A DNA stretch of 31,633 bases from a virus. The stretch's first letter is position 1; every line of letters starts with the position of its first letter. Shown piece by piece: positions 1-31,633 of this stretch. Below the pieces are notes generated by a model. It was not told the origin of the DNA and ran no database searches. It saw only the letters and a list, made by a program, of their open reading frames with translations. Made by a program: the position numbers and the translations under genes. The stretch is from IMG/VR virus record IMGVR_UViG_3300049856_000101, positions 1 to 31,633 of that record, one strand, 5' to 3'.

Positions 1-185
1 ATCATTATCCCATCAACCAATACACTAATCAGTTTGGGGGCGTTCTCTCTTGCCTGATATCATGACACGAATGGCAACAGCCAAAAAAGAATTGGATGCA
101 ATCAAAGCAGGTTTTGCCAGTGGACAGCAACAATGGGAAGCTGCGACACTAACCACTGCAACTTTTATTGTGGCATTCTCGACAC
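1..185. repeat. Terminal direct repeat (left copy), circular contig closure
   Basis: Bases 1-185 match 31449-31633 with one difference, T58 versus C31506. The difference is synonymous (GAT/GAC, Asp) in the gene starting at 50. Such an overlap at contig ends is expected from a circular or circularly permuted genome, giving a unit length of 31,448 bp. The mismatch argues for two variants in a population, or a read error, rather than a copy made by the assembler. A true short terminal repeat of the virion DNA is the alternative and cannot be excluded from sequence. Confidence 0.93.
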
Positions 186-400
186 CACTAGTTATTACTG
201 CAACTTTCGCAGATGACGATTTTCCTTTGTTGTTCACTGACGCTGATGCTGGCGGTGGCATCCATGTTATCAATCCGGCATTGCGCAAAAGTTTGTATCA
301 GTGGCACATTCATTCAACGGGGGTGCTGCAAAACTGGACAATTGCCGCAACATTGTTGTCTTGGAATGCGCCGTTGACTTTCACATGTGGGGCGGAATAA
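50..400 (+). CDS. Small tail-tip protein with helical N-terminus (paralogue 1 of the 5' window edge)
   Basis: A 116-residue protein of unknown function, probably a minor tail or receptor-contact protein because it directly follows the baseplate hub gene around the circle. The N-terminus (MPDIMTRMATAKKELDAI) is a short amphipathic helix that resembles the N-termini of the genes before (31215) and after (400). The remainder is beta-rich with many Thr, Ala and Phe. I chose the TTG start at 50: it has a G-run 9 bases upstream, it overlaps the previous stop, and it aligns with the starts of its relatives. ATG at 62 is possible but its spacing to the G-run is too long. The stop overlaps the next start (TAATG). 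Confidence 0.7.
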   Translation: MPDIMTRMATAKKELDAIKAGFASGQQQWEAATLTTATFIVAFSTPLVITATFADDDFPLLFTDADAGGGIHVINPALRKSLYQWHIHSTGVLQNWTIAATLLSWNAPLTFTCGAE

Positions 401-783
401 TGGCTGATGACCTAGTGAAACGAATGGCCGACATAGAACGAAGGTTGAGGGGGTTGAAGGCAGAACGCCGTGTTGATTTCTCCCAACTACAACTGTTCAC
501 ACAATCCTGGGATTTCTCGTTGACTTTGCCTGGCAGTGGCACGACCGATTATCTGGTGACCATCGAATGTGCAGGTGACCCAATTGCCGATGTTGCCGCT
601 GATGGGTTTCCTTTGGGGGTCAACAACACAATCAAATATGCCGGATATTTCTTTTCCGTTTCCGGCAATACAATGTATGCCGACATTTGGCTTGTCAACC
701 AAAAGGTCACATCCGAAACAGTACCATTACACATTAGTGCTTGGGCGTTAAACGGCATTTCAGCGACATGCGTGCGGGTGTAA
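400..783 (+). CDS. Small tail-tip protein with helical N-terminus (paralogue 2)
   Basis: A 127-residue protein starting at the ATG of a TAATG junction. An in-frame ATG at 301 lies inside the preceding gene and is rejected. Residues 1-22 (MADDLVKRMADIERRLRGLK) form a charged heptad-like helix closely resembling residues 1-18 of the protein at 31215 (IADIEREL). The C-terminal 100 residues are beta-rich with no motif I recognise and are unlike those of the two relatives. A shared oligomerising stalk with different distal domains is typical of phage baseplate appendages and receptor-binding proteins; the assignment rests on that and on position next to the hub gene. Confidence 0.7.
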   Translation: MADDLVKRMADIERRLRGLKAERRVDFSQLQLFTQSWDFSLTLPGSGTTDYLVTIECAGDPIADVAADGFPLGVNNTIKYAGYFFSVSGNTMYADIWLVNQKVTSETVPLHISAWALNGISATCVRV

Positions 784-784
784 C

Positions 785-970
785 ATGAAAGCTCGCATAA
801 GAATCAAAGGCCAACAGTTACGTGCAGAATGTAAAAACTGTTCAAGGTTTCTATCCGAGATCCATGGTTCAACAAACACTATCGTAAAATGTTCGAGTTG
901 TAAGCGTGACAATGCCATCAATATTGTGTATAGTAGTGAACAGATGGCAGGTTTGAACCAACTGGGTTAA
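785..970 (+). CDS. Com-like small zinc-ribbon protein
   Basis: A 61-residue basic protein with two CxxC pairs: Cys16/Cys19 (CKNC) and Cys36/Cys39 (CSSC). This is the layout of the Com family of zinc-finger regulators, named after phage Mu Com, which binds mRNA to activate translation of the Mom DNA-modification gene. No mom-like gene is recognisable nearby; the next gene is the capsid polyprotein. Com-like proteins of unknown role are often found in phage structural regions. Binding of zinc and of nucleic acid is inferred from the cysteines and positive charge. The start lies one base after the previous stop and has no clear ribosome binding site, suggesting coupled translation. Confidence 0.65.
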   Translation: MKARIRIKGQQLRAECKNCSRFLSEIHGSTNTIVKCSSCKRDNAINIVYSSEQMAGLNQLG

Positions 971-996
971 CTGCTACAAACCAGAACGAGAATGTT

Positions 997-2883
997 ATGG
1001 TTACAAAATTGAATATGGTTCAACAGTTGAACGCTAGCCAACAGGCGCGTTCTAATATTGTTGTTGCTGCATCTGGCCGAATCATGGCCGATGGTTTATC
1101 TCAAGACCCCTTACTAGCGCAAGTTCGTATGCGCAATGGCGACATGGTTTACGTTAAAGACCTTCCAGTTATTGACGCTAAGAACCGTCAGCCTAATGGC
1201 GATTATTCGATACCGTTAGTTGCTGACCACGATGGTGAAGTTAAGTCTCAAGTTGGCGCTGCATGGTTCTTCATAAAAAATGAGATGCTATGCGCTTTGA
1301 TTCTTTGGACTCAAAACACTATTGCGAATGAGCTTAAGCCGTTAGCAGATGATGGAGTAATGCAATTCTCTACAGAGGGTTATGTTAGCGACATCGACGA
1401 TAACGGTAAGTATGGCGATTTTTGGATTAGCACTCTGTCACCTGTGACAGTAGGCAATGACCCTGCAACACAAGTATTGAACCAATCAGATGGAAGAATC
1501 CTGGTGACTAATGCGATCAGGTTCGAAACTAAAGGAGAAAATGAAGTGGCTACTAAACCAGTAGAAAAAAAGACTATTAAAAAAGAAAACGAGATTACAC
1601 CCGAAGAGATGCAATCTATCATTGACCAAGTTAAAGCAGAAGTTATGTCTGAACTTGATGCACCAATAAACGACGTCGAAAATGACGTTGATGAAACACC
1701 AGAACATGACTCGGCTGAACCAGCTGGAGAAATCGTAGAAAAGGAAGAGGAAACAGTGACTACAAACAAGGTAAGCACTACACCAAAAGCAACTGTTGCT
1801 AACACGACACCACGTCAACCAATCATTACTGTAAAGAATGACATGAGTGGCGATGGCGCACTTAAAGCGTTTTCTAATGCTATTGCAGAAGCTGCACGTG
1901 ACCATTCTGGCGCTGCAGGTGTACGCGCTTTAATGAACGTATATAAAGCACAAAACAAAATTACAGGTGATGCTATTGTGCCAGAGAAGATTGCTGCGAC
2001 TTTCTTCAAAGCATGGTTGGATAATGAAAGCCTTGCATTCGCAAGATTCATGAACTCTAAAGCTGGCGCTGTATATTCGTTTGGAACTACTGACACTGCT
2101 CAAGGTCATGCTAAAACTGACCCTTCAACAGCGAAAACATCTCAGACACTTACAACAAAAAGACGTGACTTGAAAGCGCTTGCGTTATACAAGAAACTCG
2201 ACATTGATCAGCAAGACCTGTTTGATGATGAATCAGGTGAACTTCTCAAGTTTCGTGCGCAAGAACTTTCTGCACGTATCAACAACCAAATTCTTGTTGC
2301 TGCTCTTTTGGGTGGCACTCAAGAAGGTTCTGTTGGCTCTACAGAAGGTGCAGGTACTCGAGGTTTGTTTGGTATTCTTACTGACTCGCAGGCTGCATCT
2401 AACACGTTTGGTGATTCGGTAGCGTCTGACGTTACTGGTACTAGTGGCGAAGATGCTTACTCTGCAGTTGTACGCACGATTGGTTCAATCGTTGTTACTG
2501 CAGGCGGTAACGTAACAAGCGCTGGACGTACTTCAAGTGGAATCACTTTGTTTGTACCTTGGGCTGCAGGTGGCGCATCTTGGATTACGCAACTGTTGCT
2601 TACAACAAACGAACAAGGGCAGTATCTATTCCCTGCAGGTTCAAACCTAGAGGCACTATTGCGCATCAACCGTATTATTGAAGTACCTGAATTGGCTGCA
2701 AGCAATCAACTCATTGCTGTAGCTGACGGTGCTTATCAACTTTATGGTGAGAATAACCCGAGCATGTACCCATTCTTTGACACTTCAAAGAATGTCGATG
2801 TTCTGTTAGCTGAACAGTTCATTGCAGGGTCACTTGCAGGTTACAAACAAGCTGCAGTATATACACCTTACGCTGGTTCATAA
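997..2883 (+). CDS. Prohead protease-scaffold-major capsid protein fusion
   Basis: A 628-residue polyprotein combining three head-assembly functions. Residues 1-175 look like a prohead protease of the HK97 U35/S78 type: His78 in VADHDGEV and Ser125 in QFSTEG fit the His-Ser pair. Residues about 184-290 are Glu/Lys/Thr-rich and probably act as the scaffold (delta-like) domain. Residues about 290-628 look like an HK97-fold major capsid protein, with the N-arm, Gly-rich loops and a C-terminal SMYPFFDTSKNVDV segment that fits the end of the P domain. HK97 uses a separate protease (gp4) and a scaffold-capsid fusion (gp5); fused proteases are known from other phages. In-frame GTG codons at 1546 (Val184) and 1756 (Val254) follow purine-rich Shine-Dalgarno-like sequences, so shorter nested products are possible. 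Confidence 0.85.
   Translation: MVTKLNMVQQLNASQQARSNIVVAASGRIMADGLSQDPLLAQVRMRNGDMVYVKDLPVIDAKNRQPNGDYSIPLVADHDGEVKSQVGAAWFFIKNEMLCALILWTQNTIANELKPLADDGVMQFSTEGYVSDIDDNGKYGDFWISTLSPVTVGNDPATQVLNQSDGRILVTNAIRFETKGENEVATKPVEKKTIKKENEITPEEMQSIIDQVKAEVMSELDAPINDVENDVDETPEHDSAEPAGEIVEKEEETVTTNKVSTTPKATVANTTPRQPIITVKNDMSGDGALKAFSNAIAEAARDHSGAAGVRALMNVYKAQNKITGDAIVPEKIAATFFKAWLDNESLAFARFMNSKAGAVYSFGTTDTAQGHAKTDPSTAKTSQTLTTKRRDLKALALYKKLDIDQQDLFDDESGELLKFRAQELSARINNQILVAALLGGTQEGSVGSTEGAGTRGLFGILTDSQAASNTFGDSVASDVTGTSGEDAYSAVVRTIGSIVVTAGGNVTSAGRTSSGITLFVPWAAGGASWITQLLLTTNEQGQYLFPAGSNLEALLRINRIIEVPELAASNQLIAVADGAYQLYGENNPSMYPFFDTSKNVDVLLAEQFIAGSLAGYKQAAVYTPYAGS
1531..1548 (+). promoter_or_regulatory. 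Internal ribosome binding site and GTG start within the capsid polyprotein
   Basis: AAAGGAG at 1531-1537 lies 8 bases before GTG 1546-1548, which is in frame and encodes Val184, exactly at the junction between the protease domain and the acidic scaffold region. Initiation here would give a 445-residue scaffold-capsid protein without protease, the form needed in hundreds of copies per head. The region is rich in Glu and Lys codons, which create purine runs by chance, so the site is suggestive, not proven. Confidence 0.45.
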
Positions 2884-2885
2884 TC

Positions 2886-3290
2886 GTGGATAAGTCTCAA
2901 TTTCAATTGCTATCAGGGTCGTCTGCTTTAGACTGCCTAAGCAAAGGCGATTTTGAGACTATCCGAGACATTATGGAACTACGTCTGTTGGATTCTTTGT
3001 GCTTAACAGTAGCACCTACAGAGAATGTTTCTTTGTGGGAACAACTGCTAGCCGATGCGCTTAACATTTCGGTTATGGTCAAACAAGATCAGGGTTTGCA
3101 ATCTGAAAACATGCGGAACTATTCGTATCAGCTCAGAGACTACGCAAACACCTGGTCTATGTTGGCACAAAAATCTGGCGATCTTCTCAACAAGTTTAAC
3201 GCTTGTGACAGTGGTATTACTTTCCAACGGAATGAAGCCGAAATCATTTATGGTGAAACCTATCTAGGTGAATATGATGAATGTATTTAG
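2886..3290 (+). CDS. Putative head-tail connector (head completion) protein
   Basis: A 134-residue mostly helical, acidic protein directly after the capsid gene, starting with GTG two bases after the capsid stop. Helices about 23-40, 46-66 and 76-110 are apparent. The position (capsid, then this gene, then two small genes, then major tail protein) is where siphoviruses encode the adaptor of the SPP1 gp15 / HK97 gp6 type that binds the portal. No diagnostic motif is visible, so the function comes from order and helical content. It overlaps the next gene by 14 bases. Confidence 0.55.
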   Translation: MDKSQFQLLSGSSALDCLSKGDFETIRDIMELRLLDSLCLTVAPTENVSLWEQLLADALNISVMVKQDQGLQSENMRNYSYQLRDYANTWSMLAQKSGDLLNKFNACDSGITFQRNEAEIIYGETYLGEYDECI

Positions 3291-3612
3291 TGGTAATTTC
3301 GGTGCGAAAGTAGACGCTGTTTATGTTGAAGAGAATCGTAAGAACCCGTTAGGTAATGTCGCTGGCGCAGAACATGATGTAACAATCATTGTTACTGAGG
3401 CATTTTCGAACTCTATGCAATCTGAGATGCAATCTCAGAACTCAGACGTTCTTGTTTACGCTCAGGCTGGCAGTGTTTTATCTAGCAAAACGTGTGAGGG
3501 TGGCACTTTGAAATTTAACGGGCGTGTTATGCGTATCGATAGTTTCGCTGTTGCTATGAATCAACGCACGGGCGTGGTTGCTCATGTCGAGTTAGGTTGT
3601 ACTGAGTTATGA
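3277..3612 (+). CDS. Putative head-tail stopper / head closure protein
   Basis: A protein of about 111 residues, beta-rich, with a long basic-acidic insert (VEENRKNPLG). Second of three small genes between capsid and major tail protein, the usual place of the head closure (stopper) protein, which in SPP1 and HK97 is a small beta-barrel. I chose ATG 3277 because AGGTG at 3266-3270 is 6 bases upstream; ATG 3274 and GTG 3268 are in frame and possible. Its stop overlaps the next start by ATGA. Assignment by position only. Confidence 0.55.
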   Translation: MNVFSGNFGAKVDAVYVEENRKNPLGNVAGAEHDVTIIVTEAFSNSMQSEMQSQNSDVLVYAQAGSVLSSKTCEGGTLKFNGRVMRIDSFAVAMNQRTGVVAHVELGCTEL

Positions 3613-4067
3613 TTGGTTTAGCTGTACTGGAATATGTCGCATCTAAAGTTGATGGGTTGGTTGTAGGGCAGAATTGTTTCTATGAGGATTTACCTATTGA
3701 TTTTGAGACTGGGCAGATGTCACAGTATGGCGTCTTTGTTACTACTGAACCTGCACCAATGTCGCGCACAAGTGATCGTCAACAATTTTTGACGTTCTAT
3801 GTTGCGATAGGTGAAGGTGCGCTAGATGAAGATGGTGTTGCTATTGCTGAGAAGTACGAGACAGATCGTATCCTTGACGCGATACAAACCGCCATTATTT
3901 ATTCTGACGACGATGCTCAAGAACTCTGCAGCTTAACGGTTACAGATACCGATCTAATTTATAAAGATGTCCGTCTAGAGGGCGCTAGTTCAAAAGAACG
4001 CGGTGTGACTCTACCAAATGGCGCAATAGTCAAGTCTATTGTCGCGAAAGTAATTTACAAAAACTAG
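3609..4067 (+). CDS. Putative tail terminator / minor head-tail joining protein
   Basis: A 152-residue alpha/beta protein starting within the ATGA shared with the previous stop. The N-terminal helix (GLAVLEYVASKVDGL), a following FYEDLP strand and the central FYVAIGEGALDEDG resemble the general layout of tail terminator proteins (lambda gpU, SPP1 gp17), which cap the tail tube and join it to the head. It is the last gene before the major tail protein, the usual place of the terminator. No catalytic or binding motif is visible. Confidence 0.55.
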   Translation: MIGLAVLEYVASKVDGLVVGQNCFYEDLPIDFETGQMSQYGVFVTTEPAPMSRTSDRQQFLTFYVAIGEGALDEDGVAIAEKYETDRILDAIQTAIIYSDDDAQELCSLTVTDTDLIYKDVRLEGASSKERGVTLPNGAIVKSIVAKVIYKN

Positions 4068-4082
4068 AAGGGAGTACCTATC

Positions 4083-4658
4083 ATGGGTGCTAGCGAATTT
4101 ACAGGAATGAGAAAAGTAACAATACGAGATACTGCCACTGGTAACACTGGCGATTTTGTTGTTATGAATCCAGAAAAAGTTGGCTCGGATGGGATGTCTA
4201 TTCCATTAGAAGTTAATGAAGTAACAGAATCATCTATGGCGGGTGACGTAACTGCACCTAATGGTGTGAATGTAGGGGCAGCGACTCTTTCATTGATACC
4301 AAAAAGCAAAGACGATCTTGCAGCGATATGGCCTCAAGGTTTCGATGCCACTACAGGCTCATGGCAACCACCGTTAGGTGAATGTATTTTGAGCGATGTC
4401 ACTATTGCTTACGAGAAAGTTTGCGACACTAAAGCAAATGTTATCTTACGTCATGCACAGATTGCATTGTCGTTTGAACTTGCGCTTGCACGTGACGATA
4501 CTTTCACTGCAGAGATCATGGTCTACCCTACGGTTTCTTTAGGTTCAGAATATGGCCTTGCAGGTGACTTTGCTACAAAGATGATTCCTTACCAGATATA
4601 CGACGGAGTATATGACCCATCGACTGACGTCATTGCGTTTGACCCCGAGGCAAGTTAA
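4083..4658 (+). CDS. Major tail (tube) protein
   Basis: A 191-residue protein with a strong ribosome binding site (AAGGGAG, 8 bases before ATG). It is rich in beta strands, Thr, Val and Asp, with phrases such as ARDDTFTAEIMVYPTVS that fit the strands of a tail-tube monomer. It lies between the joining proteins and the chaperone and tape-measure genes, as the siphoviral tube protein does. A hairpin follows the stop at 4673-4704, consistent with separately tuned high expression. Length and place fit the family; the sequence alone has no signature motif. Confidence 0.7.
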   Translation: MGASEFTGMRKVTIRDTATGNTGDFVVMNPEKVGSDGMSIPLEVNEVTESSMAGDVTAPNGVNVGAATLSLIPKSKDDLAAIWPQGFDATTGSWQPPLGECILSDVTIAYEKVCDTKANVILRHAQIALSFELALARDDTFTAEIMVYPTVSLGSEYGLAGDFATKMIPYQIYDGVYDPSTDVIAFDPEAS

Positions 4659-4672
4659 ATAATGGGATGGTG

Positions 4673-4704
4673 ATCGGGCTGGTTTCATGGCTGGCTGGCC
4701 CGAT
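4673..4704 (+). terminator. GC-rich hairpin after the major tail protein gene
   Basis: Ten bases at 4673-4682 pair with 4695-4704 (seven Watson-Crick pairs, two wobble pairs, then one more Watson-Crick pair) around a 12-base loop. No T-run follows, so it is not a standard intrinsic terminator. It more likely stabilises the 3' end of the tube-protein mRNA or attenuates transcription into the chaperone and tape-measure genes. It fills the 65-base gap between these genes. Confidence 0.45.
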
Positions 4705-4723
4705 TGCTTAGAAACGGGGAATA

Positions 4724-5128
4724 ATGTTTGATGACCTTATTGATGATGAGGTAAGAAAATCGTTTCCTGGTTGGTCTGACAAGGATATATATGATTTCTA
4801 TGTTGCAGCAAAATCTGTTGAGACACCTGCGAAGTCAGAAATTTATGGTACAGATTTATCTCATGCGAGAATCATTCGTGAACTTGGGTGGGATGCGTTC
4901 AAAGAATACTTGCGTGCAACAACTGGGATAGACGAGCTAGATGATGACGATTTTGTTGCGTTAACTAATGCTTGTCTTTTTTTGCGTGAGTTAGAGAACA
5001 CAAGTTTGTATGCTGCAATTTATGGTGCTGCAGCGGAGGGCCACAAAAAAACCATTTCTGCGCGTAAAGAATCTTTTGGGAATCTTACCGCTGGGCTAAA
5101 TAAGTTTGAGATCGTTGAAGGAATCTAA
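4724..5128 (+). CDS. Putative tail assembly chaperone
   Basis: A 134-residue acidic helical protein between tube and tape-measure genes, the place of tail assembly chaperones, which bind the tape measure protein during tail assembly. Start ATG follows GGGGAATA. Most siphoviruses make a second, longer chaperone by ribosomal frameshifting; here a T-run at 4977-4983 (TTT TTG codons) is slippery in principle, but the -1 frame stops two codons on and the +1 frame within three. No second open frame lies before the tape-measure ATG, which overlaps this stop by TAATG. The chaperone thus seems to be a single product, or the assignment is by position only. Confidence 0.6.
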   Translation: MFDDLIDDEVRKSFPGWSDKDIYDFYVAAKSVETPAKSEIYGTDLSHARIIRELGWDAFKEYLRATTGIDELDDDDFVALTNACLFLRELENTSLYAAIYGAAAEGHKKTISARKESFGNLTAGLNKFEIVEGI

Positions 5129-7224
5129 TGGCTAGTACGAATGATGTTCTTGTTTCCTTTCAAGGTAAAGATGATGGTTTAGGTAAAGAATCTAAAACAC
5201 AAAAAGAAAACATTAAGGGCGTTGGTGACGAGTCCAAAAAGACTGACGAGCAGATACAAAAGACTGGCGATTCTGGTACGACCGCTGGCGATAAAATTGG
5301 TAAGGGTTTCAAGGTTGGTGCTGCAGCGGTCGCCGCTGCAGGTGTAGCAGCTGCAGCGGTTGTAGGGAAGTTAGCCACCGATGCCATTAAAGCCTATGCA
5401 GATTTTGAGCAGCTTTCTGGCGGTGTCGATAAGTTGTTTGGTACTGCTAGCGATGCAGTCATGGCTAACGCTAAAGATGCCTATAAAACTGCAGGGCTTT
5501 CTGCTAATGCTTACATGGAATCAGTCACTGGATTTTCTGCATCTCTTATTGGTGGCCTAAAAGGTGACACTACTAAAGCTGCAGACCTAGCCAATGTCGC
5601 TATCAGTGACATGTCAGACAATGCCAACACTTACGGTACTGACATGGAGTCAATCCAGAAATCCTATCAGGGTTTTGCTAAGGGCCAATTCGGAATGTTG
5701 GATAACCTCAAGCTCGGCTATGGCGGTAGTCAGGCTGAGATGGCGCGCCTCATCAACGATTCGGGTGTTTTGGGCAGCACTATGGTTGACGCTGCAAGTG
5801 TCAGCGAAGTCTCGATGGATAAGATCATTGAGGCCATCCATAAAACACAAGAAAACATGGGCATCGCTGGTACTACAGCGAAAGAGGCAGCTTCCACTAT
5901 CTCAGGTTCTTTTGCGTCTACTCAGGCAGCGTGGACAAACGTGCTTGCATCATTCGGTAGTGGTAGTGATATGGCTATTGAAGAGGCTGTTAATGGTCTT
6001 ATCGAATCTGCAGGTAATTTTGCTACGAATATTTCTAAGATTCTGCCTGACGTTTTGGGTGGTGTCACTGGGCTAATCCAGGTTCTTATTACAGAGATAC
6101 CGCCATTGCTTGCAACGCTATTGCCAGCGCTGATAGATGGAGTTGTACGAGTTATCGAAGGGCTTGTTGACGCGATACCTGGGCTGATCGATACGTTAAC
6201 TAAGGTCGCACCTGATCTTGTTGCTGGCATTGTAAAGATATTCTTAAGCATCCTAGATGCGCTGCCTGAAATCATTGACGGGTTTCTTGAGTTGTTTTCT
6301 GCTTTGGCTGAGGCGTTGCTTGACCCGAAAGTTTTGACGAAACTTATTAAATCTTTAGCTAAAGCAATCATTGGCCTTGTCGATTCAATAGTTAAATTTA
6401 TCAAAGACCCTAAAGCGTTAGAGACAATATTGCAGGGCGCAATCACTTTGTTTCTAGAGATAGTAAAAGCGTTACCTGAAATTATCATTGCGCTTGTTAA
6501 AGCTATACCTGAGATCATTAAGAGCCTTGTCAAGTTCTTGACTGACCCTAAAAACCTAGAGATGATATTGCAGGCAATGGTCACTTTGGGATTGGAATTA
6601 GTTAAAGCTATTCCGTTGATTATTGTAGAGATAGTTAAAGCGATAGGCGAGCTGATTCCTGGTTTGAAGGGTGTCTTTGAGAAGATTCCCGAGGTTGTAA
6701 AGAAAGTTTGGAATGGCATTGTTGATTGGGTGAAGGGTCTGCCAGAAAAAATTGTTAGTGCGTTCGGTGCTATCAAAGAGGGCATTAAGGGTGCGTTCAC
6801 TAGTGCGATTGATAGCGCTAAGGGTGTAATGAAAAAGGGAATCAATTGGATTATTGAGAAGATCAACAAGGTCATTAAGGGATTCAATAAGCTCTCGGGT
6901 AAAATTCCTGGCGTTGGCGATAAGCTGCAGATTCCTGAGATACCCGAGTTAGCTAATGGTGGTTATGTTGGTTTGGCTGGCGGTGGGCGTGTTTCTGGCC
7001 CTGGTTCTGGCACGTCTGATTCTATTCCTGCGATGCTTTCTAATGGTGAGTTTGTTTTGAAAGCGCAGGCTGTCCGTAATCTCGGGCTAGATAATGTTGC
7101 TGCTATCAATGAGGGGCAGACCCCTCAAGCTAGTGGCCCTATTGTGGGCGTTATGAATGTGCGTGAAGAGGCTGACGCTTTGGCGTTAGCTCAAACAATC
7201 GGTGCGCTAGTCCGTTTCGCGTGA
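5128..7224 (+). CDS. Tape measure protein
   Basis: A 698-residue protein that sets tail length and is ejected with the DNA. It has a charged N-terminal region, an Ala/Val-rich hydrophobic stretch (about 65-80), an 'FEQLSGGVDKLFG' segment typical of actinophage and Gram-positive tape measures, and long hydrophobic helices with ALPEII / AIPEII repeats at about 300-520. DPK motifs at nt 6322, 6406 and 6544 mark internal repeats; the last two start 46 residues apart. The C-terminus (GGYVGLAGGGRVSGPG... then SDSIPAMLSNGEFVL) is the usual tape-measure end. At about 1.5 Å per residue the tail would be near 100 nm. The start overlaps the upstream stop. Confidence 0.93.
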   Translation: MASTNDVLVSFQGKDDGLGKESKTQKENIKGVGDESKKTDEQIQKTGDSGTTAGDKIGKGFKVGAAAVAAAGVAAAAVVGKLATDAIKAYADFEQLSGGVDKLFGTASDAVMANAKDAYKTAGLSANAYMESVTGFSASLIGGLKGDTTKAADLANVAISDMSDNANTYGTDMESIQKSYQGFAKGQFGMLDNLKLGYGGSQAEMARLINDSGVLGSTMVDAASVSEVSMDKIIEAIHKTQENMGIAGTTAKEAASTISGSFASTQAAWTNVLASFGSGSDMAIEEAVNGLIESAGNFATNISKILPDVLGGVTGLIQVLITEIPPLLATLLPALIDGVVRVIEGLVDAIPGLIDTLTKVAPDLVAGIVKIFLSILDALPEIIDGFLELFSALAEALLDPKVLTKLIKSLAKAIIGLVDSIVKFIKDPKALETILQGAITLFLEIVKALPEIIIALVKAIPEIIKSLVKFLTDPKNLEMILQAMVTLGLELVKAIPLIIVEIVKAIGELIPGLKGVFEKIPEVVKKVWNGIVDWVKGLPEKIVSAFGAIKEGIKGAFTSAIDSAKGVMKKGINWIIEKINKVIKGFNKLSGKIPGVGDKLQIPEIPELANGGYVGLAGGGRVSGPGSGTSDSIPAMLSNGEFVLKAQAVRNLGLDNVAAINEGQTPQASGPIVGVMNVREEADALALAQTIGALVRFA

Positions 7225-7254
7225 TATAGTAAAAACGTATTCACGAAAGGAAAC
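7222..7254 (+). promoter_or_regulatory. Extended -10 promoter and shared leader motif upstream of the post-tape-measure genes
   Basis: TG-A-TATAGT at 7222-7230 is a good extended -10 element; no -35 stands out. It is followed by CACGAAAGGAAAC at 7242-7254, which contains the ribosome binding site of the gene at 7259. The same 13-mer occurs at 20694-20706 and 21643-21655, both also directly downstream of promoter-like sequences. This suggests a shared leader for separately started transcripts. The promoter call rests on the -10 box and the leader identity. Confidence 0.5.
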
Positions 7255-7258
7255 AAAC

Positions 7259-7525
7259 ATGCCAACAAAAGACAGCCTAAAATCAGCCCGTAAAATATTC
7301 ATGGTTAACCGTGTAAAGACTTCTATTCTTGCATTGAATAAAACTAAAGATGAAGATGTTGAAGCTGAACTAGAGAAACTTCTAGCGCCATTAGCTAAAA
7401 CTTTTGGCGATGTAGAAGGGCTAGCAATTCTTGAAGATGCGATTTCCGCAGCCGACAAAGTTATTACAGATGCCATTGCTGCATCGGTTGTTGAAACAGT
7501 CAAAGAAAACAACAAAGGTAAATAA
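7259..7525 (+). CDS. Small helical protein of unknown function
   Basis: An 88-residue protein, nearly all helix by eye, with Lys-rich N-terminus (MPTKDSLKSARKIF), an acidic middle (DEDVEAELEKLL) and an Ala/Val-rich C-terminal half ending in KENNKGK. I do not recognise it. It has an excellent ribosome binding site inside a leader motif shared with two early genes and its own likely promoter, which is unusual for a gene just after the tape measure gene. It overlaps the next start by TAATG, so the pair is probably co-translated. Confidence 0.75.
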   Translation: MPTKDSLKSARKIFMVNRVKTSILALNKTKDEDVEAELEKLLAPLAKTFGDVEGLAILEDAISAADKVITDAIAASVVETVKENNKGK

Positions 7526-7812
7526 TGCGCGTCACTGTCTTAGCCACTTGTACCCGTTGCGATGGTGCGCTTGCGTTAAAACAAGCTGCTATTGCAGAGG
7601 GTTATACTGTGACTATGGAGAGCGTGAACCGTTCAGATGATCGTACTGAGAGATCAGCACAGGTAGGGATAGGGCTGCCTGTGCTGATTCGTGAAGATGG
7701 TGCTTTGTCTGACGACGGCGTTAAATGGATTGGCGAAAAAAAGAAACGGACAAAAGTTACCAATCCGCTAGATGAAGTAGTAGAAGATGCCTTGCACAGT
7801 CTCCCTAAGTAA
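7525..7812 (+). CDS. Glutaredoxin-like (NrdH-type) small redox protein
   Basis: A 95-residue protein with a thioredoxin-fold pattern: first strand MRVTVLAT, then Cys9-Thr-Arg-Cys12 at the start of a helix, and GLPVLI around Pro52 fitting the cis-proline strand, followed by DGALSDDG. These are the elements of glutaredoxin/NrdH proteins, which reduce disulfides or supply electrons to ribonucleotide reductase. No reductase gene is in the genome, so it would use a host partner or act on phage or host disulfides. Unlike many phage glutaredoxins of nucleotide modules, it lies among late genes between the tape measure and lysin. The extra C-terminal tail is Lys/Glu-rich. Confidence 0.7.
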   Translation: MRVTVLATCTRCDGALALKQAAIAEGYTVTMESVNRSDDRTERSAQVGIGLPVLIREDGALSDDGVKWIGEKKKRTKVTNPLDEVVEDALHSLPK

Positions 7813-8134
7813 AGCATTTCTGGATGACTTCCAGCAATCGACTCATACCACAATGATGAATATGACCATGCAAACTGTTGTAGAGATGAAAAAATTAGCG
7901 CCTTTTGCGAAGCCGTCACAATACCCGAGGGGCTACCCTACAACACCTGGAAGGCTTGTCCAATCTATAAACCGCAGAGGTAGTGGGCTTAAACGTGAAA
8001 TTTATTCTACTGTGCCTTATGCGGTGCGTCGTAACTACGAGAATGATCTTAACCCTGAAACTAAGCATTATGTAGAACGCGCCATCGACAATGTAATGCG
8101 CGGTAAAAGTTCACAATGGTGGCAGGCATCTTAA
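7787..8134 (+). CDS. Neck / minor capsid-like head-tail joining protein
   Basis: A 115-residue protein whose C-terminal half (EIYSTVPYAVRRNYENDLNP, then a helix HYVERAIDNVM) fits the HK97 gp10 / Minor_capsid_2 neck-protein pattern, in which a conserved P-Y-A segment precedes the final helix. Neck proteins join head and tail. The usual place for such a gene is between capsid and tube genes; here it lies after the tape measure and redoxin genes. It overlaps the previous gene by 26 bases. Function is inferred from this short similarity, so it is tentative; another minor virion protein is possible. Confidence 0.5.
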   Translation: MPCTVSLSKAFLDDFQQSTHTTMMNMTMQTVVEMKKLAPFAKPSQYPRGYPTTPGRLVQSINRRGSGLKREIYSTVPYAVRRNYENDLNPETKHYVERAIDNVMRGKSSQWWQAS

Positions 8135-8149
8135 TCAAAGGGGAATAAA

Positions 8150-8821
8150 ATGGGCCAAAGAGTAGACAATTTTGTTTTAATTGCACTGTCACAAAAGGGT
8201 GACCCGTACGTTTTGGGGGCAGAGGCATCTAAAGCTAATCCTAACCCGAGGGCTTTTGACTGTAGTGAACTTGTTGAATGGGCTGCAGGGCGTGCAGGTC
8301 TTTTTATGCCAGATGGTACTTGGGCGCAATATCAGCATTGTAAACGTAACCGAAAGATTATTACTGTTGAACAGGCTATAAGAACTAGGGGGGCGCTTCT
8401 ATTTATTGCTAAGGGCGCTGGCGCTGGCGGTGGGCGTGGTAACCATATAGCTATTTCTTTGGGTGACGGGCGCACCATTGAAGCTAGGGGCAGAGCGTAT
8501 GGCACTAACGTATTTAATGCGCGTGGTCGTCGATGGACTCATGGCGGTCTTATTCCAGGTGGCGATTATTCTCATGGCGTTGCTGCGCCTGTAATTAATG
8601 CTAGCGGTAACATCTCTGTTGGTAAAGGGTTTACTCAGGTTCTAAAGGTTGGTTCTACTGGCCCGAATGTTAAAGCGCTGCAAGCTAAGTTAGGGATTAA
8701 AGCCGATGGAAGTTTTGGCCCTAAAACTAAAGCTGCAGTTGTTGCATGGCAAAAACGAAATCGTCTTACTGCAGATGGTGTTGTTGGCCCTATAACACGC
8801 AAACGGTTGTTTGGGTTTTGA
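8150..8821 (+). CDS. Endolysin: NlpC/P60 peptidase with C-terminal peptidoglycan-binding domain
   Basis: A 223-residue lysin. Residues 1-150 are an NlpC/P60 cysteine peptidase, with Cys38 in FDCSELVEWA and His99 in GNHIAISLGDG as catalytic residues; these enzymes cut peptide stems of peptidoglycan. Residues about 160-223 are a PG_binding_1 domain (VGSTGPNVKALQAKLGI, DGSFGPKTKAAV, DGVVGPITRKRL), which anchors the enzyme to the wall. No signal peptide is visible, so it should need a holin to reach the wall, and holin-like genes follow at once. Start ATG has GGGGAATAAA upstream. The architecture is common in phages of Actinobacteria. Confidence 0.9.
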   Translation: MGQRVDNFVLIALSQKGDPYVLGAEASKANPNPRAFDCSELVEWAAGRAGLFMPDGTWAQYQHCKRNRKIITVEQAIRTRGALLFIAKGAGAGGGRGNHIAISLGDGRTIEARGRAYGTNVFNARGRRWTHGGLIPGGDYSHGVAAPVINASGNISVGKGFTQVLKVGSTGPNVKALQAKLGIKADGSFGPKTKAAVVAWQKRNRLTADGVVGPITRKRLFGF

Positions 8822-8822
8822 T

Positions 8823-9233
8823 ATGAGTCAAGTGATCGGGGGGGCGTTAGTTGTTGTTATTCTGTTTTTTATGGCAGGGCTAATAGGATTAGGAAAAAAA
8901 CTTATACATAAGGTTTTAGGCGAATTTAAAAATGAGATTATAGACAATCTTGCAGAGATTAAAAGTAATGTTATTCAAGTGAATAACGCTGTCAATCATG
9001 TTGAAGAGGGCACGCCTACTTTGTCTGATCGTGTTGATGCTCTTAATGGCACGCTTGAATACACGCAAGGGGTTTTAACTGTCTATAAAAAAGAATCGAC
9101 TGAACAGTTTGGAGAATTACACAAGGGCCAGGATATGTTACGTGGAATGATTGAAACCGTGAAAGATGATGTAGAAAAAATTAGGGAATCGGTAGACAGA
9201 CGGAACTTTACTAGGGGGAATGATGGTAAATAA
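8823..9233 (+). CDS. Membrane-anchored coiled-coil protein, possible holin or lysis regulator
   Basis: A 136-residue protein starting at ATG one base after the lysin stop; TTG 8811 within the lysin gene is less likely. Residues 4-26 form one membrane helix, followed by a basic face (GKKLIHKVL) and a long charged coiled coil up to the C-terminus. Position after the lysin and the single N-terminal membrane segment resemble the actinophage DUF2746-type proteins found in lysis cassettes, often called holins. It overlaps the next gene by 14 bases. Function is inferred from position and topology. Confidence 0.65.
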   Translation: MSQVIGGALVVVILFFMAGLIGLGKKLIHKVLGEFKNEIIDNLAEIKSNVIQVNNAVNHVEEGTPTLSDRVDALNGTLEYTQGVLTVYKKESTEQFGELHKGQDMLRGMIETVKDDVEKIRESVDRRNFTRGNDGK

Positions 9234-9405
9234 GATAACAGATAAATTGAATGGTGAGCCTGTGGCGTTGGCTGCTTTGTTTATTGCAGCGGTTGGTGTT
9301 GTTACGGCGTTTGTGCCTATGGATGATATTCAACAGTCAGCGTTGATTGTTTTCGCGTCTGCACTTGCAGGGTTTTTTGCGCGTTCTAAAGTCTCGCCTG
9401 TTTGA
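9220..9405 (+). CDS. Putative holin with two membrane segments
   Basis: A 61-residue hydrophobic protein. Two membrane helices (about 16-33 and 40-55) are separated by a short acidic turn (VPMDDIQQ), with a basic C-terminal end (ARSKVSPV). This is class II holin topology. Together with the preceding coiled-coil protein it may form a two-gene holin system that releases the NlpC/P60 lysin. ATG 9220 and 9223 are both possible; GGGG lies 5 bases upstream of 9220. Its stop abuts a small minus-strand gene. Confidence 0.7.
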   Translation: MMVNKITDKLNGEPVALAALFIAAVGVVTAFVPMDDIQQSALIVFASALAGFFARSKVSPV

Positions 9406-9567
9406 TTACCATTTAGGATAGATTTTTTTACCGTCAGGGGCTTTCGCTGATCTGCGATCACCTGCGACTATATAGCCATTTATTATTAGCGTTTGCGTTT
9501 CTTTCGCGTTAAAGCGTTTCTTTCGCAATGTTCTGCCAACTATTGCAAGCATGTTTTCATTTACCAT
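9406..9567 (-). CDS. Small basic protein on the opposite strand, unknown
   Basis: A 53-residue open frame on the minus strand (MVNENMLAIVGRTLRKKRFN, ending KKIYPKW). It begins at 9567 with GGGG 9 bases upstream of ATG and its stop directly abuts the holin stop at 9405, so the two genes are convergent with no gap. It is strongly basic, suggesting nucleic-acid binding, though no fold is recognisable. The good ribosome binding site, sensible composition and snug fit into a 251-base gap support reality; its short length and opposite strand are reasons for doubt. Confidence 0.5.
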   Translation of the reverse strand: MVNENMLAIVGRTLRKKRFNAKETQTLIINGYIVAGDRRSAKAPDGKKIYPKW

Positions 9568-9656
9568 TAAAGTCTGCCCCTTCTACGTCGATAGGTGTTC
9601 TATAAGGAATTGAGTTTAGTCCAGGGAAGGACACGCTTATTGAAGGGACAAAGAAA

Positions 9657-9986
9657 TTGAAGCCATTAGATATTGACGTGCCATTATCGAAAGATCGGAG
9701 TTGGCACTTTCCAGCAAAAACCCTAGCCGTGTTTGTTGTTTTGGGGGCGGCGTTTTGGGCAGGGCATAGTTTCCAGCCTGTGAAGCCTGAGCTGCCTGCT
9801 AACGCACAGTGTATTGCTAGTAATCAAGCTACTAAAGATGCAGCGAAAGTGTTTTCTGTGCAGCTTGTAGCGGCGTTAGATGGTGTTGATGCGCCAGCGC
9901 CTGACTTATCGAAAGTTAAAACTGCTTCGCTTGAATGTAAAGCCACCAAAGATGAGGTTACTGTGAAAGTTGAGGCTGCGAAATGA
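9657..9986 (+). CDS. Membrane-anchored exported small protein, unknown
   Basis: A 109-residue protein starting with TTG, supported by AAGGGA 8 bases upstream. One membrane helix at about 23-40 is preceded by a charged cytoplasmic segment and followed by an Ala/Lys-rich outside domain with two cysteines (Cys52 and Cys93) that could form a disulfide. It is part of the cluster of small membrane proteins between lysin and transglycosylase and may assist lysis. I do not recognise a family. Confidence 0.65.
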   Translation: MKPLDIDVPLSKDRSWHFPAKTLAVFVVLGAAFWAGHSFQPVKPELPANAQCIASNQATKDAAKVFSVQLVAALDGVDAPAPDLSKVKTASLECKATKDEVTVKVEAAK

Positions 9987-10219
9987 TTCTTCTAACTTTA
10001 AGTGCCATAGCGTTTGTTTTGTCTTTGCCGTTATTTATGAAACATGCAGCCTATAAACGGCGTTACCGTAAGGTTCACCCTGGTTGCGCGTGGATTCCGC
10101 CAACTGGAAACCTTTGGGTGGCAGCGTGTCTGCTTACTTTCGCTGCAATGTCTCTACTGTTCTATGTAGACCCTGCATCTTTTGAATCTTTCAAGGGGGC
10201 GCTCTATGGAACTTTTTAG
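9983..10219 (+). CDS. Small protein with two membrane helices, unknown
   Basis: A 78-residue protein overlapping the previous gene by ATGA. Membrane helices at about 2-19 and 46-64 flank a strongly basic loop (HAAYKRRYRKVHPG). Size and topology are holin-like, but there are already two holin candidates. It could be an antiholin or a superinfection-related membrane protein. It overlaps the next short open frame by 14 bases. Confidence 0.6.
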   Translation: MILLTLSAIAFVLSLPLFMKHAAYKRRYRKVHPGCAWIPPTGNLWVAACLLTFAAMSLLFYVDPASFESFKGALYGTF

Positions 10220-10286
10220 ATTCATCTGCAAGTGGTATTACCGCGCTAGAGATACCCATATTGTTTTGGTTAGGCGGTCGAAATGA
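10206..10286 (+). CDS. Micro-ORF linking two lysis-region genes
   Basis: A 26-residue open frame (MELFRFICKWYYRARDTHIV...) with GGGGGC 5 bases upstream of ATG. It overlaps the previous gene by 14 bases and the transglycosylase start by ATGA, so it closes a 63-base gap and could be a translational coupler or a tiny basic, aromatic-rich peptide. Reality rests on gene packing only. Confidence 0.4.
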   Translation: MELFRFICKWYYRARDTHIVLVRRSK

Positions 10287-10777
10287 AACATCTTTTTTTG
10301 GCTGCATGTTTTGCGCTTGTCGTCGTCATGGGTGTAGGGCAATTTACTCAAAAGGGATTTTCTTACACTATGGCTTATCAGAAAGCACAGGCGGTACTAG
10401 AACAACCTGCACAAGCCACGCCAGCCATTCCAGTTTATTGTGTTGGTCGAGAAGCCATCTGCGATTCTCTAAAGAAAGTAGGCTTTCCTGACGACCAGGT
10501 GCATGTAATGGTGGCAATAGCGAAAGCAGAATCTAACTTCCGTGCAGATGCCAAAGGCGATATTGCTCTTATGACTTCAAAATGGTCTTACAGTTACGGA
10601 TTCTTTCAGATACGACTACTAAAGAACCCTGGCAGTACATGGTGGCGCGACGCTGCTTTTGTTGAAGCGTCTCTAGATAACCAAGCTAAGGCAGCCTACG
10701 CAATTAGTGGTTCAGGTAAGGGTGACTTCTACCCTTGGAGTACGTGGCGTTTCGGACAATACAAGAAATGGCTCTAA
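10283..10777 (+). CDS. Secreted lysozyme-like transglycosylase (SLT type)
   Basis: A 164-residue protein with a signal peptide or N-terminal anchor at residues 1-20 and a lysozyme-like domain from about 52. Glu83 in AIAKAESNF is the likely catalytic acid, and SYGFFQIRLL at about 104-113 matches the substrate-groove motif of lytic transglycosylases (GLFQI-like). These enzymes cut the glycan strand of peptidoglycan. With a signal peptide it can act from outside without the holin, as a second lysis enzyme or as a wall-opening protein. It lies at the end of the lysis cluster; its stop overlaps that of the converging minus-strand gene. Confidence 0.8.
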   Translation: MKHLFLAACFALVVVMGVGQFTQKGFSYTMAYQKAQAVLEQPAQATPAIPVYCVGREAICDSLKKVGFPDDQVHVMVAIAKAESNFRADAKGDIALMTSKWSYSYGFFQIRLLKNPGSTWWRDAAFVEASLDNQAKAAYAISGSGKGDFYPWSTWRFGQYKKWL

Positions 10778-11028
10778 CTCATGCGCCCTTTTAAACCACG
10801 CCTACGCACACCCCTGCCATGTGTAGAAACAAGATCACTCTTACCCCAAAGCAATATGCGATTACCCTGACGGTCTACAGACTCACACGATGGCTCAGTT
10901 GCAAGCCTCATCTTTTTTGGCTGCCCTTTAGTGCGCACCTCAACAACGCGATCAGAGGGAGGCACAAAATCCATAGAAGTACCTACCATCCAACGGCCAT
11001 TATCTTGAACCCAAAACACTCTAGACAT
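10774..11028 (-). CDS. Small basic beta-rich protein on the opposite strand, unknown
   Basis: An 84-residue protein (MSRVFWVQDNGRWMVG... ) rich in Trp, Val and Arg. The middle part (VVEVRTKGQPKKMRLA, then NRILLWGK) resembles small SH3-like beta domains often seen in phage genes, but I do not assign a family. The ATG at 11028 is preceded by TATAAT with exactly six bases between, so the transcript would start at or next to the start codon, i.e. leaderless. An in-frame GTG at 11046 lies upstream of that box and is less likely. It converges on the transglycosylase gene with overlapping stops. Confidence 0.6.
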   Translation of the reverse strand: MSRVFWVQDNGRWMVGTSMDFVPPSDRVVEVRTKGQPKKMRLATEPSCESVDRQGNRILLWGKSDLVSTHGRGVRRRGLKGRMS

Positions 11029-11034
11029 ACCTAA

Positions 11035-11040
11035 ATTATA
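11035..11040 (-). promoter_or_regulatory. Consensus -10 box (TATAAT) for a leaderless minus-strand transcript
   Basis: On the minus strand TATAAT at 11040-11035 is separated from ATG 11028 by six bases, the spacing at which transcription starts on the start codon. No -35 box is evident (AAGTTT at the expected place). Leaderless mRNAs are common in Actinobacteria. Confidence 0.5.
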
Positions 11041-11105
11041 CCTCACACCTACAACAAAAACTTAAACTTTCTTGCAAGCCTGACATTTCGGACACCCCAT
11101 TTTCG

Positions 11106-11140
11106 CATGTTATGTAAAGTAAAATTCATGTTATGTAAAG
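11106..11140. repeat. Direct repeat CATGTTATGTAAAG x2, 21 bp apart
   Basis: Identical 14-mers at 11106-11119 and 11127-11140 start exactly 21 bp apart, two turns of the DNA helix, so a protein would meet both on the same face. This is typical of operator pairs or iterons. It lies 78 bp upstream of the ATG of the minus-strand gene and could control it or serve in replication. Confidence 0.7.
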
Positions 11141-11453
11141 CTAGAAACACTAAAAGCCCAGGTCAAAAAGAACTTTAAAAATCTTCCCGAAAACTTGACT
11201 TTCGCGCACAAAATGATGAAGGATATAGCCCAGCAAATGAGTATCGCGACGGAGCGATTCGGGTACGAGCAAAGACACCTGACAAGTACACACAAAAATT
11301 AAGTTGCACTTCAAAAAAATTTACAGATCACCAACTACTTCACTCTAAGACAAAAACGTACGAAGTTCTGGCGCAAGTCGATAGCCGTAAAGAAAAAAGA
11401 AAGCAGCCCTGCACGAGGTGGAAAAAACCAACACGGACACTTTCTTCAAAGCG

Positions 11454-11463
11454 ATGCTAGCAT
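11454..11463. promoter_or_regulatory. Perfect 10-bp palindrome ATGCTAGCAT
   Basis: ATGCTAGCAT at 11454-11463 is perfectly self-complementary and ends six bases before a weak promoter (TTTCAC at 11469-11474, 17 bases, TAGATT at 11492-11497) of the gene at 11510. It may be an operator; a 10-bp palindrome can also occur by chance. Confidence 0.3.
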
Positions 11464-11509
11464 GACACTTTCACAGATGGTATCATTGCCTTAGATTCTG
11501 TAGAAATGA

Positions 11510-11866
11510 GTGTCCGTGTCTAACTGTGCTGCAAGTTTAACTATCCCTTACAAGTCCGTTTTTTCGATACCTATAATTTTGAAACGTGACGGCGCGCCTA
11601 TCATTTTTAATGGCACACTTTTGTTTATGGTTAAAGGTTCAAAAAGTGACCCTGACACTGAAGCGATAATTTCTAAAAACTTGACGATCATCAACACTGA
11701 CGGTAACCCCTACCATGCAATGCTTTCTTTTAATCTGACAGACACTAGCCATGATGTAGGTAAATATTTTTTTGGTTTCAAAACTGGCGATACTGGCGTT
11801 TGGCTTCCAACCGTCACAGATGTAGCAGAGATCACTGATTCGATTGTGCAAGGGCAAACCGCATGA
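11510..11866 (+). CDS. BppU-like N-terminal domain baseplate/fibre-attachment protein
   Basis: A 118-residue beta-rich protein with the layout of the immunoglobulin-like BppU N-terminal domain: an SIPIILKRDGAPIIFNGTLLFMVKG strand pair followed by acidic loop, SFNLTDTSHDVGKYFFGFKTGD and a final strand. In lactococcal phages BppU attaches receptor-binding proteins to the baseplate; similar domains occur at the base of many tail fibres. The start codon is GTG 11510 or GTG 11516. The next gene, a long fibre, overlaps the stop by four bases, so the two are made together. Similarity is by strand pattern, hence moderate confidence. Confidence 0.55.
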   Translation: MSVSNCAASLTIPYKSVFSIPIILKRDGAPIIFNGTLLFMVKGSKSDPDTEAIISKNLTIINTDGNPYHAMLSFNLTDTSHDVGKYFFGFKTGDTGVWLPTVTDVAEITDSIVQGQTA

Positions 11867-13956
11867 GCGATACAATAGTTGTTGATCTGGTAGAGCCTGA
11901 CCCGATAGATGTAATATTCCCACAAGTCGGCGTGCCTGGCGTCGGTGTGCCTATGGGTGGTGCTGCAGATCAGGCTTTAATTAAAGTTGATGGAGACGAT
12001 TACAACACCGAATGGGCGGACGTAGCCAACTCTGTCAATGGGCAGACAGGTGCAGTAGTTCTTGATGCAGCCGATGTTGGTGCTGAACCTGCCTTTGTAA
12101 AAGGCGATCTTATTGCAGGCACTAATGTCACGCTTGATGGTGATCTTACAGATCGACTTGTTGGTACAGGCGATGTAACAATTAACGTAACGGGTGGCGA
12201 TAGTGCAGTTGATTCAGTTAATGGGCAGACAGGTGCAGTAGTTTTAGATACAGATGACATTGCCGACACTGCAGCCAACAGGTTCACTGACGATACCGCA
12301 ATTGCACGGCTTGCGAATACGTCAGGCGCGAATACTGGCGATCAAAACCTGACACCATATTTCAATAAATCCGTTGACGACATGGATGACATAACTGACG
12401 GTACAACCTACAAGAAATATTCTGCCACAGAGAAAACAAAACTTGCAGGCATTCAAGCAGGCGCGGAAGTAAATGTTAACGCCGATTGGAACTCTGCTAG
12501 TGGCGATTCAGAGATACTTAACAAGCCTTCAATTCCTTCTATTGCAAACCTGTTTAATAAAACTACTGACGATGCAGATGACATAACAGAGGGTACAACA
12601 AACAAGTTCATTTCTGCTACACAAAAAACCGATCTTACCGATGGAGGCGATACATCTCTGCACTTTCACGCTGCAGACCGCGCACGCGCCAACCACACTG
12701 GCACACAAACAGCGTCAACTATTTCTGACTTCTCATCTGCAGCGGATGTACGCATTGCAGCACAAAAAGGTGTGCCTAACGGTTTAGCCGAATTAGATGG
12801 CTCAGGTAAAATAAATTCTGCAGAACTGCCACCGCTAGCGATAACAGAGGCTTTCGCTGTTGCATCTCAAGCAGCGATGCTTGCGTTAGTAGCGCAACAA
12901 GGTGACATTGCTATACGTTCAGATATAAACAAAACTTTTATTTTGTCAACTAACTCGCCAACAGTTTTGGCAGATTGGCTAGAACTAAAAACACCTACCG
13001 ATGCAGTGCTTTCTTTCAATGGTCGCACTGGCGCGATCTCACCAACATCGGGTGACTATACCGCTGCACAAACAACTAACACGCCTGCAGGTACTATCTC
13101 TGCTACAGACGTGCAAGGCGCATTAAATGAACTTGATACCGAAAAAGTTCCAACAAGTCGCACAGTAAACGGACAAGCTTTAACAGCTAACGTGACATTA
13201 ACAAAGTCAGATGTTGGACTCGGCAATGTAGACAATACGTCAGATGCAAACAAGCCTGTCTCTACTGCTACCCAAACCGCATTGAACCTCAAAGCGAATA
13301 TAGCTTCACCAACATTTACAGGCACGGTGACTATTCCTACAGGCGCATCAATCACAGCACCAACTGGAATAGTAAAAGCAGATGTTGGACTCGGCAATGT
13401 AGACAATACGTCAGATGCAAACAAGCCTGTCTCTACTGCTACCCAAACCGCATTGAACCTCAAAGCGAATATAGCTTCACCAACATTTACAGGCACGGTG
13501 ACTATTCCTACAGGCGCATCAATCACAGCACCAACTGGAATAGTAAAAGCAGATGTTGGACTCGGCAATGTAGACAATACAAGTGACGCCACAAAAAACG
13601 CTGCAGCGTCAACACTCACAAACAAAAGAATCCAACCACGCGTATCTGTTGCTGCATCTGCCTCAACTCTCACGCCAGAAAAAGATACTTTTGATGCATT
13701 TTCTCTTACTGCATTAGCTGCAAACTTAACTATCGCCAATCATTCAACTTCAACACCTACAAACTTTGAAAAAATACAGATCAGAATCGTAGACAATGGC
13801 ATGCCACGCACGTTGACTTTTGGTACAAACTACATTGCACGTGGTGGTCTTGCGCTGCCAACAACAACAGTTGCAAACAAAATGATGACATTAGGATTCG
13901 AATGGGTAACATCATTGTTAAAATATAATCTAATCGCATTAAGCCAGGAAACATAA
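11863..13956 (+). CDS. Tail fibre protein with tandem repeats
   Basis: A 697-residue fibre. The N-terminal region has a PQVGVPGVGVPMGG turn-rich segment and two copies of a SVNGQTGAVVLD motif (nt about 12029 and 12217) common in phage fibres. The middle has LFNKTTDDADDITEGTTNKF repeats. From nt 13208 the DVGLGNVDNTSDANKPVST module, also widespread in tail fibres, occurs twice as an exact 171-bp (57-residue) duplication plus a partial third copy. The C-terminal ~110 residues (DTFDAFSLTALAANLTIAN onward) form a beta-rich head domain often found at fibre tips. The protein should be a trimer on the tail or baseplate, contacting the host surface. Confidence 0.85.
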   Translation: MSDTIVVDLVEPDPIDVIFPQVGVPGVGVPMGGAADQALIKVDGDDYNTEWADVANSVNGQTGAVVLDAADVGAEPAFVKGDLIAGTNVTLDGDLTDRLVGTGDVTINVTGGDSAVDSVNGQTGAVVLDTDDIADTAANRFTDDTAIARLANTSGANTGDQNLTPYFNKSVDDMDDITDGTTYKKYSATEKTKLAGIQAGAEVNVNADWNSASGDSEILNKPSIPSIANLFNKTTDDADDITEGTTNKFISATQKTDLTDGGDTSLHFHAADRARANHTGTQTASTISDFSSAADVRIAAQKGVPNGLAELDGSGKINSAELPPLAITEAFAVASQAAMLALVAQQGDIAIRSDINKTFILSTNSPTVLADWLELKTPTDAVLSFNGRTGAISPTSGDYTAAQTTNTPAGTISATDVQGALNELDTEKVPTSRTVNGQALTANVTLTKSDVGLGNVDNTSDANKPVSTATQTALNLKANIASPTFTGTVTIPTGASITAPTGIVKADVGLGNVDNTSDANKPVSTATQTALNLKANIASPTFTGTVTIPTGASITAPTGIVKADVGLGNVDNTSDATKNAAASTLTNKRIQPRVSVAASASTLTPEKDTFDAFSLTALAANLTIANHSTSTPTNFEKIQIRIVDNGMPRTLTFGTNYIARGGLALPTTTVANKMMTLGFEWVTSLLKYNLIALSQET
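13208..13581 (+). repeat. Exact 171-bp tandem duplication with partial third copy in the tail fibre gene
   Basis: Bases 13208-13378 and 13379-13549 are identical by eye, and a third copy begins at 13550 and continues to about 13581 before diverging. The 57-residue unit keeps frame, so it lengthens the fibre shaft by one module. Identity without even silent changes indicates a recent duplication, or homogenising recombination. Confidence 0.9.
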
Positions 13957-13957
13957 G

Positions 13958-14167
13958 ATGCTAGATTTTGAAGAAACACCGCAAGTAGTTTTTGAAGTCA
14001 AAGACGCGGGTGGCAATATCGTCTATCGTGACGCGATCACATACGAAACTATGGCAGAACTACGAGCCGATTCCAAAGCAGAACGCGAAACAAAATTCCA
14101 AGCACGATATGACGCCTATATTATTGCTAGAGATGCGCCAACAAGCTCACCTGCTTTAGAGGAGTAG
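13958..14167 (+). CDS. Small acidic protein downstream of the tail fibre
   Basis: A 69-residue protein with a beta hairpin-like start (PQVVFEVKDAGGNIVYRDA) and a charged helix (TMAELRADSKAERETKFQARYDAYIIA). AGGA lies 8 bases before ATG. Genes directly behind fibre genes often encode fibre assembly chaperones; the helix-rich second half would allow this, but no family is recognised. Confidence 0.65.
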   Translation: MLDFEETPQVVFEVKDAGGNIVYRDAITYETMAELRADSKAERETKFQARYDAYIIARDAPTSSPALEE

Positions 14168-14168
14168 C

Positions 14169-14609
14169 ATGGATTGCGTCTATAAGCAAACCTGTACTAG
14201 GTGTGGGCTAGAAAACCTTATCCATTCTAATGAAGTGAATGTGATCTGGTTTTGTAGAGATTGCGACGAAATCTTTTTTAGCTCTTTTGGTACTAGGGAC
14301 GGATTCAAGCAGATCAAAAACCCAAAACTGACAGACGCGCTAATTGCTAATGAATTAACGCAAATGCCAAAAGAAACTGAATACAGTGAATCTTATGACG
14401 GCAAAACTTTTACTTTAGAAGAGGCGTTTAAAGCGAAACCGAAACGCCGTGAAGAACTACGTTTCGCGCCACGCTCTTCAATGCTTCCAATCTCAGCCGA
14501 TGGTATCAATCACCAAACAGGCAAAACTGTAGACCTTGAACCAGAAGAACGGCCGTTAAGTGTTTTCGATAAAGTAATGCAAGAATTGAGTACATCTAAT
14601 GGCGCTTAG
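14169..14609 (+). CDS. Zinc-ribbon protein upstream of the large adhesin
   Basis: A 146-residue protein whose N-terminus has two CxxC knuckles, Cys9/Cys12 (CTRCG) and Cys29/Cys32 (CRDCD), separated by 16 residues: a C4 zinc ribbon. The rest is charged and low in hydrophobics (KAKPKRREELRFAPRSS, PEERPLSVF), suggesting a flexible tail. Start ATG follows GAGGAG. Its 3' end overlaps the adhesin start by 11 bases. Possible roles are adhesin assembly or regulation; I cannot decide. Confidence 0.65.
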   Translation: MDCVYKQTCTRCGLENLIHSNEVNVIWFCRDCDEIFFSSFGTRDGFKQIKNPKLTDALIANELTQMPKETEYSESYDGKTFTLEEAFKAKPKRREELRFAPRSSMLPISADGINHQTGKTVDLEPEERPLSVFDKVMQELSTSNGA

Positions 14610-17600
14610 AGTTGTAGCAGCGGGTGGTGGCGCTCTTAACGTCGGCGCTACTTTCGTCGGTGGCGTTGGTTGCACTGCAGCCGACGACGTGCAAGCTACT
14701 AACGCATCTGGCAATCATAACTTTCCCACAGCAACAACAGTTTCCATGAGGTCTTACGACCAGGTTGCTGGCGGTACGTTTACTGGCACTTTAACTTTCG
14801 CTTCTACTACAGCCGTCATGGCTATAGGTGATGCGACCGCTGGCGCTGGAAACGTCGCTTTAAAACTTTCGGCCTCATCAACTTTAACTTTGACTGGCAT
14901 AGGCACAATAAGTTGCGTTTCAACTAGCGCTACTCAACAGACAATTACTACTGCTGGCAAACAGATACCTAACCTTACCATCAACGGATTAGGGTCTAGC
15001 TACATTTTGGGTGACGCTCTCACAATGCAGAACGTGACGGGTTCAGAAACGCTAGCGCTTTCGGCTGGTACTTTCAACACTAGTAACTTAGCCATGACCA
15101 TCGGGATACTTTCCGCATCTGGTTCAACTACCCGTACTTTAACTTTAGGTTCGTCTGCGATAACTTTGAATCGTAACGGTACAGCCTTGCAGTATGTTGC
15201 GACTGGCCTAACTGTCACAGCGAACACAGCGGTGTTTACTTCACCTAACGCGCCTACTATCAACTTAGGTGGCGTTAACAGTAACGGTTCTTCAATCATT
15301 CTGACAGGCTCAAGCTCGCCTACTTTTGCTGGCGGTAACAGCACTTTCTTGAATGTTACAAGGACAGGCACAGCCGTAAAATCCGACGGCCTAGTAATAA
15401 GTGGCGGAAACTTAACTTGTACTGGCACTTTCACTTGTAATGGTAACTCGACTGTAAACCGAATGCTAGTTTCTACAGATGCAGCGGGCACATCTCGTAC
15501 TATTACCGCTGCGACCGTTTCGGTATCGAATATTGACTTGATGGATATTGCTGGCGCTGGTGCTGGAAACTGGAATATTTCTGCTTGTACTGGTCTATCT
15601 GGCGATTGTGGTGGTAACTCAGGCATGACATTAACTACACCTGCTACACAAAATTATGACGGTGTTGCTGGTAACTGGTCTACCGCTGCACGTTGGACTT
15701 CACGTGTGCCATTGCCTCAAGATGACGTAACATTTGCGACAAGTTCAAACGCCGTATCTATTGATATGCCAAGATGCGGAAAGAACGTAAACTTCGCGAA
15801 CTATACAGGCACTCTGACTTGGCCTACAACAACAAACCAAACATTCTACGGGTCTTTAACTTTAACTACTGGCATGACAAACTCATTCGGAAACACTGTA
15901 GACATAACATTTAGAGGGCGCGGTTCACACACCTTTGATAGTGCAGGAAAAAACTTTACAGGCACAAACCTTACCACTACAGTCACAGCGCCTACAGGTA
16001 CTTACACCCTCACCTCAGCATATACAACCGGCGGTACATTGAACCTTCTCGCAGGTACACTTGACTTTGGTAACTATACTGTCACCACTTCATCATTTAA
16101 TACATCTGGCGCAATAACTAGGGTGCTAAATCTAGGTTCAAGCATTGTCAACTTAACAGTCGGCTCTAACACTTGTTGGTCATGGGCAGGCACTAACGTC
16201 ACATTAAACGCTGGCACTTCTAACATTGTCATTTCGACTGTAGGTACAGCTGCAAGAACTTTCGCTGCAGGAACAGGCGTCGCATACAACAACCTCACAT
16301 ATACGGTTGCAGGGTCGACTGCAATATTACCTATAACTGGTTCACCAACTTTCAACACGATAGCGTTAGCACCAGGCAGGCCAATATCACTTAATGCAAC
16401 CACGCAAACAAACATAAGAAACATTACAGGCGCGGGCGCAAACTGGGGCTACCAACGGTTTACGTCGCAGCCTATAAATTATGTTTCTATTCCTGATAGC
16501 CCTGCTACTTCATGGGCGGGCGATTTTGATCTAAGAGTGAAACTTTCGGCGGATGCTTGGAATCAATCAAACATGAACATTGCAGGTAAACGCTCATCAT
16601 CTGTTATTAGTACCGCATGGCAGTTCAACTTCAACGCTTCAACAAAACAACCACAATTAGGTGTCTCAAGTTCAGGTACAGCGTTCACTACAGGTACTTC
16701 TACCGCTGCAGTGCCTTTTGCTGATGGTGCAACCGATAGCTGGTTACGTGCTACGTGGAGGGCATCGGATGGAAGAATCCAGTTCTTTACTTCATCTAAC
16801 GCAACTAATGACCCGTCAGTGCCTACATGGACGCAACTCGGTACAGACCGTACCGCAGCTGTTGGTTCGATCTTTAATTCAACCGCACCAATAACTTTAG
16901 GCACTTTAGATGCAAGCTCAGGGCCAGTTTTAAATGGTAACATGTACCGTTTCCAGGCACGAAACAATATTCTGGATAACGGTACTGGAATCCAGTTAGA
17001 TGTAGATTTTACTTCGAAAACTTTCGGGGCAAACACTTTCACCGAATCATCTTCTAACGCCGCAACAGTGAGCATCGTAGGCGATTCTGCACAAGCAGGT
17101 GACGGACGCATTCTTCTAAGATCGTCTTCTTCAGGTACACAATGTTTCCCGCAATTCTATGGCCTACCGTTATCGTTAGATCGTTGGACTTTCCAAGATG
17201 TTGCATCGATAGTACCAAGAAAAGTTTTTGCTACAAACTCTGTATCTATTTCTAACAACCGAAACATAAACCTTACCGCTGCACCAACAGAACCTTACAT
17301 AGCATGGCAGGCCAATATACAAGGCTCGGGCGCGTCAACAGTCTTGCCCCTACCATTCACGCCTGTTGCTGGCGATCTTTTAGTTGTTGGCTTTGGTAAC
17401 TCAACAAACGGCACAGGAACTATAACGCCACCTGCAGGGTTTGTTTTAGACAAAGGTACATCTGCTACAACCGCCATGCGTGTCTATTCTAAAATAGCTA
17501 CAGGTTCAGAAACATCATTGACGTTTACAACAACACTTGCGCCAGCAATCACTTCACTGCAAGCATATTGCATTAGAGGCACAGGCACACCTAGCTTAGA

Positions 17601-17931
17601 TGCAACAGATTCAAACACGGGCATAACAGTAACAACGCTTTCATCTGGTGCTGGCGCAACTAATACTGCAACGCCTGCTTTTGCGCTATCATTCTGGCAG
17701 GGCGTTGGAACTATGAATGCATCAGTTTCAGCGACTAACAACTTTGAATGGATTAGACCAGTAACGGAACTTACAACCGCACGTACGCTAGTAAAACCAT
17801 TATCCGCTATAGGTTCTAATTCAACTACCTATGTTTGGACGACCGCCCAAACAGTAGACACCGAAACAGTCATTTACAAGTTTGTTTCTGCCCCTTCATC
17901 TAATGGCAGCTTTTTCCCGTTCTTTAACTGA
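14599..17931 (+). CDS. Large beta-helical adhesin / tail-associated host-recognition protein
   Basis: An 1110-residue protein dominated by Ser, Thr, Gly, Asn and Ala in short beta repeats (for example LTLTGIG, LNLGSSIVNLT, TINLGGVNSNGSS), the signature of right-handed beta-helix or autotransporter-like adhesins. A segment near residue 350 (NWSTAARWTSRVPLPQDDVTF) matches a motif common in such proteins. Residues about 625-800 look like a LamG/concanavalin-type jelly roll (YVSIPDSPATSWAGDFDLRV...), likely carbohydrate-binding. Residues about 905-1100 contain a further beta domain (VAGDLLVVGFGNS, ITPPAGFVLDKGTS) seen in phage tail proteins. There is no signal peptide, so it should be a virion fibre or spike. 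It shares its first 11 bases with the preceding gene. Confidence 0.75.
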   Translation: MALRVVAAGGGALNVGATFVGGVGCTAADDVQATNASGNHNFPTATTVSMRSYDQVAGGTFTGTLTFASTTAVMAIGDATAGAGNVALKLSASSTLTLTGIGTISCVSTSATQQTITTAGKQIPNLTINGLGSSYILGDALTMQNVTGSETLALSAGTFNTSNLAMTIGILSASGSTTRTLTLGSSAITLNRNGTALQYVATGLTVTANTAVFTSPNAPTINLGGVNSNGSSIILTGSSSPTFAGGNSTFLNVTRTGTAVKSDGLVISGGNLTCTGTFTCNGNSTVNRMLVSTDAAGTSRTITAATVSVSNIDLMDIAGAGAGNWNISACTGLSGDCGGNSGMTLTTPATQNYDGVAGNWSTAARWTSRVPLPQDDVTFATSSNAVSIDMPRCGKNVNFANYTGTLTWPTTTNQTFYGSLTLTTGMTNSFGNTVDITFRGRGSHTFDSAGKNFTGTNLTTTVTAPTGTYTLTSAYTTGGTLNLLAGTLDFGNYTVTTSSFNTSGAITRVLNLGSSIVNLTVGSNTCWSWAGTNVTLNAGTSNIVISTVGTAARTFAAGTGVAYNNLTYTVAGSTAILPITGSPTFNTIALAPGRPISLNATTQTNIRNITGAGANWGYQRFTSQPINYVSIPDSPATSWAGDFDLRVKLSADAWNQSNMNIAGKRSSSVISTAWQFNFNASTKQPQLGVSSSGTAFTTGTSTAAVPFADGATDSWLRATWRASDGRIQFFTSSNATNDPSVPTWTQLGTDRTAAVGSIFNSTAPITLGTLDASSGPVLNGNMYRFQARNNILDNGTGIQLDVDFTSKTFGANTFTESSSNAATVSIVGDSAQAGDGRILLRSSSSGTQCFPQFYGLPLSLDRWTFQDVASIVPRKVFATNSVSISNNRNINLTAAPTEPYIAWQANIQGSGASTVLPLPFTPVAGDLLVVGFGNSTNGTGTITPPAGFVLDKGTSATTAMRVYSKIATGSETSLTFTTTLAPAITSLQAYCIRGTGTPSLDATDSNTGITVTTLSSGAGATNTATPAFALSFWQGVGTMNASVSATNNFEWIRPVTELTTARTLVKPLSAIGSNSTTYVWTTAQTVDTETVIYKFVSAPSSNGSFFPFFN

Positions 17932-17937
17932 TAACAT
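17932..17937 (+). promoter_or_regulatory. Possible -10 box TAACAT for a leaderless glycosyltransferase transcript
   Basis: TAACAT at 17932-17937 lies directly after the adhesin stop and six bases before ATG 17944. The gene has no Shine-Dalgarno sequence. The box fits only the general TANNNT pattern of actinobacterial -10 elements and no -35 is visible, so this is a weak call. Confidence 0.3.
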
Positions 17938-17943
17938 ATCCAG

Positions 17944-19377
17944 ATGCGAGTAGCCATCTGCATTACAACTAAAGGTAGAGATCATTATTTACAAAGAGCT
18001 TTGCGATGCCACAAGAAATTCTTACCTGACGGCGCAAAAATCTTTGTTGTTGATGACCTCAAGTTAAATCTAGGTATTCCTAAAGCCAAAAACAAATGCT
18101 TAGAGTTGGCTGACAGTTGGCAGGCAGATCACATATTTCTTTTTGATGACGACATTTGGCCTATAAAAAAAGATTGGCACAAACCCTACATCGAATCGCC
18201 CGAGGCGCACCTGTCTTATTGCTGGTCAGATATTAAACCAGGCCCTTACGGTAACCAACATTATTACTCTGTGGGCAAAACACTCTACGACGATGGTGAC
18301 CTGATCAACTTTTCTCACCCTAGAGGGCAGATGCTATATATTGATGCAAAGAAAGTTCTGCCACGTGTCGGCGGTTTCGACCCTGTTTATGGTCAGGGTA
18401 TGGTAGAGCATGTTGATTGGTCTTGGCGAATACACAATGCAGGGCTAAGTACCTGGAAGAATCAAGATGTTGTAGGCAGTGGCGAATTGTTCTATTCGAT
18501 AGATGAAAACGCTAACAGTGAACCAGATTTTGTGACCACGATAGATGACCACATGCGCACCAAAGTTGATTTTGATAACCAAAAAATCTTGCATGCAAAA
18601 GGTAATAGCAGCGAATACATCGAATACCGTGACGAGATACCTGCAGTTCAATCTGTAAACCAAAACAATATTGTGATCTGTGGGCTATATACAGGCAAAC
18701 CTGACTTTCAGATTAAATGGGGTGAACGTAACAGCTCGACACCAAACCCGCAATACACGCGCGACATAGGTCTGAGCTACGCATACAATCTTAAAAGCTC
18801 TGTAAACAAACAGGGCGTGCGCCTAGTGGTTCTAAACAACATCGAACAGCGAATGGATGGGCTAACCGAATACGTTCTTACAGGCTGTTCAGATGACCCT
18901 TACAAGAATCGTTTTCTAAAAGCGCTACATTACCTGATCGAGCATGACGAAATAGATAACGCCTGGATTGTCGATAGTGGCGATGTCACAATGTATAACA
19001 ACCCATTCCCTAAAATGCAACAAGGTAAAATCTATGTCGGCTGCGAAACAAAAAACCTTTTAGGCTGTAATTGGATGCAGCTAAACACACCCATCGGCTA
19101 CTACAAGCAATGGCTAAAAAGTAACTCAAGTCGAAAACTTTTGAACTGTGGATTGCTAGGCGGTTCACGCAAAGACCTAATAGATTACATAACTCAGATG
19201 TTCTACATTTGGGGTTACAACCCTCACAATATGGCGTTGACAGACATGCTAGTTTTTAACGCTGTAGCCTATGAACATTTCTCAGATCGAATTGTTTACG
19301 GTGAAGGTTTAGTTAATAATGAATTTAGAAGCACGAAACCTACTTCTAACAGACAAGAATGGTGGCTGCATAAATGA
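17944..19377 (+). CDS. Two-domain glycosyltransferase
   Basis: A 477-residue protein with two GT-A-like halves. Residues 1-230 resemble family 2 glycosyltransferases: N-terminal strand RVAICITTKGR, a VVDD strand, metal/nucleotide-sugar motif FLFDDD (68-70) and an acidic HVDWSWRI segment (156-163). Residues about 241-477 form a second domain with IVICGLYTGKPD, VDSGDVTMYNNPF (Asp344/Asp347 as a DxxD-type metal site) and NCGLLGGSR (401-409), as in other nucleotide-sugar transferases. It follows the adhesin and is translationally coupled to a methyltransferase (ATGA), suggesting it decorates the virion, perhaps the Ser/Thr-rich adhesin, or alters host surface glycans. Target and sugar are unknown. 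Confidence 0.75.
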   Translation: MRVAICITTKGRDHYLQRALRCHKKFLPDGAKIFVVDDLKLNLGIPKAKNKCLELADSWQADHIFLFDDDIWPIKKDWHKPYIESPEAHLSYCWSDIKPGPYGNQHYYSVGKTLYDDGDLINFSHPRGQMLYIDAKKVLPRVGGFDPVYGQGMVEHVDWSWRIHNAGLSTWKNQDVVGSGELFYSIDENANSEPDFVTTIDDHMRTKVDFDNQKILHAKGNSSEYIEYRDEIPAVQSVNQNNIVICGLYTGKPDFQIKWGERNSSTPNPQYTRDIGLSYAYNLKSSVNKQGVRLVVLNNIEQRMDGLTEYVLTGCSDDPYKNRFLKALHYLIEHDEIDNAWIVDSGDVTMYNNPFPKMQQGKIYVGCETKNLLGCNWMQLNTPIGYYKQWLKSNSSRKLLNCGLLGGSRKDLIDYITQMFYIWGYNPHNMALTDMLVFNAVAYEHFSDRIVYGEGLVNNEFRSTKPTSNRQEWWLHK

Positions 19378-19922
19378 TTCCATGTTTAGAAGGTAAAGAA
19401 TTTACTCAATGGTGGCACTGCAATTACTTGGATATGTGGCAAAGATGGATTCCTAAAGACATCAAGCGCGCTTTAGAGATAGGCAGCTTTGAAGGTATGT
19501 CTGCAATCTGGTTGCTTGACTATTGCCCCGATGCAAAGATTACCTGCATTGATGTTTTTGGGCCTGCCTTTGATGATATTACTGGCGAATATGAACAACG
19601 CTTTGATCGTAACGTCGCAGAGTACGGGAAACGTGTCACTAAGTTAAAAGGCAAAAGCCATGACTGTCTCGCAACTTTCTCTAAGCGCAGTAAATTCGAC
19701 TTCATATACATCGACGGACACCACACTTACGAGGCCGTCAAACAAGATATTGCACTTGCATGGCCTTTGCTAAAAGCAGGGGGCTTGATGATCTTTGACG
19801 ATTACGACAATGCAGCCTTTGGTGTACGTCAAGCAGTAGACGAATTTCTTGTCGGCTTGAATATTGAAGTGCTACGCAAAGATGGCGATTATCAGATGGC
19901 AATAAAAAAGACCGCCATATAA
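19374..19922 (+). CDS. Class I SAM-dependent methyltransferase
   Basis: A 182-residue Rossmann-fold methyltransferase of the Methyltransf_24 / cephalosporin-hydroxylase-like group. Motif I is EIGSFEG (35-41), the acidic residue binding SAM ribose is Asp60 in ITCIDVF, and IYIDGHHTYEAVKQD (111-125) is the hallmark of this group, with FDDYD following. Members methylate sugars or small molecules rather than DNA. Overlap by ATGA with the two-domain glycosyltransferase suggests sugar O-methylation in a glycan-building cassette. The 3' end lies inside a terminator hairpin that serves the opposite strand. Confidence 0.85.
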   Translation: MIPCLEGKEFTQWWHCNYLDMWQRWIPKDIKRALEIGSFEGMSAIWLLDYCPDAKITCIDVFGPAFDDITGEYEQRFDRNVAEYGKRVTKLKGKSHDCLATFSKRSKFDFIYIDGHHTYEAVKQDIALAWPLLKAGGLMIFDDYDNAAFGVRQAVDEFLVGLNIEVLRKDGDYQMAIKKTAI

Positions 19923-19943
19923 TGTGAATACAACGGCGGTCTT
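19904..19943 (-). terminator. Intrinsic terminator for the minus-strand transglycosylase gene
   Basis: AAGACCGCC at 19908-19916 pairs perfectly with GGCGGTCTT at 19935-19943 over an 18-base loop. Read on the minus strand the stem is followed by a run of six T (19909-19904), the classic rho-independent terminator, for the gene at 20006-20563. The A-rich side is inside the methyltransferase gene's last codons. On the + strand the hairpin may also slow transcription leaving the methyltransferase gene, though without a T-run. Confidence 0.8.
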
Positions 19944-20005
19944 AGTGGCTCAACATCTGCCCGAGCGGAGTCTTGGCAGAAACAAGCCTAGAAATATTAT
20001 AGCAC

Positions 20006-20563
20006 CTAATACCAACCCTTGTTGTAAGAATGTTTTAGGGCATTAGACCAACTGCCATAACGTGCAACTACATAGCCTTGCATCCAAATGAGCTGGCATT
20101 GCGCGCCTTGCGCATCTAACGTGCAACCCATCTTTGTCCAGGGCAATGCTTGAGGTATGCCACCTGCAGAACTGTTTGGGTTACGGGCTGACGGATTACA
20201 GTGCGATTCGCGTTCTATTAGCTTGATCGCAATATCTTGTTGGTCGTCTGCAATCACGCCCTGCATCCATATTTTGCATTGTGCTATCCATTCACCCTGT
20301 GGCGCTGCAAGAGGCGCAGATGCCACTGTGCGACGTTTCACGGTGGTTGTAGTTGTTGTTGTAGAAGTAGTGGGCGCTTGCAGTCTTTTGTACTTCACTT
20401 CTACCGTTAAAGAATCGTAAGACTTAACCGATGGGCTGATCGTTTTTTTGGCAGGCGAATCAAAAGCAACAGATGTTACTGCCCCTATTAGGAGTAATAG
20501 AATCGCCAGCGTGGTCAGTTCTGTGATTCTGAGGTGACGCGATATTCGCGTTGCTACACTCAT
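20006..20563 (-). CDS. Secreted transglycosylase/lysozyme-like protein with Thr-rich linker (host-like)
   Basis: A 185-residue protein on the minus strand. Residues about 16-34 are a signal or membrane segment; 61-80 form a Thr/Pro linker including a run of Thr; 90-185 form a lysozyme-like domain with LIERESHCNP (Glu119 the likely acid) and the ending RYGSWSNALKHSYNKGWY, typical of secreted actinobacterial transglycosylase-like proteins. It should cleave or remodel peptidoglycan outside the cell. It has its own terminator and opposite orientation, features of a moron gene taken from a host. It lacks a visible Shine-Dalgarno sequence. A role in wall remodelling, superinfection exclusion or entry is possible. 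Confidence 0.8.
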   Translation of the reverse strand: MSVATRISRHLRITELTTLAILLLLIGAVTSVAFDSPAKKTISPSVKSYDSLTVEVKYKRLQAPTTSTTTTTTTVKRRTVASAPLAAPQGEWIAQCKIWMQGVIADDQQDIAIKLIERESHCNPSARNPNSSAGGIPQALPWTKMGCTLDAQGAQCQLIWMQGYVVARYGSWSNALKHSYNKGWY

Positions 20564-20623
20564 CTTGGTAAGGCCAAAGACCTTAGGGTTATCTTATCGC
20601 ATGGGTGCGACAATATCGCGGAT

Positions 20624-20640
20624 GTTCACAGAGCGTGAAC
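20624..20640. promoter_or_regulatory. Inverted repeat GTTCAC-N5-GTGAAC, operator candidate
   Basis: A perfect 6-bp inverted repeat with 5-base spacer lies between the minus-strand transglycosylase start (20563) and the early + strand promoter (-35 at 20656). Size and symmetry suit a dimeric repressor. The small HTH protein at 21062 or a host regulator could be the ligand. Confidence 0.45.
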
Positions 20641-20655
20641 TTTCTAAGGTAATAC

Positions 20656-20684
20656 TTGCAAGGTGTACGCGCATAGAGTACGAT
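20656..20684 (+). promoter_or_regulatory. Early promoter 1 (TTGCAA-N17-TACGAT)
   Basis: TTGCAA at 20656-20661 and TACGAT at 20679-20684 with a 17-base spacer form a sigma-70-type promoter. The spacer holds GTACGC and AGAG, also found at the same places in the promoter at 21607. A CACGAAAGGAAAC leader with ribosome binding site follows at 20694-20706. It should drive the small early genes from 20708. Confidence 0.75.
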
Positions 20685-20707
20685 GGATTTACACACGAAA
20701 GGAAACC

Positions 20708-20878
20708 ATGAAAACAGAAGCAGAACTAAGAAACGACATTGCTACGCATCTAAAGCTCGACGAAATATTTGCGCTTACCTTAGAAATATCAGAACACCTA
20801 GGAGTAGATACGGAGTTAAGGAAGAAATGGTACAAAAGAGCCGATGCTTTCCGCTATGAAAGCAAAGCCGATGCTTAA
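20708..20878 (+). CDS. Small early protein, unknown
   Basis: A 56-residue charged helical protein (MKTEAELRNDIATHLKLDEI...). ATG 20708 follows the AAAGGAAAC ribosome binding site; an in-frame ATG at 20663 lies inside the promoter and is rejected. It is the first gene of the early operon, where phages often encode small host-takeover proteins. No family recognised. Confidence 0.7.
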   Translation: MKTEAELRNDIATHLKLDEIFALTLEISEHLGVDTELRKKWYKRADAFRYESKADA

Positions 20879-20951
20879 GGATTACACACAAGGGCTAGGG
20901 ATTGCCATACTGTTTTGGGGATTCACCTTCATAGTATTTGCGGTGAAATGA
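20871..20951 (+). CDS. Micro-ORF, single membrane helix
   Basis: A 26-residue open frame (MLKDYTQGLGIAILFWGFTF...) that overlaps the previous gene by eight bases and the next by four. Residues 9-24 form a membrane helix. The chain of overlapping starts and stops supports translation. Function unknown. Confidence 0.5.
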   Translation: MLKDYTQGLGIAILFWGFTFIVFAVK

Positions 20952-21058
20952 TGGACTGGTTCTTTAATCACATCGAAACAATAACCACTGCAGTTGTTTG
21001 CATGATGCCAATAATTTTAGGTGGCGCAATCGGTGCGTTATGTACCAAAAAGGATTAA
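20948..21058 (+). CDS. Micro-ORF, small membrane protein
   Basis: A 36-residue open frame (MMDWFFNHIETITTAVVCMM...) starting in an ATGA overlap with the preceding micro-ORF, with one membrane helix at about 13-31 and a basic end (CTKKD). It ends three bases before the next gene. Paired small membrane proteins in an early operon could alter the host envelope, but this is speculation. Confidence 0.5.
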   Translation: MMDWFFNHIETITTAVVCMMPIILGGAIGALCTKKD

Positions 21059-21061
21059 ACA

Positions 21062-21277
21062 ATGCAAGACAATAAAGACCATAAAGCAATGCTAAAAAAA
21101 ATCAGAGATGCCCACAAAAGGTGCGAATCAGCCAACACGTCGAAAGCGAAAGCTAGACAAGATTTAGCCAACGCAATCCGTGAAGCCTCACAAGCAGGCA
21201 TACGCTACCGCGAGATAACAGAAATCATAGGCATCGGCAAAACGGGAATATCTTCAATACTCTCAAGGAGTAAGTAA
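21062..21277 (+). CDS. Small helix-turn-helix DNA-binding protein
   Basis: A 71-residue basic protein. Residues 38-68 (IREASQAGIRYREITEIIGI... GISSIL) form a helix-turn-helix with a glycine turn, preceded by a Lys/Arg-rich helix. It resembles compact HTH proteins that regulate phage or plasmid promoters. Candidate sites are the two near-identical promoters at 20656 and 21607 and the inverted repeat at 20624. Weak ribosome binding site; the tight spacing to the upstream micro-ORF suggests coupling. The next start abuts its stop. Confidence 0.65.
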   Translation: MQDNKDHKAMLKKIRDAHKRCESANTSKAKARQDLANAIREASQAGIRYREITEIIGIGKTGISSILSRSK

Positions 21278-21610
21278 ATGGAAACTAAAGAACTAGAAAT
21301 GTTTGATGAGAATTACCAGATAATTTCTCACGCTAAAGCAAATGACCCTGCAACATCTTTCATGGCTGCAGCGGTCGCAGTTAAATCTTTCGAAACAAAC
21401 AAAAAAAAGGTGCGCGAAATCTTTAGAGATGTAGCACCTAACGGTTTGATCAATGAAGAACTAGAAGTAATCGCACAAGCGCGTGGCATGCGACCACAAG
21501 CAGCGTCTAAACGTCGATCTGATTTATCCAATATGGGCGAGCTGGTATGGCGTGGCGAATACAGAGTTACAGACAGTGGTTGTAAAGCGAAAGTATGGCA
21601 CATAGCTTGA
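21278..21610 (+). CDS. Winged-helix-like phage protein
   Basis: A 110-residue protein: HAKANDPATSFMAAA, then two helices (KKVREIFRDVAPNGLINEELEV, ARGMRPQAASKRRSDLSN) and a beta wing (GELVWRGEYRVTDSGCKAKVWHI). This resembles small winged-helix proteins common in actinophage early regions, with a VTDSGxKAxVW-type ending. Probably DNA-binding; it could recruit replication or act as regulator. AAGGAG lies upstream of the ATG, which directly follows the previous stop. Confidence 0.65.
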   Translation: METKELEMFDENYQIISHAKANDPATSFMAAAVAVKSFETNKKKVREIFRDVAPNGLINEELEVIAQARGMRPQAASKRRSDLSNMGELVWRGEYRVTDSGCKAKVWHIA

Positions 21611-21635
21611 CGACCGTACGCAAACAGAGTACACT
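21607..21635 (+). promoter_or_regulatory. Early promoter 2 (TTGACG-N17-TACACT)
   Basis: TTGACG at 21607-21612 and TACACT at 21630-21635 with a 17-base spacer form a strong sigma-70-type promoter. GTACGC and AGAG in the spacer and the CACGAAAGGAAAC leader (21643-21655) match early promoter 1. The -35 overlaps the stop of the preceding gene. It drives the exonuclease and RecT genes. Confidence 0.8.
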
Positions 21636-21663
21636 AAAGATACACGAAAGGAAACAACAAACC

Positions 21664-22410
21664 ATGGACATAGACCACCTATCATATTCAACAGCCAAAA
21701 AAATATACCGCAAAGGAATTGACTACGCACTAGCAACAAAACTAGGACTAATCACAGAAACATACGGACAAGCAGCCGACATAGGAAACATAATCCACAC
21801 GTTAACGCTAGGCGGATATTTTGAATGGGTAGTTTCACCCTACAGCGACTTTAGAACCAAAGACGCTAAAGCATGGAAAGCAAACCAAACAACCGCAATC
21901 ATCAAACCAGACGAAGAAACTGCAATTAACTCAACCTGCAAAGCAATCCAAAACCATCCACTCGCAGCACAGCTAATAGATTCATGCGCCCTAGAACAAA
22001 AACTAGAAGCCGACATTCGGGGGATAAAGTTTCACGGATGCGCAGATGGAATATCCAAAGACCGCAAGATAATCTTTGACCTAAAAACAACCGCACAATT
22101 CGATTCATTCGCAGGTAAATACTTCGCAATGAACCAAGATTACGACCTACAAGCTGCAGTATATTCTCTATTCGGTGACGAATCTAAATACTATTTCATT
22201 ATCGCAGAAACCGTTGCGCCATTCCGCGTGCAAGTATTAGGCACAGCACCCGAGTTCATAGAATCAGGAAACAAAAAACTCGACCATGCAATCAGAGAGT
22301 TCAACTCATTTCGTGAACGTCCAGGCGAAAACGACCTAGAACGAATCACCTTCAACATAGGTGAAACAGACATACTAGAAAAAGTAACACTACTAGGAGA
22401 ATGGTCATAA
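21664..22410 (+). CDS. RecB-type PD-(D/E)XK exonuclease
   Basis: A 248-residue nuclease. It contains GNIIHTL (Gly41, His45), ADG with Asp128, FDLKTT with Asp139-x-Lys141 as the D-x-K active site, and QAAVYS with Gln163, all motifs of the RecB/lambda-exonuclease-like PD-(D/E)XK family. Such enzymes resect DNA ends to give single strands for the annealing protein RecT, encoded next. ATG 21664 follows the AAAGGAAAC ribosome binding site; an in-frame ATG at 21595 lies upstream of the promoter and is rejected. Leu codons are mostly CTA and the + strand is very A/C-rich. It overlaps RecT by TAATG. Confidence 0.88.
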   Translation: MDIDHLSYSTAKKIYRKGIDYALATKLGLITETYGQAADIGNIIHTLTLGGYFEWVVSPYSDFRTKDAKAWKANQTTAIIKPDEETAINSTCKAIQNHPLAAQLIDSCALEQKLEADIRGIKFHGCADGISKDRKIIFDLKTTAQFDSFAGKYFAMNQDYDLQAAVYSLFGDESKYYFIIAETVAPFRVQVLGTAPEFIESGNKKLDHAIREFNSFRERPGENDLERITFNIGETDILEKVTLLGEWS

Positions 22411-23411
22411 TGACAGCTATAGAACCAACACAAAAACCACAGCCAAAAAACATTGTCGAATACATCAAACTAGACTCAATACAAGAATCAGCCGAAAGAG
22501 CATTAGGCACAGGCGGTAGACAATTCCTAACGTCAATACTTTCATTCGCTAATTCCAATACAGCCATCATGGAATGTGAACCGCGAAGCGTCTATGCAGC
22601 GTGCCTTACTGCAGCAACCTTAGACCTATCAGTAAACCCAAACCTAGGACAAGCATACATTCTGCCCTACAAAAACAAAGGCGTAATGCAAGCACAATTC
22701 CAGATTGGCTATCGCGGATTTATACAACTGTCAATACGTTCAGGCGAGTTCCAACGCATCGGCGCTAATGAAGTGTACGACGGTCAACTTGCAGGCTACG
22801 ACGACTTCTCAGGCGAACCAATCTTTGATTTTAATGCAGGCCAGCAAGGCGAAATAATTGGCTACATGGCATACTTTCAACTCACCAACGGATTCCGCAA
22901 AGTATCTTTCATGCCAAAAGAAAAAGTAGAGAAACATGCAAAGAAATATTCTCAATCCTACAAAGCCAACTTTGGCCCTTGGAAGGATAACTTTGATGGC
23001 ATGGCAAAAAAGACTGTACTAAAACTTTTGCTTTCCAAGTTTGCGCCACTCAACACCGAAATGCAAAGAGCGCTAGAAGAAGATCAAAAAGTAGCCGACG
23101 AATATGCAGACAATAAAATTACCTTTGAAGTAGAGGGCGCAACCATAGAAGGCGAACCAATAGAAACGCCTGAACCTTACATAGAAGAAACAATTGAAGT
23201 AGAAGAACCTCAACTAATAGAAGAAATGATTACAGGGCCACAGCTAAAAAAGCTCGTAGTCATAACCGATAAACTACCCGACGATCTAAAAGAGGTAGAG
23301 CTAAAAGCACGCGAGCTTAACTACCCTGGAAGATCACGCAAAACATTCACCAAAGTAGAAGCCATGCAACACATCGACTACATCATAAAACTAACAGAAG
23401 GTGAATACTAA
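22410..23411 (+). CDS. recT: RecT single-strand annealing protein with C-terminal extension
   Basis: A 333-residue protein. Residues about 30-230 match RecT: PRSVYAACLTAATLDLSVNP, GQAYILPY, AQFQIGYRGFIQLSIRSGEF, and KFAPLNTEMQRALEEDQ. It anneals complementary single strands made by the upstream exonuclease, giving recombination and possibly concatemer formation. Residues about 235-275 are an acidic linker, and 275-333 (ITGPQLKKLVVITDKLP... LTEGEY) are a separate small helical domain like those at the ends of other phage annealing proteins, which may bind single-strand-binding protein. AGGAG sits 10 bases before ATG 22410; ATG 22401 is too close to it. Confidence 0.92.
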   Translation: MTAIEPTQKPQPKNIVEYIKLDSIQESAERALGTGGRQFLTSILSFANSNTAIMECEPRSVYAACLTAATLDLSVNPNLGQAYILPYKNKGVMQAQFQIGYRGFIQLSIRSGEFQRIGANEVYDGQLAGYDDFSGEPIFDFNAGQQGEIIGYMAYFQLTNGFRKVSFMPKEKVEKHAKKYSQSYKANFGPWKDNFDGMAKKTVLKLLLSKFAPLNTEMQRALEEDQKVADEYADNKITFEVEGATIEGEPIETPEPYIEETIEVEEPQLIEEMITGPQLKKLVVITDKLPDDLKEVELKARELNYPGRSRKTFTKVEAMQHIDYIIKLTEGEY

Positions 23412-23548
23412 TGTTCTTTTTAGCAATAGCAACCTTCTACCTGCTAGGAGACAAACTCATTGGCGCATACACCGTAAGCAAAACAGCCCTTTGGATTCTA
23501 TTAGGTTTAGCAGCCATAGAAATCTGGGGGAAAGTCAGTAGAAAATGA
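23411..23548 (+). CDS. Small protein with two membrane helices, unknown
   Basis: A 45-residue open frame starting in a TAATG overlap with RecT. Hydrophobic segments at about 1-12 and 25-39 are separated by a short polar loop (GDKLIGAYTVSK), and the end is basic. It overlaps the next gene by four bases. Tight packing supports it; function unknown. Confidence 0.5.
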   Translation: MFFLAIATFYLLGDKLIGAYTVSKTALWILLGLAAIEIWGKVSRK

Positions 23549-23724
23549 TCACAGAACTAACGCCACTAGAACAAGCAGCCAAAGCATACCCCGACCTATG
23601 GCATCGCTACATCTGCCTCACATACGGAGTAGAAACAATGCCAAAAAATATTGTCCTAACCGAAAAACAAGCAGGCTATTTCATATGGCTCACCAAAGTG
23701 GAAGAATACGACAATGAAAATTGA
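23545..23724 (+). CDS. Small soluble protein, unknown
   Basis: A 59-residue open frame (MITELTPLEQAAKAYPDLWH...) starting in an ATGA overlap and ending 11 bases inside the next gene. It is helical and aromatic-rich with no recognisable motif. The composition (Trp, Tyr, Gln, Glu) and the chain of overlaps favour a real gene. Confidence 0.6.
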   Translation: MITELTPLEQAAKAYPDLWHRYICLTYGVETMPKNIVLTEKQAGYFIWLTKVEEYDNEN

Positions 23725-24277
23725 TTATATAATCATGGGTCACCACTCACGGCAAACCTACTCAGACCAGCTATCAGACCAGATAAGTGAAGCCACAGGC
23801 ATCTGCTCAACTGTTATAGATACGCAAACTCAAGGGGCTTGGACAATAGCAAGTCAAGCGTGGCAGCTAGTAAGCCCTCAAAGCAATTACGGTCTAGTCA
23901 TTCAAGACGACGCTATTTTGTGTGACGACTTCACCACGAAAGCCGAATCATTCCTAAAAGAACATAACGGACAAATCTGCTCATTCTATTTTGGAGACGA
24001 CCCCGATAAACAACACTGGATAAAACCCGATTATTTCGATGCCCCCCTATTCCATGCAGTAGCACTAGCAATACCAACCAAACTAATACCCGACATGATC
24101 CAATACTGCGACACCCGAAACGAAATCGAAGGCGACGACATGAAAATCAAACGATGGCTAATATCACAAAATCGGACATGCAGATATTCGAACCCATCCC
24201 TAGTACAACACCGAGACATACCATCAATCATAAACCCCCAAAAACCAAAAAGACAATCAGCAATATTTCAGCCCTAA
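23714..24277 (+). CDS. Glycosyltransferase, GT25-like
   Basis: A 187-residue GT-A-type transferase. YGLVIQDDAILCDDF (59-73) carries the DxD-like QDDA motif, HAVALAIPTKLI the acceptor-site strand, GDDMKIKRWL (140-149) the second acidic pair, and PSLVQHRDIPS (161-171) the C-terminal histidine motif typical of GT25-like enzymes. It is separated by 4 kb from the other glycosyltransferase and lies just before the terminase genes, in the A/C-rich early segment. It could act on host surface glycans, modified bases or virion proteins. AT-rich spacing and a coupled start (overlap by 11 bases) suggest it is made with the recombination genes. Confidence 0.75.
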   Translation: MKIDYIIMGHHSRQTYSDQLSDQISEATGICSTVIDTQTQGAWTIASQAWQLVSPQSNYGLVIQDDAILCDDFTTKAESFLKEHNGQICSFYFGDDPDKQHWIKPDYFDAPLFHAVALAIPTKLIPDMIQYCDTRNEIEGDDMKIKRWLISQNRTCRYSNPSLVQHRDIPSIINPQKPKRQSAIFQP

Positions 24278-24279
24278 GG

Positions 24280-24285
24280 TACAAT
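24280..24285 (+). promoter_or_regulatory. -10 box TACAAT for a leaderless small-terminase transcript
   Basis: TACAAT at 24280-24285 lies six bases before ATG 24292, the spacing of a leaderless mRNA, and there is no ribosome binding site. The same layout precedes the minus-strand gene at 11028. No -35 is visible. It would start the packaging and structural operon. Confidence 0.5.
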
Positions 24286-24291
24286 AGAATC

Positions 24292-24846
24292 ATGACAAGC
24301 GCAGCACCCGTAGGACGACCAGAAAAATACACTACACACGTGCAACCACACCTGGAAGAAATCAAAGTACTAAGACAAAGAGGCATGAAACTAGATGCCA
24401 TAGCTAAACACCTAGACATAAGCCGTGATACGCTCAATGAATACCAAAAGCAATATTCCGAATTATCCGACGTATTAACCACAGCCAAAGAAAAACTACA
24501 CGCCGACATGCTAATCAAAGCAGAAGAAAGCCTAATGACTTTAATCAAAGATCGTGAAGTAACAGAAGTCACCATAGAAAGTGGCATCGGTAAAGATGGG
24601 CCTTACGAAAAAACCATCGAACGTACAAGAATCATACCGCCGAATCCAACAGCCGTAATCTTCACACTCAAAAACCGTGACCCTGAAAACTGGAAGGACA
24701 GAACAGAACTAGATGCCAGGGTGCTACACTCGACAATCCCACAGCCACTAGCGCCAGTGCGAGAAGATGACATAATAGAAGGCGAAGTAATCCAAGAACC
24801 AAAAGAGATAGAATCGCCTAGTGAGACTGACCACAGCGTACAATAA
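24292..24846 (+). CDS. Terminase small subunit
   Basis: A 184-residue DNA-recognition subunit of the packaging motor. Residues 27-52 (ILKVLRQRG-like helix, KLDAIAKHLDISRDTLNEY) form a helix-turn-helix, followed by a helical region with KAEESLMTLIKDREVTE typical of small terminases that form rings, and an acidic C-terminal tail (EDDIIEGEVIQEPKE) that probably contacts the large subunit. The phrase TLKNRDPENWKDRTEL is a hallmark of this family. The ATG at 24292 lacks a ribosome binding site but follows TACAAT, suggesting a leaderless transcript; an in-frame ATG at 24154 lies within the glycosyltransferase gene. It overlaps the large subunit by 26 bases. Confidence 0.85.
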   Translation: MTSAAPVGRPEKYTTHVQPHLEEIKVLRQRGMKLDAIAKHLDISRDTLNEYQKQYSELSDVLTTAKEKLHADMLIKAEESLMTLIKDREVTEVTIESGIGKDGPYEKTIERTRIIPPNPTAVIFTLKNRDPENWKDRTELDARVLHSTIPQPLAPVREDDIIEGEVIQEPKEIESPSETDHSVQ

Positions 24847-25999
24847 AATCCTTGCGATGTCGGGGCGTTACCGTGTAGTGCAAGGCGGTATGCGAGCAGG
24901 CAAAACCTTTGCGATACTGCAGTACTTCATAGCGTTAGCAGAACAAACCAACAACATCCTTTTAACAGTCACGTCGAATACTTACCCATCATTGCGCTTA
25001 GGGGCGATGCGTGACTTTGAAATTATCCTAGAAGCCACAGGCCATTGGCAGTATTTCGACGAAAACAAAACAACTAGCACCTGGACATGTAGAGCAACAG
25101 GTTCTAAGATCGAGTTTGTAGGGCTAGATGAGCCACTTAAAGCGCGTGGCCCTGCACGCCATCATCTGTTTGTTAATGAAGCTAACAGAATCAAGTACAG
25201 CGTCTTTGAGGCGTTGGCGTTGCGTACTAGTGGAATCATCTTTTTGGACTACAACCCATCGGCTAAGTTCTGGGCGCATGATGAGATTGTGAAGCGTGAG
25301 GATGCGAGCTTTGAGATACTAACTTATCTGGACAATGAAGAGTTACCGCCTGCTATTCGTGCTGACATCGAGTCACGCGACCGCAATAGCAATTGGTGGA
25401 AAGTGTATGGACTAGGGCAAATCGGTGAACTGGAAGGTAATATACTAAAAGGCTGGACATTCCTAGACCAACTACCCGAGCAATCAGAGCTACTAGCCTA
25501 TGGCCTTGACTTTGGATTCAAACCTGACCCATGCGCATTGGTATCACTGCACAAAACAGATGACGCTTTAGGTGCAGTAGAAGAATGGGTACAATACGAG
25601 CTGACATCTAAAGACATAATCCGCGAAGTCCAAAAGGTAGTGCCACCCGACAAGTTAGTTATCGCAGATAATGCGCGCCCTGAAATAATCCGAGAGATGC
25701 AGATGGCAGGCATCCAAGTAATACCTTGCGTGAAACAAGAAAACATAGCAGGCCAAAAAGTAGGACTGTTAGGCCAACTCGAAATGATGGCTGACTATAA
25801 GTTTCTGGCAGTAGGTGAAATCTTACAAGCGGAATATCTCGACTACCATTATGCAGAGTCACGCGATGGCACTTTCGTTTCTAAAGTACCTGACGGGCAA
25901 GATCACTGCTTAGATGCACTAAGGTATGTCTGGTATTGGACTCACCGCAAGTATATACTAGAGACTGCGATGGCTGCGATCTTGAAAGAATATAAATGA
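24821..25999 (+). CDS. terL: Terminase large subunit
   Basis: A 392-residue packaging ATPase-nuclease starting with GTG. Walker A is QGGMRAGKT (21-29); LFVNEA (116-121) fits the Walker B/catalytic Glu of Terminase_3 (PBSX-like) enzymes. The RNase H-like nuclease has Asp230 in YGLDFGFKPDP, Asp283 in VIADNARPE and Asp361/Asp365 in GQDHCLDALRY. It drives DNA into the prohead and cuts it; the near-complete circular overlap of the contig would suit headful packaging but does not prove it. Base use changes inside the gene: the part near 25430-25750 is A/C-rich, the flanks G/T-richer. It overlaps the portal gene by ATGA. Confidence 0.95.
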   Translation: MRLTTAYNKILAMSGRYRVVQGGMRAGKTFAILQYFIALAEQTNNILLTVTSNTYPSLRLGAMRDFEIILEATGHWQYFDENKTTSTWTCRATGSKIEFVGLDEPLKARGPARHHLFVNEANRIKYSVFEALALRTSGIIFLDYNPSAKFWAHDEIVKREDASFEILTYLDNEELPPAIRADIESRDRNSNWWKVYGLGQIGELEGNILKGWTFLDQLPEQSELLAYGLDFGFKPDPCALVSLHKTDDALGAVEEWVQYELTSKDIIREVQKVVPPDKLVIADNARPEIIREMQMAGIQVIPCVKQENIAGQKVGLLGQLEMMADYKFLAVGEILQAEYLDYHYAESRDGTFVSKVPDGQDHCLDALRYVWYWTHRKYILETAMAAILKEYK

Positions 26000-28050
26000 G
26001 AAACCCATTCGGTAAAAAAAGAGTATTCGCAAACGGTGCAGATGTCGCGTCAGTCCCTATAGCAAACATGGCGCAGCAATATACTCTGCCAGGTTTAATG
26101 TCGCGTTCATCGTACGATAATGGTTTCGCGCCGATCTCTGCAATCTCTGACGAGATACTGAAACGCAACCTGCGCTTAGGTCAAGCAGAAAATCCTGAGA
26201 CAGATGTTACTGATCAATACTTTTTTTGGAACGCCATGGCGCGCCCGAATGACCGCATGGGTTACCTGCAGTTTATTGATCTTTTAGTTGCTGGTTTTCT
26301 TTCGCTATCAGAATTTAGTTTACTCGTATGCCATGCAGCAAAAAATGGCGAGGTCGAATATGGACGACCTGAATCGGGTTTCACTTTCGATAATATTGCA
26401 GGCTTTATTGTCGTACCGAATGACTGCAAAGAACTTAACTCGCAAGGTCTAGAAGAATGGACTGTTGACTTTGGGTCTACTTATGGTGGTCAGCGTAAAT
26501 TCTACCGTGACAGCGTTATGACTTTGAAGTACTCGTTGCTGCCTGACGATGGAGTAACAGGCGTGTCACCTGGTTCTGCATCTGCACAAGAGGCAGCGAT
26601 ACAAGATCGTTTGAATCAACAGGTGCGAGCAACTTTCGATAACGGTGCAACGCCATCAATCATTGTTACCATTCATGCACGTTCACATGAAGAATATTCT
26701 ACCATCCAACAGGCATACGAAAAAAACAATCGGGGCGCTTCAAAAGCTGGCGGTGTAGTTTACCAATCTGTCATAGACAATGGGATGTTGCAAGGCATGG
26801 GTGAACCACGCATTGAAATCACACCTGTTGGAATGACAAACAATAACTTGGCTATCAAAGAGATCGTTGATTTTACTAGCACCAATATCACTTCGAATTA
26901 TGGTGTCAGTCCTATCATCTATGGTGACGCGACTACTACAACATTTCAAAACCAGAACCTTGCAGACTCAAAGTTTTTGGACAGAGTGCAAGCAATATTG
27001 GTGCGCCTGTTTAGTTCTTTCGAAAATGAACTTGCACGCCTAACAGAAACGCCTGTTCTACCTTTTACTTTTGTTTGGGACAATACCGATATTGAGATTG
27101 CGGAAGAACAAGAAATTAAAGCACGCACAAAAACAGAACAGGTAAGGGCGTTTGTTGGTTTGGTTCAATCAGGCGCGACACCTCAACAGGCAGCAATAGT
27201 TTTAGAGTTAGGCGAAGAGTGGCAAAAGATTGCAGTCATAGAACCTGCAGTAGCGCCTGAGCTTGCACCTCAAGCACCATCATTGAATCTGTTCGATCAG
27301 GGTTGTACTTGTCCTGAGCATCGCAATGCGTTACCGAAACGCATATCGGAAACAGAACAATCGGCTCAAAAAAAAATTCTTAATATCCTAAAAGAGATAG
27401 CTAAAGAACTGTTTGACGACCTGAAAGTTAACGCGATAACGCAAAGCCAATACGACAAAGAACTTATTGACGAGCTAACTGCAGTCATGTCGCAGGGCGC
27501 TAACAATACAAGTAACACTTTGGGTGACGGTGTTGGTGCAGATCGTACGCTTGTTGATTTCGGTGCTATCTCTGAGCCTTCTAAGTTACGTCTAGAGAAA
27601 CGCGCATCTAAAATTATCACTAACTATGTCGATTTCGTTTCAGATAAAATCAATGGGTTGCAAGATGATGACCCTGCAAAGAAAGTGTTTACTGATTTTT
27701 ATGCGAAATACGGACAGTCCCGCGCACAGTTGATTGCGCAACAAGAAACTAAGAACGCATACCAGAATGGTGAGCTTGATTCGGCTAGCAATATTGAGAG
27801 TTGGCTGAAACAGAATAAGCCTCAATCTTATATTGTTAAAACGTGGGAGACTACTAGTGATGTGCCTTGTCCTTTTTGTCGGCGAATGAATGGTACGGAG
27901 GCTGGCATTAGAGATTCTTTTGTGCCTGGCGGTCTTATCGACACTGGCGAAGTAACATTGTTTTTAGATGCAGGTTATACAGATGGCACAATTCCAGATG
28001 CGCACGCGAATTGCCAGTGCGTGTTCAAGTTCAAGTTGATTTCTAAATAA
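25996..28050 (+). CDS. Portal protein fused to MuF-type minor head protein
   Basis: A 684-residue protein. Residues about 1-420 form a portal of the siphoviral type: an early conserved part (FFWNAMARPNDRMGYLQFID), an ISSxSGP-like region and LADSKFLDRVQAILVRLFSSFENEL as the long portal helix. A Pro/Ala linker follows (APELAPQAP), then CTCPEH and helices at about 445-570. Residues 570-684 are a MuF domain: SRAQLIAQQETKNAYQNGEL, WETTSDVPCPFCRRMNG and DAHANCQC with the usual Cys/His residues. MuF proteins help head assembly or enter the host with DNA. Portal and MuF are usually separate genes; the fusion ensures 12 MuF copies per portal ring. Confidence 0.85.
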   Translation: MRNPFGKKRVFANGADVASVPIANMAQQYTLPGLMSRSSYDNGFAPISAISDEILKRNLRLGQAENPETDVTDQYFFWNAMARPNDRMGYLQFIDLLVAGFLSLSEFSLLVCHAAKNGEVEYGRPESGFTFDNIAGFIVVPNDCKELNSQGLEEWTVDFGSTYGGQRKFYRDSVMTLKYSLLPDDGVTGVSPGSASAQEAAIQDRLNQQVRATFDNGATPSIIVTIHARSHEEYSTIQQAYEKNNRGASKAGGVVYQSVIDNGMLQGMGEPRIEITPVGMTNNNLAIKEIVDFTSTNITSNYGVSPIIYGDATTTTFQNQNLADSKFLDRVQAILVRLFSSFENELARLTETPVLPFTFVWDNTDIEIAEEQEIKARTKTEQVRAFVGLVQSGATPQQAAIVLELGEEWQKIAVIEPAVAPELAPQAPSLNLFDQGCTCPEHRNALPKRISETEQSAQKKILNILKEIAKELFDDLKVNAITQSQYDKELIDELTAVMSQGANNTSNTLGDGVGADRTLVDFGAISEPSKLRLEKRASKIITNYVDFVSDKINGLQDDDPAKKVFTDFYAKYGQSRAQLIAQQETKNAYQNGELDSASNIESWLKQNKPQSYIVKTWETTSDVPCPFCRRMNGTEAGIRDSFVPGGLIDTGEVTLFLDAGYTDGTIPDAHANCQCVFKFKLISK

Positions 28051-28060
28051 GGGGAATGAA

Positions 28061-29161
28061 ATGGTAAACAGTAATATAAGAGCTAGGTCACCTAAAGGAA
28101 ATGTTGGCGTTAGTAGTTATGTCGATGCAGGTGAATTGTCTGCGCTTAGCGGTGGCGTTGTATCTGGTTTCGCTGCAGCCTCGGCTGCATCTTGGACTTT
28201 GCAGATTGGTGGCGTTTCGGGTACTCAAGATGTTGTTGTAACAAAAAATCCTAGCGGTCAATCAGAGCTGCTTTCTGGTACTGCAGGTTCTTCTATTCCT
28301 TTTGTTATTGGTGGCGCGCCTGGTACACCTGGACAATCTCGGACAGATGCGCTTGTGGTATATAAAGACCCTTTCACTACATCGGTTGTTAATGATGGTA
28401 TTGATGTTGTTGATTATCAGGTTGTTGCTGGTACGGCTGCGACTACAGGCACACAAGTGCCACCTAATGAGGCTGCTATTCGTGCTGCTATTCCGACTGG
28501 TTCGCTAAAGTTCTATGCAGTTTTGGGTTATGTAACTATTGCTTATGGTGCTGGTTCTGTGACTACAGGTAATTACTTTTTGAACCGTTCTTTACTACAT
28601 ACGCAAACTGTAGCTAATGCAACAGAACTAGCGTTTATTACTGCAGTTGAAGGGATGCGTGTCTACCAAAAAGACACCGATCAATACAAGTGCTATGACG
28701 GTGCTGCATGGTATGTACTCGCATCAAAGAAACCACAGACTGCTTTCATGGCTAGACGGACTACAGACCAAACTTTGGCTACTGGTTCAGGAACTAAAGT
28801 TCAGTTCGCTACAGAAGATTTCGACACTGGCAGCAACTATGACAATGCAACAAACTATTGGTTTACAGCACCATTGACAGGTATATATCATTTCGAGGCA
28901 CAAATAAATATTGATGCAGCTGGTACAAGCGTGTGGTGTTATCTATTGAAGAACGCTGCAACAACGGTGGCTATTGATTATCGTTATCCCAACACAGTCA
29001 ATGACGACACCTCTGCAAGTGTTAGTGCAACAATTCTTTTGACAGCTGGCGATACGATAGAAGTAAGGGCATTACACAATGCAGGGGCTAATAGGTCTTT
29101 GCTTGGTAGCTCGGTTGGTGCTTGTTATTTTTCTGGTTTCTTTGTCGGGCTTAACAGTTAA
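28061..29161 (+). CDS. Structural protein with C-terminal C1q-like domain
   Basis: A 366-residue protein. Residues 1-220 are rich in Gly, Ser, Val and Thr with beta strands and no motif I recognise. Residues about 228-366 look like a C1q/TNF-type jelly roll: AFMARRTTDQTLATGS at the start, YWFTAPLTGIYHFEAQI as the central signature, ATILLTAGDTIEVRA and a final YFSGFFVG strand. C1q-like heads form trimers and bind ligands; in phages they are found in fibres and decoration proteins. Its place between portal and distal tail gene suits a head or tail fibre. Start ATG follows GGGGAATGAA. Confidence 0.75.
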   Translation: MVNSNIRARSPKGNVGVSSYVDAGELSALSGGVVSGFAAASAASWTLQIGGVSGTQDVVVTKNPSGQSELLSGTAGSSIPFVIGGAPGTPGQSRTDALVVYKDPFTTSVVNDGIDVVDYQVVAGTAATTGTQVPPNEAAIRAAIPTGSLKFYAVLGYVTIAYGAGSVTTGNYFLNRSLLHTQTVANATELAFITAVEGMRVYQKDTDQYKCYDGAAWYVLASKKPQTAFMARRTTDQTLATGSGTKVQFATEDFDTGSNYDNATNYWFTAPLTGIYHFEAQINIDAAGTSVWCYLLKNAATTVAIDYRYPNTVNDDTSASVSATILLTAGDTIEVRALHNAGANRSLLGSSVGACYFSGFFVGLNS

Positions 29162-29170
29162 AAGGGAACA

Positions 29171-30079
29171 ATGCGACTTGTATTTATTCGTGAAAGTGAC
29201 CTAGAAACTTTTGATCTGGGCGCATACCCTTATGGGCCTTTTGCTTTAGACCCGAATGTTGTTTTGCCTGGCGGTACAGCGTTGGACATTACAGGCTACG
29301 AATATTCGGGGCGCGATGGTGGCTATCAAACATCGTCACGCTTGCAGCGTCGGCCTTTTACTGCGCCGTTTATGATTCGTGAAGATTGGACTACAGAGTT
29401 TGGCCTGTTTGAGTTGATCAGACAAGCGCAAGGTTTCTTTGATTCACACAATGATGACCTGGTTTCTGAGCTATTTACTATCGAGGTCTATACGGATGAT
29501 CGCGTGCAGTCGTCTTATCAGATGCGACACGGTACGATTTCTGTACCTTTTAATGCTAAGACTGATAAGGGTGAAATGCGTGCATCTGCTCAGGTGTCAT
29601 TCATTTTTGGTGACCCTTATCTTTACCCGATTGGCGATAGTGGTCTTACTGTCAGGCTTTATGCAGGGGGTCAAACATCTGGCACACCTAATGGGCGTTC
29701 ATGGAGTACAACGAATGGTGCAGCGTGGAATACCACTAACGGTAAAACATGGGTTACTGCAGGTGGTTCAGGTGACCCAATAGCGGTCGATGTTATTTCT
29801 ATTGCAACCGTGCCAGTATCAATTATTTCTAGTGGCCAACTTGTAGACCCTTCTATTGTGAATCTAACTAATGACTCATCATTTACCTACGATGGGACGC
29901 TAGGCGCTGGCGATGTTCTAACGGTCGATACTTTCGGCAATGTTCTTGTTAATGGCGTTGCGCCAGCAAACGCTTATTCTGGTTCTTTGACTGCAATCAA
30001 TGGTACTAATACTTTTGCTTTGCTTGCATCTGTAGGCAGCCCTGGTTATGTTGACCTGAATATTCTCGGGGCTTTCTAA
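29171..30079 (+). CDS. Distal tail protein (Dit-like)
   Basis: A 302-residue protein. The N-terminal ~155 residues (LDITGYEYSGRDGGYQTSSRLQRRPFTAPFMI, then a helix FGLFELIRQAQGFF and a strand group ending ASAQVSFIFGDPYLYP) match the siphoviral distal tail belt domain that joins the tube to the baseplate. Residues 165-302 are a Gly/Thr/Asn-rich galectin-like region. Ribosome binding site GGGAAC upstream of ATG. The hub gene follows immediately, the usual Dit-Tal pair, but the pair lies between portal and capsid, not after the tape measure gene. Confidence 0.75.
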   Translation: MRLVFIRESDLETFDLGAYPYGPFALDPNVVLPGGTALDITGYEYSGRDGGYQTSSRLQRRPFTAPFMIREDWTTEFGLFELIRQAQGFFDSHNDDLVSELFTIEVYTDDRVQSSYQMRHGTISVPFNAKTDKGEMRASAQVSFIFGDPYLYPIGDSGLTVRLYAGGQTSGTPNGRSWSTTNGAAWNTTNGKTWVTAGGSGDPIAVDVISIATVPVSIISSGQLVDPSIVNLTNDSSFTYDGTLGAGDVLTVDTFGNVLVNGVAPANAYSGSLTAINGTNTFALLASVGSPGYVDLNILGAF

Positions 30080-31222
30080 ATGTGGAAGCTCGAATATTCT
30101 TACGACGGCGTTTATATTGGTGACTTGTTTCCTATCTCTAGCGGTTTCACACAATCAATACAGCGTAACGGGGTAGGGCAGATTCAGTTCAGCGTTTCGT
30201 TGCGTGCGTTGGCTAGTTTCTGTGAAAGTAAATCGTTTGACGTGACACGGATGTTTACCCCGATCAAGTCATCTATCAAAACGGTTCAAACTGGGGCATC
30301 TACATCGGGTGAATCTATGGGTGGTTGGCTGTCTGCCAGGCCATCTTTTAGTTTGGGGGCATCGGCTGACACGATGGTGCAGTTTATGTTCACTGGTTGG
30401 CTAGGTTTGTGTGCTGGCGCTTTCATTTTACCGCCGTATTCTTACAGCGGAAACTTCAATACTCTCGCAGCGTATCAGATTGCACGCATGATTGAACGCA
30501 CTACAATTGCTGGCGCACCCTGGCCTATAACGTCAGGCACGTCAGATACGCTACCGTCTGTGACGGGTACGATAGATGCCCCTAAAACGTTGAAAGATTT
30601 TCTTTTAGAACGTGCAGATAATCAGACTGGCACAGGCACGTTTGATGTTTACGCTGACCCATCGGGCAAAATTACTTTGTACACAAAATACGGTTTTGAT
30701 ATTTCAGCGGATTCAGTTTTTAACTACCCTGACATCGGCAATAAGTACGATCTGCGAGATATTGGTTTTGCTCAGTGGGATGGTTTTGTTTCTGACATGT
30801 TTCTTACTGGCGCAGGTAATGGTTATGAAAGCACGTCAGGTTCTGAGGGTGCAGCAATATTTAGTGAGGCTCGCAACTCTGACACGATAACTAATATTGG
30901 TTATTGGCAACACGCTGCCAGCGAATCAGACATTTCTACACAAACAGAACTAGACAGTAAAGCTACTAGTTATGTATTCAATACAGACAAACCATTTGAC
31001 ATGCCTACTCTTAAAGTTGATGGTGATCGCTTTAATCTTTATGCGCATGATCTGGGTGGTGACCTGTGGCTGGGCGATGTGATCTCTGTCAGTGTCAATG
31101 GCTGGGCGAAACCGTTGCTGCCTATAGTCACACCCATTGTTTTGCGTATCAATCAGATCGACATGGCAATTGATCGACTAGGGCATTGTGATCTTTCGCT
31201 AGGGATGGTGGCAGATGTCTAG
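30080..31222 (+). CDS. Baseplate hub / Tal-like minor tail protein
   Basis: A 380-residue protein immediately after Dit. Its start (MWKLEYSYDGVYIGDLFPISSGFTQSIQRNG) and alternation of beta segments with a helix-rich middle (APKTLKDFLLERADNQTG, then a FDVYADPSGKITLYTK strand pair) fit the hub fold of Tal/gp27-like proteins that plug the tail tip. The C-terminal part (LWLGDVISVSVNGW... INQIDMAIDRLGHCDLSLGM) matches the final strand of such domains. No C-terminal hydrolase is attached. It overlaps the next small gene by eight bases. Confidence 0.7.
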   Translation: MWKLEYSYDGVYIGDLFPISSGFTQSIQRNGVGQIQFSVSLRALASFCESKSFDVTRMFTPIKSSIKTVQTGASTSGESMGGWLSARPSFSLGASADTMVQFMFTGWLGLCAGAFILPPYSYSGNFNTLAAYQIARMIERTTIAGAPWPITSGTSDTLPSVTGTIDAPKTLKDFLLERADNQTGTGTFDVYADPSGKITLYTKYGFDISADSVFNYPDIGNKYDLRDIGFAQWDGFVSDMFLTGAGNGYESTSGSEGAAIFSEARNSDTITNIGYWQHAASESDISTQTELDSKATSYVFNTDKPFDMPTLKVDGDRFNLYAHDLGGDLWLGDVISVSVNGWAKPLLPIVTPIVLRINQIDMAIDRLGHCDLSLGMVADV

Positions 31223-31505
31223 CGTGATCGACCAGATTGCAGACATCGAACGTGAATTGCTTGCGTTGACAGCGAATCAACCGCCTAACCCCGCACAGAT
31301 CGCGACGTTTCGTGTTGACTATACATCAGTTGGAGCAGACGAAATCAAAACAATCGTGTTTGATGATGTGCCTCGGTTCATCCAAATTTATGGGTTATCC
31401 AATCAGGCAGCCTACATCTACTATTCTGGGGGACAATTGAAAGCAAAAATCATTATCCCATCAACCAATACACTAATCAGTTTGGGGGCGTTCTCTCTTG
31501 CCTGA
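31215..31505 (+). CDS. Small tail-tip protein with helical N-terminus (paralogue 0)
   Basis: A 96-residue protein, first of three consecutive genes with similar N-termini. Residues 5-18 (IDQIADIERELLAL) form a charged helix like VKRMADIERRLRGL in the protein at 400. The rest is beta-rich with Tyr/Ile (FIQIYGLSNQAAYIYYSGG). It starts inside the hub gene and its stop overlaps the TTG start of the next gene. Position suggests a baseplate or tail-tip part; function unknown. Confidence 0.65.
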   Translation: MSSVIDQIADIERELLALTANQPPNPAQIATFRVDYTSVGADEIKTIVFDDVPRFIQIYGLSNQAAYIYYSGGQLKAKIIIPSTNTLISLGAFSLA

Positions 31506-31633
31506 CATCATGACACGAATGGCAACAGCCAAAAAAGAATTGGATGCAATCAAAGCAGGTTTTGCCAGTGGACAGCAACAATGGGAAGCTGCGACACTAA
31601 CCACTGCAACTTTTATTGTGGCATTCTCGACAC
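31449..31633. repeat. Terminal direct repeat (right copy)
   Basis: Right-hand copy of bases 1-185, offset 31,448, with C at 31506 where the left copy has T. It covers the end of the gene 31215-31505 and the first 136 bases of the next gene, which is complete at 50-400. Confidence 0.93.
31498..31633 (+). CDS. Partial copy of the gene at 50-400 (cut by the window end)
   Basis: The first 136 bases of the gene that is whole at 50-400, present here because the contig ends overlap. Not a second gene. The only difference is a silent T/C at codon 3. Confidence 0.9.
   Translation, partial: MPDIMTRMATAKKELDAIKAGFASGQQQWEAATLTTATFIVAFST

Follow-up and report, generated by a model that had tools for sequence, protein, structure and literature searches.

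Codon-level evidence for an internal start at the capsid N-terminus of phage protease–capsid fusion genes

Fusions of a prohead protease with a capsid protein are annotated in hundreds of phages (Arthrobacter, Gordonia and Streptomyces phages from SEA-PHAGES, lactococcal phages and gut prophages), and it is hard to see how a prohead could accommodate a protease on every subunit of its shell. The question of how such a gene might supply a shell is raised here by the open reading frame (ORF) at 997–2883 (+ strand) of the window, that is, the whole stretch of viral DNA analysed (31,633 nt, IMG/VR record IMGVR_UViG_3300049856_000101). The first-pass annotation of this locus had read protease, scaffold and capsid in a single frame, which the translation of the window confirmed: the frame is uninterrupted from 997 to 2883, has no internal stop and encodes 628 aa. 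It had also proposed translation from two internal GTG codons, giving few protease-bearing and many protease-free chains.

The fusion protein (protease, linker/scaffold, capsid) matched the profile of PHROG 3270 (head maturation protease; protease–capsid fusions) with E 6e-18 over its residues 173–623, the protease half of the profile not being reached. No match of the window protein was obtained with Pfam and NCBIfam profiles, among them NCBIfam NF045541 (prohead protease/MCP fusion), or with the curated profile Peptidase_S78/TIGR01543. An AlphaFold2 model (61 sequences in the alignment, mean pLDDT 61) was confident for a protease core (residues ~70–155) and for a capsid domain (~390–628). 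These parts are separated by the low-confidence stretches 175–200 and 215–284, inside which both GTG codons are located.

The predicted protease core (residues 70–155; 1204–1461, +) was modelled with a pLDDT of ~85 and is supported by BFVD matches and alignments. When it was modelled alone and compared with BFVD, annotated prohead proteases were among the matches (E ~5e-4); against the PDB, herpesvirus proteases ranked first at an insignificant E (~0.1). Ten homologous fusion proteins were matched by TIGR01543 (10/10) and PF04586 (7/10). Of the catalytic residues suggested at the outset, His78 is invariant in the 61-row and 80-row alignments; Ser125 is plausible as the sole Ser of the predicted strand 122–130, its alignment with the family Ser being ambiguous by 2 residues. 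Homology gives good support, and the fold moderate support, for assigning this part as a putative protease. A structural match to the protease model was also recorded for BFVD entry A0A6G5XYR9 (668 aa; 42% identity over 148 columns). No known protein is probably closer to the window polyprotein; its record was not located by tblastn or among the phages BitterVaud1, BigBern1 and BadAztec1.

The segment that follows (1546–1755, +) had been described as an acidic scaffold, and in the model it is an acidic, mostly disordered linker with one helix (202–220). The capsid protein coding region (1756–2883, +) comprises an N-terminal helical part and a predicted HK97 fold (residues ~330–627). The HK97-type major capsid fold expected for this domain was recovered in comparisons of the modelled capsid part with HK97 prohead II (Foldseek E 2e-7) and with HK97 head II (VIA Z 16.1, window residues 333–626). 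In several related loci (L004, L006, L007 and others) one stretch of the family profile (~580–660) is matched both by the C-terminus of the capsid and by a major tail protein encoded downstream, which suggests a C-terminal domain shared by the two proteins. A solved capsid is available for Lactococcus phage Nocturne116 (PDB 9sz9 and 9sza), the chain having been deposited as the full 516-aa fusion.

Two candidate internal starts lie in the frame, both at the positions first annotated. At site 1, the Shine-Dalgarno (SD) sequence AAAGGAG (1531–1537, +) is found 8 nt upstream of an in-frame GTG (1546–1548, +; codon 184), from which a scaffold–capsid product of 445 aa would be made. At site 2, the purine-rich, SD-like run AAGGAAGAGG (1741–1750, +) precedes a second in-frame GTG (1756–1758, +; codon 254), and the product would be a capsid protein of 375 aa. 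The SD duplex energy at GTG 1546 (−8.7 kcal/mol) is the best among the in-frame starts of the ORF and ranks in the top 0.8% of the 1058 ATG/GTG codons on the + strand, and that at GTG 1756 (−6.0 kcal/mol) ranks in the top 7%. At position 997, where the ORF begins, it is only −3.0 kcal/mol. Chance estimates were made by synonymous-codon shuffling of ORF 997–2883. A signal as strong as site 1 arose exactly at codon 184 with P 0.011, at any in-frame ATG/GTG within codons 160–290 with P 0.028, and across the whole ORF with P 0.083; a GTG at codon 254 with an SD energy at or below −6.0 had P 0.047. GTG makes up 5 of the 47 Val codons of the ORF, and both GTG sites fall in predicted disordered linkers. 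Each signal taken alone is weakly beyond chance (P ~0.01–0.05) and thus suggestive, and the earlier caution that Glu/Lys codons yield purine runs by chance was a fair one. The evidence from the window by itself is modest; the comparative data decide.

IMG/VR was scanned with the complete protein, with its capsid part and with the terminase, and a genome scan and a tblastn search against phages were added; none of these yielded a close relative of the window. Relatives were reached by way of the window's portal–MuF protein, which led to the Bifidobacterium phages BlindUri1 and BlindBasel1 (each with a single 684-aa fusion gene adjoining the portal gene), and from these to Arthrobacter, Gordonia, Streptomyces, Lactococcus and Leuconostoc phages. 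Further loci were added from IMG/VR (24 and 80) and from bacterial genomes (58). The fusion ORFs retained numbered 169, or 136 after clustering at 75% identity. Profiles of the window/Blind group and of the actinophage group were aligned by hhalign with a probability of 99% (E 6e-18); the window protein is ~15–23% identical to its relatives, and its linker alignment is insecure. In Gill, Makai, Darby and BitterVaud1 (L006, L008, L017, L186), the last of which belongs to the main fusion family, a scaffold helix motif, (L/M)-x-E-E-Q-K-x-V-V-x-x-L-I-G-x-A-L, appears to be repeated two to four times.

The portal used in this search is itself fused to a MuF-type domain (684 aa, window 25996–28050), as is likewise reported, in the passages of PMC5513430 on cluster AK Arthrobacter phages, for their portal. 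Terminase and portal are encoded at the right end of the window, followed by tail proteins, and the capsid at the left end (24821–31505 and 1–7224), as if the record were that of a circularly permuted genome; the genes separating portal from capsid encode a Dit-like protein and further tail proteins or are of unknown function. A lone leftward gene in this otherwise rightward genome (20006–20563, − strand) encodes a 185-aa protein, the C-terminal part of which resembles a transglycosylase by eye.

Among the 136 non-redundant fusion genes, 123 carry a start codon with an SD (energy threshold ≤ −5.5) at one position, column 672 of the 136-row alignment, where the variable linker upstream gives way to a conserved peptide downstream (consensus E-G-x-x-(x)-M-(K/S/T)-(H/R)-N-V-F-(E/D); from its Met the peptide reads M-S-H-N-V-F in Gordonia phage Gill). 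Exact SD 5-mer cores were present here in 104 of 131 sequences (60.9 expected from synonymous shuffles, z 10) and, with one sequence per 50%-identity cluster, in 23 of 30 (8.2 expected, z 7.2). Where the site-2 residue is Val, its codon is GTG in 20 of 21 cases (4.8 expected, P 3e-13); Gly is encoded by GGA in 45 of 58 cases at position −4 (9.4 expected) and in 29 of 31 at −5 (6.8 expected); and Lactococcus phage 1706 has TTG after AAAGGAG at this site. The SD-plus-start signals at site 2 are in frame in 108 cases, with 4 and 0 counted for the two remaining frames. Elsewhere in these ORFs, in their protease and capsid parts, such signals are depleted (z −3.0 and −5.9). Across the relatives, SDs of ORF starts and of internal starts are equal in strength (−8.4 vs −8.5).

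An energy-based synonymous test of SD strength at site 2 was not significant (−8.5 vs −8.0, p 0.08). This test does not discriminate, because K/E/G-rich peptides already favour SD pairing, and the exact-core and codon tests alone are decisive. One other Met, that of KGGEVxMFDDF (column 1198), has a strong SD-plus-Met combination in 80 of the 136 sequences and was rejected as a start, its codon bias running against an SD; as a control with an SD-like protein context it is free of the bias of the site-2 type and has the opposite one. Because GTG is used at 20 of 21 Val residues and GGA at most of the Gly residues, selection acts on the nucleotides and not on a protein motif. Codon comparison thus establishes nucleotide-level selection for an SD and start codon at the capsid N-terminus, family-wide. 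GTG 1756 of the window falls in this alignment column and lies 33 residues before a G-A-L-K helix (site 2 of phage Gill: 35 before G-S-V-K), and it is identified with the family site on the strength of this one alignment and of the distance to the next helix.

In correction of the first-pass annotation, family-wide conservation belongs to the equivalent of GTG 1756, whereas GTG 1546 (site 1, between protease and scaffold helix) has counterparts in fewer relatives. These are present in BlindUri1 (ATG170), Correa (ATG165), Darby (ATG241), the c2-like phage CHPC972 (ATG131), Nocturne116 (ATG145), phage 1706 (GTG171) and FP_oengus (ATG186). A start with an SD 5-mer occurs in the site-1 region of 61 of the 136 ORFs. 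Signals in this region are in slight excess (64 vs 60 expected synonymously), the remaining ORF being depleted, and ATG follows SD cores in 5.4% of cases there vs 1.9% elsewhere in the linker (P 3e-6). Site 1 is probably used by a subset of the relatives, though not universally.

Relatives with separate genes were also found, in phage records. Leuconostoc phage 1-A4 has a protease–scaffold gene and a capsid gene, the latter starting behind AAAGGAG (−8.7) at a position close to site 2 by alignment. In Streptococcus phage SpSL1 a protease gene is followed by a 417-aa scaffold–capsid gene with AAAGGAG, and the break lies near site 1. It had been foreseen that split-gene homologues might go together with a frameshift error in the window; the homologues exist, but a frameshift or assembly error behind the fusion is ruled out, because upwards of 130 non-redundant genomes share the fusion. 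A search for split capsid genes in the class to which one prophage host belongs (391 genomes) returned fused genes only. In a separate fusion lineage, the strongest SDs of their ORFs precede ATG197 of PAJU2 (AGGAGG, −10.8) and ATG200 of Rhizobium phage RHph_X2_26 (AAAGGAG, −8.2), and both ATGs align with the starts of the separate capsid genes of Moraxella phages Mcat7 and Mcat9 and of Stenotrophomonas SOVA965. An internal ATG also aligns in Salmonella FSL SP-016 and E. coli JLK-2012, but at least three other sites in each ORF have a better SD. Fusion and splitting of genes here leave the translation starts in place.

With this conservation, the domain order and the protease-free internal products proposed at first find support, and the ORF is quite likely a set of nested in-frame genes whose protease-free products arise from internal starts. 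We infer start use in this phage, stoichiometry and cleavage as follows. Ribosomes initiating at 997 would produce the protease–scaffold–capsid chain, and others, bound directly at an internal SD, would begin without a change of frame at GTG 1756, yielding the 375-aa capsid protein, and probably at GTG 1546 as well, yielding the 445-aa scaffold–capsid protein. Most shell subunits would come from the internal starts, and a limited number of proteases would be anchored in the prohead by the capsid domain to which they are fused. Linker and scaffold would afterwards be cut away by the protease, which would trim the shell. For this particular phage, initiation is somewhat favoured at 1756 and, to a similar degree, at 1546, at one or both of them. 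The ratio of few to many chains that had been proposed is conjectural: in the window the internal SDs (−8.7 and −6.0) are stronger than that of the ORF start (−3.0), but in the relatives the SDs of ORF starts and internal starts are equally strong. Translation of one frame from three starts into three overlapping products, the protease-to-shell ratio being set by ribosome binding sites and not by separate genes, is a tentative proposal that falls a little short of an even chance.

The same ORF could encode a true polyprotein, made as the full-length chain only and cut by its protease between the parts, with M-x-x-N-V-F serving in cleavage or in structure. Capsid precursors of HK97-type phages are usually processed by proteolysis, protease and capsid share one frame, and the PAJU2 polyprotein has been proposed to cleave itself autocatalytically (as quoted in PMC8306868). 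A protein motif, however, leaves the GTG at 20 of 21 Val residues, the TTG of phage 1706, the choice of GGA and GAA codons and the SD spacing unexplained, and every shell subunit would bear a protease. Codon choice led to the rejection of a protein motif or cleavage site as the sole cause, and this account is considered unlikely; cleavage of the full-length chain may take place alongside internal starts.

The SD and start codon might instead be the no longer functional remains of a once separate capsid gene, since the site is an ordinary gene start in the split relatives. A relic would decay, yet phages from many groups of bacteria keep SD and start across 32 clusters of <50% identity, and signals of this kind are avoided in the protease and capsid parts of their ORFs, which makes this reading very improbable. 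A greater, still minor, probability attaches to the view that the SD-like runs of the window are by-products of a Lys/Glu-rich linker in a divergent phage that makes no use of internal starts, even if its relatives do. The P values of 0.01–0.05 within the window leave room for this, as does the lack of a close relative in IMG/VR and by tblastn; against it, GTGs, which make up so few of the Val codons, occupy both family positions, each with an SD and in a disordered linker, and the ORF start is weak. Nested in-frame genes thus remain the preferred reading.

The protease–capsid fusion itself is already known: PMC5513430 describes it for phages of the Arthrobacter clusters AM, AU and AN, and PMC8306868 for Nocturne116 and, by citation, PAJU2. 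The passages of PMC5513430 on the fusion make no mention of internal starts, and no report of an internal capsid start in protease–capsid fusions was found in the open-licence literature, where it is apparently undescribed. If the nested reading is true, the conserved internal start removes the crowding problem, the shell consisting mainly of nested capsid protein while the fusion delivers the protease; and capsid N-terminus and mass are then misannotated in these fusion records. The more tentative three-start arrangement would exist in two fusion lineages or more and would have gone unnoticed in genes annotated by the hundred as 'capsid-protease fusion'. The internal start is an exact codon and is open to testing in cultured phages.

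In HK97 the protease (gp4) and the capsid protein (gp5, with an N-terminal scaffold domain) are products of separate genes; the window is alike in its putative protease type and in capsid fold and differs in that its genes are not separate. Phage lambda has in-frame nested protease–scaffold genes (C/Nu3) and a separate capsid gene, E. Translation from two starts in the window was originally thought to replace this lambda-like arrangement. The nesting does resemble C/Nu3, an SD and start lying in frame downstream of the protease domain (a likeness in sequence signature only); lambda, however, nests the scaffold alone, whereas the frame of the window runs on through the capsid domain, so that the nested product would include the capsid protein. 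Herpesvirus UL26/UL26.5 likewise pairs a protease–scaffold precursor with a shorter in-frame product; the shorter product has its own promoter within the gene, and a separate gene encodes the major capsid protein. The Arthrobacter, Gordonia and Streptomyces fusions ('major capsid and protease fusion protein'; clusters AM, AU and others; PHROG 3270) are homologous to the window protein, with the same order and the HK97 fold, and differ in sequence (~17–20% identical). The capsid polyprotein of Pseudomonas phage PAJU2 (NCBIfam NF045541 type) is likewise a fusion with a strong SD and ATG at the capsid N-terminus; it differs from the window in belonging to a separate lineage, in being annotated as a fusion and in its proposed autocatalytic cleavage (quoted in PMC8306868).
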